In this document: positions 1 to 64,000 of the stretch, one piece after another
Position numbering within the stretch: the first letter of the stretch is position 1
Layout of the letters: each line of letters opens with the position of its first letter
NCBI GenBank assembly: GCA_021324045.1
Contig: JAJPJV010000048.1
Span: 1-64,000, forward strand
Length of the DNA stretch: 64,000 nucleotides
Direction: 5' to 3'
Origin: Actinomycetota bacterium
GTDB taxonomy: Bacteria; Actinomycetota; Acidimicrobiia; Acidimicrobiales; RAAP-2
The notes under the pieces: generated by a model
Database searches by the model: none
What the model was told of the DNA's origin: nothing
What the model saw: only the letters and a program-made list of their open reading frames with translations
Made by a program: the position numbers and the translations under genes

Positions 1-1
1 G

Positions 2-1153
2 ATCGCCAACCACGTCACGATGGCCGGCTACTTCAACGCCAACACCTCGAGCATGCAGACCGCGATCACCGACGGCAACTTCCCCAACGCCTTGGCGGCG
101 TTCGAGACGACCTTCGGGCAAGCCTCACCAGGCACCTCCGCCGCCGGTGCCACGAGCGGTGGAGCTAGCCCCCCAGGCGCGGGGTCGACGACAGGCTCGA
201 ATGCCGGGAGCGCTTCGAGCGCCGGGAGCGGGCCTGCACCGACGACGGCCAACGTCTCGCGGATCGCCGGACCCGATGCGATCGGCACGGCCATCGCGAT
301 CTCCCAAGCCTCCTACCCCGCACCGCTCTCGGCGGGCGCGGTCGTGCTCGCCCGATCGGACTTCCTCTCCGATGCCCTTGCCGGAGGACCGCTGGCCGCG
401 AAGCTGCACGCACCGTTGCTCCTCACGCCCGGGACGCCGTTGAGCGCCTCGCTCGATCCGCGCGTCGAGACCGAGATCGAACGCGTCCTGCCTCCTGGCG
501 GGACGGTCTACCTCCTCGGCGGCCCCGAGGCGCTCAGTCCCGAGATCGATGCGACCCTGGACGCGTTGGGCTATCACACCGAGCGGATCGCCGGTGCCGA
601 CGAGTACGCCACCGCGGTGGACATCGCTGAAGCCCTCGGCAATCCCCACTCGGTCATGGAGGTCACCGGCGTCACCTTCACGGACGCGATGTCAGCGGTT
701 CCGGCAGCGATCGAGACGGGGTCGGCGATCCTGCTGACCGACGGATCCACGCAGGCACCGGAGACCGCCGCCTACCTGGCTGCGCACCCCGACGACCAGC
801 GGTATGCGATTGGCGGGCCCACGGTCGCCGCGGGGGCGGACCCCACGGCGACCGCCATCTACGGAGCCAGTGCCGACGACACCTCCGCGGCGGTTGCCGA
901 GACGTTCTTCCCTCACCCCAAAGCCGTGGGCGTCACGGCCGACACCGATCCCTCCGACGGCCTCACCGCCGGACCGATGCTGGGTAACGAATCGCTGCCA
1001 CTGCTCCTGGTTCCTGCTTCCGGACCGGTTCCGAGCTCCGTCGCCTCCTACCTCGCCGCCACGGGGTCGTCGGTGAGCCAGGCAACGATCTTCGGTGGCC
1101 CGCTCGCCCTCGCCGATGCGGTCCTCGGCGAGATCGCCCAGCTGATCGGCTGA
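2..1153 (+). CDS. Cell wall-binding repeat 2 (CWB2) family protein, 5'-truncated by the window
   Basis: The frame is open to the left edge of the window, so the start lies outside it. An N-terminal tail of about 45 residues leads into a low-complexity Ala/Gly/Ser/Thr/Pro linker and then three CWB2-type repeats. Each begins with an RIAG- or IYGA-like motif followed by a T/S-A-V stretch, at roughly codons 85, 200 and 290, and carries a GGP turn (LLGGPEAL, AIGGPTVA, IFGGPLAL). In Gram-positive bacteria CWB2 domains come in threes and anchor exported proteins non-covalently to cell-wall polymers. An exported, wall-attached product is therefore expected. Its N-terminal functional domain, if any, is not visible here. 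Confidence 0.85.
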   Translation: MANHVTMAGYFNANTSSMQTAITDGNFPNALAAFETTFGQASPGTSAAGATSGGASPPGAGSTTGSNAGSASSAGSGPAPTTANVSRIAGPDAIGTAIAISQASYPAPLSAGAVVLARSDFLSDALAGGPLAAKLHAPLLLTPGTPLSASLDPRVETEIERVLPPGGTVYLLGGPEALSPEIDATLDALGYHTERIAGADEYATAVDIAEALGNPHSVMEVTGVTFTDAMSAVPAAIETGSAILLTDGSTQAPETAAYLAAHPDDQRYAIGGPTVAAGADPTATAIYGASADDTSAAVAETFFPHPKAVGVTADTDPSDGLTAGPMLGNESLPLLLVPASGPVPSSVASYLAATGSSVSQATIFGGPLALADAVLGEIAQLIG

Positions 1154-1283
1154 GCCGCCCTCGGCTTCGAGACTCGGCGCCTTGACGCATGGCTCGTGCT
1201 CGATCCAATGCAGCGACGTGACATCGGGCACGCATCGGAGACACGGGCACGCCGCTTCGCCGCACCTCGGGAATGCCCTGCCC

Positions 1284-1649
1284 TCAGGGCCGCAGGAAAC
1301 GAGCAGCGATGCGGGACCACCAATCAGGATCGCGGGCGTGCGCGTGGAAGTGGTCCGGGATGCGGCGCATCTCGCGGTCGAGGAACCACCCATCGACGCC
1401 GAAGCGAGCATCGGCGATCGCCCGCAGGCGGTCGAGCATGTGGCTGAGCGCGTCTGCTGGCGGCTCGGCGCCATGGCTCCGCCAGACCACCATGGGAACC
1501 TGGCAGATCTCGCAGTCGGCGATCCAGCACACGGCGTCCTCGTGGTACCAGGTGGTGATCGGGGCGGCCTCGCAGAGATCGCAATGCTGGGAGGCCTGCG
1601 ACCTCGTGTGAGCTCCGTCCGCAGCGGGGTGATCGTCGGCGTGGCCCAT
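1284..1649 (-). CDS. Small Cys/His/Trp-rich hypothetical protein
   Basis: This gene encodes 121 residues and begins five bases after the stop of the kinase gene, so it is probably cotranscribed with it. A CDLCEA motif near residue 23 and a CWIADCEICQVP motif near residue 41 give a cluster of cysteines that could bind a metal. His, Trp and acidic residues are frequent (WYHED, DREMRRIPDHFHAH). It has no signal peptide or membrane segment. I do not recognise a characterised family; small cytosolic proteins of this type with a CxxC plus CxxxxCxxC layout occur in actinobacteria without assigned function. The start is the first ATG after the kinase stop. Confidence 0.7.
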   Translation of the reverse strand: MGHADDHPAADGAHTRSQASQHCDLCEAAPITTWYHEDAVCWIADCEICQVPMVVWRSHGAEPPADALSHMLDRLRAIADARFGVDGWFLDREMRRIPDHFHAHARDPDWWSRIAARFLRP

Positions 1650-1654
1650 CAGGT

Positions 1655-3727
1655 TCAGGCGACGTAGAGGTCGACAGTGCTGCCTTGGAGGGCCATCGCC
1701 CCCCCGGACGGCGTCGTCAGCACGACCTTGGACTTGTTCGACGGATTCGGCCCGTAGGGACCGCCCACGACGAACCCGGCATTCTCCAGGTCGGTCGTGG
1801 CCTGCTGCACGGTCTCGCCCGTGACATCGGGCACCTTCACCAGCGCAGGACCAGAGGACACGATCAAGGTGACCGTCGAACCCGTGCGCACGGAGGTGCC
1901 CGGAGCCGGAGACGTGGTGATGACGTCACCGCTCGCGATGGTGGTCGAGCTCTGCGAGCTCTGGCTCACCGTGAAGCCGAGCTGCTGCAACGCGGCCTGC
2001 GCCTGGGACGCGGTCTCGCCGACCAGCGAGCTGGGGATCGTGGTCATCGCCGGGCCGAGGGAGATCGCGATGATGACGGTCGAGCCATACGGGGCACGCT
2101 GGACGTTCAGCTTGTTGTCCCAGGACCAGTTGATGACCTGACCCGCCGGGACCGTATCGCTGTAGGCGGCTGCCTGGCTCGGACAGACGCCTTTGAGATG
2201 GGCCTCAGCGAGAACCCGGACCGCCGCATCGCAATCGAGCCCGGCGAGGCTCTGGAACGACTCGAAGGGCGGGCCCTTGGAGAGCACGACGGTGACGACC
2301 CCGCCCTGCTTCATTGCGATTCTCGGGCCCGGGTGCTGGCTCACGATGTGCCGGGGCGCAACGGTCGTGGAAAAGACCGAAGGGCCGGTGGCCAACGTGA
2401 AATGGTCCTTGGCCAGCGCGTGCTCGGCCTCGGTCACCGACAGGCCGAGCAGTGCCGGGACCGGGTGGCTGGGGGTGAACAGCTGCTCCTTCCATGCGGC
2501 CACCACGCCCGCGCAGAGCAAGGCGACGATGATCATCGCCACGACCAAGGCCCGCCACCGTCGCGACGTTGCCGCGTTGGTGGCGGTCCCGGTGCTCGAG
2601 GCGAGCTCCTCGACGTCGAAGAGCTCGCCGGGACCTGCCACGACGCGTTGGGGCACCCGGGTCTCGGCCACCGGGGCCGTCCCCAACACCGGGGCGTCGC
2701 GCATCCCTGGTGCGCTGGGACCCACAGCCCCTAGCGGTGCGGTCGCGATCGACGTGCCCTCAGCCGATACGGCACCGACCGGCGTGGTGGTGGGCGCGAC
2801 CGCGGCCACGCTGCTCTTGGTGCCCGGAGGCGCCGGCACGAACCCCTCGGTCCGGGGCCCGGCGATCCCGACCGGCGGGGCGAGCGGCAACGGTTCAGGC
2901 GGGGGGAGCGTGGCCGCCAGCGCCTCGAGCTCGCCGGCGAGCCCTGCGGCGTCCAGCCGATCCGCGACCTCGGGCGCGGCTGCCCTGGCGAGCAGCTCCT
3001 GGAGAGGACCGAGGGCCGGATGCTGCGGAAGCGACCGGCCGACCCGCGCCATGAGCGTCCCGACCGTGGTGTCCGCAGCGAAGGGAACCGATCCCGTGAC
3101 CGCTTCGTAGAGCACGAGCGCAAGGGAGTAGACGTCTGAACGGCCGTCGACCGGCTCTGCTCGTGCCTGCTCGGGGGACGCGTATCGGGCTGTCCCGACC
3201 AAGGTGCCAGCAGGTTCCGTCAAGGCCGACTCTGCCAGGGCGCGCGCCACGCCGAAGTCGGTCACCCGAACCCGCCCCTCCTCGTCGAAGAGGAGGTTCG
3301 CGGGCTTCACGTCTCGGTGCACCACTCCTCGGGCGTGGGCATATCCCAAGCCCCGCGCGGCCTGACCCCCGACGACTGCGGCCTGCGCCGGGCTCAGTCG
3401 AGCGCCGCGCGCCAGCAGGTCGAGCAGGCTGCCCCCGCCGAGGTACTCGAGCACGAGGAACGGCTCGTCCTCGTCCTCGCCCCAGTCGAAGACCCGGAGG
3501 ACGTGAGGGTGGTTGAGCGAGGCCACCGCCCGAGCCTCGGAGCGGAACCGTTCGAGGAAGGCCTCGTCGCTGCCGAGCCCGGGCTGCAACAGCTTGATGG
3601 CGACCCGGCGGCGGAGCAGGACGTCCTCGGCGAGGAACACCCGAGCAGAGGCACCTGCACCCAGGGCGGCAAGCAGGCGATATCGCTTCCCTAGGATCCG
3701 GCCGACGAGATCGGTAATGGCGGGCAT
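1655..3727 (-). CDS. PASTA-domain Ser/Thr protein kinase (PknB/Stk-like)
   Basis: A 690-residue membrane-anchored eukaryotic-type kinase. The cytoplasmic catalytic domain spans about residues 15-275: glycine-rich loop GAGASARV (23-30), ATP-binding Lys45, HRDVKPAN with catalytic Asp139, DFG at 157-159 and an SPE in place of the usual APE. A Pro/Ala-rich linker leads to one transmembrane helix (about 393-412). Four PASTA-like repeats follow (about 420-690), and the second is the most divergent. PASTA kinases sense muropeptides or lipid II and regulate cell-wall growth and division. The flanking wall-binding protein fits that theme, although it is on the other strand. No cognate phosphatase is present in the window. 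Confidence 0.95.
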   Translation of the reverse strand: MPAITDLVGRILGKRYRLLAALGAGASARVFLAEDVLLRRRVAIKLLQPGLGSDEAFLERFRSEARAVASLNHPHVLRVFDWGEDEDEPFLVLEYLGGGSLLDLLARGARLSPAQAAVVGGQAARGLGYAHARGVVHRDVKPANLLFDEEGRVRVTDFGVARALAESALTEPAGTLVGTARYASPEQARAEPVDGRSDVYSLALVLYEAVTGSVPFAADTTVGTLMARVGRSLPQHPALGPLQELLARAAAPEVADRLDAAGLAGELEALAATLPPPEPLPLAPPVGIAGPRTEGFVPAPPGTKSSVAAVAPTTTPVGAVSAEGTSIATAPLGAVGPSAPGMRDAPVLGTAPVAETRVPQRVVAGPGELFDVEELASSTGTATNAATSRRWRALVVAMIIVALLCAGVVAAWKEQLFTPSHPVPALLGLSVTEAEHALAKDHFTLATGPSVFSTTVAPRHIVSQHPGPRIAMKQGGVVTVVLSKGPPFESFQSLAGLDCDAAVRVLAEAHLKGVCPSQAAAYSDTVPAGQVINWSWDNKLNVQRAPYGSTVIIAISLGPAMTTIPSSLVGETASQAQAALQQLGFTVSQSSQSSTTIASGDVITTSPAPGTSVRTGSTVTLIVSSGPALVKVPDVTGETVQQATTDLENAGFVVGGPYGPNPSNKSKVVLTTPSGGAMALQGSTVDLYVA

Positions 3728-4062
3728 CGGAACGATCCCAGGCTACCTGGAGGTCCATGCTCGAAGCCGGCATCAAGCCGCGATGGCTGAGGGGATTGCG
3801 CCCCAGTGAGACGCGGACACGGCCCTGGTCCTCGAAGGGCATGGGACGAGGCCCCAGGGTTGCCTGGTCATCCCCGCCAGCGGAGTGGCACCGAGCACTG
3901 CCTTGGGAGCGTCGATGAGGCCTGGGCCCTGGAGGGCACTCACGATGCGCGCTGCGCTCGGGTCCATCCCTCGGCTGGCGACCGCCAGAAGCGGAGCGTG
4001 CCCGCTCGTCGTCGGCTACCCGACATGCCCTCAGGAGCGACGGCGGGCCCTGTCCACGCGGG
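3728..4062. other. Intergenic stretch with no convincing gene
   Basis: About 335 bases separate the kinase start from the stop of the Pr6Pr gene. Short open frames exist on both strands, including a minus-strand one near 3773-3967, but none has a recognisable motif or a good ribosome-binding site. The kinase promoter should lie here. Decayed coding sequence is possible but unproven. Confidence 0.5.
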
Positions 4063-4746
4063 TCACGGATCCCCTCGGTCGAGAAGGCGGTCGAGACGAG
4101 TCGCTCCCGCTGCCAGTCCGAGCAACAGCAGCGAGACCCAGGCACAGTTGAGCAACGCACCGCCGTAACCGAGCGCGGTGACATCGATGAAGGGATAGGG
4201 GTACCAGTGCACGACGGCGCCGCGGATCAGCGTGAAGCCGAGCCAGGCGACCGGAAAGACGAGGGACCACAGGGCGAGCCTGCCCGAGGTCAGCCGACGC
4301 GGCCCGAACACGAGCCATCCGACCACGCTCAGGATCGGCACGACCGTGTGGACGAGCTGGTTGCCAAGCTGGTCGAGCCCCTGCAGGTCGAACAGGCTCG
4401 CCAAGGCGACGTGGTAGACGAGACCGGTCACCGTGATGGCGACGACGCCCATGAGGCGGCAGGCGGCAAAGAACGAAGAGGTGCGGCGTGGCTTGAGGGC
4501 AAGGAGCAGCGTCGTGACCCCCACGATCAGGTTCGAGTCGACCGTGAAGAACGCGAAGGTATTGAAGGCGCGGGCGACGGGGGTGTGGAAGTGGCCAGCG
4601 TGGTTGTGCGCCGCGGTGTAGACGCTCAGAGCGACGCCACCGACCACACAGCACGAGGTGACGGCGAACCACGGGCGCGCCCACGCCTCGTGTCGTCCTG
4701 GATCGGACGACACCCGCACGGCCGCGGTCTGCTCCACGCCGCTCAC
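4063..4746 (-). CDS. Pr6Pr-family membrane protein
   Basis: The GTG at 4746 gives 227 residues and follows the aquaporin stop by 22 bases; the longer open frame runs back through the aquaporin gene and is not credible. The protein has about six hydrophobic segments. It shows the family pattern: TVDSNLIVG after helix 2, ITVTGLVYHVAL, QLVHTVVPILSV, FGPRR, and a C-terminal HWYPYPFIDV followed by a final helix. The FAR-17a/AIG1-like and Pr6Pr families are small integral membrane proteins; some eukaryotic relatives hydrolyse fatty-acid esters of hydroxy fatty acids, but bacterial members are uncharacterised. The function here is unknown. It probably shares a transcript with the aquaporin gene. Confidence 0.8.
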   Translation of the reverse strand: MSGVEQTAAVRVSSDPGRHEAWARPWFAVTSCCVVGGVALSVYTAAHNHAGHFHTPVARAFNTFAFFTVDSNLIVGVTTLLLALKPRRTSSFFAACRLMGVVAITVTGLVYHVALASLFDLQGLDQLGNQLVHTVVPILSVVGWLVFGPRRLTSGRLALWSLVFPVAWLGFTLIRGAVVHWYPYPFIDVTALGYGGALLNCAWVSLLLLGLAAGATRLDRLLDRGDP

Positions 4747-4768
4747 CGCTGCCGCCACGCCAAGCCGA

Positions 4769-5518
4769 TCAGCGGACCTGTTCTTCGGACGCCGGCTCGA
4801 CGGAAGCCTCAGCTTCCCCCTTCGGGTAGAACACCAACGCGACCAGAGCCGACAGCGTCCCGCCGACCAGCGGGGCAACGAGGAACACCCATAGCTGACT
4901 GAGCGCGCTCCCCCCGACGAACAGCGCCGGCCCGAGGCTCCGGGCAGGATTGACCGAGGTCCCGTCGACCGGGATCCCGATGAGGTGGACGAGCGTGAGC
5001 GCGAGCCCGATGACGAGCCCTGCCACGGTCGCATTGCCCGCCCGTCTCGTGACGGCCAGGATCACGAAGACGAAGACGAAGGTGAGGATCACCTCGGTGA
5101 CGAAGGCGCCCGCCGCGTTGGCGCCGATCATCGAGGTCTTCCCGTACCCGTCGGCACCCAGGCCCATGCTCGCGCGATAGATAGAGGTGGTGCGGACGAT
5201 GCCGTAGAGCCCGGCTGCGCCAGCGATGCCGCCGACGAGCTGGGCGGCCCAGTAGCCGAGGGCGTCGAGGATGGCGATGCGGCGCCCGGCAAGGAACCCC
5301 ATCGTCACGGCCGGGTTCACGTGACACCCCGAGATCGCTCCGATGCCATAGACCAGGACGAGGAGCACCAGGCCGAAGACCAGCGCGGTGACAACCACAC
5401 CAGCCGCCGGGCTCGCCCCAGCGACCTTGAACCCGAAGCTCAAGGTGGCGGCCCCGGCGCCGAAGAACACCAGCAGTGCCGTTCCGAGGGCTTCCGCGAA
5501 CAGCGCCCTTGCTTTCAT
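4769..5518 (-). CDS. Aquaporin / MIP-family channel
   Basis: The 249-residue channel has the duplicated MIP fold with six transmembrane helices. Both pore motifs are intact: NPAVT in the first half (preceded by SGCHV) and NPARS in the second (preceded by DGTSV). The ATG at 5518 is chosen because GGGAGGAG lies a few bases upstream and the protein then starts directly with the first helix. MIP channels conduct water, and some conduct glycerol or other small neutral solutes. The small residues around NPA and the length suggest an AqpZ-like water channel rather than a glycerol facilitator, but the selectivity cannot be settled by eye. Confidence 0.92.
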   Translation of the reverse strand: MKARALFAEALGTALLVFFGAGAATLSFGFKVAGASPAAGVVVTALVFGLVLLVLVYGIGAISGCHVNPAVTMGFLAGRRIAILDALGYWAAQLVGGIAGAAGLYGIVRTTSIYRASMGLGADGYGKTSMIGANAAGAFVTEVILTFVFVFVILAVTRRAGNATVAGLVIGLALTLVHLIGIPVDGTSVNPARSLGPALFVGGSALSQLWVFLVAPLVGGTLSALVALVFYPKGEAEASVEPASEEQVR

Positions 5519-5789
5519 GCGCAGCTCCTCCCGTAACCCCGCTCGTGGCGGGTGGACCGGAGCACATGCTGGCAGAGCCGACGCTCGGCGCGGGGGATGA
5601 GCGTTGGAGGACGCTGCCGTGGCGTGACACCGTGGACCCGACGAGCGCACCTCCCAGAGCGCCTGATCGCCAACGGGTACGCGGCGCGTGCTGTCGGGAC
5701 TCGATGTCGATCTGCGTCAACCCTCGCCCCGTTGGCGAGAGCCGGATGCCGCAGTCATCGGGTTCGCCGCCGGCGCAGGTCCCCCGGGT

Positions 5790-7985
<2,196 letters not shown>

Positions 7986-9044
7986 TCATGCGGCGATTCC
8001 GGCACCGACGACGACGTCGGGGTCGGCGGAGTCGTAGAGCGCAACCGTCTGGCCCGGTGCCACGGGGCGCTGGCGAGACGGAAAACGAAGCAACGGCGTC
8101 GTCCCGTCGAGCTCGATCGTGCAGGGCACCGGGCGGCCGTGGGCGCTCGTCTGGGCGATGGCCGCCGCGCCGCTCGCCAGCGGACGATCCACCCAGGTGA
8201 CCGAAGTGGGGACGAGCGCCACGTGGTCGACCAGCGCCTCGCGGAGCGAACCCACGGTCACCATGCGCTTGGCGACGTCGACGCCGATCACGTACCGGCG
8301 ATTGCCGTCCGCGTCATGGCCCAGGCCCCGTCGCTGGCCCACCGTCAACAGCTCCAGCGCGTCGACGCGGCCGACGACATCGCCAGTACCCGCCTCGACG
8401 ACCGAACCGGCGTGCATCGCCAGGCGCGAGGCCAGGAACCCTTGGCGCCCCTCGGCTCGGCGGATGAAACAGACGTCCTGGCTGTCGGGCTTCCGGGCCG
8501 TCCGCAATCCGAGCCGGGCCGCGTGGGCACGAACGGCATCCTTGGTCATCGTGCCGATGGGCAGCACGATCCTGCGAAGCTGGCGCTGCCCGAGCATGGA
8601 GAGCACGTAGGACTGGTCCTTCTCCGGATCGGCGCCGCGACGGAGCTGGCGGACCCCCCGGGCCGCCACCACTTGCGCGTGATGTCCGGTGGCGAGCGCG
8701 TCGAAGCCCAACCTGCGCGATCGCTCGAGGAGGCGATCGAACTTGATGTGCCGGTTGCACTCGATGCAGGGGTTGGGCGTGCGTGCCGCAGCGTGGGCCT
8801 CGACGTAGGGGTCGACGACAGACCTCGTGAAGGCCTCGGTCATGTCGAACACGTGGTGGGGGATGTCCAGCTGCTGGGCAACCCGGCGGGCGTCCTCGAC
8901 GTCGGCGACCGAGCAGCACCCAGAGTCCGAGGTCCCGCCCCACAGCTTGAGCGTGGCTCCCATCACCTCGTGACCTTGCTCCACCAAGAGCGCAGCAGCC
9001 ACCGAAGAGTCCACCCCTCCCGACATGGCCACGAGCACCCGCAT
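7986..9044 (-). CDS. mnmA: tRNA-specific 2-thiouridylase MnmA
   Basis: MnmA places sulfur on U34 of Lys, Glu and Gln tRNAs. The 352-residue protein has the PP-loop ATP pyrophosphatase motif SGGVDSS (8-14), the catalytic cysteines Cys96 (in NPCIECN) and Cys192 (in QDVCFI), GHHA near 120, and the C-terminal beta-barrel that binds tRNA. It starts five bases after the cysteine desulfurase stop. That desulfurase is the expected first sulfur donor of the thiolation pathway, so the pair forms a functional operon. The longer open frame upstream of this ATG lies inside the desulfurase gene and is not used. Confidence 0.97.
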   Translation of the reverse strand: MRVLVAMSGGVDSSVAAALLVEQGHEVMGATLKLWGGTSDSGCCSVADVEDARRVAQQLDIPHHVFDMTEAFTRSVVDPYVEAHAAARTPNPCIECNRHIKFDRLLERSRRLGFDALATGHHAQVVAARGVRQLRRGADPEKDQSYVLSMLGQRQLRRIVLPIGTMTKDAVRAHAARLGLRTARKPDSQDVCFIRRAEGRQGFLASRLAMHAGSVVEAGTGDVVGRVDALELLTVGQRRGLGHDADGNRRYVIGVDVAKRMVTVGSLREALVDHVALVPTSVTWVDRPLASGAAAIAQTSAHGRPVPCTIELDGTTPLLRFPSRQRPVAPGQTVALYDSADPDVVVGAGIAA

Positions 9045-9049
9045 CGAGA

Positions 9050-10279
9050 TCAGCCCTCGTCGCGGAGGCGGGCGACCGCGGCCGGCACGACCTCCAGCGC
9101 CCGGTCGACATCCTGGTCGGTCGTGGTGTACCCGAGGGAGAAACGCACCGAGCTCCGGGCGTCGTCGGGCGATACCCCCATCGCCAGCAAGACGTGGCTC
9201 GGCTCGATGGCACCGCTCGCACAGGCCGCGCCACCCGCCGCGCAGATGCCGGCCTCGTCGAGGAGGACGAGGAGCTCCTCTTGCTCGACGCCCTCGAAGC
9301 GCAAGTGGCAATGCCCGGGAAGGGCCTCGTCTCGAGGCACGCTCGCCACGCACTTCGGCACGGCGGCGAGCAGCCCGTCGGCGAGGCGATCACGCAGCGC
9401 CCGGACGCGGGGGACCTCCTGCGAACGGACTCGGGCCGCAACGGCCAACGCGGAGGCGATCCCGACCGCGCCAGCCACATTGTGCGTGCCGGCTCGGCGC
9501 TCGCGCTCCTGACCACCACCGTGATGGATCGGCCGCAACGGGGTCCCCTCGCGGACCACGAGCACGCCCACGCCCTGGGGCCCGCCGAGCTTGTGGGCGC
9601 TGATCGACACCAGGTCGGCGTCGGAGGCGGCTGCCGCGAGATCGAGGAAGGTCGCCGCCTGCACCGCGTCGGTGTGCAACGCGGCCGACGGAGCGAGCCG
9701 GCGGACCAGCGCGGCGATCTCTCCAAGCGGCTGGATCGTCCCGACCTCGTTGTTGGCCAACATGATCGAGACGAGGCCAACCTCAGGGCCGAGCAACTGC
9801 TCGAGCGCGCCCAGATCGACGGCGCCATTGGCCTTGACGGGCGCGATCCGTAGCTCGACGGCGCCGATCCCCATCCAGCGCGCCACCGCGGACGCCGCAG
9901 CTTCACAGGTGCGCAGCACGGCTGCATGCTCGACGGCGGAGCAGACGATGGCCATCGGCCCGTCGGTGCCCGTGCGGGCGGCAAGGCTGCCGAGCACGGC
10001 CAGATTGTCCGACTCGGTTCCCCCCGAGGTGAAGACGACCTCCGCGGGGTGGCAGCCGAGCAGTTCCCCGACCTGCTCCCTGGCATCCTCGAGCGCCCGG
10101 CGCGCCTCGCGGGCGCGGCGATGGACCCCAGAGGGGTTCCCGAACCGCTCGCCGGCGAACGGCGCCATCGCCTCGGCGACTTCGGGGCGCAGGGGCGAGG
10201 TCGCCGCGTGATCGAAATACGCCACCTCGTCGCGACGCTCCGCGGAGCGCAGTGTCCCCGGCCAGTGGCTCAGGCTCAT
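9050..10279 (-). CDS. Cysteine desulfurase (NifS/IscS family)
   Basis: A 409-residue PLP enzyme that takes sulfur from cysteine and passes it on as a persulfide. Visible motifs are the N-terminal FDHAATSP, the phosphate-binding SGGTESDN (85-92), the Schiff-base lysine Lys230 in SAHKLGGP, and the active-site Cys353 in GAACASG on a short IscS-type loop. No iscU or other Fe-S assembly gene is nearby, and mnmA follows immediately. A dedicated role in tRNA thiolation (an IscS/NifS paralogue) is therefore the best inference, though supply of sulfur to Fe-S clusters cannot be excluded. The ATG at 10279 lies seven bases after the aldehyde dehydrogenase stop. Confidence 0.95.
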   Translation of the reverse strand: MSLSHWPGTLRSAERRDEVAYFDHAATSPLRPEVAEAMAPFAGERFGNPSGVHRRAREARRALEDAREQVGELLGCHPAEVVFTSGGTESDNLAVLGSLAARTGTDGPMAIVCSAVEHAAVLRTCEAAASAVARWMGIGAVELRIAPVKANGAVDLGALEQLLGPEVGLVSIMLANNEVGTIQPLGEIAALVRRLAPSAALHTDAVQAATFLDLAAAASDADLVSISAHKLGGPQGVGVLVVREGTPLRPIHHGGGQERERRAGTHNVAGAVGIASALAVAARVRSQEVPRVRALRDRLADGLLAAVPKCVASVPRDEALPGHCHLRFEGVEQEELLVLLDEAGICAAGGAACASGAIEPSHVLLAMGVSPDDARSSVRFSLGYTTTDQDVDRALEVVPAAVARLRDEG

Positions 10280-10286
10280 GGCGACG

Positions 10287-11651
10287 TCAGGCGATCCATA
10301 CCGACTTGGCGTTGGTGAACTCCCGGATCCCCAAACCCGAGAGCTCACGACCGTAGCCGGAGCGCTTGACCCCCCCGAATGGCAGCTCGGGCATGGAGGC
10401 CACCATCGCGTTGACGAACACCATGCCGGCTTCGATCCCCTCGATGCAGCGCCGCTGCTCGTCCGGGTCGCCGGACCACACGCTGGCTCCCAGGCCGAAA
10501 CTGGTGCGGTTGGCGAGGCTGATGGCCTCGTCGAGATCGCGCGCGCGCTCGATCACCGCGACCGGACCGAAGAGCTCTTCGTCATAGGCGCGCATCGCAG
10601 GGGTGACCCCTGAGAGGACCGTCGGGGCGTAGTACCAGCCGGGGCCCTCCAGCGCTTTCCCGCCGCAATGCAGCGTCGCACCCTTCGAACGCGCGTCGTC
10701 CACCTGTGTGGCGATCTCCGCACGCGCCTGCTCGGAGACGAGCGGGCCCACATCGGTCTTGGGATCCATCGGGTCGCCGACGGTGAGCTGCGCCATGGAG
10801 GCGCTGAAGCGCTCGACGAACTCGTCGGCCACTGGGTCGACCACGATGAAGCGCTTGGCGGCGATGCAGGACTGCCCGTTGTTCTGCACGCGCGCCTGGA
10901 CCCCGACGGCGACGGCCCGGTCGAGATCGGCGGACTCGAGCACGATGAATGGGTCCGAGCCACCGAGCTCGAGCACGCACTTCTTGATCGCATCGCCCGC
11001 GGCAGCCGCCACCGAGCGACCCGCCTGCTCGCTCCCCGTCAGCGTCACTGCCGCGATGCGCTCGTCGGCGACGAGCTTGGTGGCGCTGGCTCCGCTGATG
11101 AGCAGCGTCGTGAAGACCCCTTCGGGAACCCCCGCCCGCCGGAAGAGGTCCTCGAGGAACAGCGCCGTCTGCGGGACGTTGGAGGCGTGCTTGAGCACGC
11201 CGACGTTGCCCGCCATGAGCGCGGGTGCCGCGAAACGGATCACCTGCCACAGCGGGAAATTCCACGGCATGACGGCCAGCACCGGCCCGAGTGGCTCGTA
11301 GCGGACGCTGGCGCGACTGCCGCTCGAGGCGACCGGCTCTTCGGCTAAGAGCCGCTCGGCATGCTCCGCGAACCAGCGCAGCGCCAACGCGCACTTGGCG
11401 ACCTCGGCCTTCGCGGAGGCGAACGTCTTGCCCATCTCGGCGGTGACCATGCGAGCGACGTCGGGCTGCTCGGCATCGAGGATGTCGGCTGCGGCGAGCA
11501 TCCAGCGTGCTCGATCGGCGAAGCTCGTCCGCCGGTAACGCTCGAAAGCGTCGCGCGCCGCTCCGATACGGCGGTCGACCTCGTCTGGGGTGTGGCCGGG
11601 GAAGGTCGCCTCGACGACGCCGGTGGCCGGGTTGACGGAAGCAAATGCCAT
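10287..11651 (-). CDS. NAD(P)-dependent aldehyde dehydrogenase, succinate-semialdehyde dehydrogenase-like
   Basis: The 454-residue enzyme has the complete ALDH active site: Asn131 in PWNFP, general base Glu228 in LELGGSDP and nucleophile Cys262 in NNGQSCIA. The length and the SDPFIVLESADLDRA and PFGGVKRSGYGREL stretches resemble short GabD-type succinate-semialdehyde dehydrogenases, which convert succinate semialdehyde to succinate. The substrate remains a family-level guess. A good ribosome-binding site (GAGGAA) precedes the ATG. It heads the minus-strand run with the desulfurase, mnmA and ligA, and spacing to the desulfurase is only seven bases. Confidence 0.93.
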   Translation of the reverse strand: MAFASVNPATGVVEATFPGHTPDEVDRRIGAARDAFERYRRTSFADRARWMLAAADILDAEQPDVARMVTAEMGKTFASAKAEVAKCALALRWFAEHAERLLAEEPVASSGSRASVRYEPLGPVLAVMPWNFPLWQVIRFAAPALMAGNVGVLKHASNVPQTALFLEDLFRRAGVPEGVFTTLLISGASATKLVADERIAAVTLTGSEQAGRSVAAAAGDAIKKCVLELGGSDPFIVLESADLDRAVAVGVQARVQNNGQSCIAAKRFIVVDPVADEFVERFSASMAQLTVGDPMDPKTDVGPLVSEQARAEIATQVDDARSKGATLHCGGKALEGPGWYYAPTVLSGVTPAMRAYDEELFGPVAVIERARDLDEAISLANRTSFGLGASVWSGDPDEQRRCIEGIEAGMVFVNAMVASMPELPFGGVKRSGYGRELSGLGIREFTNAKSVWIA

Positions 11652-11730
11652 CGTTCCTCGCCTCGCTGTTCGCGCTCGTCACCAACGACCCGTTGGCCGT
11701 GGGTGGTCGTCCTGGCCGGGCCTGCTCGGT

Positions 11731-11850
11731 TCAGTTCTTGGGCCGCCGCCGAGGCTTGAGGGCGAACCACCAGATGCTCGCCATGGTCGCAAGCAACCCG
11801 GCAACGGTCACCACCGGTTTGATCATCTTCCTCGCGCGAGACTCCGGCAC
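11731..11850 (-). CDS. Small single-pass membrane protein, 39 residues
   Basis: This short frame lies between the ileS stop and the aldehyde dehydrogenase start, all on the minus strand. The GTG at 11850 has an AAGG ribosome-binding site about nine bases upstream; an ATG at 11826 would leave 31 residues. The product has a positively charged N-terminus (SRARK), one hydrophobic helix (VVTVAGLLATMASIWWFAL) and a basic tail KPRRRPKN. This is a typical small membrane protein layout with the basic tail in the cytoplasm. I do not recognise a family. Support is the ribosome-binding site, the clean helix and the good fit to the gap. Confidence 0.5.
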   Translation of the reverse strand: MPESRARKMIKPVVTVAGLLATMASIWWFALKPRRRPKN

Positions 11851-11932
11851 CGATGCAACCTTACCGGGATCGAGCCAACCTGCCGGATCGAGCCGGCACC
11901 AGGGACGCTCCCGGCGCTCTCGGATGCCGCGC

Positions 11933-14900
11933 TCAGAGCTTCTCGATCCAGACCCGAGCACTCCTGAGCCGGTCGTGGCGGTCATCGAGCTCGATGTCGT
12001 GCCCCTCACCCGGGGCCGCGGGCCCGTCAGGGACCACGCCATCGGGATCGGCTGCATGGACCTCGACGGCGAGGACCTCGCCGGCGATGTGGGCGAAGTC
12101 CTGCGCCAGGTCGTCGAGACCGTGCAGCCAGAGCCGAATGCGGTCGGAGACCTCCAGGCCAATCGATTTGCGGAGGTCCTGGATGTGCCGGACGACCTCG
12201 CGGGCCATCCCTCGACGGTGCAGCTCGTCGTCGATGGCGAGGTCGAGCGCAACGACCGCGGCACCGTCACGCGAGACGGCGAAGCCTTCCTGGGGAAGCG
12301 CGCGGAGCTCCACGTCGCTGGGCCCGAGCTCGACCGGCCCGCTCGAGAGCTCCACCACGATCGTCCCGCCAGCTTCGAGCGTGGCCGCTGCGGCCGAGCC
12401 GTCGATCTTGCGGAGGGCGGAGCGAACCTCTTGCACCGCTGCCCCCAGCCGCGGGCCGAGCGCTTTGAAGTTGGGGACCACGTCGAAGTGCAGGAGCTCG
12501 CCGAGCTCTCGCGCGACGACCACCTCGTCCACGTTGAGCTCGTCCTCGAGCATCGCATCCATCAACGCGGGGGATCCGGGTGGGAGGAACACCAGGGCTC
12601 GCCGGAGCGGTTGACGCACCCTGACGCCGGCCTCGCTCCTCGCCGCTCTCCCGAGCGAAGCAATGCGCCGCACCAAGTCGACCTGCGCTTCGAGGTCGGC
12701 ATCGATCCACCCACCCTCACGGCTCCGACGCCCGTCGACCGACGGCCAGTCCGCCAGGTGCACCGAATCCTCCTCCGGTGCGCCGGTAAGGTCGCGCCAC
12801 AAGACATCGGCGACGAATGGACAGAAGGGCGCGAGCATCGTCACCGCAGTGACGAGCGCATAGTAAAGGGTCGCCTCCGCTGCCAACGTGTCCTGCGCGG
12901 AGGTCTGCGGGTCGGTCCGCCAGAAGCGTCGACGGCTCCGACGGACGTACCAGTTCGACAGGTCGTCGATGAAACGCGCCAGCGCCGTCGCCGCGCTGAA
13001 CGAGTCGTAGCCCTCGAGCGCCTCGGTGACCGTGATCGTCGTGCTCGCCAGGCGCGAGAGCAGCCAGCGATCGAGCGCGGGGCGCAGCCCGGGGTCGGGG
13101 ATCGCCGGGTCGTTGGGGTCGAACCCGTTGAGGCCCGCGTAGGTCGTGAAGAAGCTGACGCTGTTCCAAAGGGTCAGCAGGGTTCCCCGCAGCGCGTGGT
13201 CAATCGCCTCGATGCTGGTCTGGGTCGGCGTCCAAGGCGAGCCCTGGCTGAACATCCACCACCGCAACGCATCGGCGCCGCGGGTGTCGAGCACCTCCCA
13301 GGGGTCGATGACGTTGCCCAGCGACTTGGACATCTTGCGGCCCTGGGCGTCGACCAGGTGGGCGAGGCAGACCACGTGACGGTAAGGCGCTTGCCCGTGG
13401 ACCAAGACGTTGATCGCCAGCAGCGAGTAGAACCAGCCACGGGTCTGGTCGATCGCCTCGGAGATGAAGTCCGCGGGAAAGGCGAACGCCTCCTTGGATC
13501 CCGGGGTGTTGGGATAGCCGACCTGTGCCGCGGGCATCGAGCCCGAGTCGAACCACGCGTCGATGACCGGCTCGACGCGACGCGCGACCTGTGCATCGGC
13601 TCCGCCGCAGCCTGGGCAAAGAAAGGTCACCTCGTCGATCGCCGGACGGTGCGGATCGAGGCCGTGCAGATCGCGTCCTGAGAGCTTCGAGAGCTCCTGG
13701 ATCGAGCCGATGCAGGTGACGTGGCCGTCCGGGCAGCGCCAGATGGGCAGCGGCGTGCCCCAGAAGCGATCACGGGACAGCGCCCAGTCGACGTTGTTCT
13801 GGAGCCACTCGCCGAAGCGACCGTCGCGGATGTGCGCTGGATGCCAGTCGACCCCCTGGTTCGCCGCGATCAACGCTGCCTTGCGCGCGGAGGTGGCGAT
13901 GTACCAACTGGGCTTTCCCCAATAGATGAGTGCCGTCCCGCAGCGCCAGCAGTGGGGATACTGGTGGAGGTAGTCCTCGCGCCGCACCAAGAGCCCCGCC
14001 GCCTCGAGCCGGTCGTTGATGTCGTGGTTCGCCTCACGAACCGCCCGGCCCGCCAGCCAACCGGCATCGGCGGTGAAGCGCCCGTCGGGGCCGACCGGAT
14101 TGAGGGTCGGCAAGCCCGCCTCCCGCCCGACCTCTCGGTCCTCCTCGCCGAAGGCCGGAGCCAGGTGCACGAGGCCGGTCCCCTCCTCGGTCGTCACGTA
14201 CTCGGCACCCACCACGCGCCAGCCTGTTGACGCTTGTGCGTCAGAACGCGCGACCGCGTCGAGGGGGCGCCGGTAACGGATGCCGATGAGCGCGTACCCG
14301 GGGATCCGCCGAGACACGGTGGCTTCCTCGCCGAAGACCGCCTCGACTCGCGCCTCGGCAACGATCATCGAGTCGACGACGGCGTAGGTGAGCGCCGGGT
14401 TGACGGCGACCCCGGTGTTCGATGGCAGCGTCCAGGGTGTCGTTGTCCACACGACGAGCCACCGCGCATCGCCCACGACGGCAGGGTCGGGATCGATGAT
14501 CTCCAGTCGGACGTAGGCGGACTCGTCTCGCTCCTCCCGATAGACGTCGGGCTGGCCGAGCTCGTGGCTGGACAGCGCGGTCTCGCACCGGGGGCAGTAG
14601 GGGACGACCTTGAGATCCTCGTAGAGGAGACCGGCGTCGAAGAGCTGGCGCAGGTGCCACCACACCGACTCGATGTAGTCGGGGCTGAGGGTCCAGTACG
14701 CGTGGTCGAGGTCCACCCAGTAGCCGATCCGCGTCGTCAGCTCCCGCCAGTCGTCGACGTAGGAAGTGACCGATTCCCGGCACAGCCGCACGAACTCGGA
14801 CAGGCCGACCTCCTCGAGAATCTGGCGCTTGCCGCTCACGCCGAGCTGCTTCTCGACCTCGACCTCGACCGGCAGGCCGTGGGTGTCCCAGCCGGCCCGG

Positions 14901-15166
14901 CGGGCGACGTACGCGCCGCGCATCGTCCGGAAGCGGCAGTAGAGGTCCTTGTGCACCCGCGCCCACACGTGGTGGATCCCCGGACGCCCGTTGGCCGTCG
15001 GCGGTCCCTCGTAGAAGACCCACGGCGGGCATCCCGAGCGTCGCTCGACGGAACGCTCGAAGACGCGATGGGCCTGCCATCGAGCGAGCTCGTTCTTCTC
15101 GAGCCCGACGAAGTCGACCTCCGGGGGAACGAGCCGGAACCGCGTGGGGAGACGATCAGCGCACAT
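11933..15166 (-). CDS. ileS: Isoleucyl-tRNA synthetase, type 2 (IleRS2-like)
   Basis: A 1077-residue class I synthetase that charges tRNA-Ile. Near residues 56-66 the usual HxGH reads GIHH (PTANGRPGIHH), the swapped GxHH form found in eukaryote-like bacterial IleRS2. Further IleRS2-like stretches are RRAGWDTHGLPVEVEVEKQL, CPRCETALSSHEL and the KMSKS loop at 611-615. A large editing domain with WTTTPWTLPSNT lies between the two active-site halves, followed by the anticodon-binding domain and a long C-terminal region. The ATG at 15166 fits the first conserved residues but has no clear ribosome-binding site. No second ileS is seen, so this may be the only copy. Confidence 0.96.
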   Translation of the reverse strand: MCADRLPTRFRLVPPEVDFVGLEKNELARWQAHRVFERSVERRSGCPPWVFYEGPPTANGRPGIHHVWARVHKDLYCRFRTMRGAYVARRAGWDTHGLPVEVEVEKQLGVSGKRQILEEVGLSEFVRLCRESVTSYVDDWRELTTRIGYWVDLDHAYWTLSPDYIESVWWHLRQLFDAGLLYEDLKVVPYCPRCETALSSHELGQPDVYREERDESAYVRLEIIDPDPAVVGDARWLVVWTTTPWTLPSNTGVAVNPALTYAVVDSMIVAEARVEAVFGEEATVSRRIPGYALIGIRYRRPLDAVARSDAQASTGWRVVGAEYVTTEEGTGLVHLAPAFGEEDREVGREAGLPTLNPVGPDGRFTADAGWLAGRAVREANHDINDRLEAAGLLVRREDYLHQYPHCWRCGTALIYWGKPSWYIATSARKAALIAANQGVDWHPAHIRDGRFGEWLQNNVDWALSRDRFWGTPLPIWRCPDGHVTCIGSIQELSKLSGRDLHGLDPHRPAIDEVTFLCPGCGGADAQVARRVEPVIDAWFDSGSMPAAQVGYPNTPGSKEAFAFPADFISEAIDQTRGWFYSLLAINVLVHGQAPYRHVVCLAHLVDAQGRKMSKSLGNVIDPWEVLDTRGADALRWWMFSQGSPWTPTQTSIEAIDHALRGTLLTLWNSVSFFTTYAGLNGFDPNDPAIPDPGLRPALDRWLLSRLASTTITVTEALEGYDSFSAATALARFIDDLSNWYVRRSRRRFWRTDPQTSAQDTLAAEATLYYALVTAVTMLAPFCPFVADVLWRDLTGAPEEDSVHLADWPSVDGRRSREGGWIDADLEAQVDLVRRIASLGRAARSEAGVRVRQPLRRALVFLPPGSPALMDAMLEDELNVDEVVVARELGELLHFDVVPNFKALGPRLGAAVQEVRSALRKIDGSAAAATLEAGGTIVVELSSGPVELGPSDVELRALPQEGFAVSRDGAAVVALDLAIDDELHRRGMAREVVRHIQDLRKSIGLEVSDRIRLWLHGLDDLAQDFAHIAGEVLAVEVHAADPDGVVPDGPAAPGEGHDIELDDRHDRLRSARVWIEKL

Positions 15167-15259
15167 CGCGGTCGGTCACCACGGGCACGCTGGCGCGTTC
15201 GTCCGTGTCGTACGCGCGCCGGATGGCCGTCGAGCTCAGCTCCCCGAGCGCCGGGCGCC

Positions 15260-15751
15260 TCAACTCGGGAGGTTCGCTTCGATCGCCTGGATGACGGCGT
15301 CGTCGTCGGGGGTGACCTGAGGGCGGAAGCGGGCCACGACCGCACCGGACGGCGCCACGAGGAACTTCTCGAAGTTCCACTGGACCTCGCCGGCCACGCC
15401 ATCGGCATCAGGGACCTGGGTCAGCTGACGGTAGATCGGGTGTTGCTTCGCGCCGTTCACGTCGATCTTCTCGAACAGCGGGAAGGTCACCTCATAATTC
15501 GTCGAGCAGAACTCCTTGATCTCCTCGGGGGTCCCGGGCTCCTGCCCTGCGAACTGGTTGCAAGGGAACCCCAGCACACTGAAGCCCCGATCGCCGTAGG
15601 TGCGCTGGAGCTTCTCGAGCGCTTCGTACTGGGGCGTGAGGCCGCACTTGGAGGCAACGTTCACCATGAGCAGCGCCTTCCCTCGGTAGGGCTCGAGGGT
15701 GGAGGGCGTTCCGTCGATGGTGGCGATGGGGAGGTCGTAGAGGGTCGTCAT
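15260..15751 (-). CDS. Glutathione peroxidase-family thiol peroxidase
   Basis: A 163-residue peroxidase that reduces hydroperoxides. The catalytic set is Cys36 (in ASKCGLTPQY, cysteine rather than selenocysteine), Gln70 (NQFAGQEPG) and Trp125/Asn126 (WNFEKF). A second cysteine at residue 64 sits in FPCNQF, and Cys82 is a possible resolving residue. Cys-type bacterial members usually take electrons from thioredoxin rather than glutathione, which fits actinobacteria, since they lack glutathione. The ATG at 15751 has an AAGGAG ribosome-binding site. It is divergent from a quinone oxidoreductase gene with a strong palindrome between them, suggesting joint redox-responsive control. Confidence 0.94.
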   Translation of the reverse strand: MTTLYDLPIATIDGTPSTLEPYRGKALLMVNVASKCGLTPQYEALEKLQRTYGDRGFSVLGFPCNQFAGQEPGTPEEIKEFCSTNYEVTFPLFEKIDVNGAKQHPIYRQLTQVPDADGVAGEVQWNFEKFLVAPSGAVVARFRPQVTPDDDAVIQAIEANLPS

Positions 15752-15813
15752 CTCAGCATGCTCCTTTTTCTCGGCACTCGGGTTTTCTCGAGACGCTCGG
15801 TCTGCCAGGATCA

Positions 15814-15844
15814 CCTCGTCGCAGGCTACCGGCCTGCGACGAGG
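15814..15844. promoter_or_regulatory. 13-bp perfect inverted repeat between divergent redox genes
   Basis: The arms are 15814-15826 and 15832-15844 with a 5-base spacer. The palindrome lies in the 107-base divergent gap between the peroxidase and the quinone oxidoreductase, ending just before the AAGGGA ribosome-binding site of the latter. It could be an operator for a dimeric regulator or an mRNA hairpin next to the start. No T-tract follows, so a terminator is unlikely. Confidence 0.6.
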
Positions 15845-15858
15845 CAAGGGAGCGCTGA

Positions 15859-16800
15859 ATGCATGCAGTGGTGATCGAGGACGGATCCCTCACGTGGCAG
15901 GAACGCCCGGACCCCGAGCACGGCGACACCGAGCTGCTGGTCTCCGTCAGGGCAGCCGGGATCAACGGGGCGGACCTCTTGCAGCGGCGCGGCGCTTACC
16001 CCGCTCCCCCCGGCGTCCCGCCCGACATCCCGGGGCTCGAGATCGCCGGCGAGGTGGTGGCCGTCGGCCGGCGAGTGACCCGCTTCGCGCCGGGCGATCG
16101 GGTGATGGCCGTCGTGGGCGGTGGCGGCCAGGCGACCGCGGCGGTCGTCGACGAGGCCCATGCCCTCGCGATCCCCGACCAGCTGCCCTGGGACGAGGCG
16201 GGCGGGTTCCCCGAGACCTTCTCGACGGCCTACGACGCACTGTTCACGCAGGCGGCGCTTGGGATCGGTGACCGGCTCCTCGTCACCGGTGCCGCGGGAG
16301 GAGTGGGGACCGCGGCCGTCCAGCTGGGCGCGGCGGCCGGTGCTTACGTCGTGGCTTCCGTGCGGACCCTCGACCATGCCGAGGCCCTCGCCGATCTCGG
16401 TGCCGACGAGGTGGTCGCACACGATGCAGTGGCCAGCCACGGGCCCTTCGACGTGGTCCTCGAGCTCGTGGGGGCTGCGAGCCTGCCGTCGGTCCTCGGT
16501 GCGCTGGCGACCGGTGCCCGGGTGGTGGTGATCGGCGTCGGCAGCGGGGCGCGGGTCGAGCTCGACCTCCGCCAGCTGATGGGAGCCCGCGCCAGGATCT
16601 CGGGATCGACCCTGCGGGCGCGTTCCCACGCAGAAAAGGCGATGGTCGCAAAGGCGCTCAGTCGGCACGTCCTCCCGCTGCTCGGAGCCGGGGTCCTTCG
16701 AGTACCGATCGCCGAGCGCGTCCCGATGGCCGCGGCGACCGCCGGCTACGAGCGCTTCGCCGCCGGAGGCAAGCTCGGCAAGATCGTCCTCCTCGCCTGA
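15859..16800 (+). CDS. Zinc-free MDR alcohol dehydrogenase / NADPH:quinone oxidoreductase
   Basis: A 313-residue medium-chain dehydrogenase. The N-terminal GroES-like domain has AAGINGADLLQRRGAYPAPP and PGLEIAGEV. A Rossmann domain has the dinucleotide motif TGAAGGVGTAAVQ at about 140-152. The catalytic-zinc cysteine and the structural zinc cysteines are absent, as in quinone oxidoreductases such as Qor and PIG3. These enzymes reduce quinones or enones with NADPH. An AAGGGA ribosome-binding site precedes the ATG. The divergent gene is a thiol peroxidase, so a shared oxidative-stress response is plausible. The exact substrate is unknown. Confidence 0.92.
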   Translation: MHAVVIEDGSLTWQERPDPEHGDTELLVSVRAAGINGADLLQRRGAYPAPPGVPPDIPGLEIAGEVVAVGRRVTRFAPGDRVMAVVGGGGQATAAVVDEAHALAIPDQLPWDEAGGFPETFSTAYDALFTQAALGIGDRLLVTGAAGGVGTAAVQLGAAAGAYVVASVRTLDHAEALADLGADEVVAHDAVASHGPFDVVLELVGAASLPSVLGALATGARVVVIGVGSGARVELDLRQLMGARARISGSTLRARSHAEKAMVAKALSRHVLPLLGAGVLRVPIAERVPMAAATAGYERFAAGGKLGKIVLLA

Positions 16801-17006
16801 TCCCGGCAACGACCGATCGCCCGAGCCGATTCGGAGAACCTGGCCGAAAGCGCGCCGCAACCCCAGGCACGAGCCGTGACGGCCCACCAGCTCCGATCAT
16901 GCCGTTGCGGGCGGGCAGCTCCGGGCACCCCCGGCGATCGAGCCCGAGGCGACCGACGCTGGGTTCCCTTCCTTCTCGGCGCGTGGGTCGGTTCGAGCGG
17001 TTGGCG

Positions 17007-18203
17007 TCAGCGTTCCCAGTCGCGCGGGATCTGGACCAAGCTCCGATCGATGTCTGCGACGCGGTGCGCCCCGACCAGGCGCATGGTTCGGTCGATGTCC
17101 TCGCGCAAGAGCGCCAGCACCCTGTCGACCCCCGGTCGCCCCGCGGCTGCCAGCCCGTAGGCCCAGGCACGGCCGATCATCGCTGCACGGGCCCCCAGCG
17201 CCACGGCCCTGACGACGTCCGCGCCTCGCCGGATGCCGCCGTCGACGAGCACCTCTACCTGATCCCCCACCGCAGCAACGACTTCGACCAGCGCCTCCAG
17301 GGAGGGGGCGACCGGGTCGAGCTGCCGACCACCATGGTTCGACACGACCACGGCGTCTGCTCCGGCGTCCACTGCGCGGCGCGCGTCGTCGCCGGTGAGC
17401 ACGCCCTTGGCGAGAATGGGCCCGTCCCAGTGCTTGCGCAGCCACGAGAAATCGTCCCAACGGGCGGGCGATCCGAGCCACAGCCACAGGGCTTCCCTCG
17501 AGGAGAGCCGTTTCCCGTCGATCTCCAGCGACGCGGCGTTCACCAAGTCGACCCGGAAGCGGTCCTTCGCTGCAGCAACGAGCCACCGGGGGCGCCTGAG
17601 CACCAAGGGAGCCATCTTGGCGATCGTGCGTCGGTCGAGCTGCAACGGTGGGGAGAGGCCGTAGCGGAGCTCGCGCTCTCGGTTCCCCGGCATCTCGGTG
17701 TCGGTCGTGACGAGCAAGGCTCGATACCCGGCGGCCTTCGCCTGCGCCACCAGCACCTCGGCACCGGCGCGTCCGCCGAGGAAGTAGAGCTGGAACCAGA
17801 GCGGTCCGGTCGCCGCTGCCGCGACCTCTGCGATGGTGTGCCCCGACATCGAGCTCAAGGTGGCGATCGTCCCCGCCGCACCGGCGGCGGCCGCGGCGGC
17901 GAGATCGCCGTCGGAATGCATCATGCGGGTGAACCCGACAGGGCTCATGAGCAGCGGCATGGAGACCGTCGTGTCGAGCACCGTCGTCGTGAGGTCGGGG
18001 TTCGGATCCGGCGGGCTCGCAGCAGAGCGCGGGCGAAACCGAACCTGCTCGAAGGCGCCGACATTGGCGCGCAGTGTCACCTCGGCTGCTGCGCCGCCGT
18101 CCAGGTAGTCCCACACCGGTCCGGGCACCCGGCGCTGCGCGAGCCGGCGTGCGTCGCCAACGGTGTTGATCCGGCGCGCCGCCCGCGCATCCCCAATTGC
18201 CAT
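17007..18203 (-). CDS. FMN-dependent alpha-hydroxy-acid oxidase/dehydrogenase
   Basis: A 398-residue TIM-barrel flavoenzyme of the glycolate oxidase/lactate dehydrogenase family. FMN-site and catalytic residues are in place: Tyr33 (WDYLDGGA), Tyr140 (WFQLYF), Lys266 (ILAKGV), catalytic His290 and Arg293 in SNHGGRQLD, and DGGIRRGADVVRAVALGA for phosphate binding. It oxidises 2-hydroxyacids to 2-oxoacids; lactate, glycolate, mandelate and mycofactocin-linked substrates are all possible. The ATG at 18203 is used; the 20-residue upstream extension lacks family similarity. A GC-rich hairpin lies 90 bases upstream. About 200 bases without a gene follow its 3' end. Confidence 0.93.
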   Translation of the reverse strand: MAIGDARAARRINTVGDARRLAQRRVPGPVWDYLDGGAAAEVTLRANVGAFEQVRFRPRSAASPPDPNPDLTTTVLDTTVSMPLLMSPVGFTRMMHSDGDLAAAAAAGAAGTIATLSSMSGHTIAEVAAAATGPLWFQLYFLGGRAGAEVLVAQAKAAGYRALLVTTDTEMPGNRERELRYGLSPPLQLDRRTIAKMAPLVLRRPRWLVAAAKDRFRVDLVNAASLEIDGKRLSSREALWLWLGSPARWDDFSWLRKHWDGPILAKGVLTGDDARRAVDAGADAVVVSNHGGRQLDPVAPSLEALVEVVAAVGDQVEVLVDGGIRRGADVVRAVALGARAAMIGRAWAYGLAAAGRPGVDRVLALLREDIDRTMRLVGAHRVADIDRSLVQIPRDWER

Positions 18204-18290
18204 GGCAGCACCGTAGATGGTCGGGACCGAAGCGTGCGGTCCCTCGAGGCACGCTGGCTCCAACTGGAGAAGTTGCGACTGGGAGGGGCA

Positions 18291-18322
18291 CCTCGGGGAG
18301 TGATTACGCCAACTCCCCGAGG
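18291..18322. repeat. 11-bp perfect inverted repeat, terminator-like
   Basis: The arms are 18291-18301 and 18312-18322 with a 10-base loop. The repeat lies between the 3' end of the ABC exporter operon and the 5' end of the hydroxyacid oxidase, all on the minus strand. It may end transcription of the exporter operon, although no T-run follows, or may serve as an operator for the oxidase. Confidence 0.45.
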
Positions 18323-18486
18323 CACCATCCCGAGGAACCCCCGGAGCCGAATCCGTTGGCCGGCACAGGTGTCACGCTCCGGACACCCTCCGTTCAAGTG
18401 GGCGAAAGGCTAGCCCCAGGACTCCCCGTCGACAAGAGGGAACCGCGCCTCCGATCGCCCAGCGGCACCGGCACGCGATCGCGGTC

Positions 18487-19326
18487 TCAGGGCAGGACCA
18501 GCACCGAGAGTCGTCTCGCGCTGACCGCCAGACCCAGTGCACCCATCACCAGCAGGTACACGCCATGGCCGAGCAGCGACCACGAGAAGAGGCCCAGGTC
18601 GAGACCGCGGAGCAGGGCGACCCCCTGATAAAGGGGCGTGAGCCGGACGATCAGCTGCAACCACCCGGGGTAGACACCGAGCGGGTAGAAGGTCGCGGAG
18701 AACAGGAAGAGCGGCAACACCGCGAGCGAGACCAGATCGAAGTCCTGCCAGCTCCGCATGTAGGTCGTCGCGGCCATCCCTGCCCCGGAGAACGCGAAGC
18801 TCACCAGCACCGCAGCAGGGAAGCAGACCACCGCCCAGCCGGAGCCGACGTAGCCGAGACCGGCCATGACGACGAGGAACGCGCCCGCATACGCGCCGCC
18901 ACGGATGAGCGCCCAGGCCAGCTCGCCACGTGCGACGTCTGCAGGGCCGAGCGGCGTCGACAGCATGGCGTCATAGGTCTTGACGATCTTGAGCTTGAAG
19001 AAGATCCCGAAGGTGGCGTCGAAGATCGCGCCGTTCATCGCCGATGCGGCCAGCAGGCCTGCAGCGACGAAGGAGGTGTAAGGGATCGCACGACCGCCGA
19101 CCTCCACGACGCCGACGAGCTTGTTGAGCCCGATGCCGATCGACAACAGGTAGAAGAACGGCTCGAAGAAGCCCGAGACGATGAAGATCCATCCTCGCCG
19201 GTAGACGAGGATGTTGCGCTCGACGACCCGGCGCGCTCGCCCTCCGCCCAGGAGCGTGCTCGGGGTGATGCGCGCGAGGGGGAACGGACGGCCCCTTCCG
19301 CTGTCCAGCGCGGTTGCGAGCTTCAT
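18487..19326 (-). CDS. ABC-2 type exporter permease (second permease of the operon)
   Basis: A 279-residue membrane protein with six predicted helices and the ABC-2 pattern: a cytoplasmic RNILVYRRGW before helix 1, GLLAASAMNGAIFDATFGIFFKL, a TYDAMLSTPLGPADVARGEL coupling segment, and FLFSATFYPLGVYPGWLQ near the end. This is the NodJ/DrrB-like permease fold. Its ATG at 19326 overlaps the stop of the preceding permease by four bases (ATGA), showing translational coupling. With the ATPase at 20147-21211 it should form a heterodimeric exporter. The cargo is unknown; DrrAB- and NodIJ-like systems export lipids, drugs or polysaccharides. Confidence 0.92.
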   Translation of the reverse strand: MKLATALDSGRGRPFPLARITPSTLLGGGRARRVVERNILVYRRGWIFIVSGFFEPFFYLLSIGIGLNKLVGVVEVGGRAIPYTSFVAAGLLAASAMNGAIFDATFGIFFKLKIVKTYDAMLSTPLGPADVARGELAWALIRGGAYAGAFLVVMAGLGYVGSGWAVVCFPAAVLVSFAFSGAGMAATTYMRSWQDFDLVSLAVLPLFLFSATFYPLGVYPGWLQLIVRLTPLYQGVALLRGLDLGLFSWSLLGHGVYLLVMGALGLAVSARRLSVLVLP

Positions 19327-20141
19327 ACGACCAAGCGGGCGTGGTAGGTCCGGTCGGCCAGCACGAGCCCGATGATCGTGAGCGTGACGAGATAGAGGGC
19401 ATCGCCGAGGGCCGGCCACCAACGAAGGTCCCCCAGCACCAGCATGCGCGACAGCGCAACCCCGTGGTACAGCGGGGTGGCCTCTGCGAGGGGCTGGAGC
19501 CAGCCGGGCAACTGGCTCACGGGGAAGAAGGTGCCCGAGAAGAGGAACAGCGGGATGAGGGCCAGGCGGTAGATGGTGATGAACCCCTGATCGTTCTCCT
19601 GGGTCGCCGAGAATGCAGACAGCGGTGTCGCGAAGGCGACCCCGGTGAGCACGGCAGCGGGCAACGCCACGACGGCCCATGGCGACCGCACGGTGCCGAA
19701 GGCCGCCATCACCGCAAGGTAGATCGTCGCCACGAAGCTCAGCCGGACCGCGATCCATGCGACGTGCCCGATCAGGACGTCCCTGACCTTGAGGGGGGTT
19801 GCCAGCATGGCGAAGTAGGTGCGGATCCACTTGATCGCAGCCATGACCGGGTACATCGAGTCGTTGGCACCGATCTGCATCGCCGTCGCGGCGAGCAGTC
19901 CCGGCGCCAGGAACGTCAGGTACCGAACACCCTCGACGGTGCGGACGTGGTGGTTGACGAGCGAACCCAGTCCGACGCCCATGGCCGCCAGGTACAGCAC
20001 CGGGTACAGGAAGCTCGTCGTCACCGAGCTTCGCCACGTGCGCTTGTAGGCGTACGCGTAGTAGGCCAGCACCCGAAGGGAAGGCGGCGTCCGGGCACCT
20101 TGCACGTCCGCGAGACCCCACGGTTCGACGACGTTGTACAC
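19323..20141 (-). CDS. ABC-2 type exporter permease (first permease of the operon)
   Basis: A 272-residue permease with six hydrophobic segments. Key stretches are RVLAYYAYAYKRTWRSS before helix 1, FLAPGLLAATAMQIGANDSMYPVM, the coupling region TYFAMLATPLKVRDVLIGH, and LFLFSGTFFPVSQLPGWLQP near the C-terminus. It is clearly paralogous to the next permease. The GTG at 20141 begins six bases after the ATPase stop; a longer open frame upstream merely shadows the ATPase gene. The gene sits between the ATPase and the second permease, so the order is ATPase, permease 1, permease 2. Confidence 0.9.
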   Translation of the reverse strand: MYNVVEPWGLADVQGARTPPSLRVLAYYAYAYKRTWRSSVTTSFLYPVLYLAAMGVGLGSLVNHHVRTVEGVRYLTFLAPGLLAATAMQIGANDSMYPVMAAIKWIRTYFAMLATPLKVRDVLIGHVAWIAVRLSFVATIYLAVMAAFGTVRSPWAVVALPAAVLTGVAFATPLSAFSATQENDQGFITIYRLALIPLFLFSGTFFPVSQLPGWLQPLAEATPLYHGVALSRMLVLGDLRWWPALGDALYLVTLTIIGLVLADRTYHARLVV

Positions 20142-20146
20142 GAGCG

Positions 20147-21211
20147 CTAGTCGATGAGCGAGCGGCCGGTCAGCCGGAGGAAGACGTCTTCGAGCGTCGA
20201 GCGTCGCACCAGCGCATGCTCGTAGGGGAATTCGCGCAGGCGAACGGCTTCCAGGGCAGCATCGCCGTCGTCTGTGTAGAGCAGGACGCGGTCGGCGAGC
20301 TCCTCGACGCGGTCTGCGATCCCCGCCAGACGCTCGGCGACCCCGGTCATCCCGAGAGGCTTGCGCAGTTCGAGCACCTCCTTCGTCGAGTAACGCTCGA
20401 TCAGGCTGTGCGGGGTACCCTCGGCGGCGATCCGCCCGTCGTTCATCACGACCAGACGATCGCAGAGCTGCTCGGCCTCGTCCATGTAGTGGGTCGTGAT
20501 CACCAGGGTCACCCCCTGCGCCTTCAGCCGGTACAGACGGTCCCAGAGCAGGTGACGGGCCTGGGGGTCCAGGCCCGTCGTCGGCTCGTCGAGGATCAAC
20601 AGGTCCGGCTCCGAGACCAGGGCCCGCGCGATCGTGAGCCGGCGCTTCATGCCCCCCGACAGCGGATCGACCTTGCTGTGGGCCCGATCGGTCAGCTCGG
20701 CGAAGTCGAGCAGCCGTTTCGCCCGCTCGCGGATCACCCGACGCGGGATGTCGAAGTACCGGCCGTAGATGATGAGATTGTCGAGCACCGTCAGCTCGAG
20801 ATCGAGAGAGTCCTCCTGGGGAACGAGCCCGATGCGCGCGCGGATCTTCGCTCCGTCGACCGCGGGGTCCATGCCGAGCACCCGCAGGGTGCCTTCGCTC
20901 ACCGGGGACATGCACGCGATCATTCGCATCGTCGAGGTCTTCCCCGCCCCGTTGGGCCCGAGGAACCCGAAGGACTCCCCGAGGTAGATGTCGAAATCGA
21001 TGCCGTCGACCGCGACGATGGACCCGAAACGCTTGACCAATCCCCTGGCGCAGATGAGGGGCTCCGAGCGGACGGAACGCTGAGCGCTCGCAGCGGACGG
21101 CGCGACGGCCGGAGGCGTCCCGGCGGACGCGTCTTGGGCCCCGGGCTGACTGGCGGCTTGGACTCCGAGGCGCACGGAGGCGCCTTGTGCACCTTCAGGC
21201 TGGGGAGACAC
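20147..21211 (-). CDS. ABC exporter ATPase (NodI/DrrA-like)
   Basis: A 354-residue nucleotide-binding subunit. An atypical N-terminal extension of about 50 residues, rich in Ala/Pro/Gln/Ser, precedes the ATPase domain. Motifs are Walker A GPNGAGKT (85-92), a Q-loop VPQEDSLD, signature LSGGMKRRL, Walker B LLILDEPTTGLDP and switch His in ITTHYMDEA. The C-terminal portion (ALVRRSTLEDVFLRLTG) is typical of the DrrA/NodI group. It powers the two permeases encoded downstream. The GTG start at 21211 could be later, since the low-complexity extension is not conserved in the family. It is divergent from the permease at 21266, leaving about 54 bases for both promoters. Confidence 0.94.
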   Translation of the reverse strand: MSPQPEGAQGASVRLGVQAASQPGAQDASAGTPPAVAPSAASAQRSVRSEPLICARGLVKRFGSIVAVDGIDFDIYLGESFGFLGPNGAGKTSTMRMIACMSPVSEGTLRVLGMDPAVDGAKIRARIGLVPQEDSLDLELTVLDNLIIYGRYFDIPRRVIRERAKRLLDFAELTDRAHSKVDPLSGGMKRRLTIARALVSEPDLLILDEPTTGLDPQARHLLWDRLYRLKAQGVTLVITTHYMDEAEQLCDRLVVMNDGRIAAEGTPHSLIERYSTKEVLELRKPLGMTGVAERLAGIADRVEELADRVLLYTDDGDAALEAVRLREFPYEHALVRRSTLEDVFLRLTGRSLID

Positions 21212-21265
21212 TGTCGCCCTACGCTATCGGCCCTAGCCTGGCAGCGGCCTGGGGAGGGTGCCCGC

Positions 21266-22750
21266 GTGACGATTCTCAGCACGACGACCGGCGAGCAGGA
21301 CGGCCTGCCGACCGCCGATCAAGCGTTCCGCGTCGAGCAACACGGTATCGACTACATCGCGCCATCGGAACGGTGGGCGACGCCCAGGGATCTCGCGGGC
21401 TTCTGGGGCGGGGCGATGATCCAGGTCGAGTACTTCGTCTACGGCGCCATCCTCATGACCTTCGGGTTCACCTTCGCACAGGCCCTCAGCCTGATCCTCA
21501 TCGGCAACCTTTCCTACGTACTCCTCGGTCTTTGCAGCCTGCAAGGACCCAACGCCGGCACCACGGTCTTCGGGATCAACCGGGCAAGCTTCGGCCCGCA
21601 TGGCTCCCGCCTGATCGCGTTTTTCAACTGGTTGACCCAGATCGGGTTCGAGACCGAAGGGCTCATCCTGATCGTCGGTGCCGCAGTCGTGCTGGCCGAC
21701 AAGGCAGGGTTCCACGCGGGCACACCCGCCAAGGTCGTCTTCATCGTGGCAGCGATCACCGTCCAGGTCCTCCTCCCCTTCTTCGGCCACGCCACGATGG
21801 TGAAGGTCCTGCGCCTCTTGGTCCTCCCCTTCGTCGCGCTGTACGCGGGGCTCCTGGTGTTCGCTGTGGAGCACGCCAACCTGCATGCCGTGCACCACGG
21901 TGCCGGGTGGCAGCTCTACATGGTCGGGCTGGCCTTCAGCATCACCCTGAGCGGCCTCGGTTGGACCGAGAACGGCAACGACTACTCGCGTTATCTCCCA
22001 GAGTCGGCGTCGAAGCCCGCCATCGTCGGATGGGTCTTCGTCGGAACCGCGATCCCCCAGATCCTCGTGATGACGCTCGGCGCGGCGGTCGGGACCTTTC
22101 TGACCACGGTGGGGACCGCTCCGAACCCGTTCCAGCCGTTCGCCCACACCAGCACCATCGCCTCGTGGTTCGTCGTCGTGTTCCTGGTCTTGTCCATCGT
22201 CCAGCTCTTCGCGATCAACAGCCTCGACCTGTACTCCTCGGGCGTCACGCTGCAGGCCATCGGCATCCATATCAAGCGCTCCTACGCGGTCCTCGTCGAT
22301 TCGGCGATCTGCCTGGGCATCACCTCCTTCGCCGTCTTCAACTCGTCCTTCAACACCTTGCTCAAGGACTTCGTCGACGTCGTCATCGTCTGGATCGCTC
22401 CTTGGATGGCGATCTTCTTGGTCGATTGGGGCCTCCGGCACTTCCGCTATGCGGCCTCGCACCTCCAGCGCACCGATCGAACCAGCATCTATTGGGCGAC
22501 CGGCGGCGTGAACTGGAACGCCATCGGCGCCGAGCTCTTCGGGATGGTCGCGTCGTTCTCCGCGCTCTCGCCGACCTTCCACGTGCCGACCTGGATGAAC
22601 GCCATCACCGTGCACACCGGGGGAGCCGACTTCAGCGTGTTCACCGGCATCGCTGGCGGAGCGCTGGCGTACGTGCTGGCGGAGCTGGCGACCGGACGGG
22701 TGAAGCACCAAGTCGCTGCCCAGGAGCGGCTCCTCGCCCAGCGGGCGTAG
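21266..22750 (+). CDS. NCS1-family cytosine/purine permease
   Basis: A 494-residue transporter with about twelve transmembrane helices. The GTG at 21266 is chosen because GGGGAGGG lies just upstream. The N-terminal pattern IDYIAPSERWATPRDLAGFW and the helix with GPNAGTTVFGINRASFGPHG match nucleobase:cation symporter-1 proteins, where this GPxxG/R region contributes to substrate binding. GLGWTENGNDYSRYLP is another family signature. NCS1 proteins import cytosine, purines, allantoin, hydantoins or thiamine with H+ or Na+. The convergent phosphoribosyltransferase gene 20 bases downstream points to a nucleobase substrate that is salvaged on entry. Confidence 0.93.
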   Translation: MTILSTTTGEQDGLPTADQAFRVEQHGIDYIAPSERWATPRDLAGFWGGAMIQVEYFVYGAILMTFGFTFAQALSLILIGNLSYVLLGLCSLQGPNAGTTVFGINRASFGPHGSRLIAFFNWLTQIGFETEGLILIVGAAVVLADKAGFHAGTPAKVVFIVAAITVQVLLPFFGHATMVKVLRLLVLPFVALYAGLLVFAVEHANLHAVHHGAGWQLYMVGLAFSITLSGLGWTENGNDYSRYLPESASKPAIVGWVFVGTAIPQILVMTLGAAVGTFLTTVGTAPNPFQPFAHTSTIASWFVVVFLVLSIVQLFAINSLDLYSSGVTLQAIGIHIKRSYAVLVDSAICLGITSFAVFNSSFNTLLKDFVDVVIVWIAPWMAIFLVDWGLRHFRYAASHLQRTDRTSIYWATGGVNWNAIGAELFGMVASFSALSPTFHVPTWMNAITVHTGGADFSVFTGIAGGALAYVLAELATGRVKHQVAAQERLLAQRA

Positions 22751-22770
22751 ACCAAGCGGGCCCTGGGCGC

Positions 22771-23508
22771 TCAGACGGTCTCGGTCGGCAGCGTTCCCGG
22801 GCCGCCCTCCCACTCCTCGACCAGCCCGCCGGGGCCCGGACGGAAGAGCGGGATCGCACCCAGCGCCTGGACCATGGTGGCGTCGGCGCCGAGGGTCGTC
22901 CGCCAGCCTGAGCCTTCGGTCACGAGCGCGCCGATCACCACGGGCTCGGCGCCGACGCGCCGCATGAGGTTCAGCGCGGCGCGCGTCGATGCCCCGGTCG
23001 ACACCACGTCGTCGACGACGGCCACCCGCCGTCCCTGCACCACGGGCACCCGCGCGCGGTCGAGGAGGAGCCGCTGCTGCGCGTCGGTGGTGATGGACCG
23101 GACCGGCTCCGCGACGGCATCGGCCAGATGGATCTTCGGGGTCTTGTGCAAGATCACGTAGTCCTCGAACCCCAGCGCCTTGCTCACCTCGATGGCGATG
23201 GGAATGCCCATCGTGGCCACGGACACCACGACCTCGGGACGATGTGGCGCCAGCTTGGCGGCAAGCTCGGTGCCGGCCCGCTCGGCGAAGGAGACCCCGA
23301 GGTCCACGGTGATCAGCAGAGCAATCGTGAGATCCGGCGCAATGGGAACGAGCGGGACCACGACGTCTTGGGACCCCACCTTGATGGTGTAGGTCGCCCG
23401 ATCCCCGCCGAAGGCCGGGCCGCCCGATCCTGGTCGCGCCGGCCCTGAGGGGGTCACGGTCGCGTCCGGCGAACGCGAAGCCCCTCGCAGATCACCTTCA
23501 CCATGCAT
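22771..23508 (-). CDS. Purine-type phosphoribosyltransferase
   Basis: A 245-residue type I PRTase. The PRPP-binding signature is VAVVDDVVSTGAS (about 165-177), with an upstream PPi loop region VSVATMGIPIAIEVSKALG and a hood segment near the N-terminus. It is longer than adenine PRTases (about 180) and resembles the extended members found beside nucleobase permeases. It joins a free base to PRPP to form the nucleotide. It converges with the NCS1 permease (20-base gap) and lies five bases downstream of the Fur-family gene on the same strand. The ATG at 23508 is chosen; base specificity cannot be read from the sequence. Confidence 0.88.
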   Translation of the reverse strand: MHGEGDLRGASRSPDATVTPSGPARPGSGGPAFGGDRATYTIKVGSQDVVVPLVPIAPDLTIALLITVDLGVSFAERAGTELAAKLAPHRPEVVVSVATMGIPIAIEVSKALGFEDYVILHKTPKIHLADAVAEPVRSITTDAQQRLLLDRARVPVVQGRRVAVVDDVVSTGASTRAALNLMRRVGAEPVVIGALVTEGSGWRTTLGADATMVQALGAIPLFRPGPGGLVEEWEGGPGTLPTETV

Positions 23509-23513
23509 GCCGC

Positions 23514-23975
23514 TCACGAGGAGCAACGAGCGCAGCGACCCTGGATGGCGAAATGGTATGGATCGATGACGAACCCGAGCTTCTCCTTGGCAGCCTTGGC
23601 AAGCCCCCGCAGCAGCTCGCCAGGGGCTTCGATCGTCACCCCGCACTCCTCGCAGATGAGGTGCGCGTGCGCGGTGGAAGCCAGGTGGTAGGTCGCGGGT
23701 CCGTGGCCGAGGTGCGAGTGCACGATGACGCCCAGCCGCTGGAGCTCCTCGAGGTTCCGATAGATCGTCGAGAGGTGCACATCGGGAGCGCGCCGCTGGA
23801 CGGCCGCAGCGAGCTCCTCGGCAGTGCAGTGACCTTCAGACTCGAAGAGCGCGTCGAGCAGGATCCGCCGGGACGGCGTCGCGCGCCCCCCGCTCGCTCG
23901 CAGAAGGGCGAGGACGTCATCGGCGGATCGGGGAGCCGTACCGGGCGGAGCGACGGAAGCCGCCGGCTTGCTCAT
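23514..23975 (-). CDS. Fur-family metal-dependent regulator
   Basis: A 153-residue regulator. The winged-helix DNA-binding part (about 20-100) contains GGRATPSRRILLDAL and the recognition segment HLSTIYRNLEELQRLGV. The dimerisation part has the zinc site CEECG (Cys108, Cys111) and CARC (Cys148, Cys151), with histidines in HAHLICEE and DPYHF for the regulatory metal. Fur, Zur, PerR and Nur cannot be told apart reliably here; the four-Cys structural zinc fits most groups. It is followed immediately by the phosphoribosyltransferase gene and is divergent from the PrimPol/ligase operon, so it may control either. The ATG at 23975 is preferred, although its GGAG is only two bases away. Confidence 0.9.
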   Translation of the reverse strand: MSKPAASVAPPGTAPRSADDVLALLRASGGRATPSRRILLDALFESEGHCTAEELAAAVQRRAPDVHLSTIYRNLEELQRLGVIVHSHLGHGPATYHLASTAHAHLICEECGVTIEAPGELLRGLAKAAKEKLGFVIDPYHFAIQGRCARCSS

Positions 23976-24114
23976 TGCTCCGCTGGTCGAGCGAGCGTGC
24001 CCACGGCACCAGGATAGACGGCGACCCCCACCCCACAGAGCCTTCCGGGCCGACGGCGCCTGCGCCCGTTGCCGGGGAACCACGGCCAGGGAAAAGCGGT
24101 GGGAAGATCGCGGC

Positions 24115-25137
24115 GTGTCATCCCGAGCACGCTCGACCGCCGAGGCACTGGTCGAGGCCGACGGTCGCCACGTCAGGATCTCGAACCCCCACAAGATCTT
24201 CTTTCCTGCCATCGGTGCCACCAAGCTCGACCTCGCCCGTTATTACCTGGCGGTCGCCCCGTCGTTGATGAACGTCGCGCGTGGACGGCCGGCTTTGCTC
24301 GAGCGTTTCCCCGACGGTGCCACCGGCAAGTCCTTCTTCCAAAAGCGGGTCCCTCGCGACGCCCCGGATTGGCTCACCACCACGACCGTGTCGACACCGA
24401 ATGGCACGCGATCGAAGGCCCTGGTCGTCGCGGACATCGCGCACGTCTTGTACGCCGTGAACCTCGGATGCATCGGGCTGCACCTGTGGCCCTTCGTCGC
24501 CAGCGACCCCGATCACGCCGACGAGCTCCGGATCGACCTCGATCCCCAGCCCGGCGTCGGCTTCGACGAGGCGCGCCTGGCCGCGCAATGGACGCGCACC
24601 CTTTTGGCCGAGTTCTCCCTGACCGGATTCCCCAAGACGACCGGAGGACGCGGCCTGCATGTCTGCATCCGCCTCCAGCGGCGATGGACCTCCACGGAGG
24701 TTCGCGCGGCAGCGCTTGCGCTCGGACGGGAGCTCGAGCGTCGTCACCCGAACCTCGTCACGACGCAGTGGTGGAAGGAGGAACGCGGCGCTCGGGTCTT
24801 CGTCGACTTCAACCAGAACGCTCCGCACAAGACGCTCTTCGCTGCCTGGTGCGCCCGTCCCCGAAGCGGCGGCCAGGTCTCCACGCCGCTTCGTTGGGAC
24901 GAGGTCGATGCCGTCGACCCCGAGGACTTGACCATCGAGACCGTGCCGCGTCGCCTTGCCGAAGGGGGCGATCCGTGGGCACGGATGCCCTCGACGCTGC
25001 AGTCGCTCGATCCCTTGCTCGAGCTCGCGGCGCGCCAGCGCGCCTCGGGCCTTGCCGACGCCCCGTGGCCACCGGAATACCCCAAGCAGCCCGGCGAGCC
25101 GCCGCGGGTCGCTCCGAGCCGGGCACGACGGAGCTGA
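24115..25137 (+). CDS. LigD/PrimPol-type polymerase (AEP superfamily)
   Basis: A 340-residue archaeo-eukaryotic primase-type polymerase related to the LigD polymerase domain. The catalytic metal ligands are Asp141 and Asp143 (RIDLDPQPG) and Asp231 (FVDFNQN), with the conserved His182 in GRGLHVCI. It lacks ligase and phosphoesterase domains. It is followed one base later by an ATP-dependent ligase, the same arrangement as the mycobacterial Prim-PolC/LigC pair, which fills short gaps, preferring ribonucleotides, and seals them during excision repair. The GTG at 24115 sits just before the conserved N-terminus. No Ku gene is present in the window. Confidence 0.92.
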   Translation: MSSRARSTAEALVEADGRHVRISNPHKIFFPAIGATKLDLARYYLAVAPSLMNVARGRPALLERFPDGATGKSFFQKRVPRDAPDWLTTTTVSTPNGTRSKALVVADIAHVLYAVNLGCIGLHLWPFVASDPDHADELRIDLDPQPGVGFDEARLAAQWTRTLLAEFSLTGFPKTTGGRGLHVCIRLQRRWTSTEVRAAALALGRELERRHPNLVTTQWWKEERGARVFVDFNQNAPHKTLFAAWCARPRSGGQVSTPLRWDEVDAVDPEDLTIETVPRRLAEGGDPWARMPSTLQSLDPLLELAARQRASGLADAPWPPEYPKQPGEPPRVAPSRARRS

Positions 25138-25138
25138 C

Positions 25139-26242
25139 ATGGCTCTCCCCATCTCCCCGCCGGTCGCGCCGATGCTGGCCAAAGTGGTTCGCGAGCTGCC
25201 GATGGGCGAGGGGCTCTTCTACGAACCCAAGTGGGACGGCTTCCGCTGCATCGTGTTCCGGGACGAAGAGATGGTCGAGCTCGGCAGCAGGAACGAGCGC
25301 CCGCTCACCCGCTACTTCCCCGAGCTCCTCGAACCGCTCCGCCAGAACCTCCCGCACCGCTGCGTCATCGACGGCGAGATCGTGGTCGTGGGGCCGGCCG
25401 GCCTCGACTTCGATGCGTTGACCCAGCGCATCCACCCGGCGCCGTCCCGGGTGCGCCTTCTCAGCACGACGACGCCCGCATCCTTTGTCGCCTTCGATGT
25501 CCTGGCACTCGGAGACGACGACCTGCGCGCGCTGGGCTACGAGCAGCGGCGCCGGCGTCTCGAGGCAGCCCTCGCCGACGCAACAGCCCCCGTGCACCTC
25601 ACGCCGGTGACCACGGACCCAGTGGTCGCCGCCGATTGGTTCTCCCGCTTCGAGGGTGCAGGGCTCGACGGCCTCGTCGTCAAGCCCGCAACGCTCACCT
25701 ACCGGCCCGGGCAGCGGGCCATGTGGAAGGTGAAGCACGAACGAAGCGCCGACTGCGTCGTCGGCGGCTTTCGCTGGCACAGCCAGCGTGGCGACGGCCA
25801 GGTCGTCGGTTCGCTGCTCCTGGGCCTCTACGACGCGCAAGGGAGGCTCCATCACGTGGGCGTCGCTTCGGGGTTCTCGGCAGCCCGCCGCAAGGAACTC
25901 ACCACCTTGCTGCACCCGTACCTCGCCGATGCAGCGGCCTTCGAGGAGCATCCCTGGAACACTGCAACCCTCGAAGAGGACCTCGCACGTGGGGTCGGCG
26001 GTCCGGCAAGCCGGGTGCCCGGTGCGGCGAGCCGCTGGAGCGCCGGCAAGGATCTGCGCTGGGTTCCCCTGCGCCCCGAGCTCGTGGTCGAGGTCGCCTA
26101 CGACCATCTCCAGGGCAGCCGATTCCGCCATGCCACCTCTCTCCGACGGTTCCGACCCGACCGATCGCCCCGGTCGTGCACCTATGCCCAGCTCGAGACC
26201 CCAGTCCCAGCGGAGCTCGGCGCCTTGTTCGGCACAGGCTGA
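25139..26242 (+). CDS. ATP-dependent DNA ligase (LigC-like)
   Basis: A 367-residue ligase with the nucleophile Lys31 in YEPKWDGFR, motif RNERPLTRYFPEL (III-like), DGEIV (motif IIIa/IV region), LDGLVVKP (IV) and WKVKHERSADCVVGGF (V), then an OB-fold domain with KDLRWVPLRPELVVEVAYD. It lacks polymerase and phosphoesterase domains, as LigC does. It forms a tight operon with the PrimPol gene, with its ATG one base after that stop. Sealing of gaps filled by that polymerase is the likely role. It converges with an exonuclease gene ten bases downstream. Confidence 0.94.
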   Translation: MALPISPPVAPMLAKVVRELPMGEGLFYEPKWDGFRCIVFRDEEMVELGSRNERPLTRYFPELLEPLRQNLPHRCVIDGEIVVVGPAGLDFDALTQRIHPAPSRVRLLSTTTPASFVAFDVLALGDDDLRALGYEQRRRRLEAALADATAPVHLTPVTTDPVVAADWFSRFEGAGLDGLVVKPATLTYRPGQRAMWKVKHERSADCVVGGFRWHSQRGDGQVVGSLLLGLYDAQGRLHHVGVASGFSAARRKELTTLLHPYLADAAAFEEHPWNTATLEEDLARGVGGPASRVPGAASRWSAGKDLRWVPLRPELVVEVAYDHLQGSRFRHATSLRRFRPDRSPRSCTYAQLETPVPAELGALFGTG

Positions 26243-26252
26243 GTGGCTGGCC

Positions 26253-27203
26253 TCAGCGCCCCCCGGTGCGCAGGGCGGCGATGGCGGCCGCTCGCTCGGC
26301 CAACGCGGGGTCGCCGAGATAGCGACAAACGTCCTCGAAGCGCCGGGTTGGACCGCGCCACGCAAGCCGCGAGGCCGAGCTGAGCAGCGACCGATCGATG
26401 CGCAGCGTGGCAAGCACACGGAAGAGCTCCGCGAGGTCGCGCTGGGTCGCCAGGCTCGTCGCGAGGCGATCCGCCCCTCGCAGGAGCTCCCGCACCTTCG
26501 GATCCCAGTCGGAGAGCGCGTCGGGGATCGCGTCGATGGTCCCGTAACGGGCGAGGACCACCGCGGCAGACTTCGGCCCCCACCCGCGAATGCCGGAAAA
26601 GCCGTCGGCTGCGTCGCCGACGAGCGCCAGCCAATCGGGGATCGAACCGGGCCCCACGCCGAACTTCCGTCGCACGCCCTCTTCGTCGAGCACCGTCCCT
26701 CTCCGGGGGTCGACCTGCACCACCCGGCTCGTCACGACGCACTGCGCGAGGTCCTTGTCCGGGGTGCACAGCAGGATCTGCTCCACCTTGCGGTCGGCTG
26801 CGGCGACCGCGGCGGCGGACGCCAGGGCGTCGTCGGCCTCGAGCTCGACCATGGGCCACACCGTGACGCCGAGGGCGTCGAGCCCATCCTCGAGCAGGCC
26901 GAACTGGGCCTTGAGCTCGGGGGGAACGGACTCCCCGTTCTTGTAGGAGGGCCACAGCTCGTTGCGGAACGACTCGATGACGTGGTCGGTTGCAACGCCG
27001 ACATGGGTCGCGCCGTCCGCGAGCATGCGCAGGACCGATTGCAGCACGCCCCGCGTCGCGCCAACCTCAGCGCCGTCCTGGGCGACGCGAGGCGGTTGAC
27101 CGAAGAACTGCCGGAAGAGCTCGTAGGTGCCGTCGAGGAGATGGACTTGCACCGGCACAGCATGCCAACCGAGCTCCTGTGGTGCAGAAACCGCTTGGTG
27201 CAT
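26253..27203 (-). CDS. 5'-3' exonuclease / flap endonuclease-like (PolA N-terminal domain type)
   Basis: A 316-residue stand-alone relative of the PolA 5' nuclease domain. Visible landmarks are LLDGTYELFR with the first metal Asp, ELEADDALASAA, CTPDKDLAQCV (acidic metal cluster), and the helix-hairpin-helix GDAADGFSGIRGWGPKSAAVVL that grips DNA. Such proteins cut 5' flaps and RNA-DNA junctions during repair and Okazaki processing. The ATG at 27203 is an upper limit for the start; the GTG at 27152, directly before the conserved VHLLDGTY, is a likely alternative. Convergent placement with the PrimPol/ligase operon suggests a common short-patch repair theme. Confidence 0.9.
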   Translation of the reverse strand: MHQAVSAPQELGWHAVPVQVHLLDGTYELFRQFFGQPPRVAQDGAEVGATRGVLQSVLRMLADGATHVGVATDHVIESFRNELWPSYKNGESVPPELKAQFGLLEDGLDALGVTVWPMVELEADDALASAAAVAAADRKVEQILLCTPDKDLAQCVVTSRVVQVDPRRGTVLDEEGVRRKFGVGPGSIPDWLALVGDAADGFSGIRGWGPKSAAVVLARYGTIDAIPDALSDWDPKVRELLRGADRLATSLATQRDLAELFRVLATLRIDRSLLSSASRLAWRGPTRRFEDVCRYLGDPALAERAAAIAALRTGGR

Positions 27204-27238
27204 GCGTGGAGCCGGTAGTGTTGAGGCGGGAGTCAATT

Positions 27239-27268
27239 CCCTTCTGGATTGGTCCCTTCTGGATTGGT
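27239..27268. repeat. Perfect 15-bp tandem duplication
   Basis: Two adjacent identical 15-base units (27239-27253 and 27254-27268) lie about 35 bases upstream of the exonuclease start. They are AT-richer than their surroundings. A slippage duplication or a paired regulator site are both possible. Confidence 0.6.
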
Positions 27269-27290
27269 GTGCTGCCAACGGCAGTGGTTC

Positions 27291-27329
27291 CCGCACCACC
27301 GACTGGTCCCCCCTCAGCCGGTGGTGCGG
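27291..27329. repeat. 11-bp perfect inverted repeat with 17-base loop
   Basis: The arms are 27291-27301 and 27319-27329. The repeat lies between the 3' end of the membrane glycosyltransferase-like gene and the exonuclease promoter on the minus strand. It may act as a terminator, but there is no T-tract. Confidence 0.45.
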
Positions 27330-27414
27330 CACCAGTCCTCGGTTGCCCTCTGCTCCGGGCCTTCGGCATCCAGCGAGCGAGGTACCCCGACGAGTGCCGC
27401 CCGTCCTGGGCGAC

Positions 27415-29325
27415 TCAGCCGCCAGCGGCGTGGCGCCTCCCCGTCCACACCATGAGCGGGGAGGTCGAAAGGCTCCGAGGGTTCGCGTCGTATGCCTCGA
27501 CCAGCCATCGTGCGCCGAACTGGGGGGCCGTGGCCGTCGCGTGGGGAGGCGGGTCCAGCCGAACCGTCTCAGAGGCATGGGGGCCGACAACGAAGGGTCG
27601 GTGATCGGCGGGGGTCCAGAAGCCCGCGGGGTTGTCGCCTGCATTGACCAGGAAGTGAGGCGTGATGGTCGACCCCGTACGGTTGGTCACCACCACCGTG
27701 AGGCCAGAGAGGGCCGATCCGTGCTTGGTGGTCGAGACCGATCTGACCTCGAGCTGCATCGGTGGCCCGACGAACGCGAGCGCGGAGGCAATCGCCACCC
27801 CGAGCACCGGGAGCGCGACGAGGGCCCGCATCGAGCGCGCGCCGGCGCGAGCGAACGACGCGCGAAGGAACTGCAACGAAGAACGCGGCCTGACGGTGGG
27901 CGAGGACGTCGGCGCACGTGGTCCCTGCACATCGACGACCCGCCCGACCGGCTTGACGGTGAACAAGGCGACGGCCGCCACCGGGAACAGGTCGACCAGG
28001 TAGCTCGAGAGGCTACGCGGGGCGAAGAAGAACACGACCGGCACGAGTAGCGGCCATGCGCGTTTGAGCACCGAGTACCAGACCACGAAGCTGACGAGCG
28101 TCCCGAGCAGGGCGAAGACCGCAGCGACGTCGAGCAGCGAGAGGTTCACCCCGCCGGTGATGCCATGGGTCGCCAACGACACGAGCCCCTGGCCGTCTGC
28201 GACCATCGGTTCGATGAAGGGCGTCAGGGTTCCCTTCAGCCACGCCGCGGGAGCCCAGACGATGAACGGCGCGTTGACGAGGGTGAAGATGCCGGCGACG
28301 ATGGCGACGTAGCGAGCGGCGGTGCCCACCGGAGGGCGGCCGCTGCGCCGTGCCTCCAGGGCGATCCCGATCACGAGGAACGGCAGGCAGAACCACGCGA
28401 GCTGCTTGATCGTGCACGCCACGCCGAGCGCCACGGGACCGAGCCAGTTGGCGATCCCTGCGGCCCTTCCGGTGGCGAAGCGGTCCCAGCGCCACGTTGC
28501 GAGGATGAGGAACGGGATGACCGCGGCGTCGGTGCCACCGGAACTGAACATCCCGATGAACAACGGGCTCACCGCGAGCAGCCCGGCCACCCAGCGCAGA
28601 GAGGAAGGGAGCAGGGCGAAGAGCACGACGACGCTGAGCAGCCATGCCGTCAGATCGACCCAGTCGACGGTCTGGTGATGGACGCCAAGTATCAGTGCGG
28701 GAATGTCGACGAGGAACGATCCGGCCGGGTACGAGACGTGGGTGACGTGACCTCCGGTGACCGTATAGGTCCAGTAGCGCGCGGGCTCGCTGAACATCGA
28801 GGCCGCTGCGGCCATTGAGGTCGTGTAGGGGTCCCGACCATGGAGCAGGGTGCGTGCTGCGAGGTCGTCGAACGCCGCCGCGTCGGTCAGGTAGAAGTGC
28901 CGGGTGTGGATGGCGATCGACTGGGACGCCGACGCTCCCGACATCGCAGCGACCATCCCACCGAGTTGCAGCCCCCGCAGCCTCGGGCTGGAGACGAGCC
29001 ACGACCCCAGGACCCCGAGGATGCCCACGATGACGAGCAGGGGAGCGAGAGCCGACGCGATCGGCCCCGCCCACCAGAAGTGCCACAGGTTGAAGCCGCC
29101 CACCATGACCCCGAACCAGACGAGGGTCCACGCGAAGCGCTCGGCTGGATAAAGCCGACGGCCTTCCTCGACCTGGATCGCCCCGATCTCGTCGTCAGGA
29201 CCAGGGGCTTCGACGGCTGAGCGAAGGAAGAGCCCGATGCGAGCCGCTCCCGGAGCAGGGCTGCCGTCCGCCTCCGGAACCGGGGTGGGGTCCATCGAGG
29301 ACATGGGCGGCAAGTCTGCCATCAT
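27415..29325 (-). CDS. Polytopic membrane protein, GT-C/GT87-like glycosyltransferase candidate
   Basis: A 636-residue protein from the ATG at 29325, with ATGs at 29304 and 29295 as alternatives. About ten hydrophobic helices follow a hydrophilic N-terminus. The first external loop contains FYLTDAAAFDDLAARTLLHGRDPYTTS, and a second loop ends in VTHVSYPAG. The D-rich loop and GRDPY motif resemble polyprenyl-phosphate-sugar-dependent GT-C enzymes, but I cannot assign a family firmly. The C-terminus (after a helix near residue 515) is a soluble, probably external, beta-rich domain of about 110 residues. The start lies only ten bases from the divergent methyltransferase start, so the promoters must overlap coding sequence. 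Confidence 0.75.
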   Translation of the reverse strand: MMADLPPMSSMDPTPVPEADGSPAPGAARIGLFLRSAVEAPGPDDEIGAIQVEEGRRLYPAERFAWTLVWFGVMVGGFNLWHFWWAGPIASALAPLLVIVGILGVLGSWLVSSPRLRGLQLGGMVAAMSGASASQSIAIHTRHFYLTDAAAFDDLAARTLLHGRDPYTTSMAAAASMFSEPARYWTYTVTGGHVTHVSYPAGSFLVDIPALILGVHHQTVDWVDLTAWLLSVVVLFALLPSSLRWVAGLLAVSPLFIGMFSSGGTDAAVIPFLILATWRWDRFATGRAAGIANWLGPVALGVACTIKQLAWFCLPFLVIGIALEARRSGRPPVGTAARYVAIVAGIFTLVNAPFIVWAPAAWLKGTLTPFIEPMVADGQGLVSLATHGITGGVNLSLLDVAAVFALLGTLVSFVVWYSVLKRAWPLLVPVVFFFAPRSLSSYLVDLFPVAAVALFTVKPVGRVVDVQGPRAPTSSPTVRPRSSLQFLRASFARAGARSMRALVALPVLGVAIASALAFVGPPMQLEVRSVSTTKHGSALSGLTVVVTNRTGSTITPHFLVNAGDNPAGFWTPADHRPFVVGPHASETVRLDPPPHATATAPQFGARWLVEAYDANPRSLSTSPLMVWTGRRHAAGG

Positions 29326-29334
29326 TGTTGCGGC

Positions 29335-30066
29335 ATGGGACTTCACCGTGCCGAGCACAACCAGGTGGCGCTGGCGCTGTTCACCCCGCTCCCCCGGCGT
29401 TACGAACGCCTGGCCGAGCTCCTCTCGCTGGGGCAGAACGGTCGTTGGCGTCGGCAGATGGTGCGCTCGGTCGCCGATGCCCGGCCTGCACGGGTGCTCG
29501 GCGTGGCGTCCGGCACGGCACGAGTGGCCGTGGAGATCGCCCGACAGACCTCGGCACACGTCGTCGGCGTGGACCTCACGGTTGCGATGCTCCAACAGGG
29601 ACGCCGCAACATCGACCGGCGGGACCTCGGGGATCGAATCAGCCTGGTCGGCGGGCGAGCCGAAGCGCTTCCCTTCGCGGACGCGTCCTTCGATGCGCTG
29701 ACCTTCACCTATCTCCTTCGCTACGTCGACGACATCGATGCCACCCTGCGCGAGCTCGCACGCGTCGTGCGACCGGGAGCGGTCGTCGCCAGCGTCGAGT
29801 TCTTCGTCCCGCGCAACCCCATCGCTCGTGCGCTGTGGTGGCTCTACACCCGCGTCGTCCTGCCCGTCGCGGGGCTCTTGACCGGCGGGCGGCCGTGGTG
29901 GCGGGTGGGTCGGTTCCTGGGACCCAGCATCTCCGCCCACTACCGCCACCACCCCTTGGCAGAGATCGTGCAAGCCTGGCGGCACGCAGGAATCGACGAG
30001 ATCGGCATCCGCATCATGAGCATGGGGGGTGGGGTCGTGATTCTCGGCCGGCGCGCCGATGCATGA
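29335..30066 (+). CDS. UbiE/MenG-like SAM-dependent methyltransferase
   Basis: A 243-residue class I methyltransferase. Motif I reads VLGVASGTARVAVEIA (54-69), with a Ser where the usual GCGTG has Cys. GVDLTVAML supplies the acidic post-I residue, EALPFADASFDALTFTYLLRYVDD matches UbiE/MenG motif II, and RVVRPGAVVASVEF is motif III. UbiE/MenG proteins C-methylate the quinone ring in the last steps of menaquinone or ubiquinone synthesis. Overlap by eight bases with a UbiA-like gene suggests a quinone or isoprenoid pathway, but the substrate is not established. No ribosome-binding site is clear, so translation may be leaderless. Confidence 0.85.
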   Translation: MGLHRAEHNQVALALFTPLPRRYERLAELLSLGQNGRWRRQMVRSVADARPARVLGVASGTARVAVEIARQTSAHVVGVDLTVAMLQQGRRNIDRRDLGDRISLVGGRAEALPFADASFDALTFTYLLRYVDDIDATLRELARVVRPGAVVASVEFFVPRNPIARALWWLYTRVVLPVAGLLTGGRPWWRVGRFLGPSISAHYRHHPLAEIVQAWRHAGIDEIGIRIMSMGGGVVILGRRADA

Positions 30067-30793
30067 AAAGGCCAGGCCCGCCTATTACGCCCTGGGGCCC
30101 GGGCGATGGCGGGATTGGTGGACGGTGCTGCACCCGCCCTATACCGCTTGGCACCTCTCCTACGTCGTCATCGGCGCTTCGCTGGCCCCCCACGTGCAGA
30201 TCAGCGTGCTCGTCGCGACCCTGGTGGCATTCTTCTGCGCCGTCGGGGTCAGCGCGCACATGCTCGACGAGCTGAACGGGCGACCCCTCGGCACCCGCAT
30301 CCCTTCGACGCTGTTGGTGGGGTTCGGCCTCGCCGGCGGGGCCGCGGCGATCGGGCTCGGAGCGCTCGGCGTCACCCGCGTCGGATGGTCCCTGGTTCCC
30401 TTCATCGTGGTTGGCACGGTCCTGCTCTTCGGGTACAACCTCGAGCTCTGGGGCGGCCGCCTGCACACCGACCTCGTCTTCGCGCTGGGGTGGGGCTCGT
30501 TCCCTGTGCTGACCGCCTACGTCGCGCAGGCCCGAGGGGTCTCGCTGCCAGCCTGGCTCGCCGCAGCCGGAGCCTTTGGCTTCTCGGCCGCACAGCGACA
30601 TCTGAGCACGACGGCGCGACTCGTCCGACGCCGAGCCGTGGAGGTCGTCGGTTCGGTGCGGATGGCCGACGGGACGACCAGGCCCATCGACCGCTCGAGT
30701 CTGATCGCACCGGCGGAGCGAGCGCTCAACGCCCTGTCCCTGGCCATGATGACCCTGGCCGCCGCCTTCGCCACCGTTCGGCTCACCCGCTGA
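30059..30793 (+). CDS. UbiA-like integral membrane protein
   Basis: A 244-residue protein with about seven hydrophobic helices, translationally coupled to the methyltransferase (8-base overlap). The N-terminal WWTVLHPPYTAWHLSYVVIG and the motif AHMLDELNGRPLGTRIP (Asp70, Asn73) resemble the first Asp-rich region of UbiA prenyltransferases, where NDxxD-type residues bind prenyl diphosphate through Mg2+. A clear second motif is not seen: GGRLHTDLVFALGWGSFPV is the nearest candidate. The protein is shorter than typical UbiA enzymes (about 290). It may be a divergent UbiA enzyme or a degenerate relative; function is unproven. Confidence 0.65.
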   Translation: MHEKARPAYYALGPGRWRDWWTVLHPPYTAWHLSYVVIGASLAPHVQISVLVATLVAFFCAVGVSAHMLDELNGRPLGTRIPSTLLVGFGLAGGAAAIGLGALGVTRVGWSLVPFIVVGTVLLFGYNLELWGGRLHTDLVFALGWGSFPVLTAYVAQARGVSLPAWLAAAGAFGFSAAQRHLSTTARLVRRRAVEVVGSVRMADGTTRPIDRSSLIAPAERALNALSLAMMTLAAAFATVRLTR

Positions 30794-30967
30794 GCGCCCG
30801 GGCTCCCCCTCCCCGTCGTCAGGGTCCTCGATGCTCGGATCCCCCCGACCCGGTGGGCCGAGCGCCGACCCGCACCTGCGGGTCCATGAGACGCCACGGG
30901 GACGGCGCTGGTACGGTCCGGGGGGCACACTGTCGGGAATCGAGAGCCGGCGGCGAGAGGACGGCAG

Positions 30968-32806
30968 GTGAACAGGCACGGAGCACGCAGCGAGAACCCG
31001 ATCGCGAGGCCGCCGACCTCAACCAGCCTGGCGAACCTCGCGACGCGTGGGCTGATCCGCGGTGCCGCCGCTGACGTGGCCGTCGCTCGGGAACGGGCTC
31101 GTCAGCGCAAGCTCCGCGCGCTCGCCGCGACCTTGGTGCCGATCGCCGCATGGCTCCTCGTGCGCGATTTCGTCCTGCATCGAGGAGGGTTCGGCTTCCC
31201 GAGCATCCCGAGCTCGCTCGTGCCCTATCTCCCCGCCATCGCGCTCGTCGTCATCCTCGGCGTGGTCATGCTCGCACCCTTGGTCGGGGCAGGGCGTTCT
31301 CCGCACGTGCTGTACCGACCCGAGGAGATCGACGTCCGGTTCTCCGACGTCCGCGGCGCCGACGTCGTCGTCGAGGAGGTGGAAAAGACCCTCAATCTCT
31401 TCCTCGCGCACCGCGCCTTCGCCGAGACCATGGGCGGAACTCCCCGCCGGGCCATCTTGTTCGAGGGACCGCCGGGCACCGGAAAGACCTACCTGGCGAA
31501 GGCCATGGCTGCCGAGGCGGGCGTGCCCTTCCTGTTCGTCTCCTCGTCGGCGTTCCAATCGATGTTCTACGGCCAGACGAACCGCAAGATCCGCTCGTTC
31601 TTCCGCGCGCTGCGTCACTACGCACGCCGCGAAGGCGGTGCGATCGGGTTCATCGAGGAGATCGACGCGATCGGCGCGGCGCGCAGCACTATGGGCTTCG
31701 GGCACCGTGAGGGCATTGCCGGCGTCGTCAACGAACTGCTCGTGCAGCTGCAGTCCTTCGACGCTCCTCCCGCGACGGCCCGCATCGTCAGCAAGCTCGT
31801 TGACGCGGTCAACATCTGGCTGCCCTCGTCGCGCCAGCTGCGCAGGCCCCGGTCGGTCCCTGCCAACATCTTGGTCATCGGGGCGACGAACCGTGCCGCC
31901 GATCTCGATCCGGCGCTGCTGCGTCCCGGACGCTTCGATCGCTCCATCTACTTCGACCTCCCGACGCGACCAGGGCGACGGGCGATCATCGATTACTACC
32001 TCGCCAAGAAGGCCCACGACGAGGAGCTCGACGACGACGGCAGCCGGGACACCCTCGCGGCGCTCACCGCCGGCTACACGCCGGTCATGATCGAACGGCT
32101 CCTCGACGAGGCCTTGGTCTGGGCACTTCGGCGTGGGTCCGACCGGCTCTGCTGGTCAGATATCACCCACGCCAAGATGACCGCCGAGATCGGGCTCGCG
32201 CAGGGCGCCTCGTACACCGAGGCCGAGCGGCGCATGATCGCCACCCACGAAGCGGGGCATGCGGTCGTGGCGTGGCTCGTCGGCAAGGGCCGGAAGCTCG
32301 AGGTGCTCTCCATCGTCAAGCGCAAGGAAGCACTGGGGCTGCTGGCCCACTCGGAGACCGAGGAGCGCTTCACCAAAACGCGCAGCGAGCTCGAATCTTT
32401 GATCCAGATCGCCATGGGTGGGATGGCCGCCGAGAAGGCGTTCTTCGGTGAAACCTCTTCGGGAGTGGCAGCAGATCTCAGGACCGCCACCGAGACGGCG
32501 TGCCAGATGGTCGGAGCGCTCGGAATGGGGTCGACGCTCATCTCCGCGGCTGCGCCCGAGGCTCCTGGAGCGGGGAATCTCTCGGCACGGGTGCTCGCCG
32601 ACGATGCCGGTCGCGAGGAGGTCGAGCGGCTCCTGCGTCGAGCTGAGGCCGACGCGCTGGCGATGATCGAGGCGAACCGGCCCATCGTCGAAGCGCTGCG
32701 CGACGCCCTTCTCGACCGCGAAGAGCTGATCGGACGCCAGATCCTCGAGGTCATCGGCACCGCCGCCCGTCACGGCGGTCGCGCCCGGATCCCCAGCGCG
32801 AGCTGA
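30968..32806 (+). CDS. Divergent FtsH-like AAA+ metalloprotease
   Basis: A 612-residue protein starting with GTG at 30968. Two hydrophobic segments (about 50-68 and 87-107) enclose only about 18 residues, so FtsH's periplasmic domain is missing. The AAA+ domain has Walker A GPPGTGKT (167-174), Walker B GFIEEID with Glu230 where FtsH has Asp, and the SRH ATNRAADLDPALLRPGRFDR. The pore loop is SMFYG rather than FVG. A 30-residue insert (about 265-300) is unusual. The protease domain has the zinc site HEAGH (427-431) and Asp503. FtsH-type proteases degrade membrane and soluble proteins. The altered Walker B and pore loop suggest a specialised paralogue. Confidence 0.9.
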   Translation: MNRHGARSENPIARPPTSTSLANLATRGLIRGAAADVAVARERARQRKLRALAATLVPIAAWLLVRDFVLHRGGFGFPSIPSSLVPYLPAIALVVILGVVMLAPLVGAGRSPHVLYRPEEIDVRFSDVRGADVVVEEVEKTLNLFLAHRAFAETMGGTPRRAILFEGPPGTGKTYLAKAMAAEAGVPFLFVSSSAFQSMFYGQTNRKIRSFFRALRHYARREGGAIGFIEEIDAIGAARSTMGFGHREGIAGVVNELLVQLQSFDAPPATARIVSKLVDAVNIWLPSSRQLRRPRSVPANILVIGATNRAADLDPALLRPGRFDRSIYFDLPTRPGRRAIIDYYLAKKAHDEELDDDGSRDTLAALTAGYTPVMIERLLDEALVWALRRGSDRLCWSDITHAKMTAEIGLAQGASYTEAERRMIATHEAGHAVVAWLVGKGRKLEVLSIVKRKEALGLLAHSETEERFTKTRSELESLIQIAMGGMAAEKAFFGETSSGVAADLRTATETACQMVGALGMGSTLISAAAPEAPGAGNLSARVLADDAGREEVERLLRRAEADALAMIEANRPIVEALRDALLDREELIGRQILEVIGTAARHGGRARIPSAS

Positions 32807-32831
32807 GGAACCCGAGCACCGTCCTCCGGCG

Positions 32832-34328
32832 CTACTGCGGCTGGTTGGCTGCGAGCTCCTCGACCAGCTCTCTCCGGATCAACTTGCCCGTCGCACCGCG
32901 GGGCAGCTCATCCCTCACGATGACGTCATCGGGCGTCCGAGAACCTCGGAGGCGAGCCCGGACGAAGGTACGGATATCGAGCGGGTCGATGAGGTGACCG
33001 GCTTTGGGAACGATGACCGCCGCGATGCGCTGTCCCCATTCGTCATCGGGAACCCCGACGACTGCGACGTCGAGCACGTCGGGGTGACGCTCGAGGACCT
33101 CCTCGATCTCGGCCGGGGCGATGTTCTCCCCACCACGAATGATCGTGTCGTCCGAGCGACCTTCGATGAAGAGGTAACCATCCTCGTCGAAGTGCGCGAG
33201 GTCTCGCGTTGGGAACCATCCGTCTTTGTCGAGGACCGAGCCCAGGCGTTGATATTCGCCCGACACCTGTGCCCCGCGCACCCACAGCTCGCCGCTCTCG
33301 GTCATCGGCAACACCGTGCCGTCGGGTGCTCGCAGCTGGCCTTCCACGCCCGGCACGAGGCGGCCCACGGAGCCGAGGCGGGCCCGGATCTTGGGGTCCG
33401 ACGAGGCGAACGCCTCGCGATGGTCCTCTGGGCCGAGGACGGCGATCGTGGAGCTGGTCTCGGTCAGGCCATAGGCGTTGACGAAGCCGACGTTCGGGAA
33501 GACCTGCATCGCATGCTCGAGGATCGTCGGCGGCATCCGGGCTCCGCCATAAGCGAGCGAACGCAAGGTCGGGGTGTCGGCGCTCGCTCCGTCGAGATGG
33601 TGCACGATGCGCGCGAGCATCGTGGGGACCACCATCGCGTGCGTGACCCCCTCCTCCCGGACCAACCGGAGCCAATGCTCGGGTTCGAAATCTGGCAGAT
33701 AGACCATCCGGCGCCCGCCATAGATGTTCGTGAGCACCGTGCCCACCCCTGCTACGTGGTAGGGCGGCACGCTCACCAGGATCGCCTCGTCCGCTTCGGC
33801 TGACGCGAGCTCGACGGTCTGCAAGACGTAGGAAACGAGGTTCTCGTGGCGCAGGATGACCCCCTTGGGGGTCGAGGTGGTCCCGCTCGTGAACAGCACC
33901 ACCGCAGGGCCACCCTCAGGGCCGTCCTCGGAGAGCGGTGGCGCACTGACCGCGGCCTCGAGCCAGGCCTCGCTTGCCTGGACCGCAGGTGCCGCTTCCT
34001 TGACCTGGGGGAGGTGATCCGCGTCAGCCAGGACGAGCGGATCGTCGATCTCGGCGATCAACGACCGGAGCTGTTCGGTGGACAGCCGGTAGTTGAGGGG
34101 AACGAACGGCGTTCCGGCGCGGGCGGCTGCGAAGATGAGGACCGGGACGACAGGCCCGTTGACCCCGACGAAGATGACGTGGTGAGCGCCGGAATCCCGG
34201 ATGAGGGTCGCTCCGCCGGAGGATGCCTGCGAGACCTGCTGATAGGTCATTCCGCCATTCCGGGAACCGATCGCGACGCGATCGCCGTAGATGTCCGATG
34301 CGATGCTCAACAGGCTGGCGATGCTCAC
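32832..34328 (-). CDS. AMP-dependent acyl-CoA synthetase / ligase
   Basis: A 498-residue adenylate-forming enzyme, starting at GTG 34328. Conserved core motifs are A3 LFTSGTTSTPKG, A4/A5 NAYGLTETSS, A7 GWFPTRDLAHFDEDGYL, A8 GRSDDTIIRGGENIAP and A10 LPRGATGKLIRREL, whose Lys performs adenylation. Such enzymes activate a carboxylic acid as acyl-AMP and then acyl-CoA. The modest length and lack of a carrier domain fit a short or medium acyl or aryl acid substrate. No acyl-carrier gene is adjacent. A double-VOC protein gene lies about 170 bases upstream on the same strand. Confidence 0.93.
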   Translation of the reverse strand: MSIASLLSIASDIYGDRVAIGSRNGGMTYQQVSQASSGGATLIRDSGAHHVIFVGVNGPVVPVLIFAAARAGTPFVPLNYRLSTEQLRSLIAEIDDPLVLADADHLPQVKEAAPAVQASEAWLEAAVSAPPLSEDGPEGGPAVVLFTSGTTSTPKGVILRHENLVSYVLQTVELASAEADEAILVSVPPYHVAGVGTVLTNIYGGRRMVYLPDFEPEHWLRLVREEGVTHAMVVPTMLARIVHHLDGASADTPTLRSLAYGGARMPPTILEHAMQVFPNVGFVNAYGLTETSSTIAVLGPEDHREAFASSDPKIRARLGSVGRLVPGVEGQLRAPDGTVLPMTESGELWVRGAQVSGEYQRLGSVLDKDGWFPTRDLAHFDEDGYLFIEGRSDDTIIRGGENIAPAEIEEVLERHPDVLDVAVVGVPDDEWGQRIAAVIVPKAGHLIDPLDIRTFVRARLRGSRTPDDVIVRDELPRGATGKLIRRELVEELAANQPQ

Positions 34329-34500
34329 CTGACCTCAGAACCCCCTGGTTCACTCCGCGCTTGGCTCGCCGCGAGAACACTTGACATCCCGCGCACGGGT
34401 GAACCGACTGTACCTGCTGGTGCCGACACACGACCAACCAGCGTGAAGAAGCGCCGGGCCCGCGATGCAAGATCGACGCGCGGAGACCCGCTGACGCTGC

Positions 34501-35391
34501 TCAGATCCGTGGATCGCTCGGTAGCTCCTCCTCGGTGAAGGAGATCACCGCTCCGAACGCATCAGCCGGCTCGATGGTGAAGGTGGCGGGCCCGTCGCGG
34601 CGCGTCCCGACGCCGAGAGTCTCGCAGTGACGGGCCGCGGCCCTGAGGTCGCGCACCTTGAAGGTCAGCGAGTGGGGAAGCTCACCGTGCTGCGCGAGAT
34701 CCCTGGCCAGCGCAGAGTCCTCCGTGTTGGGCCTGGCGAGCTCCACCACGGTCTCGGTCCCGACGAGGACGAACACGCTGTCGACCTCCCTCGTCGAGCG
34801 CGCGTGGAACGCCTTGGCACCCAGGCAGCGCTCGTAGAAGTCCTGGGCCCGGTCGAGGTCGGTGACGACGGTCGTGATGTGCGAGCAGCGCTCGAGCTGC
34901 AGCGGCCCTTCGAGCCAGCGCCGAGCGGAGAAGTCGGCGGCGAGGTGAGGATCGTGCATCGCTGCCTCCGCGCGGGTCTGGATCTCGAGCTGGCCGAAGG
35001 TGTCCTTGGGATGGGTGAAGATCGTAGCTGGGATTGCCCCCTCCTCCATGGGATAGGGGATGATGACCCTCACCCCGTATGCTCGAAGCCGCTCGATCAA
35101 CGGCATCATGTCGTCGACGTCGACGAACCACGCCATCGAGTGCAGGTGCTGGCCGTGGCGGTTCCGGAACTTGGGGAGCGGCGCCTGCTGGTCCTCGGGC
35201 GCTCTGCTCGGTTCCATGATCTCGAGCACGAAGTTCGCTCCGATGACGCCGATCGATGCCCATCGCTTGTCGAAGTCGCTCCAGTGCTTGGGCACGAAAA
35301 CCTCGGGGTCAAACAGCCGGTCGTAGAAGGCCTGGGCCCGATCGAAGTCGTCGACGATGTGCATGACGTGGAAGAGCTCGCGAATCGGCAC
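34501..35391 (-). CDS. Double VOC (glyoxalase/dioxygenase) domain protein
   Basis: A 296-residue protein with two tandem vicinal-oxygen-chelate domains. Domain 1 starts with RELFHVMHIVDDFDRAQAFYDRLF (about 3-26) and carries LHSMAWFVDVDD. Domain 2 starts with CSHITTVVTDLDRAQDFYERCLG (about 168) and carries LPHSLTFKVRDL. His and Glu metal-ligand candidates are present in each (HVMH, LHSM, EIM; HITT, LPHS, TIE). Two fused VOC modules resemble extradiol dioxygenases and glyoxalase-like enzymes. Catabolic chemistry on a small ring or ketone is likely, but the substrate is unknown. The start is GTG. Confidence 0.85.
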   Translation of the reverse strand: MPIRELFHVMHIVDDFDRAQAFYDRLFDPEVFVPKHWSDFDKRWASIGVIGANFVLEIMEPSRAPEDQQAPLPKFRNRHGQHLHSMAWFVDVDDMMPLIERLRAYGVRVIIPYPMEEGAIPATIFTHPKDTFGQLEIQTRAEAAMHDPHLAADFSARRWLEGPLQLERCSHITTVVTDLDRAQDFYERCLGAKAFHARSTREVDSVFVLVGTETVVELARPNTEDSALARDLAQHGELPHSLTFKVRDLRAAARHCETLGVGTRRDGPATFTIEPADAFGAVISFTEEELPSDPRI

Positions 35392-35483
35392 GGCCGTCCT
35401 GTCTACTACGTCAGCCCCGCACCCGTCAGATGCCCTCGGAGTGCCTCGGAGCGTGTGCAGCTCGGCTGGTGGCCCAGGGCTGT

Positions 35484-36335
35484 TCAGCCGCCGTGAAGCG
35501 CCTCGGGCGCGAACTGCACGACCTGGTCATCGAGCGCCAACACGACCCGGGGCTGCCGACCGACATGAGACTCGGCGACGAGCGCGACGGCCGTTCCCCA
35601 AGAACTGAACCGGATCACGTGGCGGGCAAAAGGCATCGGCCCCTCGTCGACCCGGACCGCGACGATCCCGTGCGCGGACATCTCCAGTGCCGATCGCTGC
35701 ATGCGTTCCATCGCCGACTCCCGCGCTGCATACAGCGCCTGCGTGTAGTTGACGAGCTCGACGTTTTGCGTCGACTGTCGCAGGACGGTGCCCGCCGTCC
35801 GGCGCGGGGCGTACACGAAGCTCGCGCCGAACGCGAGCCCGACGGGGGCCCAGCCAGAGCCCTGGAGCAAGGCGAAGTCCCGAGCAGAGAGATCGGACAC
35901 GAAGGGCCGTTGCCGGCGAGCAGCTCGACCCACCGGTCGAACTGCCGTGCCGGTGAGCTCCACGTCGACGTGGCGCGGATGGATCTCGATGGCGACGCGA
36001 ACGCCGACGGCACCGTGTCCGCCCACCGATGCGCATTGGTCCTCCATACGCCGGGACGCGCTGGTCATGGCCATGGCGTGGGCCGAGGATGCAGGATCGA
36101 GCGCTCCTTGTCCCCAGGTCCAGATCCCCACGGGAATCGACACCACCGAGGCACCAAAGATGAGGTCGATGGGTTCCCAGCCGATCGAATGGAGCAGGAG
36201 CGCCTCGTCGATCGACAGGTCCGATGTCACCCCACGATCGGTGCCCGACGTTTTCCCCTCCGGCGCTGCAAACGCCCGAGCGACCTCGGCACGAAGGTCT
36301 GCGAACGCCGCACCGGGAATGTCGTCGCCGCTCAC
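35484..36335 (-). CDS. Double-domain YbjQ-like heavy-metal-binding family protein (third of array)
   Basis: A 283-residue protein of two YbjQ-like repeats. Repeat 1 (VTSDLSIDEALLLHSIGWEP, about 37-135) ends in VGVRVAIEI...LTGTAVR. Repeat 2 (FVSDLSARDFALLQGSGWAPVGLAFGASF) ends in IVAVRVDEG...SWGTAVALV. The ARESAMERM helix and the closing GTAV strand match the family. The GTG at 36335 overlaps the previous stop by four bases (GTGA), so translation is coupled. YbjQ-like proteins form beta-rich multimers and their function is unsettled despite the heavy-metal label. No cysteine cluster for metal is visible here, making metal binding doubtful. Confidence 0.8.
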   Translation of the reverse strand: MSGDDIPGAAFADLRAEVARAFAAPEGKTSGTDRGVTSDLSIDEALLLHSIGWEPIDLIFGASVVSIPVGIWTWGQGALDPASSAHAMAMTSASRRMEDQCASVGGHGAVGVRVAIEIHPRHVDVELTGTAVRPVGRAARRQRPFVSDLSARDFALLQGSGWAPVGLAFGASFVYAPRRTAGTVLRQSTQNVELVNYTQALYAARESAMERMQRSALEMSAHGIVAVRVDEGPMPFARHVIRFSSWGTAVALVAESHVGRQPRVVLALDDQVVQFAPEALHGG

Positions 36336-37252
36336 GACAACCGGACCGTGACCACCGGTGCTTCGATCGGGTCGAAGTCCTTGAAACGACGAACCCGGGT
36401 GCCCCGAAGCGTACACTCCACGACTTGATCGCCCTCGCCGAGCTCGCGCACGAACGAGCCCACGAGGGCGCCATGCAGGATGTCGCCACCAAGCCGTTGT
36501 CGAAGGCGCTCCTTGGCGATCTGGCGCGCAGCAATCCGGGCTTCGGTGACCTGATCGACTTCCTGGGCGGCCCCGAGCGAACCGCCACCGGCCCATCCGG
36601 ACGCCCCGATGGCGCCCATCGAGTACCCATACCCCTCCATCAGCGCTCGCGTCATGCAATAGCTCCAGACACGAACGGAACTCAACGTGGCGACGACCGA
36701 AACCGGTGCGAAGCCCGCTTCGATCAGCTTCGCCAGACGCTGGCCTGCCAGGTAGGTGCTCCATGGGTCCGACGCTGCTCCCTGCGCGGCGCCCTCGAGT
36801 TTCACCGCGGTCCCAAGCACGTGGAACTCGGTGACATTTGCCTGGGTCGAGCGCGAGGTGTCCTTCACGCCGATCACCCCGTTCGCCCCGAGTGCCCGAG
36901 CCTCCTCCAACATCCGAGCGAACGCCGAATCGAACCCCGCAGCCCAGGCATCCTCCACCCAGGTCTGCTCGGCGTTCTGGCCCCAGGTCGGGTGTTCGGC
37001 CGAGACGAACCCATGTGGGCAGTACCAGACACGTGAGTACCCCCCGTCTCCAACACCCAGCGGCGACAGGCCCCGCAGGGACTGCGCTCCGCCGTACCAG
37101 CCCCACTGCATCGCGCAGAACCCCTGGACGAGGCCGACCGGGCGAAGCCCCATCTGCAGGCATGCGGCGAAGTCAGGGACCGTGAGCCCCGAGGAGAACG
37201 ACTCGGTGGCCAGCCGGCGCTCCGCCGCTTCAGGAACCGAGGAACCGGTCAA
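36332..37252 (-). CDS. Double-domain YbjQ-like protein with insertion (second of array)
   Basis: A 306-residue protein starting at TTG 37252, which overlaps the stop of the first array gene by four bases (TTGA). Repeat 1 begins FSSGLTVPDFAACLQMGLRPVGLVQG and carries a long insert, compared with its neighbours, that is rich in aromatic residues and includes WYCPHGF and HPTWG. It then returns to ARMLEEARALGANGVIGVKD and VLGTAVKLEG. Repeat 2 is more divergent: STYLAGQRLAKLIEAGFAPVSVVA, a Gly-rich stretch, and a final VECTLRGTRVRRF. This is the least conserved member of the array. The function is unknown. Confidence 0.75.
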   Translation of the reverse strand: MTGSSVPEAAERRLATESFSSGLTVPDFAACLQMGLRPVGLVQGFCAMQWGWYGGAQSLRGLSPLGVGDGGYSRVWYCPHGFVSAEHPTWGQNAEQTWVEDAWAAGFDSAFARMLEEARALGANGVIGVKDTSRSTQANVTEFHVLGTAVKLEGAAQGAASDPWSTYLAGQRLAKLIEAGFAPVSVVATLSSVRVWSYCMTRALMEGYGYSMGAIGASGWAGGGSLGAAQEVDQVTEARIAARQIAKERLRQRLGGDILHGALVGSFVRELGEGDQVVECTLRGTRVRRFKDFDPIEAPVVTVRLS

Positions 37253-38049
37253 TTGTCGAGGGAGATGATTGCCATCGGCTTGGGCAAAGTGACCTCGTCG
37301 CCCCGTTTGGCCACCGCGGTCCCCAACGACAGGAATTCGATCGTGTGGGAACCCCATTGGTGGGACTTCTCCTCGAGGCGAACGCCGACGATGCCCGTCG
37401 CCTCGAGCCTGGTTGCCTCGTCCTGCATCCGGGTCATGGCGAGCTCGCGCGCCTCGTAGAGCGCCTGGGTGAAGTTGGGAAGCTCGACGTTCTGACCCAC
37501 GGTCCCGATCGCCTGTGCGAGTCCTCGATGCGCGATGTGATACACGCAGGTCCCCATCACGAGCCCCTGTGGGACGTAACCCGTTTGCATGATGGTCCAG
37601 AAGTCCTGGCCGGAGAGGTCAGAGGTGAACGGCTTGCCGAGCACGTTGCGATAGGAACCCCCGTCTTCTGCTTTCACCGCTGTGCCCATCGCGACGAACT
37701 CGGCGGCGTCGCTGCCCCATTCGTAGTAATTGACGTCGAGCCGCACGCCGACGACACCGTCGGCGCCAAGGACCTCGGCTTCCTCCTCCATTCGGGTCAT
37801 CGCCAGCTCCCGAGCGTTGTACATCGCCTCGGTCAGCTTCGTGAGCTCCTGACTCTTGCTCCAGCGCCGCGTCTGGACGCCAGTGTGGTGGATCGACGAC
37901 CCCATCACGAAGCCCAGAGGATGGAACCCTGCCTCTTTGACCAGCAGGAATTCGTTCACCGACAGATCGGAGGTGAAGAGCCCCCGCTCGAGCTCCTCGA
38001 GCCGGTGGCCCACGTCCTTGGGCAGGCCTTCAGGGTTTCCACCGCTCAT
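37249..38049 (-). CDS. Double-domain YbjQ-like heavy-metal-binding family protein (first of array)
   Basis: A 266-residue protein with two clear YbjQ-like repeats. Repeat 1 begins FTSDLSVNEFLLVKEAGFHP and ends GADGVVGVRLDVNYY...VAMGTAVKA; repeat 2 begins FTSDLSGQDFWTIMQTGYVP and ends ATGIVGVRLEEKSH...LSLGTAVAK. Both contain the (A)YNARELAMTRM / LYEARELAMTRM helix, showing a recent internal duplication. A GGAGGA ribosome-binding site precedes the ATG. It is the best preserved member of the coupled three-gene array. YbjQ relatives assemble into pentamers, so double-domain proteins could build larger or mixed rings, which is inference. Confidence 0.85.
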   Translation of the reverse strand: MSGGNPEGLPKDVGHRLEELERGLFTSDLSVNEFLLVKEAGFHPLGFVMGSSIHHTGVQTRRWSKSQELTKLTEAMYNARELAMTRMEEEAEVLGADGVVGVRLDVNYYEWGSDAAEFVAMGTAVKAEDGGSYRNVLGKPFTSDLSGQDFWTIMQTGYVPQGLVMGTCVYHIAHRGLAQAIGTVGQNVELPNFTQALYEARELAMTRMQDEATRLEATGIVGVRLEEKSHQWGSHTIEFLSLGTAVAKRGDEVTLPKPMAIISLDN

Positions 38050-38062
38050 GTCGCTCCTCCGC

Positions 38063-38143
38063 TCACCCTGCGCCGCCAGGTCGGCCGCCGCCGATCACCA
38101 TGATCGTTCCCGCACCGCAAACGTTGCACACGACTTGCTGCAC
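38063..38143 (-). CDS. 26-codon micro-ORF with CxxC motif
   Basis: This frame lies between the 144-residue gene and the first YbjQ-like gene, in the same frame as the former after its stop. From the GTG at 38143 the product is 26 residues with a single CNVCG knuckle followed by a Gly-rich tail. The stop is fourteen bases before the ATG of the first YbjQ-like gene and encloses part of its ribosome-binding region, as in a coupling leader. It may be a real half-zinc-finger peptide, a decayed C-terminus of the upstream gene, or chance. Confidence 0.3.
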   Translation of the reverse strand: MQQVVCNVCGAGTIMVIGGGRPGGAG

Positions 38144-38164
38144 GACGAGCTGACGACGCTGCGA

Positions 38165-38599
38165 TCAAGATCTTCCTCCGATCATGATCCGCTCCAACGC
38201 GATGCGAGCGGACTCGCTGGCTTCGGCCTCTGCCTTGAGGGAGCGGAGGAGCCGCTTCAACCACTCCTCGATGGTCAGTTGCTCGCTTCGGATCCGGATC
38301 CCACCTGAAGAATGCCCGACCGTACACCGTACGGTGCCGCCGTCGAGCTCAACCCGGTACTGGTCCCCTCCGAGCTCGATCTGTAGAGAACGGATCTCCT
38401 CGGATCGCCGCAGCAAGCCGCCACGGCGCTCGACGGAGAGACGAGGCCCCAATGTCTCGCCGAGCTGGCGCGCCAGGACCTTCAACATGATCCCGACGTC
38501 GGTACCGCTCGCCTGCAACCCGGCGATCGCCAAGTCCAGATCGAACGCGTCGTCCGCGTCATCTGCCACGAACACCGATTCTACGACCAGAACCCTCAC
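38165..38599 (-). CDS. Hypothetical protein, 144 residues, heading the YbjQ array
   Basis: The gene starts at GTG 38599 and lies 115 bases upstream of the first YbjQ-like gene on the same strand, so it probably heads that transcript. The product is acidic at the N-terminus (FVADDADDAFDLDLAIAGLQ), has a central beta-like region (LQIELGGDQYRVELDGGTVRCTVG) and ends in a helical segment (IEEWLKRLLRSLKAEAEAS). It has no signal peptide, membrane segment or recognised domain. It may be a partner of the YbjQ-like proteins, on gene context only. Confidence 0.65.
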   Translation of the reverse strand: MRVLVVESVFVADDADDAFDLDLAIAGLQASGTDVGIMLKVLARQLGETLGPRLSVERRGGLLRRSEEIRSLQIELGGDQYRVELDGGTVRCTVGHSSGGIRIRSEQLTIEEWLKRLLRSLKAEAEASESARIALERIMIGGRS

Positions 38600-38830
38600 C
38601 GGCCGATGGCGAGGCCAAAGACCGCCGGCAAGGCAACGACAAGCGTTGCCCGCCGTGCCGATGCACGGGTCCGTCCTGCCTGGGATCAGCCGGCTGCCTC
38701 ATCAGAGGCTCTCGATCCCAGGTTCACCGTGGCCGAAATTCCCTTGGCGCAGCCACTGTGTCATGTGACCAGCAGGATCCCTTTTGACTGGCTGCTTGAC
38801 GGCTAGAGACAGAAGTTGTAAAGGTCCCAA

Positions 38831-40102
38831 ATGACAGACGGTACCGCGGCGCAGGTCCCGCCGGACGACCTGAGCGGTTTCGACCCCTTCAGTCCTGCCC
38901 AGCGCGGAACTCATCACGAGGTCATGGCGCAGTTCCGCTCTCGTTGTCCCGTGGCGAAGGTGGCGTCGGGCATGGTCGTGCTCAGTTGCTACCAGGACGT
39001 CCGAGCGGCTCTCTCCGACCGCCGCCTGCTCAATTCCCATGCCAGCCGAGCGCCGGGAGTGTTGGTTCCCAAGGAAGATCGGCTGATGTTCTTCGAATAC
39101 GACGCTCCCGAGCACACCGCTCTGCGTAGGCTGATGCTGGACCTCCTGTCAGCAAAGCAGGCCGCCCGCCAGATCCCCTTCATCCGGACGACTTCCAGGG
39201 AGCTTTTTGGGATGCTTGTGAAGGCGGGCGGCGGTGACGTCGTCAACCAGCTCAGCGTTCCGCTGAGCGGCAGGATGATGATGCGGCTCGCGGGTTTCCC
39301 CACCGAAGACGCTCCGCAGTGGCGCGAGTGGATTCGCGACCACGCGGTGTCTGGTTTCGCCTTCACCAACCGAAACGATCGAGGTGTCGGTTACGCCGAG
39401 TGCTACCCGGATGTCCTTGCGTACATAGACGAACATGTGGCGATGCGGGCCGCTCGAATGGACCGCCCCGACGACGTTCTCACCCGCGTCGTAGAGGCTC
39501 GTATCAACGGCCAACCACTGACGCCGACCCAGAAGCGCATGATCATGTTCAGTGTCGTATCAGCCGGCGCCAACACCCTCACCAACTTCATCAGCAACAC
39601 GGTGCTGTCCGTAGCTCGAGAACGCCGACTCCTCGACATGCTGAGGGCCGATCCCACACTCGTTCCCGTCGCTGTTGAAGAATCGCTACGCCGCGATGCT
39701 CCAAGCATGTACATCACCCGAGTGTGCCAGCACCAGACCGAGATCGCGGGAACGACCATCCAAGCAGGGGAGAAGCTCCTGCTTGGATTGGCTTCGGCGA
39801 ACCGAGACGAGTCGGTCTACCCCCATGCGGAGGAGTTCCGGTTGGACCGGGCTCAGCAACCTCCGCACCTCGCGTTCGGCTGGGGTGCTCACCTCTGTCT
39901 CGGCGCCCCGCTGACTCGGCAAGTGGGGACGACCATGCTCGAGACGCTCATCGATCTTGTCGATACGATCGAATTGGAACCTGGGAAGGTCCCGGTGCCC
40001 TATTTGTCTGTGCAAGGCAACGGGCTCGACGAGCTGCGCGTTCGTGTACGCGGGCGCAGCGGCTTGACGCGTGGGTTGATGCCGAGACTTTACGATGAGT
40101 GA
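38831..40102 (+). CDS. Cytochrome P450
   Basis: A 423-residue soluble bacterial P450. The heme-binding loop is FGWGAHLCLG with axial Cys356. The I-helix oxygen-activation motif is AGANT (245-249), and the K-helix ExxR is Glu284-Arg287. No membrane anchor or fused reductase is present, so it needs separate ferredoxin partners, and none is encoded nearby. The substrate could be a steroid, terpenoid or fatty acid; it cannot be read from the sequence. An AAAGG ribosome-binding site lies six bases before the ATG. The gene borders a stretch with a truncated ORF and transposase remains, which suggests an accessory, possibly transferred, locus. Confidence 0.95.
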   Translation: MTDGTAAQVPPDDLSGFDPFSPAQRGTHHEVMAQFRSRCPVAKVASGMVVLSCYQDVRAALSDRRLLNSHASRAPGVLVPKEDRLMFFEYDAPEHTALRRLMLDLLSAKQAARQIPFIRTTSRELFGMLVKAGGGDVVNQLSVPLSGRMMMRLAGFPTEDAPQWREWIRDHAVSGFAFTNRNDRGVGYAECYPDVLAYIDEHVAMRAARMDRPDDVLTRVVEARINGQPLTPTQKRMIMFSVVSAGANTLTNFISNTVLSVARERRLLDMLRADPTLVPVAVEESLRRDAPSMYITRVCQHQTEIAGTTIQAGEKLLLGLASANRDESVYPHAEEFRLDRAQQPPHLAFGWGAHLCLGAPLTRQVGTTMLETLIDLVDTIELEPGKVPVPYLSVQGNGLDELRVRVRGRSGLTRGLMPRLYDE

Positions 40103-40337
40103 TCATTGGGGCTACGCCCGCCTGAGCGAATTCTCCCTCGACGAACAGGAAATCGTCGCGAGGGGTAGCGGTGCAACGCCCGACGGCTTCGTGCGCACGC
40201 AACAAGGCGCCGGTTCGCTCCCCGTGTTGTCGACATTCGTGCCCGAGCCAAACCCGATGCTCGTCGATACGCGAGCCCGCTGGCGCGCAGGCCGACCTCT
40301 TCCAGGCGCGCCATGCCTCGTGCTGGCCGACGAGTGA
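40095..40337 (+). CDS. Hypothetical 80-residue ORF, probably truncated
   Basis: The ATG overlaps the P450 stop by eight bases, which suggests coupled translation. The product starts MSDHWGYARLSEFSLDEQE and contains PVLSTFVPEPNPMLVDTRARW, with no recognised domain. The same frame continues past the stop for about 45 further codons. With the transposase remnant downstream, this looks like the 5' end of a gene broken by a stop mutation or insertion. The short intact product could still be made. Confidence 0.4.
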   Translation: MSDHWGYARLSEFSLDEQEIVARGSGATPDGFVRTQQGAGSLPVLSTFVPEPNPMLVDTRARWRAGRPLPGAPCLVLADE

Positions 40338-40651
40338 GTGGCCTACGCCCGCCAGCTCTGCGCCACCGACGAGCATCTGGGTGGCAGTTTCGAAGCCCGC
40401 CTTTGCTTCGTGTCGGCCGCCCGCTCGACAGACCAGGCGCTCCCCGTCATGAGCCTCTCGCCCAGTCTCGATTGATTCCTCCCCCAGCGTGCCGGGGAAC
40501 AGCGGCTCAAGTGTTGAGCTGAGGCGGCCTCAGCTGCGCAGAGTGATCGGGCGCGTCGAGCCCCTCTGGCACCTCGCCTCAGCCGAGGAGAGCTTCGAGC
40601 TCCCACCGCCACCCCCCACTGAGGCTTCGGCCCGTTGGGCCGTCGTCATGA

Positions 40652-41014
40652 TCGTGCTCGGGCCGGTTGAGGTCTCCACACGATCAGATTCGTCGACCAT
40701 GTCCTTGGCACATACTGCTGCCCGGAGCCGACGTGCGGGCGATCTTGAACGACAACGACCCGAAGCACGTCGCCTCCGACTTGTCGGCCCACCTCGCGGC
40801 CAAAGGGCTCGAGCATCTCCGCATCCCGCGGAACGCAACGCGGTCTGCAGAGCGCTTCCACGGCACGATCCTCAATGACCATCAACCAGGGGGCCTGTTT
40901 GCCACCGGCATTCTTGGGCCTGGAAGGCTTGCCCGCGCCAGGGTTCAGGTTCCGGCCGGGCATGGGGCATGGGACATCCAAGGGTGGCCTTTGACGCGGT
41001 CGTTAGTGCGGTGA
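40652..41014 (+). pseudogene. Decayed IS481/IS3-like transposase, C-terminal part
   Basis: The frame is open from the stop at 40649 to 41014. The recognisable part reads VRAILNDNDPKHVAS, then HLAAKGLEHLRIP, then AERFHGTIL. This matches the end of an rve-type DDE integrase domain: a TDNG-like strand carrying the second catalytic Asp, the conserved GLxHxRxxP turn, and the ERFHxT helix carrying the catalytic Glu. The N-terminal helix-turn-helix and first Asp region are missing or scrambled, and the sequence after AERFHGTIL does not match a functional C-terminus. No terminal inverted repeats could be recognised. It marks past insertion or recombination here. Confidence 0.6.
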
Positions 41015-41090
41015 CGGCAAGACGTCGTTCTTTTTGATGGCGGAAAGGAGCTGCGCAGGTGGGCTGAGGAGTCCCTGGGATTCGGTCCAA

Positions 41091-43394
41091 TTACTGCTCG
41101 GAAAGGATCGCTGCCAACTCGGCGAGTGGGTCGCGAACGACGGGGCCGGTGACTTCGACCAATGCCGCGATGATCACGCCGTTGAAGGCGAACGGCGCCT
41201 CGTAACCGTCGCCGACCGCTGGGCCCCACTCGTACCCGCACGTCAGGCCGACCCCGAGGCCGTTGAACGCCGAAGGGGTGAAGCGCTCGACCACCCCCGA
41301 GGCGACGACCTCGCCGTCGGTATGCAACTGCACCGTCCCGCCGGGCCCGTCGTCTTTGGCGAAGGAGAACCCGACGCGATGGCGCCCAGGCGCCAGGAGC
41401 TCCGGAGCGCTCACGACGTGACGCTGCTTGCCGTACAGGTTGTGCACGTATCGAAGCTGCCCTTCGAGGACGTGCAGGGACCAACCGCCCAGCGCGGAGC
41501 CGAGCGCGACGAGCACGCCCTGGGCAACCCGATCGGCAGGCACCTCGATCTCGACGTTGACAGCGTGGGAACGGTTCCGGATGTCAAGGGCCGTCCCTTC
41601 GGGAACAGGAGCGCCGCCAGGGAAGTAGCGCTGCACCGTGCGCGGCGCCCGGAAGTCGGGCTTCGGATGCACGAGGCTCCACAGCACTCTGTTGTCGAGC
41701 GGCAGGACGTCGTTGCGTTCGGCCTCCTCCCACCAGCGCGCGACCAAGTCGTTCAGCTTGTCCGGATGCTGCGCGGCGACGTCGACCATCTCGGAGAGAT
41801 CCTCGGCGACGTGATAGAGCTCCCAGACGTCGTTGTCGAAACTGTCGTTTGGATTCAGCCCGTCGCCGTAGAGAGGACCCACGGGATGGTAGGTCACGGC
41901 CTTCCATCCTTCGTGGTAGATCGCCCGCGACCCGAACATCTCGAAGTACTGAGTGACATGTCGTTCCGGTTCTCGCGCACCTTCGGGATGCAGCAGGTAG
42001 GCGAAGCTCGTCCCGTCGATCCTGGATTGAGGAACGTGATCGATCTCCTCGGGGGCTTCGAGCCCGCAGAGCTCGAGCACGGTCGGCAGGACGTCGATGG
42101 CATGGACGAACTGGTGGCGAATCCCACCCGCGCTGTCGGCCAGCTCGGCTCCCCAGCTGACGATGCAGGGGTCAGCCACACCACCTTCGTGAACCTCGCG
42201 CTTCCAGCGCTTGAACGGGGTGTTGCCCGCCATGGTCCAGCCCCAGGGGTAGTTGTTGTGGGTGAGCGGCCCGCCGATCTCGTCGATCCGACGGTGCATC
42301 TCCGAAAGGTCGGCAGGGTCGAGGTTCATCAGGCGGACGTCGTTGATCGATCCTTGTGCCCCGCCCTCTGCGCTGGCACCGTTGTCGGAGACGACGAAGA
42401 TCAGCGTGTCGGACAGCTCGCCGATGTCCTCGAGGAAGCGGAGCAACCTCCCGATCTGCTCGTCGGCATGTGAGAGGAAGCCGGCGAAGCACTCCATGAA
42501 CCGAGCTGCGACTTGACGCTCGACATCGCTCAGGCTCTCCCATGCCGGCACCCAGGGCGGGCGAGGGGAGAGCCCCGTTCCTTGAGGAAGGATCCCCATC
42601 GCCAGCTGGCGGGCATAGGTGCGCTCGCGCCAACGGTCCCAGCCGTCGTCGAAGTGTCCTCCGTAGCGCTCGATCCACGGACGTGGCGCTTGATGCGGAG
42701 AGTGACACGCGCCGGTGCAGAAGTACAAGAAGAAATGCTTCTCGGGATCGGCGGCCCGCAGATCAGCGATGAAGGAGATCGCGTGGTCGGCCAGATCCTC
42801 GCTCAGGTGGTACCCGTCCCCGACGCTGCGCGGTGGCCGAACCGCATGGTTGTCGTGGAACAGGGCAGGAACGAACTGGTGCGTCTCTCCGCCGTGAAAG
42901 CCATACCATCGCTCGAAGCCTCGACCCAGGGGCCAGGTCGAGCGGGACGCTCCCATGTGGGTCTCGTCCGCAGGTGTCAGGTGCCACTTTCCGACGGCGT
43001 AGGTGGCATAGCCTTCTGCACGCAGGATCTCCGAGAGGTAGCCGTTCTCCTTGGGTGGCTTTCCCCAGTACCCCGGATACCCCATGGCCAGCTCCGCGAC
43101 TCGGCCCATGCCATTTCGGTGATGGTTGCGCCCCGTGAGTAGGCAGGCACGCGTGGGAGAACACAACGCCGTCGTGTGAAAGTTCGCCAGCCGGATCCCG
43201 GTCGCAGCGAGCCGGTCGATCGACGGGGTGTCGATGTCGGACCCGTAACATCCCAACTGTGCAAAGCCGACGTCGTCGAGCACGATGAGCACGACGTTGG
43301 GCCCTGTCGTGGCTCGCGGCTCAGGGGGCCACCACGGCTGGGAGGATCGCCAATCTCGCCCGACCACCCCTTGGAATGACGACCGGGTCGTCAT
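41091..43394 (-). CDS. Arylsulfatase (mycobacterial AtsA/AtsD-like)
   Basis: A 767-residue sulfatase. The sulfatase signature CSPTRACLLTGR places Cys78, which becomes the formylglycine nucleophile; early metal ligands are Asp40 and Asp41. GKWHLTP and SDNGASAEGG supply further active-site residues. The length and the C-terminal beta-rich region (about 590-740) resemble the long actinobacterial AtsA type. It hydrolyses sulfate esters, releasing sulfate. There is no signal peptide, so a cytoplasmic enzyme is likely. No formylglycine-generating enzyme gene is in the window. The ATG at 43394 lies inside the first copy of a 21-bp direct repeat; longer upstream open frame is rejected because it overlaps the divergent gene. 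Confidence 0.93.
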   Translation of the reverse strand: MTTRSSFQGVVGRDWRSSQPWWPPEPRATTGPNVVLIVLDDVGFAQLGCYGSDIDTPSIDRLAATGIRLANFHTTALCSPTRACLLTGRNHHRNGMGRVAELAMGYPGYWGKPPKENGYLSEILRAEGYATYAVGKWHLTPADETHMGASRSTWPLGRGFERWYGFHGGETHQFVPALFHDNHAVRPPRSVGDGYHLSEDLADHAISFIADLRAADPEKHFFLYFCTGACHSPHQAPRPWIERYGGHFDDGWDRWRERTYARQLAMGILPQGTGLSPRPPWVPAWESLSDVERQVAARFMECFAGFLSHADEQIGRLLRFLEDIGELSDTLIFVVSDNGASAEGGAQGSINDVRLMNLDPADLSEMHRRIDEIGGPLTHNNYPWGWTMAGNTPFKRWKREVHEGGVADPCIVSWGAELADSAGGIRHQFVHAIDVLPTVLELCGLEAPEEIDHVPQSRIDGTSFAYLLHPEGAREPERHVTQYFEMFGSRAIYHEGWKAVTYHPVGPLYGDGLNPNDSFDNDVWELYHVAEDLSEMVDVAAQHPDKLNDLVARWWEEAERNDVLPLDNRVLWSLVHPKPDFRAPRTVQRYFPGGAPVPEGTALDIRNRSHAVNVEIEVPADRVAQGVLVALGSALGGWSLHVLEGQLRYVHNLYGKQRHVVSAPELLAPGRHRVGFSFAKDDGPGGTVQLHTDGEVVASGVVERFTPSAFNGLGVGLTCGYEWGPAVGDGYEAPFAFNGVIIAALVEVTGPVVRDPLAELAAILSEQ

Positions 43395-43433
43395 GGTGCC
43401 GGGGCTTGTGCGCGGGTCGTCATGGTGCCGGGG
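43384..43433. repeat. 21-bp perfect direct repeat in divergent promoter region
   Basis: Copies at 43384-43404 and 43413-43433, spaced by eight bases, lie between the divergent sulfatase and 77-residue genes. The centre-to-centre distance is 29 bases, close to three helical turns, so two regulator dimers could bind the same DNA face. The first copy contains the sulfatase start codon. Confidence 0.65.
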
Positions 43434-43453
43434 AAGCGTGCCATAGTGGGGAG

Positions 43454-43687
43454 GTGACGAGCGAACCTCGAGACATCGAGTACACAGCCCATGAGCTCCG
43501 AACCTTCCTGAAGCGCTTCGCCGAGATCGATCCGACGCCTCATGACACGGCAGTCTTGGGCGAGCACCTCGTCGCGCTTGCAGAGAGCGTGGCGCACCTT
43601 GCCCACCGAGTTGTCGAGTTGACGGCGCAACTCGACGACCTTGCCGAGCGCGTCGATGCGCTTTCGCCGATGCAAGATCCCCATTAG
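43454..43687 (+). CDS. Small hypothetical helical protein, 77 residues
   Basis: The GTG at 43454 gives a short, highly charged, mostly helical product. The C-terminal half has a heptad-like pattern of Leu/Val (LGEHLVALAESVAHLAHRVVEL), suggesting a coiled coil. An extended -10-like element (TGCCATAGT) ends seven bases before the GTG, so a leaderless transcript is possible. Its stop overlaps by four bases the end of the convergent membrane protein gene. No family is recognised. Confidence 0.55.
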   Translation: MTSEPRDIEYTAHELRTFLKRFAEIDPTPHDTAVLGEHLVALAESVAHLAHRVVELTAQLDDLAERVDALSPMQDPH

Positions 43688-44226
43688 CTGCCTCCACCGG
43701 GCTGCGCGCCACCCGGAACCGTTCGGACATCCACTTCTGGTGGGAGAGGAGGGAGCCTCAGCATGGCAACGGCCAGGGCGAAGATCGGCAGGACGGCCGT
43801 TCCGTACCACGGGTGGTACCAAGTCGTAGTGGCGAACCACCCACCAATCGCGAAGATGTAGACAGCGGTCCCGATGGCAGTCATCGCGATCTGCTCAGGA
43901 CGAACGACCCCGAGGACGCTGGAAGCATAGAGAGCAGCAGCAGCGACGCTTACCACCAGCAATGCCAGCAACCATCCCGCCCGTGCCGTCGTCCCCGCTG
44001 CTTCGTTCTGGGTGATCAAGGTGTTGAGGAACAAGTACGCACCCACAACCTCCGGTGGAACGTACTTGATCAGCTTCGTGATGTAGTCATCTGCCGTCGG
44101 TGGGTTGAGCGCGTTCTGCCCGGGAGCGCTCCCTGCGAGGGTGCGCGGCAGTGGGCCCTGACCTGCTTGTGCAGCCAGGTAATGGGCCACGTCCTCGTCG
44201 GTGATGATGTTGCGGTTGAGCGGCAC
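43684..44226 (-). CDS. Hypothetical membrane protein, 180 residues
   Basis: A GTG-initiated protein with a soluble N-terminus of about 55 residues, the motif DDYITKLIKYVPPEVVGAYLFLNT, and then three to four hydrophobic helices (about 75-155). The KxxKYVPPEVVGxYL pattern resembles a family of small bacterial membrane proteins of unknown function. The C-terminus is Pro/Gly-rich. It converges with the 77-residue gene (4-base overlap) and lies 76 bases downstream of, in transcription order before, the MEDS protein gene on the same strand. Confidence 0.7.
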   Translation of the reverse strand: MPLNRNIITDEDVAHYLAAQAGQGPLPRTLAGSAPGQNALNPPTADDYITKLIKYVPPEVVGAYLFLNTLITQNEAAGTTARAGWLLALLVVSVAAAALYASSVLGVVRPEQIAMTAIGTAVYIFAIGGWFATTTWYHPWYGTAVLPIFALAVAMLRLPPLPPEVDVRTVPGGAQPGGGS

Positions 44227-44302
44227 GCCTTGGTTCCCTCCCTGGTCCCTTCACTACGAGCAGTATCGAGAGAACGGATCGACAGGTCAAGCGGCCACCT
44301 GG

Positions 44303-45286
44303 TCAGCGACCGATCTCCGCCCACACCACCTTCCCGCCGTCGAGGAATTCTGCGCCCCATCGACTCGCGATCCCAGCAACGATGTCCAGCCCGCGACCGG
44401 AGAACTCCGCTCGCGAAGGACCTGTGGGCGTCGCAGGCCGCGGATCGCTGTCCTGCACCGAGATCCGAATGCTTTCGTCGCCGATCATCACTCGGAGCGT
44501 GAAGGACGAGCGAGCGTGCACCACCGCGTTCGTTGCAAGTTCTGTGACGACGAGAGCTGCGTTGTGCACTGCCTCGACGCCGCCCCAGTCGCCGAGGACC
44601 TCCATCACGAAATGACGAGCCGAACGCGGAGCATGCTCCAATGCCTGGAACGTCCGCTCGAACGTCGCCAACGTGTCGGAGGTGCCCGAAGGTCGCCGCG
44701 GTGCAGCGAACGAGGCTAAGTCATCGGGGACGGGCCCGACGACCTCGGAATGCAGCCTCCGAATCCTGCGAACCCATGAACCGTCTGCCCTCGGATCGAG
44801 GAGCATGGCGGGGTATGAGCAAAGCAACGAGAGCGGCTTCCCTTCGGTCAGCGTGTTCCAGAGCACCTCGAGCTCGATCGCCGCTGCGACGTTGCCGGCT
44901 TCCCAGAGGCAGCCGACCATCCCACCGAAGAGGCTGACCGGCCGCCCTCCGGCGATGGCCGAGCGAACGATCGAACCGATGACGGAATCGAACCGACGAG
45001 GATCGGGGCCTCCGGCGTCCATGAAGCCCCCCAGCGTCTCCTCGGCGTCGAGCACGATCAGGGCGCCGTCGTCCAGGGCTGCCTCGACGTCGTGGCCGGC
45101 TGCTCTGAACGCCTGTTCGAACGCACAGCGATGGGCCTCGCCAGCCACGACAACGGCCAAATGGCATGCCCGGATCGCCGCGACGACGAACGTGCACACC
45201 TGCTCGACGAGCCCCTCTTCACTCTCGTAAAAGGACAAGAGGTGCCGCGCCTGGTGCCTCGCGGCTGCCGGAGGGACCGTTGTCAC
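44303..45286 (-). CDS. MEDS-domain sensor with histidine-kinase-like ATPase (anti-sigma type)
   Basis: A 327-residue protein, GTG start. The N-terminal region (about 12-180) resembles the MEDS sensory domain: HLLSFYESEEGLVEQVCTFV, then AIRACHLAVVVAGEAHR, then LFGGMVGCLWEAGNVAAAIELEVLWNTL. The C-terminal domain is a HATPase of the RsbW/SpoIIAB type: N-box ELATNAVVHA, G1 QDSDPRPA and G2 GRGLDIV. No His-phosphotransfer domain is present. This pairing occurs in actinobacterial regulators that bind sigma factors or antagonists. The input ligand and partner sigma factor are unknown. It is downstream of the MarR gene on the same strand, 86 bases away. Confidence 0.85.
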   Translation of the reverse strand: MTTVPPAAARHQARHLLSFYESEEGLVEQVCTFVVAAIRACHLAVVVAGEAHRCAFEQAFRAAGHDVEAALDDGALIVLDAEETLGGFMDAGGPDPRRFDSVIGSIVRSAIAGGRPVSLFGGMVGCLWEAGNVAAAIELEVLWNTLTEGKPLSLLCSYPAMLLDPRADGSWVRRIRRLHSEVVGPVPDDLASFAAPRRPSGTSDTLATFERTFQALEHAPRSARHFVMEVLGDWGGVEAVHNAALVVTELATNAVVHARSSFTLRVMIGDESIRISVQDSDPRPATPTGPSRAEFSGRGLDIVAGIASRWGAEFLDGGKVVWAEIGR

Positions 45287-45372
45287 GAGCCCTTCATACC
45301 CTTCTCGGCATCGGAACGATCAAAATCACGCCGAGTAACGGAACCTTGGCAGGGCCGGGCCTACTACCACCT

Positions 45373-45843
45373 CTACCGAGGAGCCGGAGGGCGGTCATTA
45401 TCCATCTCGACCAGTGCTGACCGCAGCGCCTGGAGCAAGGAGCGATCCAACGCACCAAACGCGGGGGGAACCTCGAAGAAACGCTGTTCGAGTAGCTGTT
45501 TCATCTTGACCCCGTCGGGAGTGAGCGCGATCGCCTTGACCCGACGATCCCGGGCAAGGCTGCGCCGTTCGACCAGGCCGCGTTCTTCGAGACGATCCAC
45601 CAGCCATGTCACCGTTGATGCGTCACAGTGGAACGCCTGCGCGAGCGCGCCCATCGTCGGCTGGGTTCCGGGCTCGAGAACGAGCAAGGCGCGCATGTGG
45701 CCGGGAGTCAGGCCCAAGTCGCGAAGAGTGGCCGAGGATTGCACGAATCGCTCCATCGTTCGCTGGAGCAGTTGGCGCCAGACCGCTTGCGCAAGGCTCT
45801 CCTCGCTCCCGGTGACTCCGTTCGCCCGCCGTCCCGACACCAC
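45373..45843 (-). CDS. MarR-family transcriptional regulator
   Basis: A 156-residue winged-helix regulator starting at GTG 45843. The DNA-binding core is TPGHMRALLVLEPGTQPTMGALAQAFHCDASTVTWLVDRLEERGLVERR with the wing DRRVKAIALTPDG. MarR proteins bind small phenolic or lipophilic ligands as dimers and usually repress an adjacent efflux gene. Here a DrrAB-like exporter is divergent, with both predicted promoters meeting at a palindrome in an AT-rich patch. Autorepression and repression of the exporter are the natural model. The ligand is unknown and probably an exporter substrate. Confidence 0.92.
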   Translation of the reverse strand: MVSGRRANGVTGSEESLAQAVWRQLLQRTMERFVQSSATLRDLGLTPGHMRALLVLEPGTQPTMGALAQAFHCDASTVTWLVDRLEERGLVERRSLARDRRVKAIALTPDGVKMKQLLEQRFFEVPPAFGALDRSLLQALRSALVEMDNDRPPAPR

Positions 45844-45890
45844 ACTCGACCTGCCGCTCGATGATCCAGTCCTCGGATTCCCAAGATTAT

Positions 45891-45936
45891 TTCATAACTA
45901 AGTCAATTTGATTATTCAAACTAGTCTTCCTAGGAT
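45891..45936. promoter_or_regulatory. Divergent promoters sharing a palindromic MarR operator
   Basis: Plus strand: -35 TTGATT (45908-45913), 17-base spacer, -10 TAGGAT (45931-45936). Minus strand: -35 TTGAAT (45919-45914), 17-base spacer, -10 TATGAA (45896-45891). The two -35 boxes abut and form the near-perfect 12-base palindrome TTGATTATTCAA. The patch is strikingly AT-rich for this genome. A dimer bound there would block both promoters. Confidence 0.65.
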
Positions 45937-45943
45937 CTCCTGC

Positions 45944-46933
45944 GTGGCCCATGCCATCTCTGTCGAGGGCCTCACCAAGCGTTTTCGCCGCCTCCAGGCG
46001 CTCGACGGCATCAGTTTCCAGGTCGATCGCGCGACGGTCTTCGGCCTGCTCGGTCCGAACGGTGCTGGCAAGACCACGACCGTCCGCGTGCTCGCAACGA
46101 TCATCCGCCCCGATGGTGGACGCGCCGAGGTCCTCGGCCACGACGTGGTCCACGACCCCGAGTCGGTCCGCGCCAGCATCGGTCTCGCGGGTCAGTACGC
46201 GGCGGTTGACCCGAACCTGACGGCATTGGAGAACCTCCGCCTTGTTGGTCAACTCACAGCGCTAGGACGTCGAGCACTGCACGAGCGCGCTTGGGAGCTG
46301 CTTGAGATCTTCGGATTGAAAGAGGCCGCCAACCGGCCCGTGCGCACGTTCTCAGGCGGCATGCGTCGGCGTCTTGACGTGGCCGCCGCGCTCGTGCACC
46401 GGCCACCTGTCCTGTTCCTCGACGAACCGACCACGGGGCTCGACATCGAGGGGCGTCGCGAGCTGTGGAAGATGATCCGTGACCTCGTTCAATCTGGAAC
46501 CACCGTGTTGCTCACGACCCAATACCTTGAGGAGGCGGATCGTCTGGCTGATCGCATCGCGGTCATCGACGGAGGCAAGGTTGTCGTCGATGATCGGCCT
46601 GAATCCTTGAAGGCTCGACTGGGAACCACGGTGCTCGAACTGACGTTCTCGGATGAACCGACCGCGCTCGATGCGCTCACCCGAATCCAGAGCATGGGCA
46701 TCCAGGCCGAAGCAGAACGCGAGCTCGTGAGGATCACGACCTCGGACAGCGCCGCTGTCCTTCTCAACGTGCTTCGAGCGGTCGATGTGAACGGAGCCCC
46801 GCCGAAAGCGATCTCGATGCGCGAGCCAACCCTCGATGATGTGTTCCTGGCCATCACCGGGCACCATGCCAAGGCCCGCGAGGACCAGTCCCGGCCCGTC
46901 CTTTCGTCCCCGCAGCCAAAGGGTGCACCATGA
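45944..46933 (+). CDS. ABC exporter ATPase (DrrA-like)
   Basis: A 329-residue nucleotide-binding subunit. Motifs are Walker A GPNGAGKT (37-44), Q-loop GLAGQYAAVD, signature SGGMRRRL (138-145), Walker B VLFLDEPTTGLD and ITTSDSAAV in the DrrA-type C-terminal domain; the switch residue is Gln in LTTQYLEEA, as is common in DrrA relatives. The predicted transcription start coincides with the GTG at 45944, so the mRNA is probably leaderless. DrrAB systems export anthracyclines and other lipophilic compounds. Its stop overlaps the permease ATG by four bases. Likely control is by the divergent MarR protein. Confidence 0.94.
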   Translation: MAHAISVEGLTKRFRRLQALDGISFQVDRATVFGLLGPNGAGKTTTVRVLATIIRPDGGRAEVLGHDVVHDPESVRASIGLAGQYAAVDPNLTALENLRLVGQLTALGRRALHERAWELLEIFGLKEAANRPVRTFSGGMRRRLDVAAALVHRPPVLFLDEPTTGLDIEGRRELWKMIRDLVQSGTTVLLTTQYLEEADRLADRIAVIDGGKVVVDDRPESLKARLGTTVLELTFSDEPTALDALTRIQSMGIQAEAERELVRITTSDSAAVLLNVLRAVDVNGAPPKAISMREPTLDDVFLAITGHHAKAREDQSRPVLSSPQPKGAP

Positions 46934-47721
46934 GTCAGCGGACGGCATTCCGCCATCCCTGGACTCGCGCGTTGCGCGATGGGGTCGCAGTCGCTCGCCG
47001 GAACCTCATCGCGTATCGGCGTGTTCCCCAGTTGCTGGTCTTCTCGACGATCCAACCGGTGATCTTCGTCTTGATGTTCCGCTACGTGTTCGGTGGCGCG
47101 ATCCGGCCGACGGGAAGATTCCCCTACGTGGACTTCCTCATGCCAGGCATCTTCGTCCAGACGGTCGTCTTCGGATCCATGGCCGCGGCCATCGGACTCG
47201 CAACGGACATGCAGAGCGGTTTGCTCGAACGCTTTCGCTCACTGCCCATGGCGCGTTCTGCCGTGCTGACCGGAAGGACGCTGGCCGACTTGACTCGCAA
47301 CGTCGGCGTCGCGGTACTGATGTCCGGCGTGGGCTTCGCAGTGGGCTTCCGGATCCACACGAACACGGTGGCATTCCTCGCCGGCATGCTCTTGGTGCTT
47401 TTGTTCGGCTATGCGTTCTCGTGGATCTTTGCCAGCGTCGGGCTGTTCGTCGGCGACCCCGAAGCGGCGCAGGCAGCCGCCTTCCCGGTGATGGCGCCAC
47501 TGGTGTTCGCTTCGTCGGCCTTCATCCCGGTGTCCTCGATGCCCGGCTGGCTCCAAGCCTTTGCCGCGCACCAGCCCGTCTCGGTGACCGCCACGGCCGT
47601 GCGTTCCCTGTTCCTCGGCGGACCCACGGCGAACAACGTCATCGGAGCCGTCGCGTGGTGCGTTGGCATTCTCGTCGTCGCCTTCCCCCTCGCCGTCTGG
47701 CGCTACCGCAACGCGGTCTGA
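46930..47721 (+). CDS. ABC-2 exporter permease (DrrB-like)
   Basis: A 263-residue permease with six hydrophobic helices. Family features are RRNLIAYRRVPQLLVF before helix 1, YVFGGAI, LMPGIFVQTVVFGSMAAAIGLATDM, LLERFRSLPMARSAVLTGR (the coupling helix) and AFIPVSSMPGWLQAFAAHQPVS near the end. It forms the membrane part of the exporter with the preceding ATPase and is translationally coupled to it by the 4-base ATGA overlap. It is not closely similar to the ABC-2 permeases at 18-20 kb. Confidence 0.93.
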   Translation: MSQRTAFRHPWTRALRDGVAVARRNLIAYRRVPQLLVFSTIQPVIFVLMFRYVFGGAIRPTGRFPYVDFLMPGIFVQTVVFGSMAAAIGLATDMQSGLLERFRSLPMARSAVLTGRTLADLTRNVGVAVLMSGVGFAVGFRIHTNTVAFLAGMLLVLLFGYAFSWIFASVGLFVGDPEAAQAAAFPVMAPLVFASSAFIPVSSMPGWLQAFAAHQPVSVTATAVRSLFLGGPTANNVIGAVAWCVGILVVAFPLAVWRYRNAV

Positions 47722-47781
47722 CCAGACCCGCTGGAACAGCGCTGTGCGGGACGCGCTTGGCTGCCCGCAGCCGGTGAGACC

Positions 47782-48570
47782 TCAGCCGGTGAACCAGGTC
47801 CCCGCATCGTTGACGAGCGTCTGACCCGTCATCTTCGCGCTGTCGTCTGACGCCAGGAACAAGACGACACCGGTCATGTCCTCGGGCTCAAGCGTGCTTC
47901 GGAGTGCAGAGACTTCGGTGAGGCGGTCGACGATCGCTTGAGGGACCACGGCCTTGGTGGCAGGCGACATCGTGACGCCCGGGCAGACCGCGTTGACCCT
48001 GATGTTGCGTACCCCGAGCGTCCTGGCCATCTCACGGGTCTGGAAGATGATCATCCACTTGGTGAGCCCGTAGCCGTGTGGAAAGACCGAGGGGGCCGGG
48101 GCATCCTCGGGGGCTGTGAAGACCCCGGAAAGGGGGAGGGGGAAGGCGGCCGTCGACGAGATGTTGATGATGGAGCCGCTGCGCTGCTCCCAAAGGTACG
48201 GGACGACCGCATTGGAAGCATTCACCATCCCCATGAAATTGACGGCGAGGAACTGCTCCCAGGTCGCCGTCAGCTGGTCGAACATCAAGCCGGCGTTGTT
48301 GACGAGGCAGTCGATCCTGCCGAGCTCCGCCACGACGGTCCTCGCCATCTCCCCCATCGCACCAGGATCGGCCACGTCCGCCTTCAGGCTGAGTGCCCGC
48401 CGCCCCATCGCCTCGATGGCTGCGACCACCTCACGGGCTTGATCGATCCGCGTCAGGTCGACGATGGCGACGTCGGCACCCTCCGAGGCCAGCCGGCACG
48501 CGTACGCAGCGCCGATCCCCTGGGCAGCGCCGGTGACGATGCAGACCTTGCCCTCCATTCGGTCGCCCAT
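47782..48570 (-). CDS. Short-chain dehydrogenase/reductase (classical SDR)
   Basis: A 262-residue NAD(P)-dependent oxidoreductase. The cofactor motif is TGAAQGIG (about 13-20), with NNAG, the catalytic Ser in NISSTAAF, and the YxxxK motif YGLTK. The acidic residue in AIVDLTR after the second strand favours NAD over NADP. A strong GGAGGGG ribosome-binding site precedes the ATG at 48570. It is divergent from the molybdenum hydroxylase gene (121-base gap). The substrate is unknown; a role in the oxidation of an alcohol or 3-hydroxyacyl-CoA intermediate is plausible. Confidence 0.93.
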   Translation of the reverse strand: MGDRMEGKVCIVTGAAQGIGAAYACRLASEGADVAIVDLTRIDQAREVVAAIEAMGRRALSLKADVADPGAMGEMARTVVAELGRIDCLVNNAGLMFDQLTATWEQFLAVNFMGMVNASNAVVPYLWEQRSGSIINISSTAAFPLPLSGVFTAPEDAPAPSVFPHGYGLTKWMIIFQTREMARTLGVRNIRVNAVCPGVTMSPATKAVVPQAIVDRLTEVSALRSTLEPEDMTGVVLFLASDDSAKMTGQTLVNDAGTWFTG

Positions 48571-48691
48571 CGAGATCCCCTCCCTTCGGTCCGCCGACGG
48601 GTGCCGGCCACAGGCGGCAGCGTGAGAGCGCAGGATAGCCTCGGGCTCCAAGGAGGATCTCGGGCCAGCGGAACCGCTCAGGAGGACAACG

Positions 48692-51007
48692 ATGGTGACC
48701 ACCACCGGCGCAGGAAGGTTCGTCGGGCAATCCGTGCAGAGGAAAGAGGACCCGCGGTTGCTGACGGGCCACGGGGAGTACGTCGACGACGTGACGCTCC
48801 CTGGCATGTGCTACGCAGCCTTCCTCCGCAGCGACGTCGCGCGAGCGCGGATCATCAGGCTCGACACCGCCGCGGCCCTCGAGGCGCCGGGCGTGCGCGC
48901 AGTCTTCACCGGGCCCGAGCTCGAGGCGGCACAGGGTGAGGTCTTCTTCTCCATGCTCGGGGGCGTCTCCTTCCTCCCCTTTCGACCCCTGGCCAACGGT
49001 GACGTCCGTTTCGTCGGCGACCCGGTCGCCCTGGTGATCGCCGACAGTCGTTACCGGGCCGAGGACGCCTGCGAGCTCATCGACGTCGAGTACGAGGTCC
49101 TCGACCCCGTCGTCGACTATCTCTCCGCCGACGGCCCCGACCGGCCGCCCGTCACCACCGAGATGCCCTCGAACGTCTTGGTGGCGTCGCCTTTCACTGC
49201 ACTGGGCCCCGACCTGGAGAAGGCCTTCGCCGAGGCGGACCATGTGATCGAGGCTGCGATCGAATCGCACCGCTACATCAACGTGCCCATGGAAGGCCGA
49301 GGCATCGTGGCGTCATGGGACGCCGGGCGCGGCGAACTCACCGTGGCGATCGCCACGCAGGCCGTGCACATGTCCCGGGAGTTCTTCTCGCACTACTTAG
49401 GCATCCCACAGACCAAGATCACGGTGGCCATGCGCGACATCGGCGGGGGATTCGGCCAGAAGCAGTTCGTCGGGCGGGAAGAGGCCGCGGTGGTGTTGGC
49501 GGCGCGCGCGCTCGGCGTGCCCATCAAATGGATCGAGGACCGCCGGGAGAACCTGGTCTCGGCACCTCATGCACGCAACGAGCGCGGCCAGCTCCGGATG
49601 GCGCTCGACGCCGACGGCACGATCAAGGCGATCACCGTCGACAATCGCTCCGATGCCGGCGCGTACCCGGTGGTGCCGGCATCGCTGGACACCACGCTGC
49701 TTCCCGGGCCCTACAAAATCCCCAACCTCGGCTTTGCCACTGCGACCCTCTTCACCAACACCATGGGCAAGGGGGCGTACCGCGGCCCGTGGATGTTCGA
49801 GACGACGGCACGGGAGATGATGATCGACTACGCAGCCCGAGAGATGGGCATCGACCCGATCGAGCTCCGGCGCAAGAACCTTCTCCGCGCGTCCGACCTT
49901 CCCTTTACCAACCCTGCCGGGAGAGTGTTCACCGAGATCACCCCGGCAGAGACCTTCGAACAGGCCCTCGAGATCCTCGACTACCCGAGCTTCCGCCGTG
50001 AGCAAGAGGCGGCTCGGGCGAAAGGCCGCTGGATCGGCGTCGGGGCCGGCGTGTACGTCGAGCCCACCGGCATGCGCTACGGGTCGCTGGCCACGGAGTC
50101 GGCCACGGTGCGCGTCGAGACCAACGGAGAGGTCACCGTGCTGTGCAGCTCGACCTCGCACGGCCAAGGCATCGAGACGGCAATGGCCCAGATCGTTGCG
50201 GATGCACTCGGTGCCGACATCGACCAGGTCACCGTCGTCCAGGGCACGACGCACACCCCGTACGGACCGGGCACCGGCGGCTCGAGAACTGCGGTCATCT
50301 CAGGTGGCGCGGCGAGGGAGGCAGGGGTCGCGGTGCGCGAACGCGTGCTTGCGATCGCTGCGCACCTCATGGAAGCAGCGGTCGAGGACCTCGAGATCTC
50401 GGGCGGCGTCATCACGGTGAAGGGGTCCCCAGAACCCTCGCTCGGGCTCGCTCAGGTGGCCCAGGCCGCCATGTACGGCGCCAACGACCTTCCGCCGGAG
50501 ATCGATGCCACCCTGGAGTTCACCGCACGCTTTCGCCCCAGCGAGCAGGTCACGTGGTCCAATGCCGCGCATCTGTGTGTGGTCGAAATCGACCGGGAAA
50601 CCTATGTGCCTCGCGTCCTTCGCTACATCGTGAGCGAGGACTGCGGGAAGATGATCAATCCGATGATCGTCGACGGGCAAGTCAGCGGTGGTGTCGTGCA
50701 GGGGATCGGCGGCGTGCTGCTCGAGAACTTCGTCTACGACGACGCGGGCAACCCGCTCACCACGACCTTCATGGACTACTTGCTCCCCACCGCCACCGAT
50801 GTCCCGATGATCGAGATCTCGCACCTCGAGACGCCGTCGTCGACCAACCCAGGGGGTTACAAGGGTGTCGGCGAAGGCGGCGCGATCGGCTCCCATGCCG
50901 CCGTTGCCAATGCCATCGGCGACGCGCTAGCCCACCTGGGGGTTCGGGTGACCAAGACCCCGCTCGGGCCGAACGAGATCTTCGAGCTCGTCGCAGCGGC
51001 CGGCTGA
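48692..51007 (+). CDS. Molybdenum hydroxylase large subunit (xanthine/CO dehydrogenase family)
   Basis: A 771-residue Moco-binding subunit. Motifs include GEYVDDVTLPGMCYAAFLRSD at the N-terminus, GGGFGQK (251-257) for the molybdopterin, AYRGPWM (362-368) in place of AYRCSFR of true CO dehydrogenase, and GEGGAIG with catalytic Glu728. The AYRG form marks form II CoxL and aldehyde/hydroxylase types, so it is not a genuine CO dehydrogenase. It probably hydroxylates an aldehyde or heterocycle. The Fe-S (CoxS) and FAD (CoxM) subunits are not adjacent. An AGGAGG ribosome-binding site precedes the ATG. Confidence 0.93.
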   Translation: MVTTTGAGRFVGQSVQRKEDPRLLTGHGEYVDDVTLPGMCYAAFLRSDVARARIIRLDTAAALEAPGVRAVFTGPELEAAQGEVFFSMLGGVSFLPFRPLANGDVRFVGDPVALVIADSRYRAEDACELIDVEYEVLDPVVDYLSADGPDRPPVTTEMPSNVLVASPFTALGPDLEKAFAEADHVIEAAIESHRYINVPMEGRGIVASWDAGRGELTVAIATQAVHMSREFFSHYLGIPQTKITVAMRDIGGGFGQKQFVGREEAAVVLAARALGVPIKWIEDRRENLVSAPHARNERGQLRMALDADGTIKAITVDNRSDAGAYPVVPASLDTTLLPGPYKIPNLGFATATLFTNTMGKGAYRGPWMFETTAREMMIDYAAREMGIDPIELRRKNLLRASDLPFTNPAGRVFTEITPAETFEQALEILDYPSFRREQEAARAKGRWIGVGAGVYVEPTGMRYGSLATESATVRVETNGEVTVLCSSTSHGQGIETAMAQIVADALGADIDQVTVVQGTTHTPYGPGTGGSRTAVISGGAAREAGVAVRERVLAIAAHLMEAAVEDLEISGGVITVKGSPEPSLGLAQVAQAAMYGANDLPPEIDATLEFTARFRPSEQVTWSNAAHLCVVEIDRETYVPRVLRYIVSEDCGKMINPMIVDGQVSGGVVQGIGGVLLENFVYDDAGNPLTTTFMDYLLPTATDVPMIEISHLETPSSTNPGGYKGVGEGGAIGSHAAVANAIGDALAHLGVRVTKTPLGPNEIFELVAAAG

Positions 51008-51168
51008 CGCCGAGGTGCCCGCTCGCTGGCTCGGGCCCCTGGACGACCGGCGGACACTCCGAGACGACGGCGTGCCGGTAGATTAGACGCCCTGTTCCAA
51101 GCGGCACGGTGGCGAGCCGACAGGCTGGCGCTGATCCGCTGCACACATCGACTGACAAGGGGGTATGG

Positions 51169-52008
51169 GTGCCCACAGGAGCGGACACGCTCGAGGCTCG
51201 GCGAGTGCTCGTCGTCGGCGCATCAGCAGGGATCGGCAAGGTTATCGGTCAGCGATTGGTCCGTGAGGGTGCGCATGTGGCCTTCGCTGCACGTCGTGGT
51301 GCGGCCTGCAAGGAGGCCGCGGCGGAGGCGGGCGGGGTGGCCGTCGGCCTGACGTGCGACGTTACGGACCCCGAGCTCTGTGAGCGGGTGGTCGCCGAGA
51401 CCGTCGAACAGCTCGGTCGCCTCGACGACCTGGTCTACGCCGCCGGTCAGGTCTCGATGATCGCGCTTGCGCACGCGGACGCAGGATGGTGGCAGCGGAC
51501 GCTGGCAACCAACGTGATCGGCGCAGCCCTCCTGACGCGAGCGGCGCTCCCCCACCTCCAGCGTTCGAAGGGAACGGCCGTCTACCTCTCTTCTGTTTCG
51601 AGCATCGGCACGCCGTGGCCGGGGATCGGCGTCTACACCGCCTCCAAGGCTGCGCTCAATCGCATGGTCGACACATGGCGGGCCGAGCATCCCGATGTCG
51701 GCTTCGCGCGGGTTTACGTCGGTCCAACCGACCGCAGCTCCAACACGATGGAGTTCCATGAGAGCGCCAACGAGCAGATGGCCCGTTGGCCGGGCATGCA
51801 CATTGTCTCCGGCGCCTTGATCGATCCCGAGTCGATCGCGCACGCCGTGAGCCTGGTCCTGCGCGAACCGGCACGGGTGTGGGACATCACCGTCCAGCCA
51901 CGCGACCCCGGTCTCCCGTGGATCCAGGAGATGCCGGACCCCTCCGATCCCGAGGCCCGCGCGCACCTGCTGTCTGAGACCTCAGAGCCTCACACGGGCC
52001 AGGCGTAG
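51169..52008 (+). CDS. Short-chain dehydrogenase/reductase
   Basis: A 279-residue SDR. The Rossmann motif is VGASAGIG, followed by AAG(Q) and the active site SSVSSIG...YTASK. The TGxxxGIG Thr is replaced by Gly in VVGASAGIG, a common variant. The GTG at 51169 is chosen because AAGGGGG lies just upstream; a longer GTG start at 51109 has no ribosome-binding site. The C-terminal RDPGLPWIQEMPDPSDP extends beyond the core. The end overlaps the convergent CoA-transferase gene by 19 bases. It is probably part of the same catabolic locus. Confidence 0.9.
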   Translation: MPTGADTLEARRVLVVGASAGIGKVIGQRLVREGAHVAFAARRGAACKEAAAEAGGVAVGLTCDVTDPELCERVVAETVEQLGRLDDLVYAAGQVSMIALAHADAGWWQRTLATNVIGAALLTRAALPHLQRSKGTAVYLSSVSSIGTPWPGIGVYTASKAALNRMVDTWRAEHPDVGFARVYVGPTDRSSNTMEFHESANEQMARWPGMHIVSGALIDPESIAHAVSLVLREPARVWDITVQPRDPGLPWIQEMPDPSDPEARAHLLSETSEPHTGQA

Positions 52009-53204
52009 CCTTCCGACGGCCAGGTGACGATGCCACGCGAGTGGTAATCCTCGATCGTGGCCTCGTCGTAACCGAGCTCGGCAAGGATCTCCTTGGTGTG
52101 CTGGCCGAGCATCGGTGCCGCCCGCTGCGGCTTGCCGGGCGTGTCGCTGAACGTGATGAGGTTGCCGAACTGGCGAACGCGACCGAGCAACGGATGCTCG
52201 TACTCGGTCACGATGCCCAGACGCATGAGCTCGTCGTCGAAGAGCACGGTCTCCCCGTCCCAGGTGTCCACCGAGACCTCTGACGGCACGCCAGCAGCGT
52301 CGAGCGCCCGGCGCCAGTTGACTGCGAGGTCGCCCATGAAGATCGGTTCGAGGATTTTGGTCAACTCCTCGCGGTTTGCGAGTCGGGACTCGCAGGTCGC
52401 GAACCTGGGATCGTCGACGAGGTCGTGGCGCCCCAGCACGCCGCACAGCGCGCGCCAGTGATCCTCGGTGATCGCGGCCAGCTGGAGCCAGCCGTCGCTC
52501 GTTTCGTAGAGGCGATAGAGGGCCGAAAGCCCCAGCTGCTGCGCATCGAGCGTGGGGCGCTCCGGCGAGGTTCCGTCGGGGCCGATCCAGACGTCCGCCG
52601 TGTAGAGCATCGACCCGTGGAAGAGGCTGGCCCACATCGACTGCCCCTCTCCGGTCCGCTGCCGGTGGTAGAGAGCGATGAGGAGCGCGAGCACCGAGGG
52701 CATTGCTGCGGCTACGTCTCCGTGCCCGTAGCGGTACCAAAGTGGCGGGTTGCCGGCAGCCACCGGACCTTGCTCCCACTCGATGCCCGAAGCAGCCTGG
52801 GCAATCGGATCGAGACCGCCGAGGTGCGAGAGCGGACCGATCGGCCCGTACATGAAGTTGTTGCAATAGAGGATGTCGGGCTTCACCGCTCTGCAGTGCT
52901 CGTAGCCGACCCCCAGACGATCAGCAGTCCCCTTGGTCATGTTGTGGTGCACCATGTCCGCGGTCGCCACAAGCTTGCGTGCGATCTCGAGGCCCTCGGG
53001 TTGTTTGAGGTCGATCGCGATGTCGCGCTTGCCCCGTTGACAACCCATGAAGGAACCGACGACGTGCGCTCGCATCCCGTCCCCGCGCGTGGGCTCGACC
53101 TTGATGACGTCCGCACCGAGATCAGCCAGCAGCATGGGGCCGAACGGCCCTGCGAGGAACTGACCGAAATCGATGACTCGCACGCCCTCGAGTGGCCCGG
53201 GCAA
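51990..53204 (-). CDS. CaiB/BaiF (class III) CoA-transferase
   Basis: A 404-residue family III CoA-transferase from a TTG at 53204 with GGGAGGG upstream. The fold begins LEGVRVIDFGQFLAGPFGPMLLADLGADVIKVEP, and the active-site Asp132 lies in GGLDPIAQAASG. WASLFHGSMLYTA and RRALDAAGVP are later family markers. These enzymes move CoA between carboxylic acids through aspartyl-CoA thioester intermediates, without ATP. They function in formate/oxalate, carnitine, bile-acid and aromatic degradation. A second, more divergent member is encoded upstream on the same strand; the two may handle successive substrates. Confidence 0.93.
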   Translation of the reverse strand: MPGPLEGVRVIDFGQFLAGPFGPMLLADLGADVIKVEPTRGDGMRAHVVGSFMGCQRGKRDIAIDLKQPEGLEIARKLVATADMVHHNMTKGTADRLGVGYEHCRAVKPDILYCNNFMYGPIGPLSHLGGLDPIAQAASGIEWEQGPVAAGNPPLWYRYGHGDVAAAMPSVLALLIALYHRQRTGEGQSMWASLFHGSMLYTADVWIGPDGTSPERPTLDAQQLGLSALYRLYETSDGWLQLAAITEDHWRALCGVLGRHDLVDDPRFATCESRLANREELTKILEPIFMGDLAVNWRRALDAAGVPSEVSVDTWDGETVLFDDELMRLGIVTEYEHPLLGRVRQFGNLITFSDTPGKPQRAAPMLGQHTKEILAELGYDEATIEDYHSRGIVTWPSEGYAWPV

Positions 53205-53324
53205 CTAGATCACCCTCCCGAAGCACCGGGTCCGCTTGCTGACCGTCCGCATCTTGATCACCAACCTTCCGATCCTCTGCGCGTCGAGCGATGTCGCCTC
53301 GACCGGGTCCTCGACTCGTCCACC

Positions 53325-54485
53325 TCAGTCAGGGCCTTCGATCGTTCCCCGCGCGCGGAGCGCGTCGAGCTCGGCGTCGTCGTGACCGAGCGCACGCAGC
53401 ACCTCGAAGGTGTGCGCCCCCAAGAGCGGCTGCGGGCCGGTCACGGTACCAGGCGTTCGCTCCAAGAAGATCGTCTGGCCCAACTGCGTCGTGGGCCCGA
53501 TCTGTGGGTCCTCGACCGTGACGACCGAGCCAGTCGCGACGAGCTGGGGATGAGCGAAGTGCTCATGGGGGGCCACGATCGCTTCGGCTCCCAGACCTGC
53601 TTCGTGGTACTGCTCGATGAGCGTGGCGCGGTCATGGCGCAAGAACGCGGCGCGCTTGGTTTCCTCGTACGCTGCGCGCTGCTCGGGCGTCATCTCCATC
53701 AACTCGGCAAACGAAACGTCCTCGATCCCGAGGATCGAGGCTTCGCTACGGCTCGGGGTCACTCCAGCGTTGGTCGAGGCATGGATCCATTCGCCATTGG
53801 CGCACTCGTAGATCGTCGCCTGGTGCACCGACGGTGGATGCGTCTTGGGGAGCAAGAACTGACCCCGGTCAGTCCAATTCCAGATCTGGGTGGTCAGCGA
53901 CAACACCCCCTGGAGCAGCGACACCTCGACACGCTGACCTTTCCCGGTCCGCTCACGAGCGTTGAGGGCAGCCATGATCCCGATGGGCACCAAGAACATG
54001 GCCCCAAAGCTGGCGACCGGGCTGTGGAGGAAGATGGGGCCCGCTCGAAATCCGGTGTTCTCCCAATGCTGCCCGGTGCGGGCATGGACCAGGGCTTCGT
54101 AGCCGGGGCGTTGCTGATAGCGAGTCCCCGTCGGCCACGCAGGGATCGAACAGTAGATGAGCCTCGGGAACCGATCGGCGAGATCCTCGTAGGCGAGCCC
54201 CAGCTCCGCCATCGTCCCGGACGAGAACGCCTCCACCAGGACGTCCGCCGACCCACAGAGCTCGAGGAACAGCTCACGTCCTCGTGCGTCCTTCAGGTCG
54301 ATCACCACCGAGCGCCGGCTCCGGTTGTACACGCGCGACGCCGGACGGTTTCGACCTGGCAGTCCGCCGGGGGGTTCGACCTTGATGACCTCGGCACCGT
54401 GCTCAGCGAGCTGGAGCACACCGAGGGGACCGGCAATGCCATCGCTCAGATCGAGGATACGGAGCCCTTCTAGCGCGCCGCTCAT
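53325..54485 (-). CDS. CaiB/BaiF CoA-transferase family protein with Asp-to-Glu change
   Basis: A 386-residue paralogue. The start at ATG 54485 follows a GGAGGG ribosome-binding site; an upstream ATG at 54503 is less suitable. The N-terminus LEGLRILDLSDGIAGPLGVLQLAEHGAEVIKVEPP matches the family. At the position of the catalytic Asp (usually GYDALV) it has GYEALVHARTG with Glu130. That substitution would be expected to alter or abolish thioester formation, unless Glu can substitute. The protein could be an active variant, a partner of a heterodimer, or a non-catalytic relative. Confidence 0.9.
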   Translation of the reverse strand: MSGALEGLRILDLSDGIAGPLGVLQLAEHGAEVIKVEPPGGLPGRNRPASRVYNRSRRSVVIDLKDARGRELFLELCGSADVLVEAFSSGTMAELGLAYEDLADRFPRLIYCSIPAWPTGTRYQQRPGYEALVHARTGQHWENTGFRAGPIFLHSPVASFGAMFLVPIGIMAALNARERTGKGQRVEVSLLQGVLSLTTQIWNWTDRGQFLLPKTHPPSVHQATIYECANGEWIHASTNAGVTPSRSEASILGIEDVSFAELMEMTPEQRAAYEETKRAAFLRHDRATLIEQYHEAGLGAEAIVAPHEHFAHPQLVATGSVVTVEDPQIGPTTQLGQTIFLERTPGTVTGPQPLLGAHTFEVLRALGHDDAELDALRARGTIEGPD

Positions 54486-54567
54486 CTCACGCGCTCCCTC
54501 CATCGGAGCTCGAGACGTCCAGGACGGATCCCTGCCACCTCGTCGATCGCCGCATGCCCTGATCCTC

Positions 54568-55416
54568 TCACCGACTCATGGTGGACAACCACTCGTCGCG
54601 TGACGCCTCGTAGCCCTCCAACATCGGCGCGGATGGCGCGCTGTAGTCACGCTGGCTCCCGACGTTGCGCGCGGCCCGGCCCATTCGCTCGGGCTGGGCC
54701 GTAAAGCAGGTGCCCTGGGGCAGGCCGGTCTGTGCCACGTTGTCGAACGCATCCATGGCCAAGTTGGCGATCATCCACATCCCCGCGACCCGCCGGAGCA
54801 CGTAGGCGGCTTCGGCACGCTCGTCGTCGAGGTGTTGCTCGCACCACTGGAGGAATCCCTCACGCAGGCCCAAGCCGGTGAAGGGATCGGGACCGATGAT
54901 CCGCGAACCCTCCAGCTGCCACTGCAGCACGCAAACGCCATTGCGAAACAGGGCTGCCGTGGTGACCCCGCCACCGCGGAGCTCGGTGTGCGGCCCTGCT
55001 GCGACGACCCCGACCCCCTGGGGTGCTGGAACCACGGCCTCGTAGGCACGCACGGGCTCCGCCGCTCCGGCAAGGTTGCGAGCCGCCTGCGCCAAGACGA
55101 GGTGTGCCAGGTCGAAGAAGTGCGTGCAGTGACTGGCAGGGTCGTAGTGGCGGCGGAGCTCACGCAGGGCAGTCGTGGCCTCGGCGCCGACGAGTGAACG
55201 CAGCCCCTCGGCGGCCCCGGGGCACGTCACCCACGGCAGACGGACCGGCTCCCCTTGCACCTCGCGAACCCGAGCGCCCTCGAAGCGCATCTTGACACGG
55301 ACATGGTGCGCGGTGTCCTCGAGCGCCCCCATCAGCATGCCGGGAGCGCAGGTCTCGACACGGATCCGCTTGCGATAGGTGCGCGCGGGAGCCGGTTGCT
55401 CTAGGCCCTCCCCCAT
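54568..55416 (-). CDS. DUF2889-family protein
   Basis: A 282-residue protein starting at ATG 55416. The N-terminal YRKRIRVETCAPGMLMGALEDTAHHVRVKMRFEGARVREVQGEPVRLPW contains the marker pair GALEDxxHH, and the TCPGA motif follows. These fit DUF2889 proteins, which are often found beside ring-cleaving or CoA-linked catabolic genes. It has no signal peptide or membrane helices. The biochemical role is unknown. It lies upstream of the second CoA-transferase gene on the minus strand and is divergent from the AddB-like gene, with a 122-base gap. Confidence 0.82.
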   Translation of the reverse strand: MGEGLEQPAPARTYRKRIRVETCAPGMLMGALEDTAHHVRVKMRFEGARVREVQGEPVRLPWVTCPGAAEGLRSLVGAEATTALRELRRHYDPASHCTHFFDLAHLVLAQAARNLAGAAEPVRAYEAVVPAPQGVGVVAAGPHTELRGGGVTTAALFRNGVCVLQWQLEGSRIIGPDPFTGLGLREGFLQWCEQHLDDERAEAAYVLRRVAGMWMIANLAMDAFDNVAQTGLPQGTCFTAQPERMGRAARNVGSQRDYSAPSAPMLEGYEASRDEWLSTMSR

Positions 55417-55538
55417 TGCGGCGATCCTACCGAGGCGATCCAGGGCCCTCCGCGCCGAGTTGGGCGTCGCCGACGCGGCTGGCGCCCGCCGGCCGGAGCT
55501 CAACGCAGCTGACACAGCTCCCGCGTACCATCTCGCCG

Positions 55539-58500
55539 GTGCCGATCGACCTGGAGTGGGTCCCTTATGGCCGGCCAGCAGCCGAAGCCCTGCGGTCGGT
55601 GATCGCGACGGCCAAAGCGGCCGACCCACTCATCCCCGTCACGGTTGTCGTCCCTTCGAACCACGTCGGCGTCGCAGCCCGAAGGCTACTGGCCTCCGGA
55701 GCGCTCGGACCGGCGTCATCGCGTGGCAGTGGCCTGGCAGCGGTCACCTTCCTCACGGTCTACCGCCTTGCCGAACTCTTGGGTGCAGCCCGCTTGGCTG
55801 GCAGGGGTCGACGGCCGGTATCCACGCCCGTCATCGCCGCAGCGCTCCGGCGCGCACTCACGGCAGACCCGGGGATCTTCGCTCCGGTCGCTCATCACCC
55901 CTCGACCGAGATGGCCCTGGTGTCCGCGTACCGAGAGCTCCGAGACCTCTCGGCGGAGGCACTCGCTCAGGTCTCCTCGCAGAGCGCTCGGGCCGCCGAC
56001 GTGGTCCGGCTCCACCACGCCGCCCGGATGCAGCTCGAGCATGCGTTCTACGATGAGGAAGACCTCGTCGACGCCGCTCGTGAAACCCTCTCGACCGACG
56101 GTTCCGCCGGCCGGGATCTCGGCACGGTCGTCGTCTACCTCCCGCAGCGGCTCTCACTCCACGGTGCCGCGCTCCTGGCAGCGGTCGGCGAGCATGCCGA
56201 GGTTCGCGTGCTCGCCGGTACCACCGGAGATCCGGGTGCTGACGCCGTCGTCCGCAGCGCCGTCAAACGCCTCCAGCCCGCGCCTGCGCTCCAGGCTCCC
56301 GGGACATCGCCGGCCGGCCGAGGCCGGGAGCGCGCGACATCCGAACCGCCTCGGATCGATGCCATGGCCGTGGTCAGCCCCGAGCGCATGCGGATCGTCA
56401 CCGCCTCGGACTCCGACGACGAGGTTCGCATCGCCGTTCGCGCGGTCGTCGACGCGGTCCGCCAGGGCACACCGCTCGAGCGAATCGCCATCCTCTACGG
56501 CGCTCACGAGCCCTACGCGAGGCTCGTGCACGAGCAGTTGGCCGCCGCTGGCATCCCACACAATGGGACGTCGGTCGTCGCGCTGTCCTCGCGATTGGCG
56601 GCGCGCACCTTGCTCGGTCTCCTCGCGCTGGGGAAGACCGACTTCTGCCGCGCAGACGTCTTCGCTTGGCTCTCGGCCTGCCGGCTCCACTACCACGGCC
56701 GTCCGGTCCCCGTCGGCACCTGGGAACGGGTCTCTCGCGATGCCGGGGTGATCGCCGGGCGCGCGCAATGGGACCAGCGCCTCGCCCGTTACGCGGACGA
56801 GCGCGAGGCCAACGCCCAGCGCGCGGAGGCCGACCCCGACGCCCCGGAATGGCGGGCATCGAGCTTTCGCGAGATCGCCGGCCGTGCCCGGATGCTGCGG
56901 GCATTCGTCCTCGAGCTGATCGACGACCTCGCCGAGGCCGATCGGGCGCCACGAGACTGGGCCGAGCACGCAAGCTGGGCACGCCGACGCCTGTCCGAAC
57001 TCTGTGGTCCAGACGATCTCCGGGCTCGCTGGCCGCTCGTCGAGCAGAAGGCTGCAGAACGAACGCTGCGCGCCCTCGACCGTCTGGCGTGCTTGACCAC
57101 CGTCGAAGGACCGGTCTCCCTCGAGGTGTTCACGCGGACGCTCATCGCCGAGCTCGAGGCCGATCTCGGGCGCGTCGGACGTATGGGCGAGGGGCTGCTG
57201 GTCGGGAGCCTGCGCATGGGCGTTGGGCTCGACCTCGACCTGGTCATCGTCCTCGGCCTCGCCGAGGGCCTGCTCCCGGCGCCAGTGCACGAGGACTCCC
57301 TGCTACCCGACGATGAGCGGAAGGCCGCGGGCGGCGAGCTGGCCTTGCGGTCCGAGGAGATGGACCGCCAGCGTCACGAACTGCTCGCGACGCTGGCGGG
57401 GGCTCGGCACCAACTCCTCGGGGTGCCACGGGGCGACCTGCGCCAGGCCAATCAGCGGGTCCCTTCGCGCTGGGTCACTGCCATCGCCAGTGCGCTGGCC
57501 GGAACGCACCTCGCCGGATGCGACCTTGTCCAGGGTCGAACCGATGGCGAAGCTCCTCGATGGCTCGGTCACGTTGCCTCCTTCGACGCTGGACTCCGTG
57601 AGGTCAGCTTCCCGGCGGACGAACAGGAGTGGCGGCTGCGCGCCATGCTCGCGTCCGCTTCGCTGCCTGCGGACCCGTCTCACGATCGCAAAAAATTCGA
57701 CGACGAGGTCCTCGATGCCGGAATCGCGGCGGTCATGGCTCGCCGCAGTGCTCGCTTCACCCGCTTCGACGGCAGGGTCACCGGACTCGCAGTTCCGTCC
57801 CCATTGGCGACACCAACCTCGGCGACGCGTCTGGAACGCTGGGCGACCTGCCCCTTCGCGTTCTTCGTGAAGGAGCTCCTCGGCATCGAGCCCGTGGAGA
57901 ACCCCGAGGATCGCCTGCAGATCTCCCCCCTCGATTTCGGCTCGCTCATCCACGAGGTGCTCGAACGATTCCTCGAGGAGGTGCTCGCCAGGCCGCCGTC
58001 AGCCCAACCTGGACCCGACGATGCCTGGACCGAGGGGGACCGTCGCCGCCTCCTCGAGATCGCCGAGATGGTCTGTGACCACTACGAAGCGAACGGCCTC
58101 GTCGGCAGACCGATCTTCTGGCGACGTGACCGACGCCGCATCATGGCCGACCTCACGGGCTTCCTGGACGCCGACAGTGCCCATCGGGCCAGCACGCGCG
58201 CTCGCCCCGTCGCCGCCGAGCTGGCGTTCGGGCTGTCTGGGGGCAATCTCGAGGCGGTCGCCTTCGAGCTCGACGACGGTCGACACCTGCGCTTCCGCGG
58301 CAAAGCCGATCGTCTCGACGTCACGGCCGACGGAACGCTGGAGGTCATCGATTACAAGACCGGACGAGCGGACCGCTATCGGGGTCTGAGCGAGGACGAT
58401 CCGGACTTGGGCGGCACCAGGCTGCAGCTCGCCGTCTACGCCCTGGCCGCGCGTCTGCACCAGGGCGCTCCGCAAGCGCCGGTGCGCTCAAGCTATTGGT

Positions 58501-58790
58501 TCGCCACCAACCGGGAGAACTTCACGCGGATCGGGTACACCGTCAGCCCGACCGTGTTGGAAAGGGTCGCATCGACCCTCTCGCGCATGGTGAGAGGGAT
58601 CGAAAGGGGCGTGTTTCCCCCGAACCCGACAGCGGTCAGCACGAGCCCGTGGGTGGACTGCCCGTACTGCGATCCCGACGGGCTCGGAGTTGCCGACCTC
58701 CGCCGCCAGATCGAACGCAAACGAGACGATCCCGAATTGTCGGTCTTCTTCGACTTGACGGAAGGCCGCGTCAGCGACCATGGCCGTTGA
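55539..58790 (+). CDS. AddB-like nuclease subunit (PD-(D/E)XK)
   Basis: A 1083-residue subunit of a helicase-nuclease that resects double-strand breaks. The N-terminal helicase-like part has no Walker A lysine (VTVVVPSNHVGVAARRLL), as in AddB, so it is a scaffold. The C-terminal nuclease has FRGKADRLD and IDYKTG with Asp938 and Lys940. Of the four AddB Fe-S cysteines, three align (Cys771 in ATCPFAFF, Cys1041 and Cys1044 in CPYC); the fourth position is Gly. The GTG at 55539 is the first start before the conserved part. It overlaps the AddA-like gene by 11 bases, so the two are coupled. Confidence 0.9.
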   Translation: MPIDLEWVPYGRPAAEALRSVIATAKAADPLIPVTVVVPSNHVGVAARRLLASGALGPASSRGSGLAAVTFLTVYRLAELLGAARLAGRGRRPVSTPVIAAALRRALTADPGIFAPVAHHPSTEMALVSAYRELRDLSAEALAQVSSQSARAADVVRLHHAARMQLEHAFYDEEDLVDAARETLSTDGSAGRDLGTVVVYLPQRLSLHGAALLAAVGEHAEVRVLAGTTGDPGADAVVRSAVKRLQPAPALQAPGTSPAGRGRERATSEPPRIDAMAVVSPERMRIVTASDSDDEVRIAVRAVVDAVRQGTPLERIAILYGAHEPYARLVHEQLAAAGIPHNGTSVVALSSRLAARTLLGLLALGKTDFCRADVFAWLSACRLHYHGRPVPVGTWERVSRDAGVIAGRAQWDQRLARYADEREANAQRAEADPDAPEWRASSFREIAGRARMLRAFVLELIDDLAEADRAPRDWAEHASWARRRLSELCGPDDLRARWPLVEQKAAERTLRALDRLACLTTVEGPVSLEVFTRTLIAELEADLGRVGRMGEGLLVGSLRMGVGLDLDLVIVLGLAEGLLPAPVHEDSLLPDDERKAAGGELALRSEEMDRQRHELLATLAGARHQLLGVPRGDLRQANQRVPSRWVTAIASALAGTHLAGCDLVQGRTDGEAPRWLGHVASFDAGLREVSFPADEQEWRLRAMLASASLPADPSHDRKKFDDEVLDAGIAAVMARRSARFTRFDGRVTGLAVPSPLATPTSATRLERWATCPFAFFVKELLGIEPVENPEDRLQISPLDFGSLIHEVLERFLEEVLARPPSAQPGPDDAWTEGDRRRLLEIAEMVCDHYEANGLVGRPIFWRRDRRRIMADLTGFLDADSAHRASTRARPVAAELAFGLSGGNLEAVAFELDDGRHLRFRGKADRLDVTADGTLEVIDYKTGRADRYRGLSEDDPDLGGTRLQLAVYALAARLHQGAPQAPVRSSYWFATNRENFTRIGYTVSPTVLERVASTLSRMVRGIERGVFPPNPTAVSTSPWVDCPYCDPDGLGVADLRRQIERKRDDPELSVFFDLTEGRVSDHGR

Positions 58791-61700
58791 GCTGAGACCG
58801 TCTTCGGGTCCCGGACCGTCGCCGGGCATCGGGCTGCCCGGAGTGCCGCCCGACCGCTCGGAGCGAGAGCGTATCGCGACCGAGCTTTCCTCGACGCTGT
58901 TCGTCGAAGCCGGGGCGGGCTCAGGAAAGACATCGGCGCTCGTCGACCGAGTGCTCGCGCTCGTGACGAGCGGCGAATGTGAGCTCTCACACATCGCGGC
59001 CATCACCTTCACCGAAAAGGCCGCCGCCGAATTGCGCGACCGGATCCGCAGCGCTCTGGAGACCTCGGCCGCCGACCACGCCAGAGGCGTCGAGGCACTG
59101 CGGTGTCGGCAAGCCCTTGAGCAACTCGATGGCGCTGCGATCGGGACGTTGCATGCGTTCGCCCAGCGAATTCTCGGCGAGCATCCGATCGAGGCAGGCC
59201 TCCCGCCCCACGTCGAGGTCCTCGACGAGGTCACATCGATGGTCGCCTTCGAGCAGCGATGGTCGATGTTCCAAGACGAGCTGCTCGCCGACCCCGACAT
59301 GGAGCGCACGCTCCTGCTCTTCTTCGCTGCAGGCGTGCGGCCCGATGCGCTCCGCAGCATCGCCCAGGCATTCGAGGACAACTGGGACCTCGTCGAGGAG
59401 CTGGTCCCCGAATGCCGTCCGGAGCCACCCTCGGTCCACGCTCTGTTCCACGACGTACGCGCTGGCATAACCACCCTGGCCACCGCAGCACAACGCTGCA
59501 GCGATCCGGGCGACAAGCTCCGCCTCCGGATCGAGGAGATCGCGCAGCGGCTCGTCCCACTCGGTGAGATCGATGACGAGGTCGAGCTGCTCGAAGCCAT
59601 CAGCGCCCCTTCGGCAGCGAAGCTCCCGAGCTTCAAGGTCGGCAACCTCGGCCGGAAAGCCGCTTGGGACGATGTCGCGAGCGTGCGGGCCGCCGTCGCG
59701 GCCGTCGGCGAGGCACTCGAGGGGCTGCGGAGCCAGATCGCCAGCGCCTGCGCCCAGCGGATCGGCAGCGCCATCCGGCGGTTCACCCTCAGCGCGGCTC
59801 ACGAACGCCAAGCGGCTGGACGGCTCCAGTTCCACGATCTCCTCGTCCTCGCCCGAAGCCTTCTGCGCGATCCTCGCCACGGCGCTGCGGTCCGGACGCG
59901 ACTGCACGACCGTTACCGGCGCCTCCTCCTTGACGAGTTCCAGGACACAGACCCCATCCAGCTCGACCTCGCGGTGCGCATCGCCGCTTCGGAACCGGCA
60001 GCCGAGTCCACGGGGACCTTGCCCTGGGACCAGGTCGACGTTGCCCCCGGACGCCTGTTCTTCGTCGGCGACCCCAAGCAGTCGATCTATCGCTTCCGAC
60101 GAGCAGACATCGCGCTATTCCTCGCCGCCACCGCACGCTTCGGTGCCAAGGATCTCGTCGAGCTCACCGCCAATTTCCGCACTGGCAAACCGATCCTCGA
60201 TTGGGTCAACGCGGTCTTCTCCGCCTTGATGGCGGCACCCGACGACGACCTTGCATCGACCGCCTCCCAGCCCCGCTACGTCCCGCTCGACGGGACACGT
60301 CCGGCTGCGCCGCTCGGACCACCGGTCTCGATCCTGGGACGGGACGAACATCCCAGCGACACGACCCCGGACGCGCTGCGATCACTCGAGGCGACTGCGG
60401 TCGCCGAGGCGATCGCCCGGATCGTCCACGACGGCTGGAGCGTGGACGATGGGAAGGGCGGATGGCGCGCAGCGCGACTCGGCGACATCGCCATCGTCGT
60501 GCCCGCACGTACCTCGCTCCCCTTCCTCGAAGACGCACTCGAGCACCAGGGCATCCCGTTCCGCGCCGAGTCGAGCTCGCTGGTCTATGCGAGCCGCGCG
60601 GTGCGCGACGTGCTCATGGTGTTGCGGGCCGTGGACGACCCGACGAATGCCCTGCACATCGTCGCTGCACTACGCACCCCACTTTTGGGCTGTGGCGACG
60701 ACGATCTGTTGCGGTTCTTCCGCCACCGTCGAGGACGCTGGAACTACCTCGGCCGGCAGCCCGACACGGTGCCCACGGACGACCCTGTCCGTCGGGGGCT
60801 CGCCTATCTCCGCTCCCTCCACGAAGAGCGCCACTGGCTTGCCCCCTCCCAGCTCCTCGAGCGGATCGTCCGTGAGCGCAGGGCGCTCGAGCTCGGCTTC
60901 GTCGAGGGTCGGCCCCGTGACCTTTGGCGCCGGATCCGCTTCGTGGTCGACCAGGCTCGGGCGTGGAGCGACGCCACCGGGGGCAACCTGCGCGAATACC
61001 TCGCCTGGGTGGACCGACAGGCCTCGGAAGGCGCGAGGGTCGCCGAAGCCATCCTGCCCGAGACCGACGACGACGCCGTGCGCATCATGACGATCCATGC
61101 GGCCAAGGGCCTCGAGTTCCCGATCACCATCGTCTCCGGGCTCTCCAGCGCGCCAAGGAGCGCTCGAGCTCCTGCCCAGGTCGTGTTCCGCGCGCCGAAC
61201 ACGGTCGGCTACCGCTTCGCCGGCAACGTGACGACCCAGGAGTTCGAGGCGCTCCGGCCCGTCGACGAGCAGATGGAGTTCCATGAGCGCATCCGGCTCC
61301 TCTACGTCGCCTGTACCCGAGCTCGTGACCACCTGGTGCTCTCGGTGCATCGAAAGGCACGGAACCACCACCCCACGGCCAGCGCCCAGACGAACGCCGA
61401 GCTGCTCGTCACGGGCATGGGGCAGCTGCTTGCCGACCTCCCGGACGTCGCTGCTCCCGGCGCCACGACGCCATCGGTCCCCGTCGAACGACCGGACGCC
61501 CCGCCACCGCTGGCAACCTGGCGAGCCGAGCGCGAAGCCGCGCTCGAGCGAGCGGGTCGAGCACGAACGGTCGCGGCCACCGCCTTGAGCGACGAGGGCA
61601 CGCCCGACGTCGAAGACGAACCCGACCCGGGACTGCGCAAGCGACCGCGCGACCTCGACCTCCCTCCGTGGCTGAAGGGTCGGTACGGCAATGCTGTCGG

Positions 61701-62217
61701 CCGGGCAGTGCACGGCGTCCTCCAATCCATCGACCTCGCCACCGGCGACGGTCTCGACGAAGCGGTCGCTGCCCAGTGCGAAGCCGAAGCGGTGAGCGAC
61801 CGAAGCGAAGAGGTGCGCCAGCTCGTCACCGCCGCACTCGGGTCGCCCTCTGTCCGAGAAGCCGCGAGGGTCCCGCATTGGCGCGAGGTCTACGTCTGCA
61901 CCCCCGTCGACGATCGTCTCCTCGAGGGGTATCTCGACCTTCTCTACCGCACCGGCGAGGGCTTGGTCGTGGTCGACTACAAGACGGCAGGAACGGCCGA
62001 TCCCGATGAGCTCTCCCGCCGCCTCGAGCGCTACCGCAACCAGGGAGCCTCCTACGCGCTCGCTGCCGCCAGCGCCACCGGTGAACCGGTGCATCGCGTC
62101 ACGTTCGTCTTCCTCACCCCTGCGGGAGCTGTTGAGCGCCACCTCATCGACCTCGATCGCGCCGTCGAGCACGTCCGGGCGCTCGTCTCCTCTGGGCGCG
62201 AGCTCTTGGTGCCATAG
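58780..62217 (+). CDS. AddA-like UvrD-family helicase-nuclease subunit
   Basis: A 1145-residue SF1 helicase with a C-terminal RecB-type nuclease. Helicase motifs are I GAGSGKT (45-51), Ia ITFTEKAAAELRDRIR, II LLLDEFQDTD with Asp385-Glu386, III VGDPKQSIYRFRRAD, V IMTIHAAKGLEFP and VI VACTRARDHLVLS. The nuclease motif is VVVDYKTAG with Asp1066 and Lys1068. With the AddB-like partner it should unwind and degrade DNA ends and feed RecA. Gene order is AddB then AddA, as in B. subtilis. AdnAB of mycobacteria is the alternative comparison, but there both subunits carry motors. Confidence 0.94.
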   Translation: MAVELRPSSGPGPSPGIGLPGVPPDRSERERIATELSSTLFVEAGAGSGKTSALVDRVLALVTSGECELSHIAAITFTEKAAAELRDRIRSALETSAADHARGVEALRCRQALEQLDGAAIGTLHAFAQRILGEHPIEAGLPPHVEVLDEVTSMVAFEQRWSMFQDELLADPDMERTLLLFFAAGVRPDALRSIAQAFEDNWDLVEELVPECRPEPPSVHALFHDVRAGITTLATAAQRCSDPGDKLRLRIEEIAQRLVPLGEIDDEVELLEAISAPSAAKLPSFKVGNLGRKAAWDDVASVRAAVAAVGEALEGLRSQIASACAQRIGSAIRRFTLSAAHERQAAGRLQFHDLLVLARSLLRDPRHGAAVRTRLHDRYRRLLLDEFQDTDPIQLDLAVRIAASEPAAESTGTLPWDQVDVAPGRLFFVGDPKQSIYRFRRADIALFLAATARFGAKDLVELTANFRTGKPILDWVNAVFSALMAAPDDDLASTASQPRYVPLDGTRPAAPLGPPVSILGRDEHPSDTTPDALRSLEATAVAEAIARIVHDGWSVDDGKGGWRAARLGDIAIVVPARTSLPFLEDALEHQGIPFRAESSSLVYASRAVRDVLMVLRAVDDPTNALHIVAALRTPLLGCGDDDLLRFFRHRRGRWNYLGRQPDTVPTDDPVRRGLAYLRSLHEERHWLAPSQLLERIVRERRALELGFVEGRPRDLWRRIRFVVDQARAWSDATGGNLREYLAWVDRQASEGARVAEAILPETDDDAVRIMTIHAAKGLEFPITIVSGLSSAPRSARAPAQVVFRAPNTVGYRFAGNVTTQEFEALRPVDEQMEFHERIRLLYVACTRARDHLVLSVHRKARNHHPTASAQTNAELLVTGMGQLLADLPDVAAPGATTPSVPVERPDAPPPLATWRAEREAALERAGRARTVAATALSDEGTPDVEDEPDPGLRKRPRDLDLPPWLKGRYGNAVGRAVHGVLQSIDLATGDGLDEAVAAQCEAEAVSDRSEEVRQLVTAALGSPSVREAARVPHWREVYVCTPVDDRLLEGYLDLLYRTGEGLVVVDYKTAGTADPDELSRRLERYRNQGASYALAAASATGEPVHRVTFVFLTPAGAVERHLIDLDRAVEHVRALVSSGRELLVP

Positions 62218-62456
62218 CCCCTCCACGTCGATCTTCGTTGCCCGGGCGACGCCGTCGAGCGCTGCTGGGGCGCCGCGGACGGGGGCGACCGGCTCGTCGG
62301 TCGCGATCTGACCGTTCGCCTGGACTTGGGAAACCGACCTCGCTCGCCGCGGGGCGAAGCCGACGCAGCGTCGCCCACGCGACCGCTGCCTTACACCGGG
62401 CCTTGTCCGCCCTATCATGGGTCGGAAGCGAAGACGACACCCAAGGACGGCCAACC

Positions 62457-63563
62457 ATGCCACGAACGCCCCAGGTTGCCAGGCTGCTCGGAGCAACTGG
62501 CGCCGTGAAGCGGTCGGTTGACGTCCTGGCCGCGAAGTTCGACCGGGTCGGTCGAAGCCGAGCGCTCCGCGGGATGCCCGAAGCGACGCCAGAAACGAAA
62601 TCGGTGGAGCGCGATCACGAATCGACGCCCGTCGAGGTCCGGAGCTTCGCCGACGGCGTCCTCGAGCTCCGGCTGGTCGGACCGTCCCAACGGAATGCCC
62701 TCGGACGTGCCACCATCGACCGCATCGAGCAGCTGGTCTCGATCCCACCGATGGGAACCCGCGTCGTCCTGCTGACCGCCGACGGACCGGACTTCTGCGC
62801 CGGCTACGACCTCCGGGAGGCTGCGCGAGGGGACGCCGGCAGCTTGATCGCCCTCGGGACGAACTTCGCCGCACTGAAGAACGCCGAAATCCCGGTCATC
62901 GCCGCCCTCCATGGCAACGTGATCGGTGGCGGCCTCGAACTCGCCCTCGCCGCGGACGTCCGACTCGCCACCCCGGACACCAAGCTGGCGCTTCCAGCCG
63001 GGCGGCTGGGGCTTGTGTACTCCGAGGAAGGCATTCGGCTCCTAGTGAACGAGGTCGGTGAGAGCCACGCGCGAGCGATGCTGCTCGCGGGCAAGGTCCT
63101 CACCGCCGAGGATGCCAGGGCGTCCGGCGTCATCACCGAGATCGTGGCTCCGCATCGACTCGAGGCGCGAGCGCTCGAGCTTGCCTCCACCGTCGCGTCG
63201 TGGTCGGAACTGGCGACATCGGGCAATCGCAGAGTGCTCGACGTCGTCGTCGGGCGCACGACGGCCGACACCGAGGCCCTTCGGCGCTCCAGCTTCGCCC
63301 CTGGAGGGACGCTCGCCGCGACCATCGAGCGGTTCGCCTCCGCGGATCACGACACCGCCGAAGCCTCGCTGTCGCGTTCGGCGGCCCTCGCCGAGTGGGC
63401 GAGCATCGCCCAAACGCAGGGGGAGCTGCTCGGTCAGTGGATGCGGCGCACCTGGAAGCTGCTCAAGACCCGCGTGGCGGAGGAGCTGCAGAAAGAGCGG
63501 GCGCCACGTCGCCCCGTTCACCCGTCGCATTCGGTCGCCGGAGCGACACGCGCGCCGAGCTGA
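62457..63563 (+). CDS. Enoyl-CoA hydratase/isomerase-family protein
   Basis: A 368-residue crotonase-fold protein, longer than typical (about 260). The first 75 residues or so are an extra region, MPRTPQVARLLG to DHESTPVEV. The crotonase core has LVGPSQRNAL, the oxyanion motif GPDFCAGYDL, ALHGNVIGGGLELALAADVRLATP and GLVYSEEGIRLLVNEVGE. The usual catalytic Glu pair is only partly matched, so a hydratase is not certain; an isomerase or dehydratase is possible. An AAGGAC ribosome-binding site lies upstream. It is followed 98 bases later by an SDR gene on the same strand. Confidence 0.88.
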   Translation: MPRTPQVARLLGATGAVKRSVDVLAAKFDRVGRSRALRGMPEATPETKSVERDHESTPVEVRSFADGVLELRLVGPSQRNALGRATIDRIEQLVSIPPMGTRVVLLTADGPDFCAGYDLREAARGDAGSLIALGTNFAALKNAEIPVIAALHGNVIGGGLELALAADVRLATPDTKLALPAGRLGLVYSEEGIRLLVNEVGESHARAMLLAGKVLTAEDARASGVITEIVAPHRLEARALELASTVASWSELATSGNRRVLDVVVGRTTADTEALRRSSFAPGGTLAATIERFASADHDTAEASLSRSAALAEWASIAQTQGELLGQWMRRTWKLLKTRVAEELQKERAPRRPVHPSHSVAGATRAPS

Positions 63564-63661
63564 GGCGATCAAGTCGGACGCGCCACGTCCCGAAGCGGCA
63601 CTGCAGGCGAAGGTCTCGAGAGCCAACGGGAGGGGAAACCCTCCGGAGGAGAGGAGGGGCA

Positions 63662-64000
63662 ATGGAACTCGGGCTCAACGGCAAGGTCGCGATCGTCACG
63701 GGGGGAGGACGGGGAATCGGCAGGGCCACCGTGGAGCTCCTGGCGCGAGAAGGAGCCCGCGTAGCGTACTGCAGCCGCAGTCTCGACCAGCTCCGAGCGG
63801 TCGAGAAAGCGGTGACCGCGGAAGGGGGAACGTGTCTCCCGGTCCAGATCGACCTGCAGGAACGCGCTGCCGCCGACGAACTGGTACGCCAGACCATCGA
63901 TCAGTTCGGCGACCTCGACATCTTGGTCTGCAACCACGGTTACCACCAGATCAAGGACTGGGAGGAGCTGACCGACGAGGACTGGGAGCGGACGTTCGAC
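63662..64000 (+). CDS. Short-chain dehydrogenase/reductase, 3'-truncated by the window
   Basis: The ATG at 63662 has a strong GGAGGAGAGGAGG ribosome-binding region upstream, and the open frame runs past the right edge. The visible 113 residues start MELGLNGKVAIVTGGGRGIG, giving the TGxxxGIG cofactor motif, and continue through ARVAYCSR, QIDLQE and ILVCNHG, where NHG stands for NNAG. An Asn in place of Asn-Ala is unusual but seen in SDRs. The substrate is unknown; proximity to the enoyl-CoA hydratase-like gene suggests fatty or branched acid catabolism. Confidence 0.88.
   Translation, partial: MELGLNGKVAIVTGGGRGIGRATVELLAREGARVAYCSRSLDQLRAVEKAVTAEGGTCLPVQIDLQERAAADELVRQTIDQFGDLDILVCNHGYHQIKDWEELTDEDWERTFD

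What the first reader, a model, noticed from the sequence alone, without database searches (positions are those of the whole stretch)
35484..38599. Coupled array of three double-domain YbjQ-like genes
Three consecutive genes, each encoding two YbjQ-like repeats, overlap by four bases at each junction (TTGA at 37249-37252, GTGA at 36332-36335), giving six domains in one translationally coupled unit. YbjQ is usually a single-domain, single-gene protein. The repeats diverge in an ordered way, with an aromatic and Cys/His-containing insert in the middle gene. An unknown 144-residue gene and a CxxC micro-ORF precede the array. This suggests an undescribed multiprotein assembly, perhaps hetero-oligomeric rings. 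The heavy-metal label of the family is weakly supported here.
Basis: partly seen in the sequence, partly recalled or inferred. Interest (0 to 1): 0.78.

Follow-up and report, generated by a model that had tools for sequence, protein, structure and literature searches.

The report
Conserved four-gene YbjQ cassette
Three neighbouring genes, each encoding a fused pair of YbjQ-type domains, form a tightly coupled and conserved unit with a fourth gene of unknown kind, probably making one mixed protein complex whose job is not known.

Summary
A (38049-37249), B (37252-36332) and C (36335-35484) each hold two YbjQ-fold domains and overlap by four bases. All three pass Pfam's YbjQ cut-off; four of six domains do so alone, C1 and B2 rest on weaker evidence. 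The array is not unique: 80 fetched relatives carry D-A-B-C in one order and strand, except where contigs end. The upstream unknown gene D belongs to the unit: among 298 genomes of the order, D occurs in 74, all with an A-type gene, and A without D in one. D has a promoter-like box right at its start and no recognised family or fold. Distant relatives carry two-gene versions, also on Streptomyces plasmids. First and second domains form separate tree groups, so the fusion preceded the gene duplications. The CxxC micro-ORF is rejected: it lies in a spacer found here only in the window. A hetero-oligomeric YbjQ assembly with D as partner is the best explanation, inferred and not shown. A C-x-H-x6-H motif in all 81 B sequences makes metal binding plausible again. 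The papers searched hold no description that I could find.

The parts
38578..38583 (-). -10-like box TAGAAT, 8 bases before the GTG of D; suggests a leaderless operon transcript (inference)
   Evidence: sequence. TANNNT 6-10 bases before the D start in 46 of 70 sequences, window included (background mean 0.17 of 70, max 1); sequences
38165..38569 (-). Gene D, 134 aa, no recognised family; first gene of the unit
   Evidence: D homologue in 78 of 80 loci; co-occurs with A in 74 of 74 genomes of the order draw
38063..38143 (-). CxxC micro-ORF (26 codons) in a window-specific spacer between D and A; probably not a gene
   Evidence: no such spacer in the relatives examined
37249..38049 (-). Gene A, 266 aa, two YbjQ domains; most conserved member
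   Evidence: median pairwise identity 84% over 81 sequences
37666..37980 (-). YbjQ domain A1
37306..37632 (-). YbjQ domain A2
36332..37252 (-). Gene B, 306 aa, two YbjQ-fold domains with a Cys/His insert in the first
36797..37201 (-). YbjQ domain B1 with insert
   Evidence: 1vr4_B Z 7.8, 74 residues, 2.2 A
36992..37021 (-). C78-P-H80-x6-H87 motif of B, candidate metal site
   Evidence: C78, H80 and H87 in 81 of 81, C199 in 80 of 81 B sequences
36383..36763 (-). Degenerate YbjQ-fold domain B2
   Evidence: hhalign to A1 E 9e-7, probability 91%; predicted helix-strand-helix-strand-strand as in B1; groups with second domains on long branches
35484..36335 (-). Gene C, 283 aa, two YbjQ domains
35934..36230 (-). 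YbjQ-like domain C1
   Evidence: hhalign to A1 E 1.7e-18; tree
35580..35906 (-). YbjQ domain C2
37249..37252 (-). TTGA overlap of A stop and B start
   Evidence: 4-base overlap in 9 of 81 (window included), 1-base overlap in 66 of 81 by the script's start rule
36332..36335 (-). GTGA overlap of B stop and C start
   Evidence: 4-base overlap in 74 of 79

Best explanation
D-A-B-C is one transcription unit. It probably starts at a leaderless promoter in front of D and is translated with stop-start coupling, so that the subunits are made together. The three double-domain proteins are paralogues of one ancestral fused YbjQ pair and most likely assemble, with D as partner, into one cytosolic hetero-oligomer built on the YbjQ ring. 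A, slow-evolving and present in every version, is the core. B and C (or the single partner X in two-gene versions) are faster-diverging subunits that give the complex its specificity, and D is an adaptor, cap or assembly factor. The likely task is to bind and hold a small ligand, with a metal ion at the C-x-H-x6-H site of B as the leading guess in three-gene versions. Shown: gene order, overlaps, conservation, co-occurrence, promoter-like box, domain content, purifying selection. Inferred: single transcript, physical complex, ring, roles of the subunits, ligand.
For: Cassette kept in 80 loci apart from genes lost at contig ends (D in 78, B in 80, C in 77 of 80), with no other gene family shared widely nearby. 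Junctions coupled: D/A 73 of 79 and B/C 74 of 79 with 4-base overlap, A/B 9 of 81 with 4-base and 66 of 81 with 1-base overlap. D in 74 and A in 75 of 298 genomes, overlap 74; within 2.6 kb in 60 of 74. D linkage also outside the order (L131-L133), with changed gene order (X-A-D), and next to a broken A homologue on a cyanobacterial plasmid. First and second domains separate with 99/96 support. Solved YbjQ and DUF74 structures are pentamers (PMC2954204, PMC4092069, passages). dN/dS about 0.11-0.30 for the four genes, window against L005. Invariant Cys/His in B.
Against: No complex was modelled or measured. Fused pairs do not divide evenly into a five-domain ring, so the known pentamer cannot be copied directly. 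Two-gene cassettes show that A+B+C is not obligatory. D can sit apart from A: 39 kb away in G080, and in 13 of 74 genomes no listed A match lies on D's contig; in L228, L236 and L242 D stands mid-stretch without any YbjQ gene in 11.5-12.5 kb. The B motif is absent from partner X of L130 and L132, so a metal site cannot be the general function. Lone A-like genes without partners exist. Co-occurrence is not corrected for phylogeny.
Confidence: 0.5

Rival explanations
1. The genes are coupled for balanced dosage, but the products do not form one complex: A, B and C are separate homo-oligomers binding different ligands, and D is a small regulator or a chaperone for A.
For: YbjQ proteins of known structure are homo-oligomers. 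B and C diverge faster than A, as for separate ligands. Lone A-like genes exist, and D can be unlinked from A.
Against: Near-perfect co-occurrence of D and A (74 of 74 D genomes) and stop-start coupling at the three junctions in most loci fit a stoichiometric complex better.
Confidence: 0.25
2. A metal-handling unit proper: B takes up a metal through C-x-H-x6-H and passes it to, or stores it in, the A/C ring, as a resistance or buffering system.
For: C78, H80 and H87 in 81 of 81 and C199 in 80 of 81 B sequences, in a protein with only 30 columns at 98% or more. A keeps H43, H55, C168, H171, H174, H230 and H235 in 81 of 81, though A is conserved overall.
Against: No transporter, metal regulator or other gene shared widely beside the cassette. 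Motif absent from X of L130 and L132. In the passages and listings I saw, the family's heavy-metal label is a prediction (PMC4092069).
Confidence: 0.2
3. A mobile or defence-type module.
For: Patchy distribution (57 of 100 family genomes; 75 of 298 in the order), changing neighbourhoods, plasmid copies in Streptomyces.
Against: No PADLOC match for 8 proteins; no relative in the phage records or by the viral contig scan, though A weakly matches one phage family of unknown function, PHROG 15412, E 1.3e-9. A evolves slowly (84% median identity), unlike arms-race genes.
Confidence: 0.05

Closest known systems
YbjQ / UPF0145 / PF01906 (E. coli YbjQ; PDB 1y2i, 1vr4, 2gtc)
   Same: Domain homology of A, B and C (weak PDB sequence hits of A, E 0.01-0.11); B1 matches 1y2i_A by Foldseek E 8.5e-4 and 1vr4_B at Z 7.8 over 74 residues, 2.2 A
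   Different: E. coli ybjQ encodes one 107-residue domain; here fused pairs in three co-translated genes with an unrelated partner D. The solved structures are homopentamers (passages in PMC2954204, PMC4092069)
'Heavy metal-binding domain-containing' double-domain proteins on Streptomyces plasmids (NZ_CP108424, NZ_CP108443)
   Same: A homologue at 58-60% identity beside a second double-domain gene and a D homologue
   Different: Two double-domain genes instead of three, D last instead of first; annotated by label only
RcsF / DUF1471 and archaeal selenium-binding protein fold relatives
   Same: Small alpha/beta fold: RcsF 2y1b Z 6.6 over 80 residues, 3.9 A, against B; fold kinship stated in PMC4092069 (passages)
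   Different: Fold resemblance only; no membership claimed
PF23025 YbjQ_2 (YbjQ-like domain of C2 domain-containing protein 5)
   Same: Weak matches of A (E 0.08) and B (E 0.03), below its cut-off
   Different: A domain named after a C2 domain protein; that this is eukaryotic and multi-domain is recalled, not tested

Membership tests
PF01906 YbjQ_1 | Protein score above Pfam's gathering cut-off (23 bits) | tested here: met
   A 87.7, B 33.6, C 51.6 bits
PF01906 YbjQ_1 | Each of the six domains alone above the cut-off | tested here: not met
   4 of 6 (A1, A2, B1, C2) in a six-frame search; C1 and B2 supported by hhalign and tree, B2 also by the fold prediction
YbjQ/UPF0145 | Single ~100-residue domain protein | tested here: not met
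   All three are fused pairs of 266-306 aa; E. coli YbjQ is 107 aa
YbjQ/UPF0145 | YbjQ fold | tested here: met
   Model of B (pLDDT 86.5, pTM 0.82): Foldseek's top five are 1y2i and 1vr4 chains, E 8.5e-4 to 7.2e-3, probability 1.00; Z 7.8 to 6.5, under the tool's level of 8. First half only; A and C were not modelled
YbjQ/UPF0145 | Homopentameric ring | not testable with these tools
   No multimer prediction on hand
YbjQ 'heavy-metal-binding' label | Binds metal | not testable with these tools
   Only a conserved C-x-H-x6-H in B
Ubiquitin-like or Pup-like modifier (D, because of its C-terminal GG) | C-terminal GG conserved independently of the DNA context | tested here: not met
   The GG is encoded by the GGAGG in front of A; D of L130, L131, L132 and L145, which does not overlap a following A, lacks it. 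L133 has GG one residue before its end
Known anti-phage defence (PADLOC) | Match to a defence profile | tested here: not met
   0 of 8 proteins at E 0.01

The most novel reading that the evidence does not exclude
A new kind of protein assembly: a two-tier or six-domain hetero-oligomeric ring made from fused, specialised YbjQ domains (A core, B metal-binding, C), assembled or capped by D, a protein with no recognised fold, and made by one leaderless, stop-start-coupled operon that occurs across Actinomycetota and possibly reached cyanobacteria.
Probability: 0.3. Interest if true: 0.7.

Novelty: new variant of a known kind. Interest (0 to 1): 0.55.

Why it matters
YbjQ is a widespread family with solved structures and no established function that I found. 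Here it appears as a specialised, multi-subunit, constrained unit with a dedicated partner, which gives a handle that the single-gene versions lack: co-purify A with D and the partners, find the bound ligand, delete the cassette. If a hetero-ring forms, it also shows how a homopentamer family changes its symmetry after domain fusion.

Tried and rejected
CxxC micro-ORF as a zinc-ribbon partner: rejected, seen only in the window's own D-A spacer. D as ubiquitin-like or Pup-like because it ends in IGG: rejected, the GG is the ribosome-binding GGAGG of A read in frame. D by Pfam, NCBIfam, PHROGs, PADLOC and PDB sequences: nothing convincing (Pfam DUF7433 in 10 of 55 members, best E 3.1e-4, DUF5073 in 3, best 2.7e-4; FliE chain at E 0.022). 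D fold searches: no PDB or BFVD match at E 0.001; best second-look Z 6.6 (4n9f_b, 88 residues, 3.6 A), under the level the tool calls informative; a few phage proteins of unknown function share parts of the shape at high Foldseek probability but E above 0.02. Neighbours beyond the cassette in 80 loci: besides the YbjQ and D clusters, five clusters of 17, 10, 8, 7 and 6 loci, four of them wholly on the opposite strand, not shared widely (some look like mis-called frames over the array). Neighbours of lone A-like genes in 15 stretches: one transporter-like cluster in 3, nothing else in 3 or more. Phage records and viral contigs: no relative. RNA families at the locus: none. The statement in PMC7084401 (one passage seen) that YbjQ replaces ThiE looks to me like a confusion with YjbQ (recall, not tested), so thiamin synthesis was not pursued. 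PMC6414554: only a table passage with YbjQ was seen.

Limits. Of 165 relatives only the best 80 were kept. In one search the C hits of L029, L062 and L067 were dropped because they fell on A. The promoter count uses 70 of 79 D genes, those with a start codon found and 60 bases upstream; start codons were picked by rule. Gene calls in scripts are a simple codon-position heuristic; it found D in only 47 of 80 loci, so rare neighbours may be missed. The D search scored at most 14 candidates per genome. One search used the A positions that I copied, whose list is cut. Lone A-like genes also count as A. Literature: (30 of 58 papers listed), open-licence papers only.
Full report
What is there. On the minus strand lie D (38569-38165, 134 aa by my start), A (38049-37249, 266 aa), B (37252-36332, 306 aa) and C (36335-35484, 283 aa). 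A/B share TTGA and B/C share GTGA. Pfam gives PF01906 at 87.7, 33.6 and 51.6 bits for A, B and C against a cut-off of 23. In the whole genome the family has four matches, all inside this array (A1, A2, B1, C2), so no separate YbjQ gene was found in this assembly (96% complete). C1 and B2 fall below the cut-off singly. Profile comparison links C1 to A1 (E 1.7e-18) and B2 to A1 (probability 91%, E 9e-7), but not B2 to B1 (probability 0.6%). The AlphaFold2 model of B (60 sequences, pLDDT 86.5, pTM 0.82) shows the same order of helices and strands in both halves. The first half matches 1y2i and 1vr4 by Foldseek (E 8.5e-4 and 2.3e-3) and 1vr4, 3qkb, RcsF and 1y2i in the second look (Z 7.8 to 6.5, under the tool's level of 8); no row isolates the second half.

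Is it conserved? Of 165 relatives of A in genome contigs the best 80 were fetched, at 80-89% identity, titled mostly as Acidimicrobiaceae, Acidimicrobiales or other Actinomycetota, a few MAGs bearing Acidobacteria labels. In these 80, B was found in 80, D in 78 and C in 77, in the same order and strand. The two without D have A within about 130 bases of the locus start, and the three without C end within B or within 600 bases after it. In the family 57 of 100 genomes (17 of 21 genera) hold A; in the phylum draw 10 of 296. Median pairwise identity is 84% for A but 55%, 55% and 53% for B, C and D. Counting substitutions between window and L005 gives dN/dS of about 0.11 for A, 0.30 for B, 0.27 for C and 0.30 for D: purifying selection, no decay.

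D belongs to the unit. In two searches over 298 genomes of the order, D is found in 74 and A in 75; all 74 D genomes have A, and only G419 (88% complete) has A without D (Fisher p 4e-70, not corrected for phylogeny). D and A lie within 2.6 kb in 60 of 74 genomes; in G080 they are 39 kb apart, and in 13 no listed A match lies on D's contig. Some of these separations are real: in L228, L236 and L242 D stands in the middle of 11.5-12.5 kb without any YbjQ gene. In the phylum draw D occurs in 8 of 292, all with A. Two A genomes there, G096 and G150 (A at 49%), are not among the eight; whether both were in the 292 drawn is not shown. D has no convincing family match. Its model (55 sequences, pLDDT 82.6, pTM 0.76) is two helices, five strands, two helices, with no PDB or viral match at E 0.001 and no second-look Z above 6.6. 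Its most conserved stretch is S-G-G-I-R-I-R.

How it is expressed. Upstream of D, 46 of 70 sequences have TANNNT ending 6-10 bases before the start codon, most often TAAGGT at 8 (26 of 46); the same window slid upstream gives 0.17 of 70 on average and at most 1. The window has TAGAAT at 38583-38578. A -10 box that close puts the transcript start at or next to the start codon, so the mRNA is probably leaderless and D its first gene (inference). D and A overlap by ATGA, GTGA or TTGA in 73 of 79, B and C by ATGA or GTGA in 74 of 79; A and B overlap by 4 bases in 9 of 81 and by 1 base in 66 of 81. The window is the exception at D/A, with a 115-base spacer that holds the CxxC micro-ORF. In the same spacer a 40-codon frame starts in the TTGA at D's stop and ends in the ATGA at A's start (read), which could keep the coupling. 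The conserved I-G-G at D's end is the ribosome-binding GGAGG for A read in frame.

Variants. Distant loci carry a shorter form, D with one divergent double-domain gene X and A, in the order D-X-A (L130-L133) or X-A-D (for example L219, L231, L256). A census of 40 further stretches from the order shows two-gene and three-gene forms, with D at either end, and a few stretches with D or A alone. Two Streptomyces plasmids have X-A-D, with A at 58-60% identity and D at E 3e-17 and 1e-13. A cyanobacterial plasmid has a D fragment (E 4e-9) directly before a frameshifted A homologue. A tree of 55 domains puts the first domains and E. coli YbjQ on one side and the second domains on the other (99/96), so one fused pair came first and was then duplicated. 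The E. coli branch is very long and B2 and X2 join on long branches, so finer order and the place of E. coli YbjQ are unsure.

Function. Solved YbjQ/DUF74 structures are pentamers (passages of PMC2954204 and PMC4092069). A fused pair cannot tile a five-domain ring evenly, so the fusion implies either two stacked rings with one domain per chain in each, or another symmetry. Six domains from A+B+C would suit a hexamer, but two-gene cassettes have four, so this cannot be universal. In B, C78, H80 and H87 are present in 81 of 81 and C199 in 80 of 81, in a protein with only 30 columns at 98% or more. That is a plausible metal site, absent from X of L130 and L132. No transporter, regulator or enzyme is shared widely beside the cassette. 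I therefore favour a self-contained ligand- or metal-holding hetero-oligomer with D as adaptor or assembly factor.

Novelty. Seven searches of open-licence papers listed no paper whose title or abstract start points to tandem double-domain YbjQ genes or to D; only 30 of 58 papers were listed, of the listed papers I read passages of four, and subscription papers were not searchable. The domain family is known; the coupled multi-gene unit with D appears undescribed.

Noticed in passing
window 38046-38168 (-): A 40-codon frame overlaps D's stop by TTGA and A's start by ATGA, bridging the window-specific spacer; a better coupling candidate than the CxxC frame.
   Followed up: partly
L157 2094-3244 (E. 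coli K-12): ybjQ overlaps amiD (N-acetylmuramoyl-L-alanine amidase) by four bases, a possible lead on single-gene YbjQ function.
   Followed up: no
L134, L139, L258-L261, L264-L268: A separate lone A-like gene (about 54-58% identity to A) occurs outside the cassette in several genomes, without D or partners called beside it and without widely shared neighbours.
   Followed up: partly
L269 5265-6447: An A-like gene (60% identity) with only a weak D match (E 1.6e-7) beside it and no X, B or C called: a possible minimal pair.
   Followed up: no
L137, L138: Second, diverged three-gene YbjQ cassettes in G340 and G366, with no D detected on these contig pieces of 7.0 and 7.7 kb.
   Followed up: partly
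L130, L145: Partner X of L130 and of the Streptomyces plasmid share an R-H-D-D-W-x-T motif in the second domain in place of the B-type Cys/His motif.
   Followed up: no
window 44303-45286 (-): MEDS sensory domain plus histidine-kinase-like ATPase domain, probably a regulator.
   Followed up: no
window 30968-32806 (+): AAA plus peptidase M41 (FtsH-type) protein.
   Followed up: no
paper PMC7084401: States that YbjQ replaces ThiE; by my recall that enzyme is YjbQ, so the names may have been swapped.
   Followed up: no
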